This document shows positions 1 through 64,000 of a DNA stretch of 64,000 bases, in pieces; the stretch's first letter is position 1; the number at the start of each line of letters is the position of its first letter. The notes beneath the pieces were generated by a model. The model ran no database searches, was not told the origin of the DNA, and saw only the letters and a program-made list of their open reading frames with translations. Both the position numbers and the translations under genes were made by a program. This DNA is from Candidatus Anaerobiospirillum pullistercoris. Lineage in GTDB: Bacteria; Pseudomonadota; Gammaproteobacteria; Enterobacterales; Succinivibrionaceae. The DNA is taken from NCBI GenBank assembly GCA_019114785.1, contig DXEV01000130.1, forward strand, positions 1-64,000, in the 5' to 3' direction.

Positions 1-298
1 CTAGCTAGCGCAAGCTCTGGTGAGCCGTTAGCGCGTCCTGCGCGCTATAGCTCGGGAAGTGCCAGATTTTTGTGGAACATGGTCTGGAGCCATGTGGTCT
101 GAGCTTAGAGCTCATAGTTCTAAGCTAGAGAGCCTCAGCTAGGGCCTAGGCCTGAAAGGCTGACGCTAGGCCTATAAGGCCTAAACGCGTGAGTTTTAGA
201 CTAGTTCTGTTTGTAAGGAGACTGTTGTCTCTGACATGGGCTCAGTTCGTAAGGACTGGGCCTTTTTTGTGACAGTGGATTTGCCTCTTTTTTCGGAC

Positions 299-829
299 AT
301 GCCTTTATCTTTTCCGCGCCCTAATGGTGCCAAGTTTCTTCTTTTAAGTGTGCTGATCATCGTTTTAGATCAGATCACCAAGTATCTGTGTGTGTTTAAT
401 ATCCCTTACAACACACGAGGAATTGAAGTCTTACCTTTCTTCAATATCATTCACGTCTATAACTACGGTGCTGCCTTTAGTATGTTTGCCTCGTGGGATG
501 GTGCACAGCGGATCCTGCTCTCGGCCATCGCTATTATTATGGCGGCGATCTTTACTGTGGTGTTATTGCGAACCAAGCAAGAACAGAAGTGGCATTGCTT
601 GTCTTATGCCTTATTCATTGGCGGGGCTATTGGTAATTTAATTGATCGACTGATCCACGGCTATGTGATCGACTTTTTGCTGTTTTATCTGCAAGATGAA
701 AGCGGACGGATTACTTGGGCTTATCCTGCTTTTAATGTGGCCGATATTGCCGTGTGCTGTGGTGCTGCCTTGCTAGTGATCCTTGCAATTTTCCACAAAG
801 ATCAGGACAAGACACAGGCGTCAGTCTAA
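299..829 (+). CDS. lspA: Signal peptidase II (lipoprotein signal peptidase)
   Basis: Translation has LspA hallmarks (DQITKYL, NYGAAFS, GGAIGNLIDRL, FNVADIA). The ORF opens at 236; the ATG at 299 is a likely start. Confidence 0.95.
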   Translation: MPLSFPRPNGAKFLLLSVLIIVLDQITKYLCVFNIPYNTRGIEVLPFFNIIHVYNYGAAFSMFASWDGAQRILLSAIAIIMAAIFTVVLLRTKQEQKWHCLSYALFIGGAIGNLIDRLIHGYVIDFLLFYLQDESGRITWAYPAFNVADIAVCCGAALLVILAIFHKDQDKTQASV

Positions 830-866
830 AAAGATCTGCGGCTGGATCCGTGTTTGCAGCCAATAA

Positions 867-897
867 AAAAGCCACAGTGCGAGGCTGTGGCTTTTAA
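867..897 (+). terminator. Rho-independent terminator after lspA
   Basis: AAAAGCCACAG-tgcgagg-CTGTGGCTTTT stem-loop with T tract. Confidence 0.8.
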
Positions 898-1007
898 TGT
901 AGTGTTGTGAATGCCTAGAGAGGTGATCTAGGCTTTGTGGTGTTTGTGAGACAGAGGCGAGACTTGGAGATACCTCTGTCCTCTGCCTTTTACCTTGTGG
1001 ATATTGT

Positions 1008-2450
1008 TTAGGCCTTCTTCAGCATATCTAAGTCTTGCTGGATATCGCCTTCGGTAACGGCCTTGTTGATGACCTTATCCATGTAACGACGGGTTAAGAC
1101 ACGTTGGATATCGTCTAAGGTCTTGCCATTGAGCTTGTAGGCAAAGATGTAGATTAAGGCACCGCCTAAGCAGATAGCAGAGGAAATCCAATACAGAGCA
1201 GTCATGCTGGTAATGGTCTCTGGGGTTTGCTCTACGTTTGGTACGTAGTTGATTAAACCTAAGAACAAGCCAATCACTGCACTGGAGATAGCACCGGAGC
1301 ACTTGGAGAGCAGGGTGTGCAGCGAGTAGTAAATGCACTCGGAGCGGATGTTGAACTCAACATCACCATAGTCCACAGTGTCAGCCACCATGATCATCAC
1401 TAACAGCCAGTAAAGAGCGTTAGAGAAACCGGTTAATAAGCCAGAAACGACCACCAGAGGGAACAGCATGCCATCGCCAATGCCTAAAGCTGGTAACGAA
1501 ACTAAGGTAGCAGCGGCAAATGGGGAGGTGATGGCTAAGATGAAGATGGTCTTACGGCCTAAGAGGTTAACCAGTGGCTTGAAGAAGATCAGGCTTGGAA
1601 TAGCAGCGACCGAAGCGGAAACCATTAAGGTCGAGAACAGGTCTTCATCGTGCAGCGAGTACTTAAACATGTACAGGTTGAAGGACTGATACACGCCAGT
1701 ACCGATCACGTAGCAGAAAGCTAAGCTTAAGAAGATTAAGAACTGCTTATTGTGAGTAACGATGAATGCTGCTTCTTTGAGGTTAAAGCCTTCGTCGCTA
1801 CCACCCTTATAGTTGGTCTCAGTCCACTTGCAGGTAACAGCAGCCGAGGAGATAGCAAAAAAGCCACCTAAAGCTGCATAGAGCATGTAACCGAAGCCAT
1901 CATCGCCTTGACCGAAGAGGTGCACTGCATACAGACCGCAACCAGAGGCAATGTAACCACCAATAGTAGCGGCAAAACGTGGGTATGGCAGCAGGCCTTC
2001 ACGCTCGTCCTTGTCTAAGGTGATGTTAGGAATTAACGACCAGAAAGGAGCATCGCAGATGGTGTAGCTCATACCCCAAGCGATGTACACAATGGTCAGA
2101 TAAACGATCTGGGTGGTACCTTCAAAGTAGTGGGTGCAGAAGCAGGCGGTCATGAAGACAGCGTTTAAGATGTTACCCACGAAGATCCATGGCTTATATC
2201 CTAACTTGTTGTAGAACTTAGCTACGATGTAACCAAACATTGGATCGTTGATGGTATCCCAAATACGGGCTACGAGGAAGATAATACCGCAGACAGCGGC
2301 GGATACTCCTGCTACGTCGGTCAAATAGAAGAATAAGAAGGTATTGACCAAGCATAAGGACAGGTCTTTACCGAAGCTACCATAGCCGTATGACAGCTTG
2401 GTCTGCATTGAGACCTTCGGTGCGATTGGGGTTGGGGCTGTTTCACTCAT
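1008..2450 (-). CDS. GPH-family (MelB-like) sugar:cation symporter
   Basis: 12-TM-like protein; LSYGYGSFGKDLSLCLVNTFLFFYLTDVAGVS and WDTINDPMFGYI are typical of MelB/GPH transporters; downstream of a GH36 gene on the same strand. Confidence 0.88.
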   Translation of the reverse strand: MSETAPTPIAPKVSMQTKLSYGYGSFGKDLSLCLVNTFLFFYLTDVAGVSAAVCGIIFLVARIWDTINDPMFGYIVAKFYNKLGYKPWIFVGNILNAVFMTACFCTHYFEGTTQIVYLTIVYIAWGMSYTICDAPFWSLIPNITLDKDEREGLLPYPRFAATIGGYIASGCGLYAVHLFGQGDDGFGYMLYAALGGFFAISSAAVTCKWTETNYKGGSDEGFNLKEAAFIVTHNKQFLIFLSLAFCYVIGTGVYQSFNLYMFKYSLHDEDLFSTLMVSASVAAIPSLIFFKPLVNLLGRKTIFILAITSPFAAATLVSLPALGIGDGMLFPLVVVSGLLTGFSNALYWLLVMIMVADTVDYGDVEFNIRSECIYYSLHTLLSKCSGAISSAVIGLFLGLINYVPNVEQTPETITSMTALYWISSAICLGGALIYIFAYKLNGKTLDDIQRVLTRRYMDKVINKAVTEGDIQQDLDMLKKA

Positions 2451-2827
2451 AGTTGCGTCTCATAGAAGATCGCCAAGGAAGTAGAGCTTGATGCCGTCGG
2501 TGCTACCGCGTACCTAGGATTGGAGTGAGGAAATGTAGGTATGCGTTTGCAGTGTCCTAAAAATGGTTGGAGCTTTTTAGGACAGTAAGTGACAGCACTT
2601 GGCTCTACCTCGGTGGTTTGTAGTGGAGTCCATGCAAAGATAGACGCATCGCGGGGCCTATCTTTTTAGCCGGTTTGGTGCAGTATTTGAGGCTACTGCG
2701 CCACCAGTTGCGGTTAATTTGGAGTACTTAGCCGCAGCTGGAATGAATTTTTTGGCTGATCAACGCTGCTCGAACTATTACGTGGCACGCTAAACGATCA
2801 GCCGGTGATTTGGTTTGAAAACTGCCT

Positions 2828-4798
2828 TTAGCTACGCTGCATCACGATGTAGCCTGACTTTGGCAGGGTGATTTCTTGAATTTGATTGCTCAGCTCTAAG
2901 CTGTACTCGGAAACGAGGCGGCCTAAGCAGTCGTAAGTCTTAGTGTTGACCGTAACTGGTGTGCTCTCTTGGCCATTGCTCTTTGGTAGACGGATCACAA
3001 AGTCTGTCTTCATGGCACCATTCACTAAGGTCAGCTCCTTAGTCTCAGGGCAGGAGAAGAGCTCTAAGATGTGGTCACTGCCGATTACCATGAGCTCTTG
3101 AGCACCTAAACGGGCTCCTAAGATGGTGTACATGAACTCTGGGTGGAGTGCGTACATCTGGCCATACATCAAAAGTTCACGGTGGTCATGCCAGAAGGTC
3201 AGCCAATGCTTGACCATGGCACGGTGTTCCTCGTTGAGGTGCTTAAAGTTTGGTGATACCTGAGGAACAGCAAACAAGGTGTGGATGAAGTTCAAGCTGG
3301 AGCTTTCGACACTCTCTAATGGCGACCAAATGAACATGTCGGCATGGACAGCAGTGGCATGACGATCATTACCGGTCATGGCACGCACATCAGTGGTGGT
3401 CATGCGGTTCATCAGAGTGTCGTTAGGGCAATCGTGAGCGCGGAACATGTTGCCAAACTTGCGGATCATTGGGCCCACATAGTTTTGGCGGAACTCAATT
3501 AAGATGTCGCTCTTGATGGCACTGAGAGCAGCACGCACTTCGCTCATCAGCATGTCCACGGCCTCAGGCAGCGATTGGGTGTCACGCTCAGCGTTATAAG
3601 CTTGAGCCTTTTCGTCAGCTTGACGCATGTCAAACTCGTCAATAAAGTCGAGCTTTAAGCCATCTAAGTCATAGGTCTTGACCATGTTGGCAAAGGTGTT
3701 GACGAGGAAGTCACGCACCTTCTTAAAACGTGGGTCTAAGACATAAGCGTTCCAACGAGGGTTGAAGCACAGGCAGTAATCCTTGTACTCCTCGTGGTGT
3801 TGGGACTTGCTACCAATGAATGGCACGGCAAACCACACCATGTATTTCATGCCCAAAGCATGTACACGTTGGACGTGCTCTTTCATGTGTGGGAAGCGCT
3901 TGGTAGAAACTTGCCAATCGCCGCAGAAAGCGTAGCCACGATTGTTGTCGTCAGTCTGCCAGCCATCATCTACGATCACGGTCTTGCAACCTGCCTCTGC
4001 AGCCAGAGCACATTGTTCCTCAATCTCTTTTTCTTCGAGGTTTTGCAGGAAGGCATACCAAGTGGAATACACCGGCTCTAAGGCCCCTTCAGGCACTGGC
4101 ATGATGTCGTTATTGACCTCACGCTCGTAGTAACGGGTGATGTTCTGTAAAGCGTTAAATACTGGCAGCGTAGAGGTGTCTAAACGTAAAGACACGCGGT
4201 AAGAATTGGTTGCTGGCAGTTGCTGGGAAAAGAGGGTAAAGGTGATACGAGCGGCTTCTTCCTCTTCGTAAGCACCAATGTTGACGTTGACGATGTTCTT
4301 GCAGTCACTTAAGGCAAAAGCCAGCTTGTTGATGCCTTCGGCCGAGAAGAAAGCGCCCATAGGGGCTAGGTTGCAGATATGGCTGGTAAAAGAAGTGTTG
4401 TACTCCAGCATGCCCTTAGGACGAATGTTCTTGCATGGAGTGCAAATGCTTGGCAGCCACAGAGATTGGGTGTTGTCGACAGGCAGTCTTAAATCTAAGG
4501 TGGTTTGAGGGATCACCACTGGCTCATCGGAGCTAATGGTCAGATCGAGGTACCACACTTGATTGATAGCGCTAGAGGTAGTTTCACTGCCGTATAAGCC
4601 AGGCTCGCTCTTCAGTTGCTCACCTTGAGCTTGTAGCTTAGCTAAAGCCTCGGCACTGCAACCGTATTCAGAGCAGAGCTCAGTAGAAGCAACTTGACGT
4701 AAAGCCAGATCAAGGTGCAGCTTGTCTTGCAGCTCACCTTCTGCATGTACACAGGCTTGAGCACGTAAAAATGCCCAGTCGAGACTCTTTAAAATCAT
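2828..4798 (-). CDS. Alpha-galactosidase, GH36-like
   Basis: VIVDDGWQ...GDWQ, DGLKLDFIDEF and IEFRQNYVGP match GH36-type catalytic regions. Confidence 0.85.
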   Translation of the reverse strand: MILKSLDWAFLRAQACVHAEGELQDKLHLDLALRQVASTELCSEYGCSAEALAKLQAQGEQLKSEPGLYGSETTSSAINQVWYLDLTISSDEPVVIPQTTLDLRLPVDNTQSLWLPSICTPCKNIRPKGMLEYNTSFTSHICNLAPMGAFFSAEGINKLAFALSDCKNIVNVNIGAYEEEEAARITFTLFSQQLPATNSYRVSLRLDTSTLPVFNALQNITRYYEREVNNDIMPVPEGALEPVYSTWYAFLQNLEEKEIEEQCALAAEAGCKTVIVDDGWQTDDNNRGYAFCGDWQVSTKRFPHMKEHVQRVHALGMKYMVWFAVPFIGSKSQHHEEYKDYCLCFNPRWNAYVLDPRFKKVRDFLVNTFANMVKTYDLDGLKLDFIDEFDMRQADEKAQAYNAERDTQSLPEAVDMLMSEVRAALSAIKSDILIEFRQNYVGPMIRKFGNMFRAHDCPNDTLMNRMTTTDVRAMTGNDRHATAVHADMFIWSPLESVESSSLNFIHTLFAVPQVSPNFKHLNEEHRAMVKHWLTFWHDHRELLMYGQMYALHPEFMYTILGARLGAQELMVIGSDHILELFSCPETKELTLVNGAMKTDFVIRLPKSNGQESTPVTVNTKTYDCLGRLVSEYSLELSNQIQEITLPKSGYIVMQRS

Positions 4799-6317
4799 GC
4801 CGCACCTCTTAGCTCAACTCACACTGACACAGACAAAACAGAAAAATCAGAAAACGTGGCTCGTAGCATGACAGCCTCAAACCAGCGACCTAGCCTTACG
4901 GTATGCCTTGACTAACCTTGGTGAACCTTGGTGAATAAGTCAGCCTCCGTCTGTCTGAAAAGGACATAAACGGAGGCAGGAAACAACTTTGGTTATGGCA
5001 AATAAGGAGGTCTTGGTGAGCTGCTGTCCTTATTATGTCTGCTTTAAGAACAATGTTCGTACAAGCATGGCATATTAATCAAGAACGCAGCAGGAGCACA
5101 CAAGTCGACATCAAAAAACTACTGCTTGAAAGCCGATAAATAGGCCTTAAAGCCCAAAACCCTAGATCCGGCCAATGAAAATGCAGGAAAAGCAGCTGTT
5201 CCTGATGTCGTGAAATTTACACGTTGTTATGAATACGTGTTATTTTGTAATGGATTATAAGGAAAATATTTGGCGGTGATTAGGAAAAGTTACGAAAAAC
5301 GTGATGTTTTTGCCAAATATTAGACATGCTTCACAAAATTGGGGTGAGAGCAAGAAAAAAGCTCAGCAAATGCCAATTTTAAGCGGAATAGCTTATTTAT
5401 CGCCTTAAAATGTGGGGGAGTGAGCTGAAGTGATTTTGTGGTGCAGAAGGGGGAAATTGTTGCGATCTGGTTCAAATTTACGAACAATTTACGAACAGTT
5501 TTCGTGATATAGGGCACAGTTTTACGAAAATTTTCGTAAAAACATTTCGTGCATGTGTTACAGAAAGGTGAGGCCAAAAGTTCTTAGCGTTGCTGGCGGT
5601 GAAAAGTTAGGACTATGTAAGCAGTAGTTTGCATGGCCTAGCTATGCTTTAGGCCAGCTTATTTGTCATGGCAGTACTCTTAAGGCTAGTGGGGATCACT
5701 TTAGTCTTGGAGGCGATTGGCATTGCAGGCATTGCAAGCAGTGCAGGCAGTGCGTTAGTCTGCCAGCTTTACGTTTACGCTTTGGATCTTTTGGCGCTCT
5801 GGTTGGTGGCACATTGGGGCCAACAAATGGTGCTAGAGAAATGTGCATAGCTTGCACAGGCTAGAGAATTTGCGATTTGCTACGTTGTTGCTTTGTTTGT
5901 TGCAGTAGGAGCCGAAGCGGATAGAGCACAATTGCAAGGATACTTGGTGCTTTAGGTGCTGTTCAGTAAGCCTTGGCAGTTGTTTGCTTTGCTCCGTATG
6001 AGGCTGATACGTGACATTGCCAGTATCATCCCCGCTGAGCCAGCTGTCACAGCAGTATTAGCTGTCACAGCTGCTGGTTGCAGGATGTGGGTAGTAATGT
6101 CAGCAGAGTAGGCAAAATTGCAAGTATGCACCTATTTGGGCTTACAATAGATTCCACATTTTGTGAGATCGTTGCTTTCTTTTGTCTCTTTTTGTCTCTT
6201 TTTGCCTCGGATGGCCTTGGGCTGCCTTTGGTAGAGGTAGAGCGAGAGTGCAGCGACTGGTTGCGTGCAAAGTGCGGCAGTCCTCTCCTGCTTTTGCTTT
6301 AACTGATGCCGCGTAAT

Positions 6318-6483
6318 TCCCTATGCGTAAGTGTAGGGATGTAAGCGGAAAAGAACTCGGGAAGGGGCGTTTTGTCCCAACTTCGATGGGGGCATTGTGG
6401 ACATGCCCGTGAAGCTCCTAACCTTTAGGATATTCACTAAAAGCGGGGCAGCGACCCTGCGAAACCGCAGACGTAAGTCTGCG
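6318..6483 (+). mobile_element. Possible IS200/IS605-type right-end / omegaRNA-like remnant
   Basis: Hairpin GTGAA-gc-TCCTAA-cct-TTAGGA-ta-TTCAC (6409-6437) resembles IS605 RE hairpins by recall; adjacent CGCAGAC-GTAA-GTCTGCG stem (6466-6483); upstream TCCCTA...TAGGGA (6318-6339). No intact tnpA/tnpB seen. Confidence 0.4.
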
Positions 6484-6558
6484 TGTAGTTCATCAAATGT
6501 TCTAAGCGTTTTTGTTTTCTCTTAAGAGCACTTTGCGCAGTGGTAATGGTTTTTAGGT

Positions 6559-7746
6559 ATGAACAGCACTCAAATAGCCAAGTTGGCTGGCGTCTCGCGC
6601 TCTACCGTATCTAAGGTTTTGCACAATTACAAAGGCATCCCCGAGGAGACTCGACAGAAAGTGCTTAAAGTCATCAAGGAGTATGACTACAAGCCAAATA
6701 CTATGTCTCAGGCTTTACGTGGGATCAGCCCTAAAGTTATTGCTTTGTATTTTTACGAGCGTATGAACGATCCTGATGCCTACCGTCATGACTTAGGACT
6801 GATCAATTACAACCTCTCTATGCTTAATGCCATTACCATGGAAGCCAAGAAAGTTGGCTATTCGGTAGTTTATGAGCTGATCTTTAGCTATGAGGGCGAA
6901 AAGAAGATCATCAATATGATCAACGAGGCCTTTGATAGCCGCAAGATCAGCAGTGCGGTCTTTGTGGGCTTAGACTCTGATGCCCACTTTATTGCTGAAG
7001 TTGCACGTCCTGATCGTCATATCATTGTGCTGGATAAGGAAGAGGATACGACCACTGGCGTGCGCTGCTTGTTCTCCAGCGATTTTCGTTCTGCCGAGCG
7101 TGCCTGTGAGCACCTGTATGGGAATGGTTTTACGCGGATCATGCACATCAGTGGTGAGACGACCAAACTCTCTGGTTTTGATCGGCGTCGTGGCTATATG
7201 TCTTTTATGCACAAGCTTAAAGCTGAGCAGCAGCTGGAGTGCGAGCCTCTGATCTTAGGTAATAAATTTGGCTTTGAGATGGGTTATGCGGTAGGCTTGC
7301 AATTTATCGAAGAGCGGCTGTATGAGCGTTACAACGGCATACTCTGTGGCTGCGATATGATTGCGATTGGCTTTTTTAAGCGCTTGCAGGAAATGAGACC
7401 GGATCTCATTGATCAACTGGGCATCATAGGCTTTGATAATGAACTTGTGGATCAGTATGTCACGCCATCGCTCTCCACCATGTCGCCAAATTATCGCAGT
7501 TTTGCTCACATGATCTTTGATTTAGAGCAGAATTATGAAGAGTTTAAGGGTGGTATGACTTTAAAGCTGGATCATGTGCTGATTGAGCGTGATAGCAGTA
7601 AGCCATCGGAGCAGCGTACCACCTCACGCATTGCGCGTCAGCTGACGATCAATGCAGATGAAGTAGCTTCTCAGGTTGATGGTGCCCATGCTGAGCTTAA
7701 GAACGAAAAAATAGCAGAGGCAGCAAAGGCAGAATTGGCAGTTTAG
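6559..7746 (+). CDS. LacI-family transcriptional regulator
   Basis: N-terminal HTH STQIAKLAGVSRSTVSKVLHNYKGIPEETRQKV followed by a periplasmic-binding-like domain. Confidence 0.93.
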   Translation: MNSTQIAKLAGVSRSTVSKVLHNYKGIPEETRQKVLKVIKEYDYKPNTMSQALRGISPKVIALYFYERMNDPDAYRHDLGLINYNLSMLNAITMEAKKVGYSVVYELIFSYEGEKKIINMINEAFDSRKISSAVFVGLDSDAHFIAEVARPDRHIIVLDKEEDTTTGVRCLFSSDFRSAERACEHLYGNGFTRIMHISGETTKLSGFDRRRGYMSFMHKLKAEQQLECEPLILGNKFGFEMGYAVGLQFIEERLYERYNGILCGCDMIAIGFFKRLQEMRPDLIDQLGIIGFDNELVDQYVTPSLSTMSPNYRSFAHMIFDLEQNYEEFKGGMTLKLDHVLIERDSSKPSEQRTTSRIARQLTINADEVASQVDGAHAELKNEKIAEAAKAELAV

Positions 7747-7926
7747 GGCTAGTTATCAACCTGCCCTAGTCAGCCACGCTCTAGACACGCTCTAGCCACG
7801 CTTTAGCTTGGCTCTAGCTTGCCTCTTTGAGCACAGATCAAGCTGATGTGTGTGCAAGCATGTGGCGATTGAGGCTGTTGGCTGTACCCGCTGGCTATGG
7901 GGTCGGTTCTTGTTGAGGGGATCTAG

Positions 7927-8865
7927 GTGAGCTTTAAGATTTTATTGGCAGAAACTCGTGGTTTTTGTGCTGGAGTTGAGCGCGCTATTGCCGTGGTAAA
8001 TAAGGCCTTAGAAAAATTTGGGGCCCATCAGGTCTATGTGCTGCACGAGGTCGTGCATAACAAGCATGTAGTTGCCGAGCTGGCCGAGCGCGGTGCGCAC
8101 TTTGTGGAGAGCCTAGATGAGATCCCAGATCCAGAGAGCAAGGTAGTGATCTTCTCGGCCCACGGTGTCGGCCTTGAGACCATCAAAAAGGCCCAAGACT
8201 TAAAGCTGCACATCATTGATGCTACTTGTCCGCTGGTTAGTCGTATTCATGCCAAGATGGCCAAGGCCGCAGCGGCCCACAAAGAAGTCGTGATTATTGG
8301 TCATGAGGGGCATCAAGAGGTCTTAGGCACGGTAGGTCAGTTTACAGGCCCAGCCGATCTGGTGCATGTGATCTTGAGTGTAGATGACGTGCAAAAACTT
8401 GAGCTTAAGACCCAAAACGCGATCTTTGCTACCCAAACTACTCTGTCGATCGATGAGACAGCTAAGACTGTAGCTGCCCTCAAGGCCAAGTATCCATTTA
8501 TTGAGGGGCCTCGTAATGATGATACCTGCTTTGCGACTCAGCACCGTCAGGCCGCTGTTAAGCTTTTGGCTCAAGCTTGCGATCTGGTGTTAGTGGCAGG
8601 ATCGGCCAATAGCTCTAATTCGCGTCGTTTAAGCGAGGTCGCAGAAAAAGAGGGAACTCGCTCTTATCTGATCGACGATTACACCTGTATCACTAAAGAG
8701 ATGCTAGAAGGGGTGCAGACTGTAGGTATTACCGCTGGCGCATCGGTACCCGAGCGGATCGTGACGGGCATTATTGATTTCTTAAAGACCCAAGGTGCCA
8801 CTTCAGTTGAGGGCATAGGGCCACAGCCAAAGCATCGTCAGTTCCCTCTGCCTGACAATATTTAG
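7927..8865 (+). CDS. ispH: 4-hydroxy-3-methylbut-2-enyl diphosphate reductase
   Basis: LAETRGFCAGVERAI, HEVVHN, FSAHGVG, DATCPLV, GHEGHQEV, TAGASVPE; GTG start. Confidence 0.97.
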   Translation: MSFKILLAETRGFCAGVERAIAVVNKALEKFGAHQVYVLHEVVHNKHVVAELAERGAHFVESLDEIPDPESKVVIFSAHGVGLETIKKAQDLKLHIIDATCPLVSRIHAKMAKAAAAHKEVVIIGHEGHQEVLGTVGQFTGPADLVHVILSVDDVQKLELKTQNAIFATQTTLSIDETAKTVAALKAKYPFIEGPRNDDTCFATQHRQAAVKLLAQACDLVLVAGSANSSNSRRLSEVAEKEGTRSYLIDDYTCITKEMLEGVQTVGITAGASVPERIVTGIIDFLKTQGATSVEGIGPQPKHRQFPLPDNI

Positions 8866-9261
8866 GTCTTGCCAGAGACGGCCGTCAGTCCTGATGCCTG
8901 CCTTCCTTCCTGCCTGCTTTTCTAATAGGGGCCTTGAGCGTAAGGTGCCGTAAGGCAGCAGGGGATCTCAGCTTTAGTTGAGCGCTAAGATAGGGCGTGC
9001 TCTGTGGTAAAAAAGCGGCTCTTCCGCTAAAATATGCCGTCTTTAGCGGATCTCCTGATCTGAGCCTTAGTGTCATTGAGGCTAGAGTTTAAGGTGCGGG
9101 CACATCGATGAGCCGCGCTAAGTTAGCTGGCAAAACAGGAGATGTGCAGGGGCAGGGGCTGTTGCCTTTTGCGCTAGCAAGCTTGGCTGCGTTAGCAGAC
9201 AAGGGCAGGGGCCACTGCGTGGTTGTCTAGTTTTATAGGGTTGGATGTTTTCCTTTTCTCT

Positions 9262-10854
9262 ATGGCTGATCCTAACTTTTTGCAAGAAGTCGCAAAGCGT
9301 CGTACCTTTGCCATTATTTCCCACCCTGATGCGGGTAAAACTACCATTACCGAAAAGGTGTTGCTCTTCGGTAGCGTGATTCAGCGTGCCGGTGAGGTTA
9401 AAGGTCGCGGTAGCACTGGTTCTTTTGCCAAGTCTGACTGGATGGCCATGGAAAAAGAGCGTGGTATTTCTGTTACCACCTCGGTGATGCAGTTCCCTTA
9501 CAACGATTGCATCGTTAACCTCCTTGATACCCCAGGCCACGAAGACTTCTCTGAGGATACCTATCGTGTGCTGACTGCTGTCGATTCCTGCTTAATGGTG
9601 ATCGATGCTGCCAAGGGCGTGGAGGAGCGTACCCGTAAGCTCATGGATGTGACACGTCTGCGCTCTACCCCAATCCTCACCTTTATGAACAAGCTCGATC
9701 GCGAAACCCGCAATCCTTTAGAGCTGCTCGATGAGGTGGAAAAGGAGCTCAACATCCTCTGCGCTCCAATCACATGGCCAATCGGTGCTGGCAAGTCCTT
9801 TAAGGGCATTTACCATATCTTGCGTGATGAAGTGATCCTCTATCACTCCGGTGAGGGCTATCACATCCAAGAGCGCCGTGTCATCAAGGGCCTCAATAAC
9901 CCAGAGGTAGATGAGGCGGTCGGCGAGGATTTTGCCAATGAGCTGCGTGAGAGCATGGAGCTGATCTCCATGGCTTCCAATAGCTTTGATGAAGAGGCTT
10001 TCTTAGCAGGCGAGCTCACCCCAGTGTTCTTTGGTACCGCTTTAGGTAACTTTGGTGTGGACTGCATGCTCGATGGCTTAACCCAATGGGCTCCAACTCC
10101 ATTGTCACGTCAGGCTGATAGCCGTGAGGTTAAAGCTACCGAAGATAAGCTGACCGGCTTTATCTTTAAGATTCAAGCTAATATGGATCCTAAGCACCGT
10201 GACCGTATTGCTTTCATGCGCTTAGTCTCTGGTGAGTACAAGAAAGGCATGAAGATGCGTCATGTGCGCATTGGCCGTGATGTGCAGATCTCTGATGCCG
10301 TGACCTTTATGGCCGGTGAACGTGATCTGGCTTTAGAGGCCGTAGCCGGTGATATTATCGGTATTCACAACCACGGCACGATCCGTATTGGTGATACCTT
10401 TACTGAGGGTGAGGAGCTGCATTTCAGTGGTATTCCAAACTTTGCCCCAGAGCTCTTCCGTCGTATTCGCCTCAAGGATCCTTTAAAGCAAAAACAGCTG
10501 CTTAAGGGCTTAGTGCAGCTGTCTGAAGAAGGTGCCGTGCAGGTGTTCCGCCCGCTGATCAATAACGATCTGATTGTTGGCGCTGTGGGTGTGCTGCAGT
10601 TTGATGTGGTGGTGTCACGCTTAAAGCATGAGTACAACGTGGATGCCACTTACGAAAATGTTAACGTCACCACTGCCCGCTGGATCACCAGTGACGATGA
10701 TAAGGCTTTAGAGGAGTTTAAGGATAAGGTACCAACCTATCTGGCTTTAGATGGTGGTGATAACTTAACCTACCTTGCAACCTCTCACGTCAATCTGAAT
10801 TTGGCGATCGAGCGTTATCCAAAGATCACCTTCAGCGCCACCCGTGAGCACTAA
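9262..10854 (+). CDS. prfC: Peptide chain release factor 3
   Basis: [52 protein letters not shown]3-type GTPase. ORF opens at 9223; [10 protein letters not shown] at 9262 is the likely start. Confidence 0.97.
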
Positions 10855-10949
10855 AAAGATGGTCTTGAAAAAGGGGGTTGGAGTAAAACTCCTTGCAGCA
10901 TAGACCAGCGCGATGCAGCCTTGCTGTAGAAGAAAGCTGGCAAAGCAAG

Positions 10950-11000
10950 AAAACCTAGGGTCTATCTTCCTAAAGCGAAGAGAGCTCTAGGTTTTTTGCT
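10950..11000 (+). terminator. Likely Rho-independent terminator downstream of prfC
   Basis: AAAACCTAG ... CTAGGTTTT inverted repeat followed by TT. Confidence 0.55.
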
Positions 11001-11426
11001 TTTAAGCAAAAGATCGAGCTTAGCTCGATTTGCAAAAATAATGGCTCATTCCGTGCATTATATATCTATTTCTAGTGGAGAGAGTATTTGCTTTGGTCTC
11101 GTTATGTTCCTGTGAATAGCAAAGAGATAAGGCAAGTTCCAAAGTTGGGCTATGCGTTGTTATGGCCCTTAACTTTTGCAAATTTAGAGTTGCTTGCACC
11201 AGAAGCGACGAATAATGCGCCGTGAGCTTTAATCGCGCCTATACTTGTAATGCTGCTCGCTGTGACCATCTGGCCGTGCTGGCCATTGGGCTGTGCTGGC
11301 CATTGGGCTGTGCTGGCATCTGTGCATGCGATTGCATATGGGCGCTACTTATTTGGTCTTGGATCTGAATAAAAACTGAGGGCGGAAAAGTAGTGTTTAT
11401 GCCTCTCGTGGAATAGGGATGTTGCC

Positions 11427-14198
11427 ATGGAAAAGTCGTTTATATCCTTGTTTATCACACGATTCCTCGTGTCGATGCTCGTGATCTTGGCGATCTTTGC
11501 CGTCTCCGCCTACCAACGGATGGAATCGGCGCGCTCCGTTGCCACTACTATGGCTGCCGAGGCTCTGTCCCACGTCGAGATTAGCCTCAGCAATATCGTG
11601 GATAAGACCAATTTGATCGAGGCTTTCTTACATGCCTCGGGAGAGCAGAACATGCGCGAGATCTATGAGCGCATGGATGGACAGTATTTCCTCGACGAAT
11701 TTAACTATATCGCCTCTACTTTAATTGATAACAAAGCCATTCGCGGGATTGAACTGCTACCGCAGGGTAAGGTTATGTACGTCTATCCAGCATTGTTCGA
11801 CAAAAACATTATTGGCTACGATGTGGTGAACAAGGATAGCACTGGCGCTTCAGCTGAATTTGCGCACTTCTCGGGCATGATCACCATTGACGGGCCGCTC
11901 AAATTACGCCAAGGTGGTACGGCTTTAGTGGCACGTAATCCTGTGTATTTTGAAGATGGTACTTTTTGGGGCTTTGTTGCCATCTTAATGGAGGTACCAC
12001 GCGTCATTGAGCCTCTGGGGCTTAACGATCTCTCCAACCAAGGCTATGAATATGAGCTGCACTTTGTCACAAATAATGGTGTGCAAGTGGTAGCTTCTAC
12101 CTTGTATCAGCACGAGATCTCTGAGGCGGTGATGGTCAGCAAGTTGATTGCTGGCCGTAAAGCTGAAATGTACGTGATCCCTCATGGTGGTTGGTTGCGT
12201 ACTAGTGAAGCTGTTTACGAGTTCTTTTTCTTACTTGTCTTAGCTATCCTCTTTGCTTATTTATTGACGCGCAATCGGGTCTCATCATTAGAGCTGATGA
12301 GCTCGCTGGAAAAAGAAAAACACTTGCGCCTGGTAACAGTGCAGGCCTACAAGGAGGCAGAGCAAGCTAACACTGCTAAGAGTGACTTCTTAAGCGCCAT
12401 GAGCCACGATTTGCGTACTCCAATGAACGCTATTGTGGGCTTGTGTACGCTGTTGCAGCGTGACAGTAATAATCCACAAAAGGTACAGGATTATGTGCAA
12501 AAGCTAATGGCTTCCAGCCAACACCTGCTGGGACTGATTAACGATGTGCTCGACATGAGCAAGATCGAAAGCGGTAAGGTCGCACTTAATGTCCGTGAGT
12601 TCTCACTGGCTACTTTGATTGAAGGTATTAACACCATTGTGCGTCCACAGACGCAGGCGCGTAGTCAGAACTTTGAGATCGTAGTGAACCACATTGAGCA
12701 TGAGTTCTTGATTGCCGATGATCTGCGCTTAAATCAGATCCTGCTCAATCTGCTGTCCAATGCGGTGAAATATACCCAAGTTGGTGGCAATATCCGTCTT
12801 ACGGTGACTGAAAAGGATATGCACTCTCCTTCTATTGCCAGCTTCACTTTTGAGGTGACTGACAATGGTATGGGTATGTCGCCGCTCTTCTTAAAGCACA
12901 TCTTTGAGCCTTTTGCTCGTGCTGAGAGAGTGGTTAGTGCCGAGATCCAAGGTACCGGTTTGGGCATGACCATTACTCATAATTTAGTGCAGTTAATGGG
13001 TGGCACGATCGATATTGATTCGGTGGAGAGTGTAGGTACGACAGTCAAGGTCAACCTCACTTTTAAGATCAAGCACGAAGAGAAAAAGGACACTCTGTTC
13101 TTTAAGCAACATGGCATTGAGCGGATCTTACTGATCGACAATGAGTACAGTATGTGGCACTCAGTGAGTGTCACCATGAGTGAGGCCGGAGTAAGGACGC
13201 TGCATGCTTTTAACAGCTCAGATGCCATTAAGGTATTGAAAGAGCAGCAACAATTGGGTGAGCCAGTAAAACTGATCTTGTTGGATCTGTCTTTAACTCA
13301 AGAAGATAGCTTGGAGACAGTTTATATTCTGAAACAATCAGAGTTTAAGCACGTCCCGATTGTGGCTTTAACTTCCTATGGCTCGACAGATTTAGAGCTT
13401 AAGGCCTTGGACACAGGTATCGACGGCTTCTTAGTCAAGCCTCTGTTTATCAGCAGCTTAAAGCAGTTAGTGGAAAGCGTGGAGAAACGCGATCAGTTAG
13501 ACGCTCATAAGAAGACTAAGAGTGTGCTCGATGGTCTGCATTTACTGGCAGCTGAGGATAATGAGCTTAACTCTGAGATCCTTGTGGATATTCTTGGTAT
13601 GAGAGGAGCTACTTGTAAGGTCTGTAAAGACGGTGTGGCCGTGGTAGAGGAGTTTAAGAACTCTAAGCCAGGTCAGTACGACTTCATTCTTATGGACATC
13701 CAGATGCCTCATATGAATGGTCTTGAGGCCACGCGCGCTATTCGTGCCTTAGATAAGCCTAACGCCAAGACGATCCCTATTATCGCCATGACCGCCAATG
13801 CCTTCTCCGAGGATGTAAAAGCCTCGCTGGATGCAGGTATGAACTACCATATTTCCAAGCCATTGGATCTCAGTGTGGTAGAGGAATACGTTAAGACCTT
13901 GTCACGCAATAGCAAAGGTGAGTTCTTTGTGCCGGAATCGCCTCAAGGAGACGAGAGCGAAGAGTCTTTGTCTGACGACACGTTGAGCGATATTTTAAAT
14001 ACTGCTGCTAGCACCACCAGTGTTAGCACCTCCAGCGCTAGCACCATTAGTGCTAGCACTAGCTCTGACACAGCTACAGCCGCAGGTTCTGACGCATTCG
14101 CAGCTGCCGCAGCAGCAGTGAAGCAAGAGGCACAAAGCAAAGCAGGTGCGTCTGTACAGCCAAACGTTAAGGCCAATAGTAGCAACAATGGCGAGTAG
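11427..14198 (+). CDS. Hybrid sensor histidine kinase with CHASE-like sensor domain and two receiver domains
   Basis: N-terminal TM plus CHASE-like segment (GPLKLRQGGTALVARNPVYFEDGTFWGFV); HisKA SHDLRTPMNAIVG; HATPase DNGMGM/GTGLGM; second receiver DYDFILMDIQMPHMNGLEATRAIR-like canonical. Confidence 0.93.
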   Translation: MEKSFISLFITRFLVSMLVILAIFAVSAYQRMESARSVATTMAAEALSHVEISLSNIVDKTNLIEAFLHASGEQNMREIYERMDGQYFLDEFNYIASTLIDNKAIRGIELLPQGKVMYVYPALFDKNIIGYDVVNKDSTGASAEFAHFSGMITIDGPLKLRQGGTALVARNPVYFEDGTFWGFVAILMEVPRVIEPLGLNDLSNQGYEYELHFVTNNGVQVVASTLYQHEISEAVMVSKLIAGRKAEMYVIPHGGWLRTSEAVYEFFFLLVLAILFAYLLTRNRVSSLELMSSLEKEKHLRLVTVQAYKEAEQANTAKSDFLSAMSHDLRTPMNAIVGLCTLLQRDSNNPQKVQDYVQKLMASSQHLLGLINDVLDMSKIESGKVALNVREFSLATLIEGINTIVRPQTQARSQNFEIVVNHIEHEFLIADDLRLNQILLNLLSNAVKYTQVGGNIRLTVTEKDMHSPSIASFTFEVTDNGMGMSPLFLKHIFEPFARAERVVSAEIQGTGLGMTITHNLVQLMGGTIDIDSVESVGTTVKVNLTFKIKHEEKKDTLFFKQHGIERILLIDNEYSMWHSVSVTMSEAGVRTLHAFNSSDAIKVLKEQQQLGEPVKLILLDLSLTQEDSLETVYILKQSEFKHVPIVALTSYGSTDLELKALDTGIDGFLVKPLFISSLKQLVESVEKRDQLDAHKKTKSVLDGLHLLAAEDNELNSEILVDILGMRGATCKVCKDGVAVVEEFKNSKPGQYDFILMDIQMPHMNGLEATRAIRALDKPNAKTIPIIAMTANAFSEDVKASLDAGMNYHISKPLDLSVVEEYVKTLSRNSKGEFFVPESPQGDESEESLSDDTLSDILNTAASTTSVSTSSASTISASTSSDTATAAGSDAFAAAAAAVKQEAQSKAGASVQPNVKANSSNNGE
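14007..14066 (+). repeat. 4 x 15-bp tandem repeat in the kinase C-terminal tail
   Basis: GCTAGCACCACCAGT / GTTAGCACCTCCAGC / GCTAGCACCATTAGT / GCTAGCACTAGCTCT, encoding ASTTS VSTSS ASTIS ASTSS. Confidence 0.9.
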
Positions 14199-15060
14199 CA
14201 TCTTGTCCAGTGGGCTTTGTGATCATCACTGCCACCTGTTCTTAGGCTGCCCTGCAATTGAGCCAGACGCTTTAGACGAGCTAGACGATCTAGACGATCT
14301 AGAGCTGGCTGAAGCAGCGCAGGTGTGCGCTTGGTGGCAGCTGGATAGGGTGCAACAGCAGCTTAAAGCTTTTGCTGACTCTGCGGTGTCTACTTTTGTC
14401 TTACAGACAGTAAGCCTTGCTGATTTTAAGCTGCATTTGAGAGTGTGGCCATGGCTACAGCAAGGCCCTTTAGCGCAGCGTTTGCAGCTTTATGCAGGCT
14501 TACATCCGTTCTACGTACATGCACCAGCGGAACTGCAGCCGTGGCTAGAAACTGTATCTCAGATATGGCAACAACAGAGTACTCTTAAGAGTAGCCTGCA
14601 TAGCCCTCGGCTGTTCGGTATAGGTGAAGTGGGCTTAGACAAACGTCATGGCATGGAGCTCAAGCTACAGATTGCTCTATTAGACAGCCTACTAGAGGCT
14701 ACAGTCGCATGGCATTTGCCTTATTCTTTTCACTGTGTAGGGGCTCATTCTGAGCTCTTAGCCTTACTTAAGCACTATCCTCAGGTCACAGGAACCGTGC
14801 ATGGTTTTACGGGCTCACTAGAGCTGGCTAAGCAGTACACCAAACGTGGTTTGCATTTAGGGTTGGGGCGGGCGCTGCTAGCACCGCAAAATCAGCGTAA
14901 GTATCAGCAGCTATTGCAGAGCTTTCCTCAGGAAACATGGCATTTGGAAAGCGATTTTGATGGCTCTCATGGTGTGTACGATCCGACTCTACTACCTCAG
15001 TTGACGCAACATCTCACCAACTTGTCAGCCTCAGCTAAACAGGCTAATCTAAGAGTCTAA
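14188..15060 (+). CDS. TatD-family metal-dependent hydrolase
   Basis: LCDHHCHL near N-terminus, GIGEVGLDKRHG, HCVGAH, GTVHGFTGS, ESDFDG; start at 14188 overlaps the kinase stop codon. Confidence 0.88.
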   Translation: MASSILSSGLCDHHCHLFLGCPAIEPDALDELDDLDDLELAEAAQVCAWWQLDRVQQQLKAFADSAVSTFVLQTVSLADFKLHLRVWPWLQQGPLAQRLQLYAGLHPFYVHAPAELQPWLETVSQIWQQQSTLKSSLHSPRLFGIGEVGLDKRHGMELKLQIALLDSLLEATVAWHLPYSFHCVGAHSELLALLKHYPQVTGTVHGFTGSLELAKQYTKRGLHLGLGRALLAPQNQRKYQQLLQSFPQETWHLESDFDGSHGVYDPTLLPQLTQHLTNLSASAKQANLRV

Positions 15061-15265
15061 TTTTGCGTCTCGTGACCTCTGAGCCAATAGGACTACGCTG
15101 AGAGGTAGGAGATGGTCTTAACTCTCAGTCGAAACCTCAAAACCACTTGAGCTGGCGTTCAGAGCTAACTGTGCCGGTGCTCAGTGCCTCTTAGAGCCTA
15201 ACAGAAAAGCTGGTGGTTGAGGGGCTCAGAGTTGCGCTTATTTTGCCCTCAAAAGGAAAAGTCTG

Positions 15266-16237
15266 ATGCAGCAAATGTTTTTTGTCTTCCCTAAGAAGGG
15301 TGTAGAAGCTACTGATCAAGAAACACAGCATGATGTGATTGCCGTTTGCTGTGCTCATTGCCATATCGGTGCAGCTTTTACCCAGATTAAGTCAGAGCTG
15401 AAGGCTGATCCTGACTTTGCCTACTATTTAGTGCGTTTGCCACAAGCGGTGCCAGCTGAGCTTGAAGCTGAGCTTAAAGCTAAGACCTTAAAGGCAGCAG
15501 GTCAAGAGCGCAGTGAGTTGCCTTGTGATGTGCTCTTTAGCGAGGACTTCCCTTGCTTTAGCAAGAAAGATCAGCGTTCTGGTGCCTTGGTGATGGACAT
15601 GGACATGACCACGGTGCAAATTGAGGGTATTGATGAGATCGCTCGTTGCTTGGGCGTGTTTGATGAGGTGGCAGCGATCACTCATGAGGCTATGCACGGT
15701 AAGCTCGATTTTAGCCAATCGCTGCAAAGACGTGTGGCCTTATTAAAGGGCGGTGATGCAGCTCAGGTCTTATCCAATGTAAAGAGCATTATGCACGAGA
15801 CTGAGGGCTTAGATGTTCTCTTGCCTTACTGCAATACCTTAAAACCAAGCCATCATTTCCAAACCTGCATTGCCTCAGGTGGTTTCCATGAATTGATCTC
15901 CGTGATTGCTCATAAGTACGGATTAGATCAGATTGCTGCCAATCGCTTAAAGGTGGACGCTCAAGGCAAGTTTACTGGTGAAGTGGATGGCCCAATCGTC
16001 GATGGTCAGGCTAAAGCCAACTTAGTGCATCATCTCAAGACTGAATATCAGATCCCTCAGGAGAGAATCATTGTGATCGGTGATGGAGCCAATGATCTTT
16101 TGATGATGAGTGAAGGTGGTTTAGGCATTGCCTATCATGCCAAGCCAACAGTACAGCAGCGGGCGCGCAACGTGCTCAATCGCGGTAATTTGCGTGCCGT
16201 GGCAGCTTTGCTCAAGTTACGGGTTTCATTAGATTAG
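15266..16237 (+). CDS. serB: Phosphoserine phosphatase
   Basis: HAD motifs MDMDMTTVQIEGIDEIAR and IVIGDGANDLLMM; adjacent to radA as in E. coli. Confidence 0.93.
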   Translation: MQQMFFVFPKKGVEATDQETQHDVIAVCCAHCHIGAAFTQIKSELKADPDFAYYLVRLPQAVPAELEAELKAKTLKAAGQERSELPCDVLFSEDFPCFSKKDQRSGALVMDMDMTTVQIEGIDEIARCLGVFDEVAAITHEAMHGKLDFSQSLQRRVALLKGGDAAQVLSNVKSIMHETEGLDVLLPYCNTLKPSHHFQTCIASGGFHELISVIAHKYGLDQIAANRLKVDAQGKFTGEVDGPIVDGQAKANLVHHLKTEYQIPQERIIVIGDGANDLLMMSEGGLGIAYHAKPTVQQRARNVLNRGNLRAVAALLKLRVSLD

Positions 16238-16416
16238 ACAGCCAGCATCGTCTGTATAGCCTGCAGTGCAGGCTATAGACAGCACAACTGGCTGCGCGCA
16301 GCACAGTATCTGTGCTCAGCACGCCGCTGGTAGCGGCGGTAGCTTTAGAGCCGCAGCAGCATCTGAGGGACGCCGCAATCTTGCGGAGACGAGTAGGGGA
16401 AAAGGAGAGCGTTTGT

Positions 16417-17802
16417 ATGGCTAAAGCCAAGGTCATGTATGTGTGCAACCAATGTGGCGCTGAGTATGCGCGCTGGCAAGGCCAATGCCGTCAATGTGGA
16501 GAATGGAACACCATTGAGGAGGTCAAACTCTCATCCAACGCCTCTCCTGCACGCACAGTTACACGTGCCGCTTCTCTGGCAGGCTTTGCTGGTGTGGCCG
16601 ACGGTAAGGTTGAAAACCTCTCCCAAGTGCAGATCGCACAAACTGTGCGTATGCCTACAGGCTATGGCGAGTTTGATCGCGTCTTAGGTGGTGGTATTGT
16701 CCCAGGCTCGGTGGTGCTGATTGGTGGTAATCCTGGTGCAGGTAAATCGACGCTGCTGTTGCAGACGGTGTGCATGCTCTCATCATCCACTAAAGTGCTC
16801 TATATCACTGGTGAGGAGTCTTTAGAGCAAGTAGCTTTGCGTGCCCAGCGTCTATCTTTACCTACCGCACAAGTACGTATTGGTGCCGAGACCTCCATTG
16901 ACAACATTATTGCAGTCGCTCTGCAAGAACAGCCTGCGGTGTTGGTGGTGGACTCTATCCAAGTGATGCACGTCAATGATGTCGATAGCGCACCCGGCTC
17001 AGTGACTCAGGTACGTGAGAGTGCTGCAGCGTTGACTCAGTTTGCTAAACGCACTGGTATTGCGGTGTTTTTAGTTGGTCACGTGACCAAAGAAGGTAGC
17101 CTTGCTGGCCCAAAGGTATTAGAGCACTGTGTGGACTGCTCGGTATTGCTGGAAGCTGGCAATGATATGCGTTTTCGTACCTTACGTTGTCACAAAAACC
17201 GTTTCGGTGCGGTGAACGAGATCGGCGTGTTTGCCATGACGGATAAAGGCTTACATGAGATCAAGAACCCTTCTGCAATCTTCTTAAACCGCCAAGAAAA
17301 AGTAGCACCAGGTTCGCTGGCCACTTGCGTGTGGGAAGGTACGCGTCCGTTGCTGGTCGAGCTGCAGTGCTTAGTGGATCTATCGCAGTATGGTAATCCA
17401 CGCCGTTTGTCCTTAGGTACAGATGGTAATCGCTTGGCTATGCTGTTGTCGGTGCTGCACCGTCATGCAGGTATCCAGCTGGGTGATCAAGACGTGTTCG
17501 TTAACGTCGTAGGTGGTGTCAAAATCGATGGCACTAGTGCTGATGTGCCGCTGATTCTTGCTCTGCTCTCATCGTTTACGGAGCGACCAATCTCGCGTAC
17601 TACTATTGCCTTTGGTGAGATTGGTTTGACCGGAGAGATCAGACCTGTGCAGTCAGGCTTAGAGCGCCTCAATGAGGCTGAAAAGCAGGGCTTTTTGCGT
17701 GCTATCGTGCCTTACGATAATGCCCCTCGTAATAAGAGCAAGATGGGTAATTTAGAGATCATCCCTGTGCGCAATATTCAGGAGTTAGTGGATTTGGTTT
17801 AG
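16417..17802 (+). CDS. radA: DNA repair protein RadA
   Basis: CNQCGAEYARWQGQCRQCGEWNT zinc finger, GGNPGAGKSTLL Walker A, KNRFG motif; true start at MAKAKVMYVCNQCG. Confidence 0.97.
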   Translation: MAKAKVMYVCNQCGAEYARWQGQCRQCGEWNTIEEVKLSSNASPARTVTRAASLAGFAGVADGKVENLSQVQIAQTVRMPTGYGEFDRVLGGGIVPGSVVLIGGNPGAGKSTLLLQTVCMLSSSTKVLYITGEESLEQVALRAQRLSLPTAQVRIGAETSIDNIIAVALQEQPAVLVVDSIQVMHVNDVDSAPGSVTQVRESAAALTQFAKRTGIAVFLVGHVTKEGSLAGPKVLEHCVDCSVLLEAGNDMRFRTLRCHKNRFGAVNEIGVFAMTDKGLHEIKNPSAIFLNRQEKVAPGSLATCVWEGTRPLLVELQCLVDLSQYGNPRRLSLGTDGNRLAMLLSVLHRHAGIQLGDQDVFVNVVGGVKIDGTSADVPLILALLSSFTERPISRTTIAFGEIGLTGEIRPVQSGLERLNEAEKQGFLRAIVPYDNAPRNKSKMGNLEIIPVRNIQELVDLV

Positions 17803-17953
17803 AGCTCAGAGCTGCTCAAGCAGGACGCTTGTGGAATAGGGGTAGGGTAGGTAAAAAGAAAAGGATTGGGGTGGCTAGAGAGGATATGGTGGGCGCGCTC
17901 AGTGGTACTTAGGACAGTGAGCGCGCAGAAGGAAGAGAGCAAGCGGGTTGAGT

Positions 17954-18328
17954 TTAGCTCTGAGCTTTAATTAAGACGTTAAGTTCGCGGTTTAAGACAT
18001 CGGAACGGCCGATATTCATTTCCACGAGACGCTTTAAGTGGGAGATCGACTCTGGATCAACGTGGTTGCACTCTAAACCTAAGCTCTTGCCAGAAACGTG
18101 GCGGCAGGTCATCTTCATCACAATCTTAGTAGTAGCTTGCAGCTGGATGACAAGAGTGTATCTTTGGCCAGAAAAAATGTGTGGATCTTCCTCGAAGTTG
18201 GCCAGCTCGACAAAGGCACCCTTTAAGGACACATCACGCACATGCACGATGTAGTTCTTTCTTTGCACTTCAGATTCTAATACGCCTGGTAAATCGAGGC
18301 TAATACGTGAATATTTACGACGTTCCAT
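17954..18328 (-). CDS. PilZ-domain protein
   Basis: MERRKYSRISLDLPGVLE...VRDVSLKGAFVE matches the PilZ RxxxR and D/NxSxxG pattern. Confidence 0.8.
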   Translation of the reverse strand: MERRKYSRISLDLPGVLESEVQRKNYIVHVRDVSLKGAFVELANFEEDPHIFSGQRYTLVIQLQATTKIVMKMTCRHVSGKSLGLECNHVDPESISHLKRLVEMNIGRSDVLNRELNVLIKAQS

Positions 18329-18729
18329 AACCTACAAACCTTAAGCCGTTAGACCGCAAGCGCTATTCTTCCTGCAAAACGGCAAATAACAATGATGAAG
18401 CAGCTGCTCTTCGCTTTTTGGACAATCCAAATTAAGGCCTTAGAGTGCCACAGTGGATAGAGGCGTGAGACTAAGTCAGGCTAAAGCGTATTAGAAACGA
18501 AGGCCTATAGCACGCTGCCACCCTGCCCTATTCTTAATATAGAAGAAAGAACAAACGCACTACGATTGTACACCGATGACGCGTGTATATCCGAGTTCTT
18601 CTGCTCAAATGTAACACGTATCAGCTTATTTCTCGCGAGTGTTATCTAGGAGATATGTTGTGGGCTTGAATAGTTTAGCACAAAAGGATAGATATGCTGT
18701 GGGCTTTTGCCTTTGCCCCATTTAGATTA

Positions 18730-18751
18730 GAAGCCCATAGTTTTGGGCTTC
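18730..18751. terminator. Stem-loop, possibly a terminator
   Basis: GAAGCCCA-tagttt-TGGGCTTC. Confidence 0.5.
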
Positions 18752-18981
18752 TTAAGACACTGTTGTAAATAATATGGCGCTTTCTAAAAATGCACTGTTT
18801 TCCGCGAAAAAGACGATTTATATCAGCTTCTTTTGACGAAATTCGCTATTTTTAGAACTCGCCAATATGAATTGCCAGACACAGCATAAAATGTGGCTCA
18901 AGCTGTTGCTTAATCAGCAACTCCAGTCATCGACGATTGTCAAGGATTTGAAATTACCAATTAAGCAACAGGCTTCACTCA

Positions 18982-20019
18982 CTAATGCTTGTGATGACCC
19001 TTGTTGTCCTTATGGTCATGCTTTTTGTGCTCATGCTCATGGCTATTGCCATGGCCATGGTCATGACCATGCTTCTCGTCCTTGTGGTGATGGTCGTGCT
19101 TGTTGCCCTTGTCGCCCTTGTCACCATGGTGGTGCTTATCGCTGGCCTTGCCGTGGTGCTCTTTGCCGCGAGGAGAGCTCTCATACGGATCAATGCTGGC
19201 TGTCTCGCCAGAGGTATCGGCAGTTGCTGGGCTATCTTCAGTATTGGCGGCATTGGCGGCCATGCGAGCAGCACGGGCGGCAGCGCGTTGAGCTTTAGCG
19301 CGAGCTTTGGCTTGAGCCTCTGCTTCGGCCTCAGCAGCGGCCTCTGCTTCAGCGTGAGCCTGAGCGGCTTGAGCCACTTCGCTGGCTTGCTGGTCTAAGC
19401 GTGGATCAAAGAGCTCAGGGAAATCGGTCGCAGATAGGGTGTTCTCTAAGCCAATATTGCTGACGTGGTCTTGCAAGGCCATAGCAAAGAGCTCGCGGAT
19501 GTTCTCAAGAGAGCGTGGCTCTAGGACTTTTAAGAGCAGATTGACCTGATACTCCAGCTCGTGGTTGATTTCATCAAGCTCCAGTAAGCTCTCTTCATCT
19601 TGGGCTTGCTCAGGGTGTTTGAGCTCACAGAGGCGGATCACGCTGGCCATACTGGCGGTAGAAGCGTCGCGTCCGTATTTGGCGTTAAGGGGAATGCCTT
19701 CTAAGGCAGCATCAATCAGGACGCCACAGTCATAAGCAAAGGAGTCACCTTCGCTATAGTCTTCGAGGTCTAAAGGCAGGAAAGGCTCCACTTGCTCGTA
19801 GACTTGCATGAGGTCGATATGGTTAAACCGATCAGCGTGGAATTGCCAGCCTAAGCGCAGGGCATTGAGGTAGGTTGCAGCAGCTTGAGGGTTCTGATTA
19901 ATTTCGGCCCAGAGCACAAAGTTAGGGTACTGGCGGGTAGCGAGTACCAGCGAAAAAAGGCTATGCCGCCAAGCAGGCATCTTTTCAAGTTTTGCGTAAA
20001 ATTCGGAACCAAAGAGCAC
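18982..20019 (-). CDS. yjaG: YjaG/DUF416-family protein with Ala/Glu-rich linker and His-rich C-terminal tail
   Basis: N-terminal ~200 aa resemble DUF416 (YjaG); near rsd, purDH and hupA as in E. coli; tail GKEHHGKASDKHHHGDKGDKGNKHDHHHKDEKHGHDHGHGNSHEHEHKKHDHKDNKGHHKH. Confidence 0.8.
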   Translation of the reverse strand: MLFGSEFYAKLEKMPAWRHSLFSLVLATRQYPNFVLWAEINQNPQAAATYLNALRLGWQFHADRFNHIDLMQVYEQVEPFLPLDLEDYSEGDSFAYDCGVLIDAALEGIPLNAKYGRDASTASMASVIRLCELKHPEQAQDEESLLELDEINHELEYQVNLLLKVLEPRSLENIRELFAMALQDHVSNIGLENTLSATDFPELFDPRLDQQASEVAQAAQAHAEAEAAAEAEAEAQAKARAKAQRAAARAARMAANAANTEDSPATADTSGETASIDPYESSPRGKEHHGKASDKHHHGDKGDKGNKHDHHHKDEKHGHDHGHGNSHEHEHKKHDHKDNKGHHKH

Positions 20020-20364
20020 GATTTACCTCAACCTCAAGCAGAAAAAGAGAAAAAACTAAGGGCAAAGTATAGCGCAAAGCGCTTCATGCGGGCAGAAAGT
20101 ACGGTGACTTTAGCTGGGGGCTCTAGGGGAACCTAAAGAGCAGTTCATAAATTATTTTCTAGACTTCATGAGGTTTGCGAGCGGTATCACAGTTAGTGAT
20201 GCGCAGCTGGTATGGTAGTTTTGAGCGCTCGCATTTTGCGGGAAAGTGCACATTTCGGGCAGTTTTGCGATTTTCTTATTTTGCTTAATGGAACTTTTGC
20301 GTTAGCATTGTGTCCTAAAATAAGTAGCGATAATTTTTCGCGATAATGCGCAGAGAATAGCCTT

Positions 20365-20511
20365 TTACGCTTGCTTAGCAAGTAAGGCATCTTTTTGATG
20401 GGCCATGGAATTGGTAGCGGCGATGCCTACGATGCCCGCTAGGCCTACGAGGGGTACGAAGCAGTTAATCTGCTGGTTATTCTTGAGCGTTACGTGAGCT
20501 TGTTGCTTCAT
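20365..20511 (-). CDS. Candidate 48-aa small protein with a hydrophobic segment
   Basis: Read by hand: MKQQAHVTLKNNQQINCFVPLVGLAGIVGIAATNSMAHQKDALLAKQA*; below the ORF-track cutoff; no strong Shine-Dalgarno seen. Confidence 0.3.
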   Translation of the reverse strand: MKQQAHVTLKNNQQINCFVPLVGLAGIVGIAATNSMAHQKDALLAKQA

Positions 20512-20902
20512 AGGATTATCATTATTAATGTTTGTGATTTGGTGGTTAACGGAGCACGTGCTTCCGCTGAACTGCCGCTAAAAGAAAAAATCATCAGGGT
20601 ACGCTGTTGACGGCGGCACCTTCGCTCAAAAGCAAACTTGAGGCACTTTTGCTTTGGGAATGGCAAAAGTTACGCTTGCTTTAGTGTGGTTCGTTTTGTT
20701 TTGTTCTGCTCCTTAGCTTTCCTGCTAAGACTAAGAGCTGGAATTGATAAAAGGGACGCTGATCTTGCAGCTTCATCTGTCCACTTCTGTGGGGGCCTGT
20801 GGTTGCCCACTTCAGTGGTATGAGATGCAGTGGCATAGTCGCCAGTAATATGGTGCAATTTGCGCGAGGGATTTAGCTTACTTGCAGTAAGCCTTTGGTG
20901 GT

Positions 20903-22543
20903 GTGGGACGTATTTGTCAAATGCAGACAGAAGACTACATCTATCAAGATGATATCGCGCATAGCAGATATCCCCTCTCCAAGAAGCATAGCATCGCTAT
21001 TGCGGTGACTGCTTTACTGGCTTGCAGCTTCTATTTCGTGATCCCTCAGAATACCGTCAAGCCAACTACGACCTCTTTCTACGGTGCTAGTGTTCCTGAT
21101 GAGAGTGGTTACGATGATCTCTTAGATCCTACGCGCTCGCTTACCGATCTCTTATTGACCGATGAGGGCGAGATCCCTGCCTCCTCCGATGATGTTCGTT
21201 TTTCCTCCAATAACAACAACCAGCGTGTTTACACCGCCGCTGGTGCCGGTTCTATGGAAAACTACGATGAGGATGTGGGCGTTAATCTCGAATACACCGA
21301 GGAATCAGCTTTAGAGGAGCGTTTACGCGCTTTAGCCTCGGCTGCAGGTGATGATAGCGTTGACTCTTCGATGCAGGTTTCGCAGTGGATCAGTGAAGAA
21401 GTCCAGCGTGGCGACACTTTGAGCTCGATCTTCTCCGACTTAAATGTGCCTTACTCGGTGCTGATGACCTTAAGCCACAACGAGAACCAAGAGGCCGCAG
21501 AGTCGCTGACTAATATCCGTCCTGGTAACAAGCTCTACTTCTCCTTTGACCGCGATAACAATCTCTTAGGCTTTATCAAGCAAATTAATGGTGATGAGCA
21601 ATGGCGTTTTAGTCGTGAAAACGTCGATCAAAAATTTACCGTAGTGCGTGAGCCTAATGGTGCTCACATTATGGTGACAGCTAGCGATGGTTCTTTACGT
21701 CCATTGCTTGATGGCTCTAGCCTCCCTGCCTACAAAAAGCGCGGTCGTTTAGTGATTGCCGAGATCAAGCAGGGAGAGAGTTTCTCTACCGCTGCGCATG
21801 ATGCTGGTTTAACTTACGCAGAGATCCATCAGATCACCGATCTCTTCAAAGGTCGTGTGCAATTTACCCGTCATATTCAACCAGGTGACACTTTGCGTGT
21901 GCTTTTCTCTGAGGATAAGGGCAAGGGTAAGATCAACGCTATTGAGCTTAAACTGCGTAAGGTTGGCACCTTAGCAGCCTATCGTAATGAAGTGGATGAT
22001 AAGTATTACGATGAGCGCGGTTACAACTCCAGCACTAGTACTTTCCGTCGCTTCCCTCTTGATGGTAAGGTTGTGATCTCGTCGCAGTTTAACCCTAACC
22101 GTCGTCATCCTGTTACCGGAAAAGTCAGACCTCATAACGGCACTGATTTTGCGGTACGTGTAGGTACCCCAGTGATTTCTCCAGCAGATGGCGTGGTTGA
22201 GATCGCCAAGTATTCGCGCTCAGCCGGTTACTACGTCGTGATTCGTCATCGTGGCAGCTATTCGACGGTGTATATGCACTTGTCCAAGATCTTAGTGAAG
22301 CCAGGTCAGAGTGTTCGTATTGGCCAGACCATTGCGCGCTCTGGTAATACCGGTATTTCCACTGGCCCACATCTGCATTACGAGCTGCGTCGTAACAACC
22401 ACCCAATTAATGCCATGCGTGTGACACTGCCAGCTAATGATGATACCACGGTGGCTAAGAAGAATCGTCAGCGTTTTGAGAGTAACGTGGCTTTGTTCAA
22501 AAAAGAGTTATACGAGGACTCTTTAGTCGCCCAAAACAACTGA
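20903..22543 (+). CDS. M23-family murein endopeptidase (MepM/YebA-like) with OapA/LysM-like region
   Basis: HNGTDFAVRVGTPVISPADGVVE, HRGSYSTVYMHLSKI, GNTGISTGPHLHYELR are M23 motifs; N-terminal TM and a LysM/OapA-like middle region. Confidence 0.92.
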   Translation: MGRICQMQTEDYIYQDDIAHSRYPLSKKHSIAIAVTALLACSFYFVIPQNTVKPTTTSFYGASVPDESGYDDLLDPTRSLTDLLLTDEGEIPASSDDVRFSSNNNNQRVYTAAGAGSMENYDEDVGVNLEYTEESALEERLRALASAAGDDSVDSSMQVSQWISEEVQRGDTLSSIFSDLNVPYSVLMTLSHNENQEAAESLTNIRPGNKLYFSFDRDNNLLGFIKQINGDEQWRFSRENVDQKFTVVREPNGAHIMVTASDGSLRPLLDGSSLPAYKKRGRLVIAEIKQGESFSTAAHDAGLTYAEIHQITDLFKGRVQFTRHIQPGDTLRVLFSEDKGKGKINAIELKLRKVGTLAAYRNEVDDKYYDERGYNSSTSTFRRFPLDGKVVISSQFNPNRRHPVTGKVRPHNGTDFAVRVGTPVISPADGVVEIAKYSRSAGYYVVIRHRGSYSTVYMHLSKILVKPGQSVRIGQTIARSGNTGISTGPHLHYELRRNNHPINAMRVTLPANDDTTVAKKNRQRFESNVALFKKELYEDSLVAQNN

Positions 22544-22924
22544 TCCATTTGTTAAGATAGGGCTAGAGCCACCAATGTTAGGCAGATATATGGGCAAAGA
22601 CAGCAGTCTGTAAAACAGCGCTGGTTTGCGCCAGCTGCCACTAACAGAGTGTTGTCTGGCTTTAGCTTTGTCAGGCTTGAGTTGCTGTTGTGAGGAGCGA
22701 AGTGGTTAGTGGAGGCCACCAAAGTAGCTGCTTCTCAGAGACAAAAAGGCACATAGTGTAAAGCCTTGCCTTGCCATAGAGCAGTCTGTTTGTGACTGTA
22801 GATATAGTTGTGGCTCATTGCTGGCTGGGACAATCAGTGGGGCCGCTTTTTGCGGTAGAGATCTGTTCTCAGCAGTTCTTAATTCCCAGCATATTGTTAT
22901 TGCCTTTGGCAGGGGAGAAGAGTC

Positions 22925-23509
22925 ATGGCTAAACAAGCAACTCGAGGATTTAATACCTCTCTTCAGCAAGTAGATGAGCGCTATGCTTGGATCAACGATA
23001 TGATCCGCTCGCGCCAAGACTTATTGCTCCAGTATATGCAGCTGCTTAATATCAAGCCTCGTGGTAAGGCAGGTACAAGCTTCGATGATTATGACGATCT
23101 GATGCCTGATTTTCACCACAATATTGACACCTTTGCAGCTGATCAGACCTCGCCTCTGTCGGCCCAGCAAGCGCAGCTTTCTGCTTTCTGCGATCACCTC
23201 ATAGACTACATTTCCCATGGCCATTTTGATCTCTACCCAAAGATCATTGAGCTCATTGAAAATGCCTCTGGCCGCTCCCTTTCCATTGCTCACCGTGTCC
23301 TGCCAAAAATTGAGCAAACTACCGAAGTCCTGATGCGCTTCAGTGATCGTTATGCCGAAGATCTGGATGACAAAAAGTTAGCCACTTTACGTGAGGATCT
23401 GGCACGCGTAGGTGAGTGTTTAGAGCAGCGCTTCAAGAGTGAAGATCGTCTCATTATTGGTCTGCGCTTAGTGCACTCCATTGTGGCTACAGAACCTCTC
23501 CGCGCCTAA
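22925..23509 (+). CDS. rsd: Anti-sigma-70 regulator Rsd/AlgQ family
   Basis: RSRQDLLLQYMQLLN, LSAFCDHLIDYISHGHFDLYPKI typical of Rsd/AlgQ. Confidence 0.82.
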   Translation: MAKQATRGFNTSLQQVDERYAWINDMIRSRQDLLLQYMQLLNIKPRGKAGTSFDDYDDLMPDFHHNIDTFAADQTSPLSAQQAQLSAFCDHLIDYISHGHFDLYPKIIELIENASGRSLSIAHRVLPKIEQTTEVLMRFSDRYAEDLDDKKLATLREDLARVGECLEQRFKSEDRLIIGLRLVHSIVATEPLRA

Positions 23510-23610
23510 GGCTGCCCTTGCCTAAGGCAAGGTGCCCAAGGCAGGCCATGCCAAGGCATGACTATGCCAAGGGCATGTCTCAGTCACGATATGTCCTTTG
23601 CTCATGCCTC

Positions 23611-23661
23611 CATTGCTGCTTGCGTAGCACTGCTGCCTGCGCACCACTGCTGCTTGCGCAG
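23611..23661 (+). repeat. 3 x 17-bp intergenic tandem repeat
   Basis: CATTGCTGCTTGCGTAG / CACTGCTGCCTGCGCAC / CACTGCTGCTTGCGCAG. Confidence 0.9.
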
Positions 23662-23768
23662 CTGAGCTTGAGTTGAGGGAAGAGGGTGATAGGGCGTAAG
23701 AGGCTGGCTGTTTTTCAGAACAAGAAAACGTCGTAGAGCGCGATAGCCAGCCGAGGAGTGAATAGGGT

Positions 23769-24551
23769 TTAGCCTTGGATAGCGGTATACACCAAGAGAC
23801 AGCCGCTTAAGATAGCTACCAAGGAAAAGATAATACGCACCTTGTTGACTGGCAGCTTGAAGAGCAGAGTTGTACCAACATAGGCTCCACTAAATGAGGC
23901 GATGATCATTACTGGTACCCAAGACCAGTAGATAGACGTGACTGCACCTACGGTCACTGCGCCTACAGCATTCCAAATAGTGGCCACAAAAATCATTGTG
24001 TGCAGAATGGCGCGTTTGAGCTCGAGACCAAAAACGAGACTGAGGGTGAGGGTGGCAAAAAGTCCGGCTCCAGAGGAGAGCGAGCCAGAGAACATGCCAA
24101 TGATGATCACTAGCAAACAGCCTACAAAGAAGCGTAGTTTAGAGCGATGCTCTAAACCCTGTGAACCAAAGCCTTTTTTCACAAGGGTGTAGATGCCCAT
24201 AACAATGGTGACTATACCTACAGTGAGCTCGGCCGCTTGGGTTGGGACATTGATAACAATCAGGGTACCGGAGACTACAGCAGGGCAGCCTAAAACCAGC
24301 ATGACTATAGCCACAGCTTTATCGATACTGTAGGCGCTATGGGCGCTAGTTTTACGGGCTAAAGCTCCTATGCCTAAAAAGACTACTGCTACCTTATGTG
24401 TGCCTAAAGCAGTGGCAAAAGGCAGTCCCATGAGAATGAGAAAAGGGAATTGCACGAATCCTGCGCCACCACCGGAAACGGAGGCAAAGAGATTGGCCAC
24501 AAAAGTAAAGGTAAAGACAAAGACCTGATCGAGAATGGCGCTGATATCCAT
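23769..24551 (-). CDS. TSUP (TauE/SafE) family membrane transporter
   Basis: ~8 TM segments; SVSGGGAGFVQFPFLILMGLPFATALGTHKVA and GMFSGSLSSGAGLFATL. Confidence 0.88.
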   Translation of the reverse strand: MDISAILDQVFVFTFTFVANLFASVSGGGAGFVQFPFLILMGLPFATALGTHKVAVVFLGIGALARKTSAHSAYSIDKAVAIVMLVLGCPAVVSGTLIVINVPTQAAELTVGIVTIVMGIYTLVKKGFGSQGLEHRSKLRFFVGCLLVIIIGMFSGSLSSGAGLFATLTLSLVFGLELKRAILHTMIFVATIWNAVGAVTVGAVTSIYWSWVPVMIIASFSGAYVGTTLLFKLPVNKVRIIFSLVAILSGCLLVYTAIQG

Positions 24552-24811
24552 AGGCTAGTGACGCGGGCCGTTTCACCCTAAAGAAAAACTTAAGACTAAG
24601 GGTAGGGACGGGCGCTGGTTCTCCCAAAAACGAAAAATGTAAGCTAGGTGCTAGCCAGCCATGTAGCTATGTACGTGTTGCATGTCTGAGGCTAAGGCTA
24701 AGAAGCGCGCACAGTTTAGCATTTTTGTGAGGATTTTAGGGCCTGCTACTTAAAGAAGGGCAGGGCAGCAGCAGGAAGCTTGCTCCGTGAGCACTGCCAG
24801 GGGCCTAGAAA

Positions 24812-24842
24812 AAAGAAAAAAGCCCGAGCTGAGACGGGCTTT
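24812..24842 (-). terminator. Rho-independent terminator for purD
   Basis: Minus-strand AAAGCCCG-tctcagct-CGGGCTTTTTTCTTTTTT. Confidence 0.85.
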
Positions 24843-24894
24843 GTGGGCACCATTGCTATCAATGGTGCCGGAAAATAATCAGGAGAGCGTGCTC

Positions 24895-26199
24895 TTAGTC
24901 CTTTTTGCTGATGCTCTCAAGGCGCTCTAAAGCACGGTGAGCGATGTCATGGCGATAGAACATGCCCTTGAAGTGGACATGGGAGATCATGCCATAAGCA
25001 CGCTTGGTAGCCTCAGCGATATCTGGGCCCATAGCTGTAGCGCAGAGCACTCGACCACCGTTAGTGACCAGCTTGCCGTCGACTTCCTTAGTACCAGCGT
25101 GGAAGATCTTGCCATAGCTTGGGATCTGGGTGGTATCGATCTGGATCTCATCACCCTTGCGTGGGCTTTGTGGATAACCTTCGGCTGCGAGCACTACACC
25201 AACAGCTGGACGGGAATCGTAAGAGCAGATTTTGCCCTCTAAGCCGCCTTTCTTGCAGCCCTTATAGCACAGCTCTACCAGATCAGAGGTCATACGCAGC
25301 ATGATTGGCTGAGTCTCAGGATCACCGAAGCGGCAGTTAAACTCCACTACACGAGGATCGCCATTTTTGTCGATCATCAATCCGGCATATAAGAAGCCAG
25401 TGTATGGAATGCCATCGGCGGCCATGCCACGAATGGTAGGCATGATGATGCGCTCCATGACCTTGTGGTGGACGTCATGAGTCACGATAGGAGCTGGGGA
25501 GTAAGCGCCCATACCGCCAGTGTTAGGGCCGGTATCGCCATCGCCAACACGCTTGTGATCTTGTGAGGTAGCCATTGGCACAACAAACTCACTGTCACTC
25601 ATCACGATGAAGGAAGCCTCTTCACCTTCCATGAACTCTTCGATCACCACACGGGCACCGGCGTTGCCAAAGGCATTGTCTTCGAGCATGGACTTGACGG
25701 CTGCAATAGCCTCATCTTCGGTCATGGCGACAACCACACCCTTGCCAGCTGCTAAGCCGTCGGCTTTGATCACGATAGGAGCACCTTGGGCCTTGATGTA
25801 GGCAATGGCACTATCTACATCGGTAAAGACTTCATAGGCAGCGGTTGGAATATTGTGACGCTTTAAGAAATCCTTAGTGAAGGACTTAGAGCCCTCAAGC
25901 TGAGCGGCAGCTTGGCTTGGGCCAAAGATGCGCAGCTTGGCTGCCTTAAAGGCATCCACAATACCAGCAACTAATGGAGCCTCTGGGCCCACAATGGTGA
26001 GATCTACTGCTGCTTTTTGGGCAAATTCGACTAAGGCGTTAATGTCATTGACATCGATATTGACGTTTTCGAGTTTATGCTCGAGCTTGGTGCCAGGATT
26101 ACCTGGAGCGACATAAACTACGTCAGCTAACGGCGATTGGTCAGCGCGCCATGCTAAAGCATGCTCACGACCACCATTACCCACAACTAAAACTTTCAT
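24895..26199 (-). CDS. purD: Phosphoribosylamine--glycine ligase
   Basis: [43 protein letters not shown]. Confidence 0.98.
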
Positions 26200-26462
26200 G
26201 AGGCGCTCTCTTTCAGGCCGCGATGCAACCTGCTCCTTGGATTAGAACTCTGCTTTAGGACTCCACCTCAATGTCCGTGTTCTGGAAAGAGAACTTGGAC
26301 TAGAGTCTAAAGACATAAGGAAATGTTAAGAGGAAAAGGGAAAAGAGGAAAGAGAAAAGTAATGCTACCAGCAGCGAAGAGCAAGAACGCTCTCCGCTGA
26401 GATAAAGGCAGCCTCTTGTTTAGCTTTAGCAGAGGCAGCGCCAAGCTGGTAGCAGAGCGCTC

Positions 26463-28112
26463 TTAGTGGCGGAAGTGACGCACGCCAGTGAAGACCATGG
26501 CAATACCATGCTCGTTGGCAGCCTTGATCACCTCTTCATCACGGATAGAGCCACCTGGCTGGATAATGCACTTGATGCCAGCAGCGGCAGCAGCGTCCAC
26601 ACCATCGCGGAATGGGAAGAAAGCATCAGATGCTAAGGCCGCACCCTCTAAAGATAAGCCTGCATCTTGAGCACGAATGGCAGCGATACGTGCGGAGAAA
26701 ACACGGGAGGTTTGGCCACAACCAATACCTAAGGTGCGCTTGTTATTGGTGTACACGATAGCGTTGGACTTGGTGTACTTGCAGACGCGCCATGCAAAGA
26801 GCAGCTCTTCCATCTCGGCATCACTTGGAGCGCGCTCGGTCACAACCTTCAGATCATCTGGCTGGATGTTGAGGGTATCAGCCTCTTGCACTAAGAGACC
26901 GCCATTGACGCGCTTGAAGTCTAAACGGGTTTCACGTAAGTATAAGTTGCCTACGCCTAAGACACGGATGTTCTTCTTAGCACTTAAGACTTCCTTGGCC
27001 TCTTCGCTGACAGTAGGAGCCACGATCACTTCGCAGAATTGACGATCGATGATGGCCTTAGCAGTGCGACCGTCGAGCTCACGGTTGAGAGCAATAATGC
27101 CACCGAAAGCCGACTCGCTGTCAGACTCAAAAGCCTTGATGTAGGCTTCAGTGATGTGGTCAGCGATAGCAACACCGCATGGGTTGGCGTGCTTGACGAT
27201 CACGCAGCATGGATCATCGAACTCACGCACACACTCAATGGCAGCATCGGTATCAGCAATGTTGTTGTAGGACAGCTCTTTGCCTTGGTATTGGGTGGCA
27301 GTAGCGATACTGGTGTTGGTTAAAGAGACATCCTTGTAGAAAGCAGCCTTCTGGTGTGGGTTCTCACCATAGCGCATGCCTTGTAACTTCACAAAGTGTA
27401 AGTTTAAGGTGCGAGGGAACTCACGGGCTTTGAGACCTAAAGCAGCAACTTCTGGGGACTCGCTCTTGACGTCAGTAGCGTTCTTTTCAGCGTCTTCGTC
27501 CTTGAGACCGTAGTCTGGAGCGATGCAGCCAAAGTAGTTGGCAATAGCAGCATCGTAAGCTGCGGTGTGCTCGTAGGCAGCAATAGCTAAGTCAAAACGG
27601 GTTTGGTAGGTGAGAGAGCCTTCGTTGGCGTCCATCTCAGCGATCACGCGATCGTAGTCCTTGGCGTTGACCACAATGGCGACATCACGGTGATTCTTGG
27701 CAGCTGCACGTACCATGGTAGGGCCGCCGATATCGATGTTCTCGATGGCGTGCTCTAAGGTGCAGTTTGGATCGGAAGTGGCTTTGACAAATGGGTAGAG
27801 ATTAACGCAGACCAGATCAATTGGCTTGATGCCGTGCTCTTCCATGACCTGCTCGTCGATACCACGACGGCCTAAGATACCGCCATGAATAAGAGGGTGC
27901 AGGGTCTTAACACGACCGTCCATCATCTCAGGGAACTTGGTGTAATCGGAAACTTCGATCACCTTGACGCCGTTTTCTTGTAACAGCTTGGCAGTTCCGC
28001 CAGTAGACAGGATTTCTACGCCCCTTGCTTCTAAAGCTTGTGCAAACTCCAGCACACCACTCTTATCGGATACAGAAATCAAAGCTCTCTTGATTGGACG
28101 ATATAAATCCAT
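26463..28112 (-). CDS. purH: Bifunctional AICAR transformylase/IMP cyclohydrolase
   Basis: [50 protein letters not shown]-like MRYGENPHQ; start at [11 protein letters not shown]. Confidence 0.98.
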
Positions 28113-28918
28113 CACTGGCTCCCAACAAAGATGAAAGTAAAAGACCAAAAGACCGCTACATGAGGCGTAAATAGGCGAAAGAAAATAGAGCAAAGCTCAA
28201 GGTTGCCGACGCCGCGCTGTGAGGGCCTTTTTTGAGTGCGCTCATTTTAGCATGCAAAGCCAAAAACCGAGAGAAAAGCCCAGAAAAAAGCCTTTGTTTG
28301 TTCGCGGAGCCATCAAGTGAGGATAGGAGTGGGCAATAGCATGATTGAGATAGTGCAGGATAGAGCTCAGAGCCAAGAGGACAGTAGGGGGATTGTAGTT
28401 GTTTTTGCAGTGACCTTGCAGTGGCTTTGCAGGGGTGTTTGGTCAGAGCTGGCAGGGGCAAGCTCAGCAAGCACAACAAAGCGCAAGTTAGCGCAATTAA
28501 GCGCAATCTAGAGCGAGGTTTTGACCTCGCTTGGTAGTGCTCAAGGGGGAGGGACTGCCATATTTAAGATGTGGGGACAATTTTGCTACACAGCGCACAA
28601 AAATGGGGTTTTAGACCACTGCCATAAGAAAAAGTTTGAGCAAATTCAAGTGGGGTAATACAAAAATATTTTTTTGACCCATTTGGCGGTCAGAATTTGC
28701 TTGGCTGACATGTGTAAAAACCGCTTATTTATGGGATTTTTTCACGGTCGAAAAATGGGTGGGATGGTCGGCAAAAACGAAGAAAGCCGCTATTTTATGC
28801 CATTTTTTAAAAATCATGGGTTGATATTTAGTTTTCATTGTGCTGAAATTTCTAAAAATTTTTGGCCGTCTGCAAGTTCTGCAAGCGCCCATTTTTGTCT
28901 GATTCGAGGATTTTCTTC

Positions 28919-29200
28919 ATGAACAAATCTGCACTTATCGAGCAAATCGCCCACCGTTCCGAGTTACCTTTAACTCAATCCCGTAAGGCCTTAGACGCTG
29001 TCTTAGAGACCATCACCGAGGCTTTAAGCAATGGCGATCGTGTGCAGTTAGTTGGCTTTGGTACTTTTAAGGTTACCGATCGCAAGTCCCGCGAGGGCCG
29101 CAATCCTAAGACTGGTGAGGTGATTCAAATCCCAGCATCTAAGACCCCATCTTTCACTGCTGGTGCAGAGTTAAAGAAGTCTGTGAACAACCGCGGATAA
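28919..29200 (+). CDS. hupA: HU-family DNA-binding protein
   Basis: MNKSALIEQIAHRSELPLTQSRKALDAVLETITEAL...RNPKTGEVIQIPASKTPSFTAG; purHD/hupA neighbourhood as in E. coli. Confidence 0.93.
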   Translation: MNKSALIEQIAHRSELPLTQSRKALDAVLETITEALSNGDRVQLVGFGTFKVTDRKSREGRNPKTGEVIQIPASKTPSFTAGAELKKSVNNRG

Positions 29201-29223
29201 TCACGTTTCTCGGTTAGTTAGAC

Positions 29224-29263
29224 AAAAAAGGGCAAGGGACTAAGTTAGCTCCTTGCCTTTTTG
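29224..29263 (+). terminator. Rho-independent terminator of hupA
   Basis: AAAAAGGGCAAGG...CCTTGCCTTTTT. Confidence 0.8.
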
Positions 29264-29750
29264 CGCTCTAGGGCCTCAGGCAGTCTTCGACGGAGGTCTT
29301 TGGCCCTAAGCCCGCCACATCAATCTGTCACAAGCACCAAACCAAATATAGGCTCTTACAGAGTTCTCTAAGTAGTGCATGCAGCTTGGCTTGTGCTATC
29401 TCAGTGTTATTGTGGTTAAGGCTACGGTTCCCAGTGCGTGAGCTCAAGCCAATAATCACCGCATTTCCTCCACTGCTCTCCTGTTGCAGTAAGAGGCATA
29501 TAGGCAAAAAAGCTTTTGCTCTGTGTGTCGCTTATCCCTCTCTTCCCACATCACCGTTCCGCTCATTTCTGCCCAGCACTGTTCCCCAAGGTCATTCCTG
29601 CTCTCTTCTTTTGCCTTTCGGTTTTGTGTGCAGCTGTTGCTTAAACATCTTGGCGGTTATTTAACCGTGTGGCTCACCTGTCCAGTAGTTACAGTGGGCT
29701 GTGAACAGTAGCACTGCTGTTGGGACTGAGATGATATTTTGTGGGCTATC

Positions 29751-29820
29751 AGCCCAATGTGGGCTTCAAGGTTGCCCAATGTGGGCCACAAGTGGCCCAA
29801 GTGTGGCCCAAGTCAGGGCA
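29751..29820 (+). repeat. Short 22-bp-period GCCCAA-rich repeat/hairpin cluster
   Basis: AGCCCAATGTGGGCTTCAAGGT / TGCCCAATGTGGGCCACAAGTG / GCCCAAGTGTGGCCCAAGTC. Confidence 0.75.
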
Positions 29821-29951
29821 CTTCTTATTGCAATTTTGTGCCTTGGTCACAAAACATGAAAGCCGCTAAACCTTTTGCCGCCGTGAATGTCTAAAATAAG
29901 AAATGATTTCCTCTGTGTCTGCTTTAGCCACCGTGAGCTGCTTATGACATT

Positions 29952-30152
29952 GCCTAGAGGTGAGGCTCAGGTGTTGTAAGGAGCAACACGATTTGGCGCT
30001 ACTTCCAGTTCATAAGATACGGGACTGGATTGATCTTATGACGCTTAGGATTTCGAGGAACCTTTCTACAGAGTGAAGCATTTCCTCTGAAGAGAGGATT
30101 GTGACAAGATGAGACTTGGTTTTTGCGTCACCCAAATATAGGGATTTTGTTT
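29952..30152 (+). promoter_or_regulatory. Structured 5' leader of pgm (candidate cis-regulatory RNA)
   Basis: Hairpins GTGTTG/CAACAC (29971-29989), CATAAGAT/ATCTTATG (30011-30040), competing GAGGAA/TTCCTC (30055/30087) and TCCTCT-GAAG-AGAGGA (30083-30098), 10-codon ORF 30109-30141. Confidence 0.4.
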
Positions 30153-31805
30153 ATGGCAATTCATGAGCGTGCTGGCACTAAGGCTTTAGATTCGGATCTG
30201 GTTAATATTCCACGTCTGATGGCTGCCTATTACCTTAACCGTCCAAATCTTGATAACCCAGACGAGCTTGTTAGCTTCGGCACCTCTGGTCACCGTGGTA
30301 CTTCATTAAACGGCTCTTTTACAGAGTCTCACATTTTAGCTATCTCTCAGGCTATTGCTGAGTACCGTAAGAAGGAGAACATTTGCGGCCCTCTGTTCCT
30401 CGGTATGGACACCCATGCTCTGTCTGAGGCTGCTTTAGCTTCTGCTATCGAGGTCTTAGGCGCTAATGGTGTAGAAGTACGTATCGAAAAGGATCACGGA
30501 TACACTCCAACCCCAACCATTTCCCACAGTATCTTAAATTACAATCGCGGTAAGAGTGGTGCTGCTTTAGCTGACGGCATCGTGATCACTCCATCGCACA
30601 ACCCACCAACCGATGGTGGCTTTAAGTACAATCCAACCGATGGCGGCCCAGCTGGCACTGAGATCACCTCTTGGGTGCAAGATCGTGCTAACGAGATCCT
30701 GCGCAACAACTTAGCAGACGTAAAGCGCGTTCCATACGAGCAGGCTATCAAGTTACCAAACGTACAAGAGTGCGACATGCTCTCTGATTACGTAGATGAC
30801 TTAGGCTCGGTCTTAGACTTAGAGGCTATTTTTAAGGCTGGTCTGAAGATCGGTGTCGATCCATTAGGTGGCTCTGGCTTATTCTACTGGGATCGTATCG
30901 CTGACAAGTACAACCTCAACATCAAGGTTGTGAACTACAAGGTTGACCCAACCTTCTCCTTCATGTGCCTCGACAAAGACGGCAAGATCCGTATGGATTG
31001 CTCGAGCAAGTACGCTATGGCTGGCTTAATTGCCTTAAAGGACGACTTTGATATCGCCTTTGGTAATGACCCAGACTATGACCGTCACGGCATCGTGTGC
31101 CACTCTGGCTTAATGAATCCAAACCACTACCTGTCGGCTGCTATCAACTACATCTATCGTCACCGCGACAACTGGCCAAAGGAGGCCATGGTTGGTAAGA
31201 CTGTTGTGTCTTCCTCGATGATGAATCGTGTGGCTGAAGGCTTAGGCCGTAAGGCTTATGAGGTTCCAGTCGGCTTCAAGTGGTTCGTGCCTGGCTTATT
31301 TGATAAGTCCTTAGCTTTCGGCTGCGAGGAGAGTGCTGGTGCTTCGTTCTTAAGAAAGGACGGCTCGGTGTGGACTACTGATAAGGACGGTATCATTGCT
31401 GCCCTGCTGTCGGCTGAGATCTTAGCTGTTACCGGCAAGGATCCAGCTGAGCACTACAAAGAGCTGACCGAGAAGTATGGCGCTCCTGTCTACAACCGTG
31501 TGGACGCTCCTGCTAACAGCAAGCAAAAGGCTATCTTAAAGAAGTTAGATCCATCTGCTGTTGAGGCTGAGACCTTAGCTGGTGAGAAGATCTTAGAGAA
31601 GCTGACCACTGCATCGGGCAACGGTGCTGCTATTGGTGGCTTAAAGGTTGTGACCGAGAACGGCTGGTTTGCCGCACGTCCATCCGGCACTGAGAACATC
31701 TACAAGATCTACATGGAGTCCTTCAAGGGCGAAGATCACATCAAGCAGATCGAGAAGGAAGCCACTGAGATCGTGGACGCTGCCTTAAAGAAGGCTGGTG
31801 CCTAA
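30153..31805 (+). CDS. pgm: Phosphoglucomutase (alpha-D-glucose phosphate-specific)
   Basis: [62 protein letters not shown]. Confidence 0.97.
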
Positions 31806-31888
31806 ATTCCCGTTTTTCACTCCTTTAGCTAACTTACTTAGTCTTGCGATTACCGCAAAGAGTTAAGCGGAAGCAAGACTTGTAGTTC

Positions 31889-31914
31889 AAAGCCGAGCAC
31901 ATGCTCGGCTTTTT
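31889..31914 (+). terminator. Rho-independent terminator of pgm
   Basis: AAGCCGAGCA-ca-TGCTCGGCTT followed by TTT. Confidence 0.85.
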
Positions 31915-32322
31915 AGTGCGCGCTCCGCACATAGAGCGCGTACCTCCGCGCCACTGTGTGCTCAGATGCGTTGTAGCGTGCTGTGCTGTGCCGTACTGCA
32001 TTGCATTAGGACACTTTATCCTACCTTTACAGAGACCGAAGAAAAAGCCGATCTCAGTCCACATTCGCCTACTAAACAGCGCCCGCCCCAAATGCGCTGA
32101 AAAGCTCACTCTGACTTTGAGTAATCCTCTTAAGCCTCGCTGTCTGTATCTCATCTGGCCGCTTTGCGGCATTCTTTACCGGCTTGAAGCTTGTTTCTGT
32201 CTTGAGGGGCACCTTAAGCAGCTGGAAGGGCAAGCTACACTGTGTTTCTTTTTGCGTTTTGCTTTAGTACGGTTTAAGCTACCCTCTTAAGTCGTTTTTC
32301 TGCTTTCTTTACAGGTCGTTCC

Positions 32323-35031
32323 GTGAACAAACAACAACTCGCCGCTAAAATTTGGGCAACTGCCGATACTCTGCGCTCGAAAATCGAAGCCTATGAGTAC
32401 AAGGACTACATCTTAGGCCTCATGTTTTACATGTTCTTGTCGCAAAAAGAGGAGAGCTTTTTGTTTGAGCAAGGCTGGGATGAGAGCACTCTGAGCGAGT
32501 TTGATCAGGACGAAGATACCGTTGAGATGGTGCGCCAAAGCTTGGGCTATTGCATTAATTACCAAGACCTGTTCTCGTCTTGGCTCCGTGCTATGCAGAC
32601 TTCGCAAAATGCGGCTCTGGCTCCTTTTAGTGTGGATAGTGTCAGCAAGGCTATATCTGCCTTTAGCCGTAGTGTCCACCCTGTACACAAGGCGATTTTC
32701 GACAATATCTTTGATAGCTTGTCGAACGGCTTGTCGAAGTTAGGTGAAACCACAGGAGCTCAGACCAAGTCCTTAAAGGGGATCATCAATATCATCAAGG
32801 ATATCCCGCTAAACGAAGAGCAGGGATATGACGTTTTAGGCTTTGTCTACGAGTACCTGATCAGTCATTTTGCAGCTGGAGCTGGTAAGAAAGCTGGTGA
32901 GTTCTATACCCCTCATGAAGTCTCCGAGCTTATGGCCAAGATTGTGGCCTACCATCTTAAGAACCGTAGTGAGGTGAAGATCTATGATCCAACCAGTGGT
33001 TCAGGTTCGTTGTTGATCACCATGGGCAAGAGCTTAGAGCAATACAAGATTGACCGCGACAATATCCGCTACTTTGCCCAAGAGCTCAAATCCAACACCT
33101 ATAACCTCACGCGTATGAATCTGGTTATGCGAGATATTGCCCCAGGCAATATTGAGGTGCGCAATGCAGATACCTTGGAAAGCGATTGGCCTTTTGTGGA
33201 GACGAAACAAGAGGGCAAAGTAACAGGCATGGAGCCAGTGCGAGTGGACGCCGTGGTATCCAATCCGCCTTACTCTCAAGTTTGGGATGATACCAATAAG
33301 ATCAATGATCCTCGCTTTGCTGGCTTTGGTGTGGCTCCAAAGTCCAAAGCTGATTTTGCTTTCCTCCTACACGATCTCTATCACCTCGACACTGACGGCA
33401 TTATGACTATTGTGCTGCCTCATGGAGTGCTATTCCGTGGCGGCGAGGAAGGAAAGATCCGTGAGACCTTAGTTAAGCACAATCACATTGATGCCATCAT
33501 CGGCTTGCCTGCTAATATCTTCTTTGGCACTGGTATTCCAACCATCATCATGGTGCTCAAACGTAAGCGTGCAGAGCGTGATATTTTGATGGTTGATGCT
33601 TCTCTAAGCTTCGTTAAAGAGGGCAATAAGAACAGATTACGGGCTCAAGATATCCAAAAGGTGGTTGATGTAGTGATCAACCGTAGCGACGTACCAAAGT
33701 TCTCGCGTGCAGTGGCTCTAGAGGAGATCGAGCGCAATGGCTATAACCTCAATCTGACACGTTACGTGAGCTCAGCCCCTGAGAGTGAACACTGGGATTT
33801 AGCTGGTCTGACTTTAGGCCAGTTACCAGTCTCTGAGCTACAACAGCTGCATGGCCTGCAATTCTTCCCTGAGTTGCAGCATCGCCTGTTTACTGCTGTT
33901 GATAGTGGTAGTGAAGATCATGCTGAGGAACCTTCAGCCACTTACCTTGCTTTAACTGATGAGCTCAAGACTCCACGCAATAGCTATGACCTTGCTGCTT
34001 TCTTAAAACAGCAGTTTGTGCAGGCAAATGAGGTGCAAGCGCATAAAGCCAGCTATCTTGAGCATGTAGCTACCTTCCTTGAGTACTTTAGAGCGCAACT
34101 GAGCTCTAAGTCGCTGCAAGAGAGCATCGGTGATATCAAGCTGCAGCAGCAATTGCCAGAGCTCAAACAAGCTCTCTTTACGCAGATGGTGCACTCTAAT
34201 GATGGTCAACCTCTGTTTATTGTTGAGCCGTATGACGCTTATCAGCGTTTGTATGATTGCGTACAGGTGATTAGTGGTGATCTGGAGATCCTGCAAAGTG
34301 AGGGCATAGCCGCCTTAAACCAAGTCGATGATCTCACAGAGAGCCAAAATAAAAACGGTACGCTGACTACCAAAGTTATTGGGCAAGATGGACGAGTGTT
34401 GCCTCTGAGCCTTATTAAGCAGCACTGCTGCCAAGAGCAAATGGCAATGATTGCTCAAACTGAGCAACGTATAGCCGAGATTGATGCGGAAGCCCAAAGC
34501 TTGCTGGAGTCTTTAAGCGAAGATGACAAAGAGCAGTACTTCATGGGTGAGGTCTTAAGCGAAGAGGGTGATGCTTGGGCTAAGAGCGGCCTTACTAAAG
34601 TGCTGAAGAATAAGGACTTTAAGTCAGAGCTCAAAAAGCTACCGGCGCTTAATCAGGTGCTGACCACAGCGTCTAAGCTGTTCCAAGAGCAAAATCAGCT
34701 GAGCAAGGGTCTTAAGGGAGCAAGTGCTGAGCTAGAAAAACAGGCCCAAAAGGTCTTGCAGAGTATGAGTACCTCTGAGGCTTTGACGCTGCTGGAGAGT
34801 AAGTGGTTTAGTCCTTTGCAAGCGCAGCTTGAGGCTTTGTTTGATCACGAGATAGATCGTGCTGCTCAAGAATTAGCTGAGCTGGTGGTCAAGTACCAAG
34901 TAACCCCAAGTGCCATTGAGCAAGAGATCACAAAGTCCAACCGAGCACTAAGTGAGATGCTTTCTGAGCTGACTGGCGATAGTGCAGCTATGAAGGGCAT
35001 CAACGAGCTTAAGCAGCTGTTGCAACTTTAG
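32323..35031 (+). CDS. hsdM: Type I restriction-modification system, methyltransferase subunit, with long C-terminal extension
   Basis: GKKAGEFYTPHEVSELMAKI, YDPTSGSGSLLITMG, DAVVSNPPYSQVWDD (NPPY); 902 aa. Confidence 0.95.
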   Translation: MNKQQLAAKIWATADTLRSKIEAYEYKDYILGLMFYMFLSQKEESFLFEQGWDESTLSEFDQDEDTVEMVRQSLGYCINYQDLFSSWLRAMQTSQNAALAPFSVDSVSKAISAFSRSVHPVHKAIFDNIFDSLSNGLSKLGETTGAQTKSLKGIINIIKDIPLNEEQGYDVLGFVYEYLISHFAAGAGKKAGEFYTPHEVSELMAKIVAYHLKNRSEVKIYDPTSGSGSLLITMGKSLEQYKIDRDNIRYFAQELKSNTYNLTRMNLVMRDIAPGNIEVRNADTLESDWPFVETKQEGKVTGMEPVRVDAVVSNPPYSQVWDDTNKINDPRFAGFGVAPKSKADFAFLLHDLYHLDTDGIMTIVLPHGVLFRGGEEGKIRETLVKHNHIDAIIGLPANIFFGTGIPTIIMVLKRKRAERDILMVDASLSFVKEGNKNRLRAQDIQKVVDVVINRSDVPKFSRAVALEEIERNGYNLNLTRYVSSAPESEHWDLAGLTLGQLPVSELQQLHGLQFFPELQHRLFTAVDSGSEDHAEEPSATYLALTDELKTPRNSYDLAAFLKQQFVQANEVQAHKASYLEHVATFLEYFRAQLSSKSLQESIGDIKLQQQLPELKQALFTQMVHSNDGQPLFIVEPYDAYQRLYDCVQVISGDLEILQSEGIAALNQVDDLTESQNKNGTLTTKVIGQDGRVLPLSLIKQHCCQEQMAMIAQTEQRIAEIDAEAQSLLESLSEDDKEQYFMGEVLSEEGDAWAKSGLTKVLKNKDFKSELKKLPALNQVLTTASKLFQEQNQLSKGLKGASAELEKQAQKVLQSMSTSEALTLLESKWFSPLQAQLEALFDHEIDRAAQELAELVVKYQVTPSAIEQEITKSNRALSEMLSELTGDSAAMKGINELKQLLQL

Positions 35032-35039
35032 GAGGGGCT

Positions 35040-36443
35040 ATGACCAAACAAAAGCACACCAAGGCAGTCGATGCTGCCTCTAATGCCGAAGAGTTGCTGC
35101 CACTGGAGCAGATGATGTCGCAAGGTAGTGCCTCTAATGAAGGTGCTGCCCACGCCGTAGATGACATTAACCAAGTTAATGATAGTGCGCATCAAGGAGC
35201 CGAAGATGAAAGTGCCGCCTTGGTGTCAAAGCTGCGGTTTGCTGATTTTGCTTTAAATAGTCAGCAAAGCTACGAACCTTTGGCTCGTGTGTTAAGACAA
35301 TCATTTAGTGGAGGAACCCCTGCATCCAATATCGATGCATATTGGAATGGTGATATCCATTGGGCAAGTACAAAAGATCTGACTTCTAATGTACTTACTA
35401 CTACGGCAGACTTTATTACCGAGTTAGGCTTGCGAAATAGTAGCTCAAAATTGGCTAAAGCAGGATCAATTCTTGTCGGTATGCATATTGGCGTGGGAAA
35501 AGTCGCTATAGCTAATATTGATGTGGCTATAAATCAGGATCTTAGAGCACTGGTGCCTGACTTATCTAGAGTTGATTTGTGGTTTTTGCTTTATGTCTTA
35601 GAGGCTAATGCTATTAGGTTAGAGTCATATGGTCGTGGCTCTACCGTAAAAGGTATTACTCAAGAAGATTTGCTTCAGCTTCCTGTGCCTTTGCTCCCTT
35701 TACCTGAGCAGCAACGCATCGGCGCGCTCTTCAAGGAGCTTGACAACAACATCGAGCTTAACCGTGGACTCTTGGAAAAGCTGATCCAGCTCAAGAAAAG
35801 CATGCTGGAACAGATGTTCCCGCGTGAGGGCGAAAGTGTGCCACGTCTGCGCTTTGCTGGGTTTACGGAGCCTTGGACTGTCTGCAAATTAGGAGATCTT
35901 GGTCAGGCTATATCTGGTATAGCGTTCCCTGAAAGTGCTCAAGGCGGTGTGGAAGGCATGCCTTTCTTCAAGGTCTCTGATATGAACCTAGAAGGCAATG
36001 AGTCAGTGATGCATTACGCAAATAACTACGTGTCATATGAGCTCGTAGCTAAAAGTAAGTGGAAACCTATAGAGGGGCCAGCTGCTATTTTTGTTCGAGA
36101 TGGTGCCGCTGTTTTATTAAATCGTAAAAGACTGATACTTTCCAAGTGTTTGATGGATCATCATATTATGCATTATTGCTTGGATGAATCTGTATGGAAT
36201 CCGTTCTTTGCTTTAGCTATATTTGAGGGCATTGATTTAACGGCATTAGTTAGAACTAGTGTGACGCCATCGTATGGTGCTGTGGAAGTAGAAGCTATTG
36301 TTGTTAAGGTTCCCAATCTTGCAGAGCAACAGCGTATTGGTGCGTTCTTTAAGGCCTTAGACCAACGCATTGCGCAGCAGCGTGCCAAACTTGAGAAGTT
36401 GGGACAGCTCAAAAAGGCCTTGCTGGAGCAGATGTTTGTGTAG
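35040..36443 (+). CDS. hsdS: Type I restriction-modification system, specificity subunit
   Basis: Two target-recognition halves, each followed by PxxEQQRIGAxFKxLDxxI...LEKLxQLKKxxLEQMF. Confidence 0.93.
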   Translation: MTKQKHTKAVDAASNAEELLPLEQMMSQGSASNEGAAHAVDDINQVNDSAHQGAEDESAALVSKLRFADFALNSQQSYEPLARVLRQSFSGGTPASNIDAYWNGDIHWASTKDLTSNVLTTTADFITELGLRNSSSKLAKAGSILVGMHIGVGKVAIANIDVAINQDLRALVPDLSRVDLWFLLYVLEANAIRLESYGRGSTVKGITQEDLLQLPVPLLPLPEQQRIGALFKELDNNIELNRGLLEKLIQLKKSMLEQMFPREGESVPRLRFAGFTEPWTVCKLGDLGQAISGIAFPESAQGGVEGMPFFKVSDMNLEGNESVMHYANNYVSYELVAKSKWKPIEGPAAIFVRDGAAVLLNRKRLILSKCLMDHHIMHYCLDESVWNPFFALAIFEGIDLTALVRTSVTPSYGAVEVEAIVVKVPNLAEQQRIGAFFKALDQRIAQQRAKLEKLGQLKKALLEQMFV

Positions 36444-36623
36444 CTGCGATCAGCGTTGGTGTAGGGGCGGGCGCTGGTATTAATGCCAGCGACCTTTATG
36501 CGGTATAGAGCTTCTCATAGGGTGAATAGGTGGTGGAGCACTGTGCCTTAATGGCTTTGCTTTGTGTAGTCCTGTGTTTGTGACCACTGGGACTGTGAGT
36601 GTGGCTGGGATTGAGAGGGGACA

Positions 36624-39600
36624 ATGGGCGTGATTTTCTCGAAAGAAAGCGACTTTGAAGATGCCGTCGTGGCGCAATTGCAGCGCTATGGCTGGACAGA
36701 TGTTCTTACTTACGTCGACGAAGATGATCTGGTGGAAAATTGGGCTCAGATCCTCTTTGACAACAACAATGAGCCGGATATCCTGAATAACTGCCCGCTT
36801 TCCGCAGGGGAAAAAACTCAGCTCAAGCAAAAGATCAGTGAGCTACGTACTCCTTGTGCCCTCAATGAGTTCATTAACGGTGGTAGTTTCCTGCTTAAGC
36901 GTGATAATCCTGACGATCTGCTGCATTGTGGCCGTGAGGTGTCACTGAAGATCTATAGCCGTACTGAGATTGCTGCTGGTAAGAGTCGTTATCAGATTGT
37001 GCGTCAGCCACGTTTTGAGAGTACCTCGGAGCACAAGGATCTCATGTCTACACGGCGGGGTGACTTGCTCTTGCTCATCAATGGTATGCCGGTGATCCAT
37101 ATTGAGCTGAAGCGCAGTGGCGTGCCTGTAAGTCAAGCCTGTAATCAGATCATGCGTTACTCCTCTGAGAGCATGTTTCGTAACAATATATTTGCTCTGA
37201 TTCAGGTCTTTGTAGCGATGACACCGGAGAAAACGCTGTATTTTGCCAATCCAGGGCCTGATGTTGACTTTCGACCTGAGTTCTTCTTCCAATGGGCCGA
37301 CTTCAACAATGAACCTATCACGGCATGGGATGACGTGATCAAGTCTTTGCTCTCCATCCCAATGGCTCACACCTTGATCGGCTTCTATACCGTTGCCGAT
37401 AAAGCCACTCAGACGCTTAAAGTCATGCGTAGTTACCAATACTATGCGGCTGATGCCATTGCCAAGGTAGTGCGTGAGACCTTTCCTAAGCTGCGTCATG
37501 AGGAGGTAGATCACCCTCAGCATGGTGGCTATATTTGGCATACTACAGGCTCCGGAAAGACTATGACTTCGTTCAAGTCTGCTCAGCTGATCGCTGCTTC
37601 AGGAGATGCCGACAAGGTGATCTTTTTGGTGGATCGTATTGAGTTGGGAACACAGAGCTTAGCTGAGTACCAGCATTTTGCTTTAGACAATGAGACGGTT
37701 CATGGTACTGAGCATACTGGTCAGCTGGTACGTCTTTTGTTGAGCTCAGATCGGGATGACTCTCTGATTGTCACCTCAATTCAGAAGTTAAGTCGTTTAC
37801 GTTTGCCTGTGGACGATGGTGATGAGCATGGACTTAACGGTCAGCAAGACCAGCAGGGCCAACAAGGTCGATCTTCTTTTGCCGACGGTATTGGTAGCTT
37901 TGAGCTTAATGAAAAGCAGGCTCGTGCTATTTTAGAGAAGCGTATTGTGATCATCGTGGATGAATGCCATCGCTCCACCTTTGGACAGATGAACTATCAG
38001 ATCAGACGTACTTTCCCCCGAGCGATCTTCTTTGGCTTTACTGGCACTCCAATTCACGATGAGAACAAGAAACGCGATCTCACCACAGCCTCTCTTTTCG
38101 GCAACGAGCTGCATCGCTATAGCATTGCCGATGGTATTCGAGACCACAATGTCTTGGGCTTCGATCCTTATCGCGTATCGATCTTTCGACCGGAAGATCT
38201 GCGTGAGAAAGTGGCTTTAGATCAAGCACAAGCACAAGATCGTAGTGAGGCTCTAGCAGATCCACAGAAAAAGCGTTTGTACCAATACTATCTGGATCGC
38301 GATAAGGTGCCAAATGCCGGTTATTACGATGAAGTGGGCTACGTTAAGGGTATAGAAGACTTCCTTCCTCTGAGCCAATACCGCACACCTGAGTACCAAC
38401 ATGCGGTGGTCTCTGATATTTTGCGTGAGTTCCCGCGCCTGAGTGCTGATCACAAGTTTCACGCTATCTTTGCCACTTCCAGCATTGCTGAGGCCTTGGA
38501 ATATTACCAGTTGTTCCGTGAACATCGTGCTGAGCTAAAGGTCACGTGTTTATTTGATGCCAGCATCGACAATGATGATGCTGAGCAGTCGATCGACAAA
38601 GAGCAAGGTTTGGTGCAACTACTTAAGGACTATAACCAACGCTTTGAAACAACGTTTACGGTTCCTGAATTTCCTGCCTTTAAGCAAGATGTGGCTGCTC
38701 GCTTGGCTCACAAAAAGCCGCATATTTACGTCACACCAGAGCAGCAGCTGGATCTGCTGATTGTGGTGGATCAAATGCTGACAGGATTTGATTCGATTTG
38801 GGTGAATACGCTGTACCTCGATAAGGTCTTGACCTATGAGAGTGTGATCCAAGCTTTTTCGCGTACCAATCGGATCTTTGGCCCTGATAAGCCTTTTGGT
38901 ATCATCAAGTACTACCGGCAGCCTTTTACCATGGAGCGTAACATCAACGAGGCGGTAAAGCTGTACTCAGGTGATAAGCCGCTGGGATTATTGGTACCAA
39001 AGGTGGAAGAGCACGCTTGCAGAGCCCAAAAGTTTTTTCACAAGATTAAGGAATTGTTTGCAGCCGCAAACCAAAGCTCGCAAGGGACAAAGCAAGATAA
39101 GAAAAATACTGCTTCGACCTCAGATACTGCTAATACTGCTGATAATGCAGGGGCGGGCGCAGGGACGGCTGTATTGGGGGTGGATTGGTCACACTTACCT
39201 GAGGATAAGGAGAAGTGCGCGCAGTTCGTGAAGCTCTTTAATGGGCTCAATCGTAATCTGCAGGCAGCCCAGATCCAAGGCTTAAAGTGGGAGCAATTGC
39301 CAAAAGTAAGTACTGAGGATGGTGAGCGACTGCCACCACAAGATGAGCAGGGAACAAGTGCTGTACAAGGCACAGGTGATAGAGCAACTGATTCTGAGCT
39401 CTTCCTTGGTGAGCGTGTTTTTGTTTTCTTATTGCAGCGCTATAAGGAGTTAGCCCGCAAGGTTGATGAGAGTGAGCGCCAAAAGCGTCCTGATGACGTG
39501 CCCTATGATCTGGAGAGCCATATCATTTCTATCGATACTGGCAAGATCGACACAGATTACATGAATAGCCGCTTTGCTAAGTTCTATAAGCGCTTACTGG

Positions 39601-40070
39601 ACAAGGCGGAAGAGAGTCAGATTGCGGAGGCTCGCCAAGAACTGCACCAGTCCTTTGCGTACCTGAGTAAGGAAGAGCAAAAAGCCGCATACCTGTTTTT
39701 GAGTGATATCGAGAGTGGTGATGTGCAGTGCGATCCTGACAAGACTTTTAGTGACTACATCACTGAGTACATGCAGCGCGACTACGATGATAACGTGCAC
39801 GATTTTGCAGAGAAGTTGGGACTTGATGAGCCTAAGCTCCGTGCGCTACTCAAGCTGCGTTTAGAGCCTAAGCGCATAGATGGCGATCCACATTTCAAAG
39901 AGCTTAGGGATAAATGTAATTGGGTTCAGGCTAAAGTATTCCTCGAACAATATGAGGGCCGTCCCTTGAAACCGCCTAAGCCTAAGGTAACGGCGCTGAT
40001 CCACAAGTATTTGCGCGAGTTCTTGTTATCAGACGGTGAGCTGCGGCTTGAGGCTCAGGATAAGTCCTAA
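36624..40070 (+). CDS. hsdR: Type I restriction-modification system, endonuclease/translocase subunit
   Basis: HIELKRSG, HTTGSGKTMTSFKSA, VDECHRSTFGQM, FGFTGTPI, MLTGFDS. Confidence 0.95.
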   Translation: MGVIFSKESDFEDAVVAQLQRYGWTDVLTYVDEDDLVENWAQILFDNNNEPDILNNCPLSAGEKTQLKQKISELRTPCALNEFINGGSFLLKRDNPDDLLHCGREVSLKIYSRTEIAAGKSRYQIVRQPRFESTSEHKDLMSTRRGDLLLLINGMPVIHIELKRSGVPVSQACNQIMRYSSESMFRNNIFALIQVFVAMTPEKTLYFANPGPDVDFRPEFFFQWADFNNEPITAWDDVIKSLLSIPMAHTLIGFYTVADKATQTLKVMRSYQYYAADAIAKVVRETFPKLRHEEVDHPQHGGYIWHTTGSGKTMTSFKSAQLIAASGDADKVIFLVDRIELGTQSLAEYQHFALDNETVHGTEHTGQLVRLLLSSDRDDSLIVTSIQKLSRLRLPVDDGDEHGLNGQQDQQGQQGRSSFADGIGSFELNEKQARAILEKRIVIIVDECHRSTFGQMNYQIRRTFPRAIFFGFTGTPIHDENKKRDLTTASLFGNELHRYSIADGIRDHNVLGFDPYRVSIFRPEDLREKVALDQAQAQDRSEALADPQKKRLYQYYLDRDKVPNAGYYDEVGYVKGIEDFLPLSQYRTPEYQHAVVSDILREFPRLSADHKFHAIFATSSIAEALEYYQLFREHRAELKVTCLFDASIDNDDAEQSIDKEQGLVQLLKDYNQRFETTFTVPEFPAFKQDVAARLAHKKPHIYVTPEQQLDLLIVVDQMLTGFDSIWVNTLYLDKVLTYESVIQAFSRTNRIFGPDKPFGIIKYYRQPFTMERNINEAVKLYSGDKPLGLLVPKVEEHACRAQKFFHKIKELFAAANQSSQGTKQDKKNTASTSDTANTADNAGAGAGTAVLGVDWSHLPEDKEKCAQFVKLFNGLNRNLQAAQIQGLKWEQLPKVSTEDGERLPPQDEQGTSAVQGTGDRATDSELFLGERVFVFLLQRYKELARKVDESERQKRPDDVPYDLESHIISIDTGKIDTDYMNSRFAKFYKRLLDKAEESQIAEARQELHQSFAYLSKEEQKAAYLFLSDIESGDVQCDPDKTFSDYITEYMQRDYDDNVHDFAEKLGLDEPKLRALLKLRLEPKRIDGDPHFKELRDKCNWVQAKVFLEQYEGRPLKPPKPKVTALIHKYLREFLLSDGELRLEAQDKS

Positions 40071-40197
40071 GGCATTATCCAGTGCCTTTTAGGCGAGAGG
40101 GAGTAGGGTGCCGTAATGAGCTACGGCTTGCTTCAGTACAGCCATCTTTGCTCTTTGCAAGGCTCTGTCATGCCATGAGGCATGGCTACAAACGAAA

Positions 40198-40219
40198 ACG
40201 GCTCTGTGTAAGAGCCGTC
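40198..40219 (-). terminator. Stem-loop downstream of the small minus-strand ORF
   Basis: Minus strand ACGGCTCT-tacac-AGAGCCGTTTTCGTTT. Confidence 0.5.
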
Positions 40220-40266
40220 TTGATGCGAAGAATACGAGAAAAAGAAAGGCAATTCTGTCTGGCTTA

Positions 40267-40407
40267 CTACTCTGCCAGATGCTTGGTGTCCTGCATGTTG
40301 TTAGCGTGCACGGCTACTAAGGCAGCCTTTGGTGTTGGCTTCACCAAGAAGAATAAGGATAAGGACACTACGGAGAGGATAAATAAAGCAGCGAATAAAG
40401 TGATCAT
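40267..40407 (-). CDS. Candidate 46-aa single-pass membrane protein
   Basis: MITLFAALFILSVVSLSLFFLVKPTPKAALVAVHANNMQDTKHLAE*; one clear TM; AGGG upstream; hairpin plus T-rich stretch downstream. Confidence 0.5.
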   Translation of the reverse strand: MITLFAALFILSVVSLSLFFLVKPTPKAALVAVHANNMQDTKHLAE

Positions 40408-41714
40408 AGCAAACCCTGATGGTCGCACCTTTACTGAGCTCTGGCTCTTGCTCTTGAGCGTCAGAATGTGGTGCCGCAAGCAAAGCATTAATGTTAGGTT
40501 CGGTTAAGCAAACAAGTCCGAACTTTTGTGTCCTTAATCAGGACTGAGCTCTATACCACACCTGCGCATAGGTCAGATGCAGTTATGTCCCAGCCTCTCC
40601 TGTTCTAAGATTTCTAAGGCTTTGGACTGAGCCCTATATGAGGAGTTTCACCGTGCAACGTGCTTTGTTAGTGAAGCTTAAGCCACCAACGAGCAGAGTC
40701 TAGGTGATAGTTCCTTAAGGAGTCTGCATTTATGGCTTTAGGCTAACTGAGCATGTTTGGTCTTTTAGAATCAGCGTAGCTTGTTAAGAGGCCTCTTTGT
40801 TCGCACGGCCAATGCCTTGCTAGAGCCTCGGCTAATTTTCTAAGACCGCATATGTCATAACATGCACAGCCCACAGCCGGTGTAGTGTGCAGGCACTCCT
40901 TTGCTGTTGTGTTGTTAGATCATTAAGCGGGAAAAAAGTTTTGTCTCTGCAGCAAAAAACTTAATTTTTGTGCCGTGTGTCACTAGCTGTGATTCGAGCT
41001 CTGGCTTTTTGCATCAAAGTGTAGGCTGACATAAGACGCTATTTTTGCCATCTAGTCTGCTGATTGCCAGATTGCCGCTATGATGCTCACAATACGGATG
41101 AAACAGGGCGTAAAAGCCGGTCATTTTTTGCTTTGTGGCCCAAGCTCTATTTGCTCAGACTTTTCTTGGGGCAAGATTTAGCCCGATGGCGTTATTTGGG
41201 CCTCTGTGTAATGGGTACAGGATAGGGGTTTTTAGGGTGAAAAGCGCATAACAATCGGCTTTGCGCGTATTGGGTTGAGGTGGAATAGCTTTTGCTTTTA
41301 GTAGAGGTAATTTGTGTTATTTTTCAGCTGTTAACCTAATACAGCCATGTTAGCTGCACTAGACTCGGGTAAAGGTTTAAGCCGTGAGGATTGGGGCTGC
41401 TATCGTGATGGGCTGTAGCCTCTAGAGGCTTCATGCACTGAGCTCATTGAGCTCATATCAAGTGCATCCTTTTAGGTCTGATTGCTCCTTGGTGCTAGCA
41501 GTAGCATTAAGTCTAGTGTGCACAATGCTGCAAATGCCTGTGCTCTTCCCAGCCATGCCTGCTTTGGTGTGGTTTTGAAGTGGCCGTGGCCAGTATTGTG
41601 GTAACGCAAGGTATAACAGCTGCCATCAAACTCTTTCTGTCCTTTCTTATTGCTTGATGAGTAGTAAGAAAGTTGCGAGATGAGCTTTTTGCTCTTTGTG
41701 CTCTGGGGTTTACG

Positions 41715-44618
41715 ATGCTAAATTCGCAACAGGTTAATGCGCAAGCAAACAGCCAAACTGATCGGGCCGGTGATCACTCCACCGCCAATAACTATGATCG
41801 TTTACATCCTAGCAATGATAACGGTGTTGAGCATCGCTTTGCCTCTATCTTTGCAAGTCTGAAAAGTCATTTTGGTGCTGGTGCCGATCGCCAAAAGCAG
41901 GATAGTTTTGCCTCTTCTTTTAAGAAGTCGGTGGATGCCTCTGCCCAAAGTCGCGAGCAAGCCCAAGAGCTCCAAGACAAAAAGAAGGATAAAGCCGAGC
42001 GTGATCGTAAGGTGCGAGAGCATCGTGAGGCTCTGGCCGAGGCTCGTCGCGAATCCTTAGAGCAAGCTGACAAGACTTTAGCTGCTAATGCCGAAAAGAG
42101 TGTGCAGCATCGAAAGGATTTAGATCAGCAAGCTTCCGAAATGTTAGAAGAAGCCGAGACTAAGGCTGCCTTACGTCCATCGGATATCTTAGCTGCTGCC
42201 ATGGCTGCCGCTGCGCAAGCTCAAAACCAAAGCTCAGCTGCCTCCAGTTCGGGTACCGGTACAGTTTCAGGAGATGCTGCTTTTAGTGGCTCAGGCAGTG
42301 CCACGTTAACAGCAAGCTCAGGAGCAAGTTCTTCCGGTGCAGCTGCTTCCTCTGGTGCTGCTTTAGCCAGTGGTTCTGCTGTAGCAGAAGGTATGACCGC
42401 ATTTAGTGGTGCTACAGGATTCAGTGGAGCAGCCGGAATCAGCGGAACAGCTGGAACCAGTGGTGCCGCTGTCTCAGGTGGCGCTGTGTTAGCCAGTGGT
42501 TCAGGTTCGGGAAGTGTTGTGGATGGTGCTGATAGTGGCTCGGCACTCGCTCAGTCCTCTGTATCCGGTGCTGCTGGTATGGGCACGGGTAGTGAGTCGG
42601 GCTCTGGTAATAATACAGCCAGCTACACGGCTGTGGGTCTTGGCAATGATGAGGCTACTCCAGCTGCTCAAGCCGCTGCTCAGATGCTGCAGATCGACGG
42701 TGTTGAGACTGACGAAAACCTTGCTCAGTCCTTAAATCAGCTTAATCGCCAGCAAGTACAGCAAGCTCAGCCTCACAGTCCATCAGCTGCTGAGCAATTA
42801 GCCAGCATGGATGGCAAAGAGCTGCGCAAGAGCTTAGATGCCTTAGCTCGTGAGAACAATGTCAGCAAGCTCAGCCTCAAGATGGCTAATCCTCAAGCTT
42901 TAGCTGCTATGCGCCGTGATGCGCAAATGCTGTCGCAATTGCCTACATCTCAAAACACTTTAGCTTCTTTAACCGGTACTGGTGAAGCCACTCGTTTACA
43001 CCTGATGGCTAATGCTGCTAATGGCAACACTAATGGCATCAGTGCCTTTGGTGCAATGACTGGTTCTGAGGCCTCTATTGAGCAAGTGGCTGCTACTGGT
43101 ATGCGGCAAATGGAAGTAACCGGTCGTACCAGTACAGAGATCCTGATGCAGCAAAATAAGCTGCGCCAAGAAAGTCACGGCTTAGTAGAAAAAACTGCTA
43201 TGACCGCCGCTGCTCGTGCCGAGCAAGCCACTAAGCAATTGGAGAGTCAGACTCTAACTGCCCAGCAAATGGCAACCAGCGCAGCCAATCGCGCGGCACA
43301 GCAAGCTGCTATGGGCTCTTTAGCTCAAGGCCAAGGCCCTGTTGCCGCTACTCCTAATTTCGTGGGCTCAGGTGCTCCTGTATTTGCTGATGCCACTATG
43401 CTGACCCCTCAGCCTCAAGTGCCAAACACTTTAGCTGCTGAGGTAGCCTCTAAGGCCGCCGGAATGGCTGCTTTAGGTGGTGATAAGTCTGTAGCTTCTG
43501 GTGGAGCAGGGGCGGGCGCTGGACTCTTTGGCCAAGACGTCGATGGTGCAGCCGAGAGTACTAAAGGTAATGCTGCAGCCAGTGCTGCAAGCAACGCTGA
43601 CTCACGTGCTGCTTTATTACGTTTGGCTATGGCTCAAGATGAGATCACAACCGCTGCTATGCAGGGTGAAGACGTGTCTGGTGCTGCTGAAGACTCAGCT
43701 TCAGCTGCTGCCGCCGCTGCTACCTCTGAGCTGCAATTGCGTCCTCAGCAAAGCTCAGTACTGACTCAAGCTATCCAGTCGTTACAACAAGGTGCTCGTC
43801 CTGAGAGTAGTGGCACTACCTACGAGAACAGTATTTTGGCCGGAATGCTCACGGCTAATGCTCTGACAGAAAAGGATCTGGCAGCTGCAGCCGATGAGTC
43901 TGCACGTGGTGCCGTAAGTGGTGTTGATGTTTCGGTGCGAGCCTCGGCCGGTACCGGTGCTAACTTCGATGCCAACTCAGCTACTGCCTCGGTCGGTGCC
44001 AATAGTGCTGAAGTGCGGGCTGCATTGCTCCAAGATGAAACTAACGCTCAGGCTATGGTGCAAGAGCAATTACAAGCTCAAGCTGAGGCCCGTGCTGAGT
44101 TGGAGCGTGAGTTCACCAATATGAACTTCAGTGCCGATCCAACTTCAGATGCTGCAATGTTGCATGAGCGTGTCATGCGCATGGCTGCACGTAACTTGAA
44201 GCACTTAGCAGTGGACTTAAATCCACGTGATCTAGGTAAGATGCGCATTGCCATTGAGCTGAGTGACAATAATGACGCTTTATCAGTGACCTTAGCCGCC
44301 GCTTCTCCTGAGACTCGTGCGCTGCTCGCTCATACTCTGCCAGTATTGGAGGACACCTTAGCGCAGCAGAATGTCGCCACCAATGCCTATATCCTTGATT
44401 TAAATGAGATTGAGGCCGAGGAAAACGCAGAAAAGGCTGTGGCCTCTAGTGCTGCTGCGGTACATACTTTGTCCGATCCAAAGCGCATTGGAGAGCAAGA
44501 GGTGGCTGCTAATGCAGCTAATGCTGACGCCAGCGAAAATAACACACGCAGTAACGCTATGCGCTGGGCACAAAGCCGCAGCGTGACCGATGGCCAAGGC
44601 CGTCTGCGTGGCGTCTAA
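41715..44618 (+). CDS. fliK: Flagellar hook-length control protein FliK with very long low-complexity middle
   Basis: C-terminal Flg_hook-like region LAVDLNPRDLGKMRIAIELSDNNDALSVTLAAASPETRALLAHTLPVLEDTLAQQNV; Ala/Gly/Ser-rich middle. Further fli genes lie ~9 kb downstream. Confidence 0.82.
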   Translation: MLNSQQVNAQANSQTDRAGDHSTANNYDRLHPSNDNGVEHRFASIFASLKSHFGAGADRQKQDSFASSFKKSVDASAQSREQAQELQDKKKDKAERDRKVREHREALAEARRESLEQADKTLAANAEKSVQHRKDLDQQASEMLEEAETKAALRPSDILAAAMAAAAQAQNQSSAASSSGTGTVSGDAAFSGSGSATLTASSGASSSGAAASSGAALASGSAVAEGMTAFSGATGFSGAAGISGTAGTSGAAVSGGAVLASGSGSGSVVDGADSGSALAQSSVSGAAGMGTGSESGSGNNTASYTAVGLGNDEATPAAQAAAQMLQIDGVETDENLAQSLNQLNRQQVQQAQPHSPSAAEQLASMDGKELRKSLDALARENNVSKLSLKMANPQALAAMRRDAQMLSQLPTSQNTLASLTGTGEATRLHLMANAANGNTNGISAFGAMTGSEASIEQVAATGMRQMEVTGRTSTEILMQQNKLRQESHGLVEKTAMTAAARAEQATKQLESQTLTAQQMATSAANRAAQQAAMGSLAQGQGPVAATPNFVGSGAPVFADATMLTPQPQVPNTLAAEVASKAAGMAALGGDKSVASGGAGAGAGLFGQDVDGAAESTKGNAAASAASNADSRAALLRLAMAQDEITTAAMQGEDVSGAAEDSASAAAAAATSELQLRPQQSSVLTQAIQSLQQGARPESSGTTYENSILAGMLTANALTEKDLAAAADESARGAVSGVDVSVRASAGTGANFDANSATASVGANSAEVRAALLQDETNAQAMVQEQLQAQAEARAELEREFTNMNFSADPTSDAAMLHERVMRMAARNLKHLAVDLNPRDLGKMRIAIELSDNNDALSVTLAAASPETRALLAHTLPVLEDTLAQQNVATNAYILDLNEIEAEENAEKAVASSAAAVHTLSDPKRIGEQEVAANAANADASENNTRSNAMRWAQSRSVTDGQGRLRGV

Positions 44619-44755
44619 AGCTCACGCCTAGCGCCGAACGGCGCTGGCGGCGCAGCGCCTAAACGCGACGCGTTAAAGACGAAATAACGGTTATTGTGAG
44701 GCTCGGATCTGGTGGGCTAAGGCTTGCGGGATCTGAGCCTCATTGCTTTCTAGAG

Positions 44756-45664
44756 CTAATAGAGCTCAATGCGCCAAAATGCTTCTAGATAACGGATATT
44801 CTTGCTTAGTTTAACTAAGCCGCCCTTATCGGCACGATTGGCTGCATCCACCACATGGGTCTGGGGCTCTAGAGCAAGAAACTTACTGCCCTTTGGCCGA
44901 TACATCATGAGATAAGGTGCCGAAGAGGTCATAAAGATCTTTTTGCTTGGGCCTGGAAAATTTGGCCGATAGATCTCTACACCATTGAATCCACTGTAAA
45001 TATGATTCACGAACTCATCTGGCAGCAAGGTTGGATGAGAGATGTCCCATTTGCCCATATTAGGCGTGAACTCGCCGGAAAAATGTCCCTCAACCTCTGG
45101 GGCATAGGCGCTCACTGAAGCACACACCTGATCTTGCTGTGGATCGAATTCGAAATAAGGGTGAAATCCTAAGCCATACAGACGAGAAGCACTGCCTGTA
45201 TGCTTAACGCTCAAAACGATAGTCAGAGTGTTTCGGTGTAAGGAAAAGTGCAACTTTGCCTCAAAGTTATAACCTTTGCCCGCTTCGCCTTGTTTATTGA
45301 GCAGTTTTAAGGACAGATTTTTCATGTCCTCTTTTGGGTAAACAGAAAGATCGTCAAAAAGCCACTCACTATTCCATCCTGTACCGTGAAGATACTCGCT
45401 GCCATCAGGAGAAGTGCAGTTCAGATTAATTGTCTGCATCCTTCCTGATGCACTCTGCAACTGGTAGCAGTTATTTCTCACTCTGTTGCCCATAGGAAGC
45501 AAAGGAAAGCCACCACACTCATCTGGTGTGTAAGGGACTTTGTGTAGGCAACTTTGCAGAATATTGCCTCCTTTGCGAGGCCCAAAGTGAATGATCCTCG
45601 CACCATTTGGATCTATTACAAGACGGAAGAAAGTGTTCTCAAGATTCAACAAGTTGTGGCTCAT
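44756..45664 (-). CDS. Aldose 1-epimerase family protein
   Basis: GFPLLPMGNRVRNN, LHGTGWNSEW, GLGFHPYF; galactose mutarotase-like. Confidence 0.85.
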   Translation of the reverse strand: MSHNLLNLENTFFRLVIDPNGARIIHFGPRKGGNILQSCLHKVPYTPDECGGFPLLPMGNRVRNNCYQLQSASGRMQTINLNCTSPDGSEYLHGTGWNSEWLFDDLSVYPKEDMKNLSLKLLNKQGEAGKGYNFEAKLHFSLHRNTLTIVLSVKHTGSASRLYGLGFHPYFEFDPQQDQVCASVSAYAPEVEGHFSGEFTPNMGKWDISHPTLLPDEFVNHIYSGFNGVEIYRPNFPGPSKKIFMTSSAPYLMMYRPKGSKFLALEPQTHVVDAANRADKGGLVKLSKNIRYLEAFWRIELY

Positions 45665-45914
45665 AGCTCATTTCGGCGCGGATAACCACGAGGTAACTCG
45701 GGGAAGGAAGCGCCGCTCCTTGTGTAGTTGTTGGTTGGTGGTTGCTGTTAGACAGTGATGACTGTTAGCTGGCACTTAATACTTTTTGCTAAAAGTGTGC
45801 GCTAGATCTCGTCCTATTCTCAATCACGCTCACAAATAACAAAGCTTTGTCGCACTGACCGAGATAACGCGGTGTGCTAAAGCTGCCTTAATAGGCTTTC
45901 CTCTTAAGGCTATG

Positions 45915-47321
45915 CTACTGACTGACTTCTTGCAAGTTAGTGAAGCGCTCGCCATAAAGATAGCTGATTCCTGCGATCTGCTCACTTGGGCTTAGGGAGC
46001 CAAACTCAATGAAGGTCGCTAAGTCCTTAACTTGCTGCTGCGCGTCAAACGGGTTGACCAGCACTGGCCGCATGATTTGCTCTAAGAAGTCATTGCCTAA
46101 GGCACACAATGCACCATAGAGATAGATGTGGTTTATGTTGAGCACGTTGAGGAAGTTGTAGATCGCCAGCCCAATACTACGTGCACTGCGATTAACTTGC
46201 GAACGCACCACTTCGTCCCCAGCAAGATACATGTCTACCACCTGTGCAAAGCTCAGATCCTCAGGGCAGCGATCTATTGCACTCAAAGACGAGGTAACAC
46301 GGCGCATGATACTGGAGACGCTGGCCATAGTCTCTAAACAGCCGTGACGCCCGCACGAGCACAAAAGGCCGTGAGGATCCAAGATGGTGTGTCCGATCTG
46401 GCCGCTACCAAAGAGCGAACCGCGATAGATCTCTTGGTTGATGATGAACGACGAGCCAATGCCGTAATCCAAATTAATGACGCAAAAATCCTGTAGCTTG
46501 CTGTTTTTCAGCACCATCTCTGAGCCTATATGCTCTGTTTGGCGCAACAAAAACCACTTTTGAGCCAGAGTACGCATCACACAATCGTTGTCGATCTCAA
46601 CCTCAAGGCCAGTGCGCTGCTCAAGAAGATACTTGACGTAAAGTGGTTTATGCCAGCGTACTTGAGGCATAAATAAGGACACGCCTTTTTCTGAGTCCAC
46701 CTGTCCGTGCAGAGCTAAAGCCACCATAAGGCGTGGCTCTTTAAGACTTGCATCCGTACTCAGTGCCCAAGAACACCATCTCACTAACGGCTCAACCTCT
46801 ACAGAGGGCTCACCTGTAGCTGTGGTCTCAGCTGCACCGGCTGATGTCTGTTGCCGTGCTTGTGCTAGTGCTGTTTGTAGCTGCGAGCGATACCACTTAA
46901 TCTCGCGCTCTAAATCACTGAGCAAAGCCTCTTGTGACACCATAGAAACAGGAGTGATGCGCTCGGGCAAGATCACCTGTCCAAAAACGTCACACAGCAC
47001 ACTGTGCAATGCCTGAGGACGCACATCTACACATATCACCAAGCCACGGCTACGACAAAAACGCACAATGCCCGCTTGTCTGCCTCTCTTCTTTAAACCG
47101 CTTTGTGCTGTATCGTCCACAATCTCTATCACGTGTGAGCTTTCGAGATCGCGCACAATCTTACTCAGCGCGGTCACACTCATGCCCATGAGGCTAGCCA
47201 ATTCGCTGATATGGGCTTCCTTTAAGCGAAATAGATTAAAGAGCAGCAAACGCTTGTTATATAACGCCATGCGCTCATTATTCATGCCTAACATGCTCAC
47301 CATCCTCCATTGTGCCCACAT
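45915..47321 (-). CDS. ROK-family transcriptional regulator
   Basis: N-terminal HTH (LFNLFRLKEAHISELASLMGMSVTALSKIVRDLE), ROK zinc motif CSCGRHGCLE. Confidence 0.9.
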   Translation of the reverse strand: MWAQWRMVSMLGMNNERMALYNKRLLLFNLFRLKEAHISELASLMGMSVTALSKIVRDLESSHVIEIVDDTAQSGLKKRGRQAGIVRFCRSRGLVICVDVRPQALHSVLCDVFGQVILPERITPVSMVSQEALLSDLEREIKWYRSQLQTALAQARQQTSAGAAETTATGEPSVEVEPLVRWCSWALSTDASLKEPRLMVALALHGQVDSEKGVSLFMPQVRWHKPLYVKYLLEQRTGLEVEIDNDCVMRTLAQKWFLLRQTEHIGSEMVLKNSKLQDFCVINLDYGIGSSFIINQEIYRGSLFGSGQIGHTILDPHGLLCSCGRHGCLETMASVSSIMRRVTSSLSAIDRCPEDLSFAQVVDMYLAGDEVVRSQVNRSARSIGLAIYNFLNVLNINHIYLYGALCALGNDFLEQIMRPVLVNPFDAQQQVKDLATFIEFGSLSPSEQIAGISYLYGERFTNLQEVSQ

Positions 47322-47890
47322 CTATCGCTGGTAGCGAAGTCCCATTTTTGGCCGCCTTGAAATGTTGCTTTTTGCTTAATAAGCTTGCTCGTGACATGCA
47401 CTCAAGGCAGCTATGGCCACGCCAAGCTGCAAGGCCATACTAAGGCCGTTAAGGTTGCCAAAACCGCCAAAGCCTCAAAGCTCTCTTCTTATAGCCTTCT
47501 GCGCATAGATCCTATTTAGAGTGCCACGAACCCTCCTACACAACAAGCTTCACAGCATTCACTTATTAAGACGTGTTGAATTTGTTTTCACGGCCAGCGC
47601 GCAGTTTGTTTTAGCCCATTTTTCTAAGATGCACTCATCGAAAAAGTTGAGTCTCTGAAATCGGTGACAGAGTAGGGTTTTCTTTTCCTCTTTACTCTGC
47701 TCTGTGACCACACCACTCGGCCCACTTCTACTTAAGGTTTAGTGCTGCCTAAGTGCAGCTGCGTTGTATCTCCACTCCTTAAGTTCTGGCCCTCAAGCTC
47801 AACTGCACTAAGCACACTAAGTGAGATCCCTTACATCTTGAGCAGCCGCTTATCAAATCCCCTTATCGATCGGCTGCAAGCGAGGACAAA

Positions 47891-50800
47891 ATGGCAGGAA
47901 GTGTTAAGGTAACAACTGAAGCCGTTACCTTTAAGACTTATTTAACCGGTGCCCAAGATCAGCACCCTATTTTCTTAGAGCACCGTGTTTACCAAGGCTC
48001 ATCTGGTGCTGTTTACCCTTATGGCGTTACCGATACTTTGCTGGATAAGAGCGAAGATCGTTCCTATCAGGCCATGATCCTCGAAAACGATTACCTCAAG
48101 ATCATGATCCTGCCAGAGTTAGGTGGCCGTGTGCACCGCGCTTACGACAAGATCAACAAGCGTGACTTTGTCTACTTTAACCACGTAGTGAAGCCAGCCT
48201 TAGTCGGTCTGTTAGGCCCATGGATCTCTGGCGGTATCGAATTCAACTGGCCACAACACCACCGCCCAACCACCTTCATGGGTGTGGATCACACCTCTCG
48301 CGTCAATGCTGATGGCTCAGCTACTGTGATTGTTGGTGAGCGCGAGCCAATGCACGGTCTCAGCATTGCCACCGAATTTACCTTATTCCCCGACAAGGCT
48401 TTATTACAGATCAAGAGCCGCGTCTACAACGGTAATGACACTCCACGTTCGTTCTTGTGGTGGTCTAACCCAGCCGTTAAGGGTGGTGACGACCATCAAT
48501 CGATCTTCCCACCAGATGTCACCGCTGTGTATGACCACGGCAAGCGTGCTGTGATCGACTTCCCTATCGCTCACGGCGAGTATTACAAGGTGAAGTACGA
48601 TGGCGTGGATATTTCCCGTTATCGTAATCTGCCGGTGCCAACTTCCTATATGGCATGGAAGTCTAACTACAACTTCGTTGGAGCTTACAGCCACGATGAG
48701 CAAGGCGGCTTGCTGCACGTTGCCGATCACCACGTTTCACGCGGTAAGAAGCAATGGACTTGGGGTAATGGCGACTTTGGTCAGGCATGGGATCGCAATT
48801 TAACTGACAGCGATGGCCCATACATTGAGCTCATGACCGGTGTTTACACTGACAACCAACCAGACTTCACTTGGCTGGATGCCGGAGAGGAAAAGGAGTT
48901 TGTGCAAAACTTCTTACCTTACAGCAAGTTAGGCCGTGTGCACAATGCCAATACTCGTGCAGCTCTGAAGTTAGAGCGTACTGATGCTGAGCAGGGCGTA
49001 GTTAACTCCAAGAATCCTTTACTGCACTTAGGTGTGTATGCCATTGAGGCCATTAAGGGCAAGGCTGTATTACACACTGAGCAAGGTAAGGTACTGGCTG
49101 AGCGTGAGATCAACCTCACTCCATGCTGTGCTGATACTTGGGATGTTGCCTTAAGCGACAGCGATGCCCAAGAGCGCTTAGTCCTCTCCTTAGAGGTCGA
49201 GGGTAAGAGCATTCTGGACTACATCGAGCATATTGCTGAGCCAACTCCACTGCCATCGGTGGCTCCAAACCCACCAATGCCAAAAGACGTACAGTCTGCA
49301 GATGAGGCTTACTTCATTGGCCAGCACTTAGAGCAATATCACCACGCTACCCGTAACAACTACGAGTACTACCAACGTGGCTTAGAGATCGACCCTCTCG
49401 ATTATCGCTGCAATCTGGCCTTAGGTAATTACGAATATAACCGCTGCAATTACGCTCAAGCCCTCAAGTATGCTGACCAAGCTTTAAAGCGTGCTCACAT
49501 GCTCAATCGCAATCCTGATTGCGGTTTAGCCTCCGTGTTACGTGGCAACTGCTTAGTTAAGCTGGGCCAAAAGGATGAGGCCTATGACGAGTACTATGCA
49601 GCCACTTGGTCTTACAACGCTCGCACTAAGGGCTATTTAGGTGCCAGCTTCATTGCCGCTCAGCGCCATGATTATGCTGATGCCTACTACCTTGCCGGTC
49701 GTGCACTGCAAACCGAGGCCACCAACCAAGACGCTTTAGCTCAGCAATGCTTTGCAGCCTATGAAGGCCACATGAGCAATGCCCTTGAGCTGCTCAAGGC
49801 AGGTAGTGAGCAATATCCGTTGAACCCTGTCTTTGCTTACTTTAAGGCTCACTATGCCGGTGCAGATGCAGCTTTAAAGGCTGAAGGCGAGCAAGCCTTA
49901 GAGCAATTGCTGCCACAGCGTGAAATCAACTTCATCAGCATCATAGAGTTCCTCGTAAAGAACGACCGCTTGGACTTAGTACTGGGCTTCCTCAATCATC
50001 ACCGTCCATATGGCGCTATTGCCAACCTGATGTTTGCTGCTTTAGTACAGCGTGCCCAGAAGGCCGGTTTAGATAGTGCAGGTGGCCTACCTCTGCCAAG
50101 TGTGAATGAGATCTCCGCTGAAGCCGTGAAGCAGTTCCCAAGCTTTGTACGCTTCCCTAACCTCGTCTGCGAGCGCGATCTCTTAGGTGAATTAACTGAC
50201 TGTGCCTTTGCTTTACATCTGAGCGCCAGCTTCGACTATGCTCACCGCCTCTATGAGCAAGCTGCCAGCTTATGGCAAAAGTGCTTACAGCTTGATGCCA
50301 GCTTTGTGGAAGCCTATCGCGGCTTAGGTATCTACACCTACAACAAGCAACACGATAGCGCTAAGGCTATCAGCTACTTTGCTCAAGCTTTAGAGCATGC
50401 TCCACACGATGAGCGCTTACTCTTTGAGCACGACTTATTGCTCAAGCTCACTGGTCACACCCCAGAAGAGCGCTTGTCCATTCTGGAACAGCATGGCGTT
50501 TCCGCACAAAACTGCGTCCGTGACGACTTAAAGGCTGAGTTAGTCACTCTCTACAACCAACTCAATCGTTTGGATGATGCCCACAAGCTCCTGCAAGATC
50601 GCGTCTTCCACGTCTGGGAAGGTGGTGAAGGCCGCGTCACCGGTCAATATATCGTGAACGCCACTTTACGTGCTCACCAAGCAGCTGCTGAGGGTAAGTA
50701 CCAAGAGGCTTTAGACACCGTCTTATCCGCCTTAACCTTCCCTCACAACTTAGGTGAAGGCAAGTTGGTGGTGCAGACCGACAACGACCTCTACTTCTTA

Positions 50801-51277
50801 GCTGCTTATTACGCTCAGAAGGCAGGAGCAGACCAAGCTCAAGTCCAAGACTACCTGAACAAGGCACAGCAAGGCGATACCACTATCTCCGAGCAGCACT
50901 ACTACAACGATCTGCCACTTGATTACGTGTTCTATCACGGTCTGGCTCAGGCTGTAAGCGGTGATGTCCAAGGTGCTAAGCAACTCTTTGAGGCTATGAA
51001 GAAGTGGTCTTACGACGCCTTTGACCAAGAGGTACAAGAAGATTTCTTCGCCGTGTCCTTACCTGACTTAGTAGTGCTCGACAGCAATTTAGTGACTGCC
51101 CGTCACGAGAACTGCTTACTGATGCGTCTGTTAGCCGCCATTGGTCTCAATGATCAAGACCTCTACCAGAGCACCTTACAGCAGCTGTCGCAGTTATCTC
51201 CATCGAACTTCAAGGTACACCTCTATCACGAGTTGTCCCCTGTTCTGATGCAGATCGCCGCTGCACAAAAGCTGTAA
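47891..51277 (+). CDS. DUF5107 domain protein with TPR repeats (carbohydrate-associated)
   Basis: N-terminal MILPELGGRVHRAYDKINKRDFVYFNHVVKP...GGIEFNWPQHHRP as in DUF5107; TPR-like second half. Confidence 0.82.
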   Translation: MAGSVKVTTEAVTFKTYLTGAQDQHPIFLEHRVYQGSSGAVYPYGVTDTLLDKSEDRSYQAMILENDYLKIMILPELGGRVHRAYDKINKRDFVYFNHVVKPALVGLLGPWISGGIEFNWPQHHRPTTFMGVDHTSRVNADGSATVIVGEREPMHGLSIATEFTLFPDKALLQIKSRVYNGNDTPRSFLWWSNPAVKGGDDHQSIFPPDVTAVYDHGKRAVIDFPIAHGEYYKVKYDGVDISRYRNLPVPTSYMAWKSNYNFVGAYSHDEQGGLLHVADHHVSRGKKQWTWGNGDFGQAWDRNLTDSDGPYIELMTGVYTDNQPDFTWLDAGEEKEFVQNFLPYSKLGRVHNANTRAALKLERTDAEQGVVNSKNPLLHLGVYAIEAIKGKAVLHTEQGKVLAEREINLTPCCADTWDVALSDSDAQERLVLSLEVEGKSILDYIEHIAEPTPLPSVAPNPPMPKDVQSADEAYFIGQHLEQYHHATRNNYEYYQRGLEIDPLDYRCNLALGNYEYNRCNYAQALKYADQALKRAHMLNRNPDCGLASVLRGNCLVKLGQKDEAYDEYYAATWSYNARTKGYLGASFIAAQRHDYADAYYLAGRALQTEATNQDALAQQCFAAYEGHMSNALELLKAGSEQYPLNPVFAYFKAHYAGADAALKAEGEQALEQLLPQREINFISIIEFLVKNDRLDLVLGFLNHHRPYGAIANLMFAALVQRAQKAGLDSAGGLPLPSVNEISAEAVKQFPSFVRFPNLVCERDLLGELTDCAFALHLSASFDYAHRLYEQAASLWQKCLQLDASFVEAYRGLGIYTYNKQHDSAKAISYFAQALEHAPHDERLLFEHDLLLKLTGHTPEERLSILEQHGVSAQNCVRDDLKAELVTLYNQLNRLDDAHKLLQDRVFHVWEGGEGRVTGQYIVNATLRAHQAAAEGKYQEALDTVLSALTFPHNLGEGKLVVQTDNDLYFLAAYYAQKAGADQAQVQDYLNKAQQGDTTISEQHYYNDLPLDYVFYHGLAQAVSGDVQGAKQLFEAMKKWSYDAFDQEVQEDFFAVSLPDLVVLDSNLVTARHENCLLMRLLAAIGLNDQDLYQSTLQQLSQLSPSNFKVHLYHELSPVLMQIAAAQKL

Positions 51278-51521
51278 AGGCCTTTTGCTGGCAACGTCTC
51301 TTGTTGCCAGCTTCCGCTGATTAACTGATTTCCCCAAGGTATTCCTCCACTTAGAAATTAGCTACCTGTGTTGGGCAGGCAGAGAGACGCAAAACACTGT
51401 CTTCCTAACACAGGTCTTTTCCTAGGCAGAGGGCAATAACTTCTCTCACCAAAACAACTCTCACCAAAACAACTTACTTATGTGGCTTTGCCCCTAAAGT
51501 GACATGAGAAGGTGGATTGTC

Positions 51522-52943
51522 ATGACAGAACCAACAATTAACTCTTCGGCATTAAATGCCAACATCAACATGAAGCTCATATGGCTCATGTGTTTGGTTG
51601 CCGCTTGCGGTGGCTTACTTTTCGGTTACGACTGGGTGGTGATTGGCGGTGCCAAGCCTTTCTATGAGGCGTATTTCGGCATTACTGATCCATTCCTTTC
51701 TGGTTGGGCTATGAGCTCGGCCTTAGTCGGTTGCGTGGCTGGTGCTATGGTCTCAGGATACCTTTCTGACAGTATCGGTCGTAAACCAACTCTGATCATT
51801 TCCGCTATTTTCTTCACCGTATCCGCATGGGGTACTGCTTGGTTCGATACATTTTCGCCATTTGTTTGGTTCCGTATTTTAGGCGGTGTGGGTATTGGTA
51901 TCGCCTCCGGTATTTCCCCAGTGTTCATCGCAGAAGTTAGCCCAAGCGATCGTCGTGGCAAAATGGTGGCCATCAATCAGCTCACGATCGTGATCGGTAT
52001 TCTGGCAGCTCAGATTGTCAACCTCTTAATTGCTGAGCCTGTGAATGGCACTCCAAGCCTCGAAGAGTTAGCTCAAACATGGAACGGCCAACACGGCTGG
52101 CGCTATATGTTCTGGGCTGAGCTGGTTCCTGCTATTGCCTTCTTTGTCTTAATGTTCATCGTGCCAGAGTCGCCACGTTACTTAGCTAAGAGCGGTAAGC
52201 GTGATGCTGCTTGTAAGGTCTTAGTGCGCATTGGTGGTGAAGCCTATGCTGACGCAACCTTAGCCGAGATCGACGTATCGCTGCGTGGCGCTGAAGAGAA
52301 CAAGGCCTCCCTCAAGGAAACCTTACAGCCAAAGTATCGCACCGTGCTCATCATTGGTGTGGTCTTAGCTGCCTTCCAACAGTGGTCTGGCACCAACGTG
52401 ATCTTCAACTACGCCCAAGAGATCTTTGCCTCTGCTGGCTTTAATATTGACTCAACCTTGAAGTCCATCGTGGCCACTGGCTCGATCAACTTCTTAGCTA
52501 CCATCGTTGCTCTGCCTCTGGTAGATAAGATTGGTCGCCGTCGTCTGATGATCATCGGTTCTGCCGGTTTAGCTATCATCTACCTCTGCATGACCGTCGC
52601 TTACGCTACTGGCGTGTTAGGTCTGCCAGTGTTAATGCTGGTCTTAGCCGCTATCGCTATTTACGCTATTACCTTAGCTCCTGTGACTTGGGTGCTGCTC
52701 TCTGAGGTGTTCCCAAATCGTATCCGTGGCATGGCAGTGTCGATTGCTACCTTCTCGCTGTGGGTTGCTTGCTTCCTGCTCACCTACACCTTCCCAATCC
52801 TCAACGCCAACTTAGGTGCTTCTGGTTCCTTTGGTCTGTACTGCATCATTTGCGCTTTAGGCTGCTTATTCGTGATTAAGAACGTCCCAGAAACCAAGGG
52901 CATCAGCCTTGAGACCTTAGAGAAGAAGCTGGTCAAAGAATAG
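51522..52943 (+). CDS. MFS sugar porter family transporter
   Basis: GGLLFGYDWVVIGGAKPF, DSIGRKP, RILGGVGIGIASGISPVFIAEVSPSDRRG, PESPRYL, PETKG. Confidence 0.95.
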   Translation: MTEPTINSSALNANINMKLIWLMCLVAACGGLLFGYDWVVIGGAKPFYEAYFGITDPFLSGWAMSSALVGCVAGAMVSGYLSDSIGRKPTLIISAIFFTVSAWGTAWFDTFSPFVWFRILGGVGIGIASGISPVFIAEVSPSDRRGKMVAINQLTIVIGILAAQIVNLLIAEPVNGTPSLEELAQTWNGQHGWRYMFWAELVPAIAFFVLMFIVPESPRYLAKSGKRDAACKVLVRIGGEAYADATLAEIDVSLRGAEENKASLKETLQPKYRTVLIIGVVLAAFQQWSGTNVIFNYAQEIFASAGFNIDSTLKSIVATGSINFLATIVALPLVDKIGRRRLMIIGSAGLAIIYLCMTVAYATGVLGLPVLMLVLAAIAIYAITLAPVTWVLLSEVFPNRIRGMAVSIATFSLWVACFLLTYTFPILNANLGASGSFGLYCIICALGCLFVIKNVPETKGISLETLEKKLVKE

Positions 52944-53018
52944 TCCACCTTCAAAAACAAACACCTCATACCAAGGGCAATTGAGCCCTAAGCAAAGGGC
53001 TTCTTTAGCTCACTAAAC

Positions 53019-53061
53019 TCAAAGCTCAGAGACTGTGTTTATCCATAGTCACTGAGCTTTT
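53019..53061 (+). terminator. Terminator downstream of MFS porter
   Basis: AAGCTCAG...CTGAGCTTTTTT. Confidence 0.6.
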
Positions 53062-53661
53062 TTCTTTTGAGGGAGTGGGGAGTGAACATGCACATACTGT
53101 CACACACCAGCTGAGTTAGCTGCTCGCATTAAGGGCATAAGTTCAGAGCGTTGGGTGAGTAAGCTTTGGGGCCTTATAATAGCAAGGTGGTGGCAGGTGG
53201 TATTTCAGGCCTGCTTTGCAGTCACTTTTTGCAGTCACCTTCTGCAGTGACAGGGTTATAGCTATTTGGGCTTGCAGGCGCAAATAAGAGGAATTTTTTG
53301 CGCGGCATAGTCTTTGCACAAGGCAAGGAGCTAAGTGCCGTAGTCCGCTTATTTGAGCCCAGAGAAAAGATAGAGCGCATGTCTAGCGCTGCTTGGCGAC
53401 GCCATGCAACGCCGCGTCTATCAAGGCTTCTCTGTGAGAGATTGTGAACTGTTTTCAAACTAGCTGACTGTAGGCGCTGCGGTATGCAATGTGGCTTTTT
53501 TGCTGTTGTTGCTGACAGAATTGCTGTATTTTTGTAGCTCGCTTGTTGTTTGGAGATCTGCTAATTGAGCGGTGGATCGTTTTGTGCTCGAGTTACAAGG
53601 ATAGTGTTTTTTGTTTTTTCTATTGCTCATGACCGTGGCCGTTGGATAGGAGAGAAAGTCT

Positions 53662-54201
53662 ATGTCAGAGTCTGATGACTTAAGTACTGCTGGCTCTAAG
53701 TCGCGTCGCAAGCTCATTATGCTGATTGTGGTGGTTGTGCTATTTATCCTCGGCGTCGGCGGTTATGTTACCTATGCCTACTTATTCCATAAGTGGCCTT
53801 TTGCTGATGCGCTTACGGTTTCGGCTTCCTCCATTGCTGGTAACGCTGCTACGAAACAGGCAGCTACACAAACCGATTTAACTGAGCAATATATCCGTTT
53901 TGATACGGCGTTTACCTTTAATCTTCCAGGTAAGACTGCCCGTGGTCATATGGTTCAGGTTGAAGTGGTTCTGGTAACTCAAGGTGCACAAAATGCGGCC
54001 TTAGCTCAGCAACACTTACCTTTAATTAGCGCTACGATCTCTGAGATCTGTTCGCAACAAGACTATGAAAGCTTAGCTAGCCCATCTGGCAGACAACGTT
54101 TTAAGAGCCTGCTTTTAGATGGTATTAGAACCAAGCTCACTGGTATGACCAATGAGCCAATTATTGATCAGGTACTCTTCACTAACTTTGTGATGCAGTA
54201 G
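53662..54201 (+). CDS. fliL: Flagellar basal body-associated protein FliL
   Basis: N-terminal TM, YIRFDTAFTFNLPG..., C-terminal IIDQVLFTNFVMQ; directly upstream of fliM. Confidence 0.85.
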   Translation: MSESDDLSTAGSKSRRKLIMLIVVVVLFILGVGGYVTYAYLFHKWPFADALTVSASSIAGNAATKQAATQTDLTEQYIRFDTAFTFNLPGKTARGHMVQVEVVLVTQGAQNAALAQQHLPLISATISEICSQQDYESLASPSGRQRFKSLLLDGIRTKLTGMTNEPIIDQVLFTNFVMQ

Positions 54202-54455
54202 TGAGATAATGGTTAGCTTGTGTGGTGCTGGCTTGAGAGCCAGTGCTTAGCTTGCTGTGGTTGGGCCACGGATTTCTACGTCCTAGGGCTCAGTTCTCGG
54301 AGCCATTAGCGTTTGCTGCCTCAAGTTGACGGCTAGTGGTGTTCTTTTGTGTTAGTGGCTTTGTGCCCCACTATTAATTGAGACGGCGCGGGTGCTTAAT
54401 TTTGGCTCGGCTTAGCAGCTTGAGCTGAATTTAAGTATGGCGGCCGAGATTTTAT

Positions 54456-55508
54456 ATGACTGAGTTTCTGACGCAGGATGAAATCGATGCGCTGCTGCAC
54501 GGTGGTGATGACAACGATACCAATCCTAGCTATACCGAAGACGAACATGGCATAAAACCGTTTGACTTTGGCTCGCAAGAGCGCATTGTTCGTGGTCGTA
54601 TGCCTACCCTCGAGCTGGTGGATGAGCGTTTTGCTCGCCACATGCGCATCAGCTTATTTAACATGATGCGTCACAGCGCTGAGGTGACTTGGATTGGCGT
54701 CAAGATGATGAAGTTTGGCGAATACGTGCAAACGCTGTATGTGCCAACTTCCCTCAACATGGTGCGTTTCCGTCCTTTAAAAGGTACCGCTTTAGTGACC
54801 TTAGAGGCGCGCTTAGTCTTTATCTTGGTGGAAAACTTCTTCGGTGGTGAAGGTCGTTTCCGTGCCAAGATTGAGGGCCGTGAATTTACTCCAACCGAGC
54901 GCCGTATTATTCAAAAGCTCCTGAAGATGGTCTTTGAAGACTACAAGGAAGCTTGGGCTCCGGTCATGGATGTGGAGTTTGAGTACTTAGATAGCGAAGT
55001 TAACCCAGCTATGGCTAACATCGTTAGCCCTTCGGAAATGCTGGTGGTTAACCAATTCCACATCGATCTGGATGGTGGTGGCGGTGATATGCACATCGCT
55101 TTCCCTTATTCCATGATCGAGCCTATTCGTGAATTGCTCGATGCCGGTGTGCAGTCGGATAAGGGCGATACCGATGTGCGCTGGAATAAAGCCCTCCGTG
55201 AGGAGGTTATGGACGTGCAGGTTGATATGCGCGTCAAGATGCTTGATCTGGTGCTGTCTTTGGGTCAAGTGATGGACTTAAAGGCCGGTGATGTGCTCAA
55301 TGTAGAAATGCCAGATGATCTCTTGGTCTACATTGAGGATCTGCCAAGCTATCACGCTAAGCTCGGTCGTACTAAGGACAAGCTAGCCATTAAGATTTCT
55401 GACGTCCTCAAGCGTCCACCTTCAATGAAGAGCGATATCTCCTTCCTCAAGGGCTCTGGTATCAACCTTGAAGATGACGATGAGTTTGAGGATTTCGACG
55501 ACGATTAA
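54456..55508 (+). CDS. fliM: Flagellar motor switch protein FliM
   Basis: LTQDEIDALLHG, PTLELVDERFARHMRISLFNMMR, FFGGEGRF. Confidence 0.97.
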   Translation: MTEFLTQDEIDALLHGGDDNDTNPSYTEDEHGIKPFDFGSQERIVRGRMPTLELVDERFARHMRISLFNMMRHSAEVTWIGVKMMKFGEYVQTLYVPTSLNMVRFRPLKGTALVTLEARLVFILVENFFGGEGRFRAKIEGREFTPTERRIIQKLLKMVFEDYKEAWAPVMDVEFEYLDSEVNPAMANIVSPSEMLVVNQFHIDLDGGGGDMHIAFPYSMIEPIRELLDAGVQSDKGDTDVRWNKALREEVMDVQVDMRVKMLDLVLSLGQVMDLKAGDVLNVEMPDDLLVYIEDLPSYHAKLGRTKDKLAIKISDVLKRPPSMKSDISFLKGSGINLEDDDEFEDFDDD

Positions 55509-55560
55509 TGTCGTCAGATGACGATTAACGTCGCTTGCCGACGATTAGCGTCGTCTGTTT
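55497..55560 (+). repeat. Three palindromic repeats with exact 20-bp period at the fliM stop codon
   Basis: ACGATTAATGTCGTCAGATG / ACGATTAACGTCGCTTGCCG / ACGATTAGCGTCGTCTGTTT starting at 55501, 55521, 55541. Confidence 0.95.
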
Positions 55561-55704
55561 GGTGTCGGCACGGTGTTTAAAGCCAAGCCGCATCTGTTTT
55601 TTTCAGTTTCTTCCAGTTTCATTTTTGTTACGTCTCAGAGCTGCTTATAAGCGAGAGCTTTCGCTCATCAGCAAGAGCACTGAGAGCCTAGGGAGCCGCC
55701 ATTT

Positions 55705-56097
55705 ATGTCGGATATTGAAAACACTGATTGGAGCAATGGCCTGCCAACTTCCGAAGGGATGGGCGACTTGAATACTGCTGAGTTGGAGCACTTTGATGAT
55801 CCAACTAAGAGCAAGGCTCCGCTCTCACGTGAAGAGCGTAAGAAGTTAGATGCGATCTTAGATATCCCAGTGACCATTACCATGGAAGTGGGTCATGCCA
55901 AGATCTCGATCCGCAATCTCTTACAGTTAAACCAAGGTTCGGTGATCGAGCTGGAGCGTTTAGCTGGTGAGCCTTTGGATGTGCTGGTTAACGGTACTTT
56001 GATTGCTCACGGTGAAGTGGTGGTGGTTAACGATAAGTTTGGTATCCGCCTCACTGACGTGATCAGCCAAGTTGAGCGTATTAAGAAGCTGCAGTAA
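55705..56097 (+). CDS. fliN: Flagellar motor switch protein FliN
   Basis: LDIPVTITMEVGHAKISIRNLLQLNQGSVIELERLAGEPLDVLVNGTLIAHGEVVVVNDKFGIRLTDV. Confidence 0.97.
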   Translation: MSDIENTDWSNGLPTSEGMGDLNTAELEHFDDPTKSKAPLSREERKKLDAILDIPVTITMEVGHAKISIRNLLQLNQGSVIELERLAGEPLDVLVNGTLIAHGEVVVVNDKFGIRLTDVISQVERIKKLQ

Positions 56098-56279
56098 AGT
56101 TTGAAGCCGTGCTGCATCTGCACTTGAGGTGGATTAGCCACAATCGAGGGTAGAGGTGGTGCGGCGTAATTTTTTTGGCCAGCTAGTTTGTGTCGCGTGC
56201 GCGTTTTCCTCGAACTGATGGCCGGTGCTGCCTCTCAAGCTGCTTTAGCTTTGAGCTCTGTTCTTTGGGGTTTCTTTTT

Positions 56280-58013
56280 ATGCACGCACCCACCGCGCCA
56301 GAGATGCGCACCTATCACTTTGCACCATTTCTATTCTTGCACCGCCATGTAGCTGGTAGCGCTCTCGCGCTATTACTGGCGCTCTGCTCACATTCTGTTT
56401 GGGCGGCAGCTGACGCTGACGCGTCTGCCAGCGCAAGCGCAACAGCAAGTGCACCTGCAACTGCAGGTATTGCCGTTAAAGCCCCAACCCCAGCTCCTGC
56501 CAATACTAATCAAATAGACCCTAATGCTGCGCCTACAGCACCAGCTGCATCCGCAGCTGCGGAGACGGCCCCAGCGGCCCCTGCTTTAACGTCAGGGCAA
56601 AAGCTGGGAACGGGTACCATTAAGAGCAGTAGCTCTAACCACCAAGGCGAGCTTGCCAGCGGTGGCTTGAACTCGGCCGATGGCATCATTAAGTGGTTGT
56701 TGTCCACAATTGCGGTTCTCGGAGTTATTTTTGCTTTTGCCTATTTCCTGAAGCGCTCGCGCTTTGTGCAGCGTGGTGCTGGCCCTATAGTGTTAGAAAA
56801 TCAGATCGCACTAGGCCCTAAAGAGCGTGTGGTACAGGTAAAGGTAGGCGAGCGTCATCTTTTATTGGGCGTCACATCCAATAGTGTCAACTTGATATGT
56901 GACCTCACGGCTTTAGATGCTAAGAATGCAGCAGGCGCTGCCTCAGTAGACGCAGCCTCGGCTGCCGCCGCGAGCGTAGCTCCAGCTGCTAGCGCAGCTG
57001 CATCCGCAGCAGCAGGCAATGCGCCGCTGATGGCTGGTATGAATCCAGCTGCACCTATGCCAGTACAGCGTAAGGGGCTTTCGCCAGCTATGGGCGCGGA
57101 CTATGCTGTATATCATCAGCCTAGCCCATATCCTTATGCTTCTTACCCATATCCGCCCCAAGCGCCCCAAGCGCCATATGCGGCGCATGCTCCACATGAT
57201 GCGCAAGCACCACAAGCTGCGCAGCAAGGTGCCCCGCTGGCAGGGGGTGTAGGGCCTAATGGGGTGCAATTCCCTGCACAAGCTCCTGTGATGCCAATGC
57301 CGTCGCCTATGTCGTCGCCAGTGCTAGCGTCGTTAGCTGGCTCAGCCCCGATCATGCAGGGCATGACAGCGGTGGAAGAGGAGGATGAGGAGCCACAATT
57401 TAGTCGTGCAGGTTTACCGCCGCTCTTCCCTGAAGATGAGCCTAATTATGCTAAGATCAGCCCGCCACAGCCACAGCCTCCGTTAATGTCAGCTGGGCAG
57501 GTGCCAGCTGGGCCGGTTGCGGCAGCGCCTGTTGCGGCAGCGCCTGCTATGGCAACACCAGCTGCGGTAGCGCCAGCAGCAGCGTTAGCTTCTGATGGTG
57601 AGGACACGAGCCTTGCGCTACAGCAAAATGCTGTGAGTGCTAAGAGCTCTAAACGCAGTGGTGCTGTGCGTCGTAATCGTAACTCACGTAAGAGCACACG
57701 ACGTTTAAGCACCGGTACGGTGTTAGGCGCTAATATTACGGCTCCACCTGATGATAGTGTGCTCCGTGCCCGTGCAGCTCGCGCACAAAGAGATCGTCAT
57801 TTGGCGGAAATAGCTCAAGAGCTTGAGCGGGAGCAGGATCCAGATTCATTTGCGGCTATGCTGGCTCATTCTTACAAACAAAATGGCGCTATCAGCGAAG
57901 ATAGTGTAGGCAATAGGGCAGAGCATAGTGCTCCTGTAACTTCTGGTGCTCAGGTGAGCGAAGTAGAACAAGGCAGCTTAGCTGCACCACCTACAACAGT
58001 GCAGGGCAAATAA
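56280..58013 (+). CDS. fliO: FliO-like flagellar biosynthesis protein with long Ala/Pro-rich tail
   Basis: TM followed by LKRSRFVQRGAGPIVLENQIALGPKERVVQVKVGERHLLLGVTSNSVNLI; between fliN and fliP. Confidence 0.85.
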   Translation: MHAPTAPEMRTYHFAPFLFLHRHVAGSALALLLALCSHSVWAAADADASASASATASAPATAGIAVKAPTPAPANTNQIDPNAAPTAPAASAAAETAPAAPALTSGQKLGTGTIKSSSSNHQGELASGGLNSADGIIKWLLSTIAVLGVIFAFAYFLKRSRFVQRGAGPIVLENQIALGPKERVVQVKVGERHLLLGVTSNSVNLICDLTALDAKNAAGAASVDAASAAAASVAPAASAAASAAAGNAPLMAGMNPAAPMPVQRKGLSPAMGADYAVYHQPSPYPYASYPYPPQAPQAPYAAHAPHDAQAPQAAQQGAPLAGGVGPNGVQFPAQAPVMPMPSPMSSPVLASLAGSAPIMQGMTAVEEEDEEPQFSRAGLPPLFPEDEPNYAKISPPQPQPPLMSAGQVPAGPVAAAPVAAAPAMATPAAVAPAAALASDGEDTSLALQQNAVSAKSSKRSGAVRRNRNSRKSTRRLSTGTVLGANITAPPDDSVLRARAARAQRDRHLAEIAQELEREQDPDSFAAMLAHSYKQNGAISEDSVGNRAEHSAPVTSGAQVSEVEQGSLAAPPTTVQGK

Positions 58014-58121
58014 GCATTGCAGCATTGCATTATAGTGGGCTCATTATGAGCTGAGGCCCGAGTCTCCTTTTGAGGCGAGTCCTTTTTCCTTTAGTTGGCT
58101 ATGCCAGCCCTTGGAGGGGCA

Positions 58122-58928
58122 ATGGAAACAGATCGTTTGCAACAACTTCACAAGCTGAAGCGCGTTTTTGTGTTGGCGCTGCTGTTTAGTGTGATCAGCG
58201 GAGCTCTGCTCTATTTCACCTCCACGGCAGCTGCCGCAGATCTTGATATGACCGCCTTTACGGTGCGGACTAACCCAGATGGCACGCAAGATTATTCTTT
58301 GACCTTGCAAGTGCTCATGCTGATGACCTTTTTGAGCTTCTTGCCTTCGGTCATTATCATGATGACGTCTTTCGTCCGCATTGTGGTGGTGCTCGCCATT
58401 TTGCGTCAGGCCTTAGGTTTACAAACCTCGCCTTCTAACCAGATCCTGATCGGTTTGGCGGTTTTCATGACGCTCTACATCATGACCCCAACTTTAAATC
58501 AGATCTACAACGAAGCCATTGTGCCTTACTTAAACGAAGAGGTGCAGGCGCGTGAAGCGATTGAGATTGGTCAGCGCCCATTACACCAATTTATGGCTGC
58601 ACAGACGCGCATGAGCGATATCAACGCTTTTCTGGAGTATGCTGACGTTCATGTGGATCGCGTGGAGGATGTTCCTTTCCATGTGCTGATCCCTGCATTC
58701 ATCGTTTCTGAGCTCAAGACTGCTTTCCAGATCGGCTTCATGCTGTTCTTACCATTCTTGATCATTGACCTTGTTGTGGCCTCCATTCTGATGGCCATGG
58801 GTATGATGATGTTGTCCCCAATGATTGTGTCCTTGCCGTTTAAGCTCATGCTGTTTGTGCTGGTAGATGGATGGACGCTGATCATGGGAACCTTGCTGTC
58901 CTCCTTTGGTATAGGCGTGCCCGCGTAG
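58122..58928 (+). CDS. fliP: Flagellar export apparatus protein FliP
   Basis: LQVLMLMTFLSFLPSVIIMMTSFVRIVVVLAILRQALGLQTSPSNQILIGLA; GGAGG ahead of ATG 58122. Confidence 0.97.
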   Translation: METDRLQQLHKLKRVFVLALLFSVISGALLYFTSTAAAADLDMTAFTVRTNPDGTQDYSLTLQVLMLMTFLSFLPSVIIMMTSFVRIVVVLAILRQALGLQTSPSNQILIGLAVFMTLYIMTPTLNQIYNEAIVPYLNEEVQAREAIEIGQRPLHQFMAAQTRMSDINAFLEYADVHVDRVEDVPFHVLIPAFIVSELKTAFQIGFMLFLPFLIIDLVVASILMAMGMMMLSPMIVSLPFKLMLFVLVDGWTLIMGTLLSSFGIGVPA

Positions 58929-58961
58929 GGTAACGCAGGCTTAAGAGGAAAGGAGTAGCAG

Positions 58962-59231
58962 ATGCAACCAGAAGTATTTGTCGATATTGTGCGCTCAGCT
59001 CTAGGCTTAGTGGCTGTGCTGGTTTCCGCTTCTATTTTGCCTTCGTTGGTGGTAGGTCTTACGGTGTCTGTTTTCCAAGCCGCAACCTCGATCAATGAGC
59101 AGACTTTGTCGTTCTTACCACGTTTGTTGGTGACCATTTTAGGCATCATGTGGGGAGCCCACTGGGGATTGACCAAACTCACAGAGTTTTTCTTAGAGTT
59201 GGTGCATCAGATCCCGACGGTATTAGGCTAG
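58962..59231 (+). CDS. fliQ: Flagellar export apparatus protein FliQ
   Basis: 89 aa, two TM; LVVGLTVSVFQAATSINEQTLSFLPRLL. Confidence 0.95.
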   Translation: MQPEVFVDIVRSALGLVAVLVSASILPSLVVGLTVSVFQAATSINEQTLSFLPRLLVTILGIMWGAHWGLTKLTEFFLELVHQIPTVLG

Positions 59232-59394
59232 GGCAGAGCATAAGAAAGCCTTGGTTTTGTCAGCTGCGTCGCTAGCAGCGACGCCTGCTGGGTCGCCAGC
59301 TGCGACACCAGCTAGCAGTGGCTACTGGCCAGCTGGCCAGTAAGAAATGCTCTCAGGGATATAGAAAGGCAGTAGGGGGAAAGCAGGAGAGGCT

Positions 59395-60195
59395 ATGGGG
59401 ATCAATTTCTTAGAGCCGCTAATGCTTGAGGCATTGGATTCGGTGATGTGGCCATTTTGTCGGATCGCCGGTTTCTTTATGGCGGCAATGGCTTTTTCGG
59501 GAGCCACAGTGCCTGCTCGTGTCCGTGCTTTGCTGTCTCTGGCTCTGACCTTTTGCTTTTTGCCTAGTATTCCAGCCATTAATAGCGAGATCCAAGCCTT
59601 TTCCACGTTAGGCATCATTACCACTTTAAGTCAGGTGATCATTGGTGCAGGCTTGGGCTTTATGACACAGTACATTGCGCAGTGCTTTGTGCTGGCAGGT
59701 CAGGCAGTGGCTATGCAGACCGGTTTAGGCTTCGCATCGTTAGTCGATCCTGTATCTGGTACTAATGCGCCAGTAGTCGGTCAATTCTTTACTGTGCTCA
59801 CTACCTTGGTGTTTTTTGCAGTAGATGGGCATTTGGTCTTTATTCGTCTGCTTTTGCTCAGCTTTGAGACTTTGCCTATTGCACCAGGTGCTTTTACCCC
59901 TCCACACCTTTCGGCCATTATTTACTTTGGCGCGACCATGTTCCAGTGCGCACTGTCCATGTCAATTTCTGCTATCTGCGCTTTGCTGGTGGTTAACTTT
60001 ACTTTCGGTGTGATGACCCGTGCTGCTCCACAGTTAAACGTGTTCTCTATGGGTTTTGCCATTTCCATGACAGTGGGTTTATTCGTGCTGATGATCAGTC
60101 TTAACTCTTACATGGCAAACTTCACCATTGCAATCAATTCTTTGATGAGCAGTACCTGTACGCTGATCGGTACGTCCTGTGAGGGCATTTTCTAG
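59395..60195 (+). CDS. fliR: Flagellar export apparatus protein FliR
   Basis: Multi-TM; RIAGFFMAAMAFSGATVPARVRALLSLALTF, NVFSMGFAISMTVGL. Confidence 0.95.
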   Translation: MGINFLEPLMLEALDSVMWPFCRIAGFFMAAMAFSGATVPARVRALLSLALTFCFLPSIPAINSEIQAFSTLGIITTLSQVIIGAGLGFMTQYIAQCFVLAGQAVAMQTGLGFASLVDPVSGTNAPVVGQFFTVLTTLVFFAVDGHLVFIRLLLLSFETLPIAPGAFTPPHLSAIIYFGATMFQCALSMSISAICALLVVNFTFGVMTRAAPQLNVFSMGFAISMTVGLFVLMISLNSYMANFTIAINSLMSSTCTLIGTSCEGIF

Positions 60196-60320
60196 GGCCA
60201 CGGCCACAGTGGCAGTGCAGATGCCAGCTGCACCGCAGCTGCCAGCTGTCAGCCGGACTGGCAGGTTGCCAGATGGGCTGACAGGCTGCTTAGCAGCCTG
60301 CTGTCCAGCAGCCAGAAACG

Positions 60321-60350
60321 AAAAAAGGGAGCATATGCTCCCCTTTTTGT
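60321..60350 (+). terminator. Rho-independent terminator after fliR
   Basis: AAAAAAGGGAGCATATGCTCCCCTTTTT. Confidence 0.85.
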
Positions 60351-60407
60351 CTGGGCTAGTATCTGTGCAGTGCAGTTTGGCCCTCGGGCCAAAACTGTGA
60401 TCAGCTC

Positions 60408-60770
60408 TTAGTCGATGGAGCTGTCGTCACTGCCACCATTGCCACCGCCACTAAAATCGGTTGCGCCACCCATCTCATCATCAGCGCCCACAGAGCACAG
60501 ACGGTGCAGACGACGAGGCTGGATCACCTGTAAGTACTTCTTAAAGATCTTGGCATTTGGATCGGTGATCACGTCATCAGAGTGTAATTGCTCTAAGAAA
60601 ACGCGCTCAGTCTCATCAATTGGCTGACGGGTTCCTAAGTGCAACTCCATCATGGCGGTGCCGCACTTCTCTAAGATGTCGCTTTCGCGGATTGAAAACT
60701 CTCCCGAGCGACGGACGCCTCGGGCAAAGTGTTGGAAGTCATTGAATGGCTTTTCAGATTCAAAACTCAT
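60408..60770 (-). CDS. maoP: MaoP/YifE (DUF413) family protein
   Basis: HFARGVRRSGEFSIRESDILEKCGTAMMELHLGTRQPIDETERVFLEQL resembles E. coli YifE/MaoP ([23 protein letters not shown]...LGKREP) from memory. Confidence 0.75.
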   Translation of the reverse strand: MSFESEKPFNDFQHFARGVRRSGEFSIRESDILEKCGTAMMELHLGTRQPIDETERVFLEQLHSDDVITDPNAKIFKKYLQVIQPRRLHRLCSVGADDEMGGATDFSGGGNGGSDDSSID

Positions 60771-61444
60771 CAAAACGCCTCTTGGTTTTGTTGCTGCGGC
60801 TTGTTGCTCAGGGCAATTGCTAGGCAATAGCGCAATAGCTTGCTCTACAAGAAAATAGCCCTATATTCTAGCATGATGGAGCAGGTGGTGAAAGCAATTT
60901 GCGTTAGTTATGCGCTTTTAGGAGTTGTTAGGCTTGACCAGTAGCTTGCTGCCACACTTTTTCATGCACCTCAAGCACCTCAAGTCTGTGTTATCCGGAT
61001 CTTAACCCCCTTAGCTTGTTTACGATGCCCATACATCGTAGATTGGGTGAGATGGGGCTTGCCATGTTGCTATTTGCAAGCGTTCACGGCCAAATGTTTG
61101 CTGCGCAAAAGGCCATATATAAGCCAAATTTAGGCAATAGTGCTGACAAAAGTTTGAGGCTAAGCTTAGGCTTTGCTAAAATCCTTAGAACGCCTTAAGG
61201 CCGGAAGCGGCCTAGAGCGGGTTTGCAACGGTCAACTGCCTAATTGTGCTTGGTAAGAAATCCAGTACAAGGGCTCTAATGAGGTTGCCGCTGCGATCGT
61301 CTGGCCCTTGATCTAATTCACAGGGGAGGTAGCAAGCTCAGCTGGACGTGGACGCTGTTTAAACAGTTGATCTGCGGTGGTTGAGGGACGATTGCTAACT
61401 GGAGCTCACTTAGGCGCGAGACATTGTTTTTCGAGGAGACCGCG

Positions 61445-63115
61445 ATGGAAGAGAAGATTCCACGCAATTTTATTACTGACATCATCGATGAAGACCTCAA
61501 AGAGGGCCGTTGTGATCACGTGGCAACCAGATTCCCTCCAGAGCCTAACGGCTATCTGCATATTGGCCACGCCAAGAGCATTTGCTTAAACTTTGGTTTA
61601 GCTCGTGACTACCAAGGCACCTGCAATCTGCGCTTTGATGACACCAATCCAGTTAAAGAGGATATGGAGTACATTGAGTCCATCAAGCGTGATGTGCAGT
61701 GGTTAGGCTTCCAATGGTCAGGTGAAGTCCGTCACTCCTCAGACTATTTTGATCGTCTTTATGGCTATGCCATTGAACTCATTAAAAAGGGTCTGGCTTA
61801 TGTAGATGAGCTTTCCCCTGATGAGATCCGTGAGTATCGTGGCACTTTAAAAGAGCCAGGTAAGAACAGTCCATATCGCGACCGCTCAGTAGAAGAGAAC
61901 TTAGCCTTATTCGAGAAGATGAAGAATGGCGAGTTTGCTGAGGGTAAGGCTTGCTTGCGTGCCAAGATTGATATGGCCTCTAACTTCATCTGCATGCGTG
62001 ATCCTGTGATCTATCGTGTGCGTTTTGCTCACCATGCAGTTACAGGTGACAAGTGGTGCATTTACCCAATGTACGACTTCACTCACTGTATTTCTGACGC
62101 CATCGAGCACATCTCTCACTCTATCTGCACCTTAGAGTTCCAAGACAACCGTCGTTTATACGATTGGGTGTTAGATAACATCACTATCGACTGCCATCCA
62201 CATCAGTATGAGATGAGCCGCCTCAACTTAGAGTACTCCATTACCTCTAAGCGTAAGCTCAACTTACTGGTGTCCGAGGGCTATGTTGATGGTTGGGACG
62301 ATCCACGTTTAACCACTATCTCTGGTTTACGTCGTCGTGGCTATACTCCAGCTTCTATTCGTGAGTTCTGCCGTCGTATTGGTGTGACCAAGCAAGACAA
62401 CACTGTGGAGATGACTGCTTTAGAGTCATGTGTGCGTGAGGACTTAAATGCCAATGCCCCACGAGTGATGGCTGTGATGCACCCACTGCGCTTAGTGATC
62501 GATAACTACGGTGAAGAGGGCGTAACTGCCACTTCCTTTAATGTGCCTTACTTCCAAGACAAGCCAGAGTTAGGTAGCCGTGAGGTTTCCTTCTCGTCGG
62601 AGCTCTTTATTGAGGAAGAGGATTTCCGTGAGGAAGCCAATAAGAGCTACAAGCGCTTGAAGTTAGGTGGCTTAGTGCGTTTACGTCATGGCTACATCGT
62701 TAAGGCCACTTCCTGCGAAAAGGACGAGAATGGCAAGGTCACATGTGTGCACGTTGAGGCCATTCCTAACTCTATCGGCTGTGATGTCGAGGGCTGCAAG
62801 CCAAAGGGCGTGATCCACTTTGTGGATGCTAAGAACTACTTTGATGGTAAGGTCATGCTGTACCAGAATCTGTTTAATGATCCAAATCCTGGTGCTGCTG
62901 AGGACTTCTTAGCTTGTGTCAATAAGGATTCAGTTGAGGTGATTGAGCATGCTGCCTTAGAGCGCTCGTTACAGCAGGCTAAGGTTGGCGATCACTTCCA
63001 ATTTGAGCGTGTGGGCTATTTCTGCGTTGATTCTAAGAACTCGCAAGAAAATGCTCCAGTATTCAATCTAACGGTGGCTTTGCGCGAGACTAAAAAAGAA
63101 AAAGCTCAGGCCTAA
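61445..63115 (+). CDS. glnS: Glutaminyl-tRNA synthetase
   Basis: [43 protein letters not shown]. Confidence 0.98.
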
Positions 63116-63386
63116 CCACCAGCTCTAAGAGGCAGAGGATCAAAGGATCTGTCTCTTAAAGTCTTGGCGGCTTGGCCGCCTTGCCTCACGCAGTCCATGC
63201 CGTGGTTGTCACGCATGCAGGCCATGCCATGGTATGCCATGGCATACCGACTATGTCGGCCACGCCACGCGTGGACTCGTTGGCCTCTACCTCTTGTTAC
63301 GTTCTTAGTGGGCTCAAAACTGACCCCTAGCTGGGACAAGAGGGAGTAGGGGCGGAGGCTGTCGCTGATTTCGAGGAGACTTTGCT

Positions 63387-63848
63387 ATGTCTGATAACGC
63401 TGACGATTTTGAGAAAAGAAACGAGCCACTTGCCCCACCTCCTGGTTCTGATTATGAAGTGCCTTTTATCCTGCACTCGGATTCGCCATTAGAGCGTGCT
63501 TTTGATAAGGCAGAGCACTGGGTCAAAGTTGGTGTGCGTCCAGACCACATCTTCTTAGACGATCGCAATATTTCTGTGATCAATTTCCACAAGATCATGA
63601 AAGACCCACTGCTGGCTCAAGCTGGTGTGGAGCGTTATGTGGATTTCCGCTGCTCGCTGACTTTATCTGAGACTGATGTTGATGCTGTGTTCTCGTCGGT
63701 GTGCTATTACGAGCCTGACTGTGAGCCAGTATTTATCAATCAGTACGATCCTGAGTTGAGCTCCATTAAGGAAGTGCTGAACATGGTGGCAGAGAACCTC
63801 TTTACTTACTTAAAGAAGCCACTGCTGCGCTCTAACTCTGGTTTCTAG
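63387..63848 (+). CDS. Conserved-looking hypothetical protein
   Basis: 153 aa uninterrupted ORF directed from glnS; AGGAGA upstream (gaggagactttgctATG); family not recognised. Confidence 0.65.
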   Translation: MSDNADDFEKRNEPLAPPPGSDYEVPFILHSDSPLERAFDKAEHWVKVGVRPDHIFLDDRNISVINFHKIMKDPLLAQAGVERYVDFRCSLTLSETDVDAVFSSVCYYEPDCEPVFINQYDPELSSIKEVLNMVAENLFTYLKKPLLRSNSGF

Positions 63849-64000
63849 TGATCTAAGAGCTACCCCAACTCTGAGGTAGCTTCTATCTTCCTCACACTGT
63901 CCCGCCATTAAGCTAGCTAGCTTGCGTCTTCACCACGGCGGGACGGCCATGCGTCCCAACCCTTCTTATCCCCAGCGCAAAATTCTCCTGTTTGTTTCTC

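Follow-up and report, generated by a model that had tools for sequence, protein, structure and literature searches.

A probable non-autonomous IS605-family element of PATE type with a whole omegaRNA scaffold and no protein gene, upstream of a lacI-family gene in Candidatus Anaerobiospirillum pullistercoris

The window analysed here is a 64,000-nucleotide stretch of contig DXEV01000130.1 from Candidatus Anaerobiospirillum pullistercoris. Between two sugar-use genes it carries a whole protein-free IS605-type element of 196 bp (positions 6298-6493; Table 1). A lacI-family regulator follows on the same strand, its ATG at 6559 being 65 bp downstream of the element, not about 75 bp as given in the first-pass annotation, an earlier reading of the letters alone. 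On the other side, the roughly 1.5 kb between a divergent alpha-galactosidase gene and the element (4799-6297) hold no ORF longer than 85 aa. The left end (LE) of the element is fused directly to a complete 143-nt omegaRNA/right end (RE). Both tnpA and tnpB are absent, as had been noted before, and the ORF list contains no ORF of at least 80 aa within the 196 bp.

The first-pass annotation had described two hairpins, in a segment starting at 6318, as a possible IS200/IS605 right end or omegaRNA-like scar. Both hairpins are present (hairpin 3 and the terminal hairpin in Table 1), and both go beyond chance, as indicated by shuffled folds and by covariation in relatives. The start at 6318, however, falls inside an LE hairpin that had been missed. 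The two-tier hairpin was rightly assigned to an omegaRNA, but it is an internal stem, and the terminal RE hairpin is the one with the GTAA loop. Folding of 6351-6493 gives -58.5 kcal/mol, whereas shuffled sequences average -42.3 (z -4.2; none of 200 shuffles reaches it), and the left-end segment, folded as single-stranded DNA, has a z of -4.1.

Table 1. Features of the element and its surroundings in the window
Feature	Positions	Strand	Evidence or remark
TTTAAC, target site / expected TAM	6298-6303	+	Left flank only; no duplicate on the right
Left end (LE) with imperfect hairpin 6309-6348	6304-6350	+	LE identity 98% to C223, 96% to C183; ssDNA fold
OmegaRNA scaffold / right end (RE), 143 nt	6351-6493	+	RE identity 97% to C223 tnpB element, 96.5% to C206; RNA model R1, 154 bits; covariation
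5' strand of pseudoknot-type pairing, GAACU (partner AGUUC, 6487-6491)	6353-6357	+	Near-invariant in alignment A2; fits ISDra2 pseudoknot GAA/UUC (PMC10097598)
OmegaRNA hairpin 1, two-tier	6357-6386	+	7 of 9 pairs changed on both sides
OmegaRNA hairpin 2, GGGCAU...AUGCCC	6390-6408	+	AU to UA double change relative to tnpB-coding copies
OmegaRNA hairpin 3, GTGAA-gc-TCCTAA-cct-TTAGGA-ta-TTCAC (two-tier hairpin of the first-pass annotation)	6409-6437	+	6 of 12 pairs changed on both sides
OmegaRNA hairpin 4	6443-6460	+	Both-side changes in 4 pairs
GAAAC, candidate right guide box for TnpA, 5' foot of terminal hairpin; can pair with UUC of the end	6461-6465	+	Conserved in A2; putative role by IS608/ISDra2 logic
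Terminal RE hairpin, CGCAGAC-GTAA-GTCTGCG	6466-6483	+	Sequence; found in nearly all copies
GTAGTTCAT, right boundary of element	6485-6493	+	Point where resemblance among copies stops
CAAATGTTCTAAGCGT, would-be guide, first 16 nt of flanking DNA	6494-6509	+	Position by analogy with ISDra2 (PMC10097598)
lacI-family regulator, downstream of element	6559-7746	+	Pfam LacI and Peripla_BP_3

A search of the same genome with window positions 6290-6490 returned 12 places. Contig C223 has two separate matches on one strand, 1.5 kb apart: the initial 52 bases of the query at 98% and the final 144 at 97%. Between the two matches a 442-aa TnpB is encoded, which scores above the cut-off of NF040570 guided_TnpB and contains the Pfam OrfB_IS605 and TNB domains. 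A single-sequence search with TnpB against solved TnpB structures gave no match at E 0.001; family profiles do match. On C183, an LE 96% identical to that of the window adjoins a 135-aa Y1-type TnpA (Pfam PF01797, E 8e-38; ISHp608 TnpA structures, E 3e-18), which is apparently intact. A divergent tnpB on C183 runs to the contig end and carries one TGA. C206 begins in the other half of a tnpB, with an RE behind it. By these matches, the window element consists of the two ends of an IS605-type element, LE and RE, in direct junction and lacking tnpA and tnpB. The earlier assignment to an IS200/IS605-type right end is thus borne out, at 97% identity to the RE behind a tnpB gene of the same genome.

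Such a joined structure could also be a scar, left where an IS605 element lost its interior and never mobile as such. The 97-98% identity of both ends to the tnpB element and the position of the junction, just past the would-be tnpB stop codon, are what one would expect from it. However, C226 of the same genome carries two protein-free copies with the same direct LE-RE junction in unrelated flanks. A deletion could have founded the type, yet the type has spread, and we regard an immobile scar as unlikely. A further protein-free copy, on C168, has a short spacer between the ends. A degenerate RE-only copy (L009:1654-1745; 85% over 94 nt, no LE found) lies just 3' of a DNA adenine methylase-like ORF (769-1617).

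Matches to the element occur in seven of the ten genomes of the genus, and 32 protein-free copies from these genomes were extracted for boundary comparison. Nearly all of them have (T)TTAAC variants before the start and GTAGTTCAT at the end, with a few deviating slightly, and the flanking DNA on both sides is unrelated. The 32 copies lack terminal inverted repeats and show no duplication of the target, TTTAAC being found on the left only and unrelated DNA after GTAGTTCAT. Within a genome, copies at unrelated sites are often more than 90% identical; in G004, for instance, five of them reach 99%. For one of the two sister copies on C226 (C226a), a joined-flank search found the fucK-fucI junction uninterrupted in G007. 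At the window locus, the lacI upstream regions of eight relatives are without the element, but too diverged to show the exact empty site. The same holds for a flgI insertion (C49 of G006): in the relatives checked, no copy of the element interrupts the gene ends, and the flanks past the stop codon are too diverged for an exact empty site. The constant boundaries and unrelated flanks argue for a palindrome-associated transposable element (PATE) and against a scar. Therefore, the window element is very probably a non-autonomous member of the IS605 family of the PATE type, with LE and RE joined, a whole omegaRNA scaffold and no protein gene. The terms "scar" and "decayed" of the first-pass annotation do not fit, since the element retains both ends intact and many copies have this protein-free form. 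The related copies on which that annotation had made its reading depend are present both in the genome and in its relatives.

With lacI 65 bp downstream and on the same strand, the element is placed where an RNA exapted for control of lacI or of the alpha-galactoside genes could lie; the first-pass annotation had raised an exapted regulatory RNA as a possibility. Such a role would be expected to leave the element conserved at the lacI locus, and it is absent upstream of lacI at all eight orthologous loci examined in the genus. Furthermore, its 97% identity to transposon copies marks the window copy as recent. The would-be guide (6494-6509) has no second genomic target with 0-1 mismatches, and matches with two mismatches are no more frequent than for the control pattern. 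One of the latter lies in the window itself (5575-5590) and is not preceded by TTTAAC. We consider exaptation very improbable. Upstream of the lacI orthologue in G006, a hairpin, GGAATCCCCCTGCGTAAGCTGGGGGAGGATGTC (L080:1-60), resembles the family LE hairpin; it had no significant match in the searches.

The RNA itself has a common fold among the relatives, in which the GAACU/AGUUC pairing closes five hairpins; this pairing is formed in 98% of cells of alignment A2. Covariation was assessed with 14 sequences, the window included. In this alignment 93.1% of cells are paired, and 19 pairs have double changes. The covariation score of 0.318 exceeds that of shuffled (0.165) and slid alignments (at most 0.074), with no shuffle reaching the observed value, and double-change cells number 61, against 19.4 shuffled and at most 11 slid. 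The omegaRNA scaffold is thus a conserved, covarying, multi-stem structure. A covariance model built from the same 14 sequences finds the window at 154 bits, the window being one of its own building sequences.

The scaffold is also found where an omegaRNA is expected. In a complete IS605 element (G005 C78: LE, divergent tnpA, tnpB and RE), the omegaRNA overlaps the tnpB C-terminus, as in ISDra2 (PMC10097598). It lies at the tnpB 3' end and reaches the RE boundary in this element, in G001 C190, and in 13 of the 16 TnpB loci searched. Furthermore, the model lies across the tnpB 3' end in Parasutterella, Sutterella, Turicimonas and Aphodousia, members of another bacterial order, whose loci were fetched only through TnpB and left out of model building. 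This upholds the earlier suggestion of an omegaRNA. The window copy has no tnpB of its own beside the omegaRNA. In the tnpB elements of C223 and C206 (L009:4998-5330 and L010:470-802), two omegaRNA-like units stand in tandem. The first is degraded, lies in the tnpB C-terminus and is without the terminal hairpin, while the second is intact, non-coding and located after the stop codon; the window omegaRNA is of the second type.

Hairpins formed by chance, a terminator or a REP-type repeat unrelated to IS605 could account for the lack of an Rfam family match, as a search at gathering and permissive thresholds gave none up to E 10. Rfam may not hold this omegaRNA type, and the missing match, not a defining feature of omegaRNAs, is uninformative. 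The homology to tnpB-linked ends, the covariation and the model matches at tnpB 3' ends refute such an origin, to which we attach a negligible probability.

Across the Succinivibrionaceae, the covariance model detects copies in 13 of 57 genomes and four of 14 genera, with up to about 50 per genome. A further 60 copies were fetched: in 43 of them an LE precedes the RNA by 35-39 nt and TnpB is absent, five lie behind a TnpB, and the others either extend past a contig end or have an LE too diverged to call. Protein-free copies greatly outnumber tnpB-linked ones in this element family. Three shorter protein-free copies from G007 (L065, L066 and L067; 159-187 nt) have lost the 5' half of the omegaRNA and kept the ends, so that a short form can persist without the full scaffold and internal loss is tolerated. 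Searches for a close TnpB or TnpA in G006, G007 and G008, which have many protein-free copies, found none in these fragmented drafts. This may be due to drafts breaking at repeats, or these copies could be relics.

A 35-nt spacer between LE and RNA is common to most protein-free copies and has TATAAT or TACAAT 6-7 nt before the first RNA base. At or near this -10-like place, 32 of 52 distinct spacers score five to six of six, compared to about 4% after shuffling, although many of the 52 are related by descent and do not represent independent counts. Two spacer types exist among the protein-free copies; the tnpB-linked elements examined contain neither of the two. The spacer and the retained omegaRNA suggest mobile stand-alone guide-RNA genes, which would use TnpB in trans. 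The window copy has neither spacer nor -10 box, and no sigma-70-type promoter is predicted at 6100-6600. Being without the promoter-like spacer, this copy is probably silent, unless read-through transcription reaches it.

The element arrived most likely by single-strand transposition, with an IS200-type TnpA acting in trans. It would have inserted 3' of TTTAAC, with no target duplication. A plus-strand transcript would then act as an omegaRNA with about 16 bases after 6493 as its guide. This RNA could lead a TnpB from another copy to the empty allele, in which TTTAAC would be followed by CAAATGTT..., and the action of TnpB at this allele would favour retention of the element.

Alternatively, the RNA of the same protein-free element could be a passive fossil, with only the terminal hairpins mattering, for TnpA, and with internal stems persisting since the copies are young or refreshed from tnpB-linked elements. 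The window copy, with its missing spacer and -10 box, is consistent with this. So are the broken omegaRNA stems of the C226b and C168 copies, which would reflect neutral decay after insertion, and the copy-rich genomes without a detectable close TnpB. However, TnpA should need the ends only, and most copies keep the full-length scaffold, even though the G007 copies tolerate internal loss. The double changes also persist in a group of protein-free copies with one spacer type, presumably descendants of one protein-free ancestor: 18 cells, most of them in internal stems 3 and 4, as compared to 7.6 after shuffling and no more than 9 after sliding. These changes argue modestly for continued selection on the RNA fold after protein loss; recombination with tnpB-linked copies could be another source. 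Overall, we give the passive fossil only slightly less than an even chance.

TnpB nucleases are thought to aid transposon persistence by cutting the empty donor site. Tentatively, and with somewhat more doubt than confidence, we propose that Succinivibrionaceae carry families of mobile stand-alone omegaRNA genes. Each would consist of LE, its own -10-type promoter, a complete omegaRNA and RE, in up to tens of copies per genome. Every copy would take its guide from its insertion site, and TnpB and TnpA would act in trans, so that one nuclease gene could defend many protein-free elements from loss. Such elements, protein-free but with a full omegaRNA next to a promoter-like box, would parasitize the TnpB retention service. 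Alternatively, they would be an intermediate between a transposon-bound guide and separate guide-RNA genes, as in Cas12 systems. The large aligned copy set, the covariation and the precise guides make the stand-alone guide idea directly testable.

The closest known counterparts are the PATEs of Haloquadratum walsbyi, described as protein-free sequences with near-terminal palindromes and ends common to IS605-type transposons, without terminal inverted repeats or target duplication, and in some cases amplified at more than 90% identity (PMC3119063). Similarly, the window element is too short for a transposase, and its near-terminal palindromes match the IS605-type tnpB element of C223. It differs from PATEs as described there in keeping a complete covarying omegaRNA, and most of its relatives have a spacer with a -10-like box. 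A PATE-like sequence of 271 nt in Halanaerobium hydrogeniformans has an LE hairpin fused to the final 58 nt of tnpB, followed by an entire RE of 160 nt (PMC7290912). In that description it is a single copy, presented without a family, promoter-like spacer or RNA analysis.

The omegaRNA of ISDra2 TnpB overlaps the tnpB 3' end and the RE, and has a GAA/UUC pseudoknot and several stems (PMC10097598). The scaffold described here likewise ends in GUUCA-x before the guide (GUUCA-U in this case), and has a GAA partner and several stems. In contrast to ISDra2, it is 143 nt long instead of 116 (PMC10097598) and is encoded without tnpB; the likeness drawn here is one of overall architecture. With ISHp608 (IS608), the family shares a homologous Y1 TnpA (on C183), subterminal hairpins and insertion beside a short motif. 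It differs in its target, TTTAAC, and its right end, TTCAT; for IS608, these are TTAC and TCAA. A literature search for protein-free elements keeping an omegaRNA, largely outside subscription journals, gave only PATE reports without RNA analysis. An IS605-derived PATE is an already known kind of element, and what is new is the retained covarying omegaRNA, together with the promoter-like spacer, across genera.
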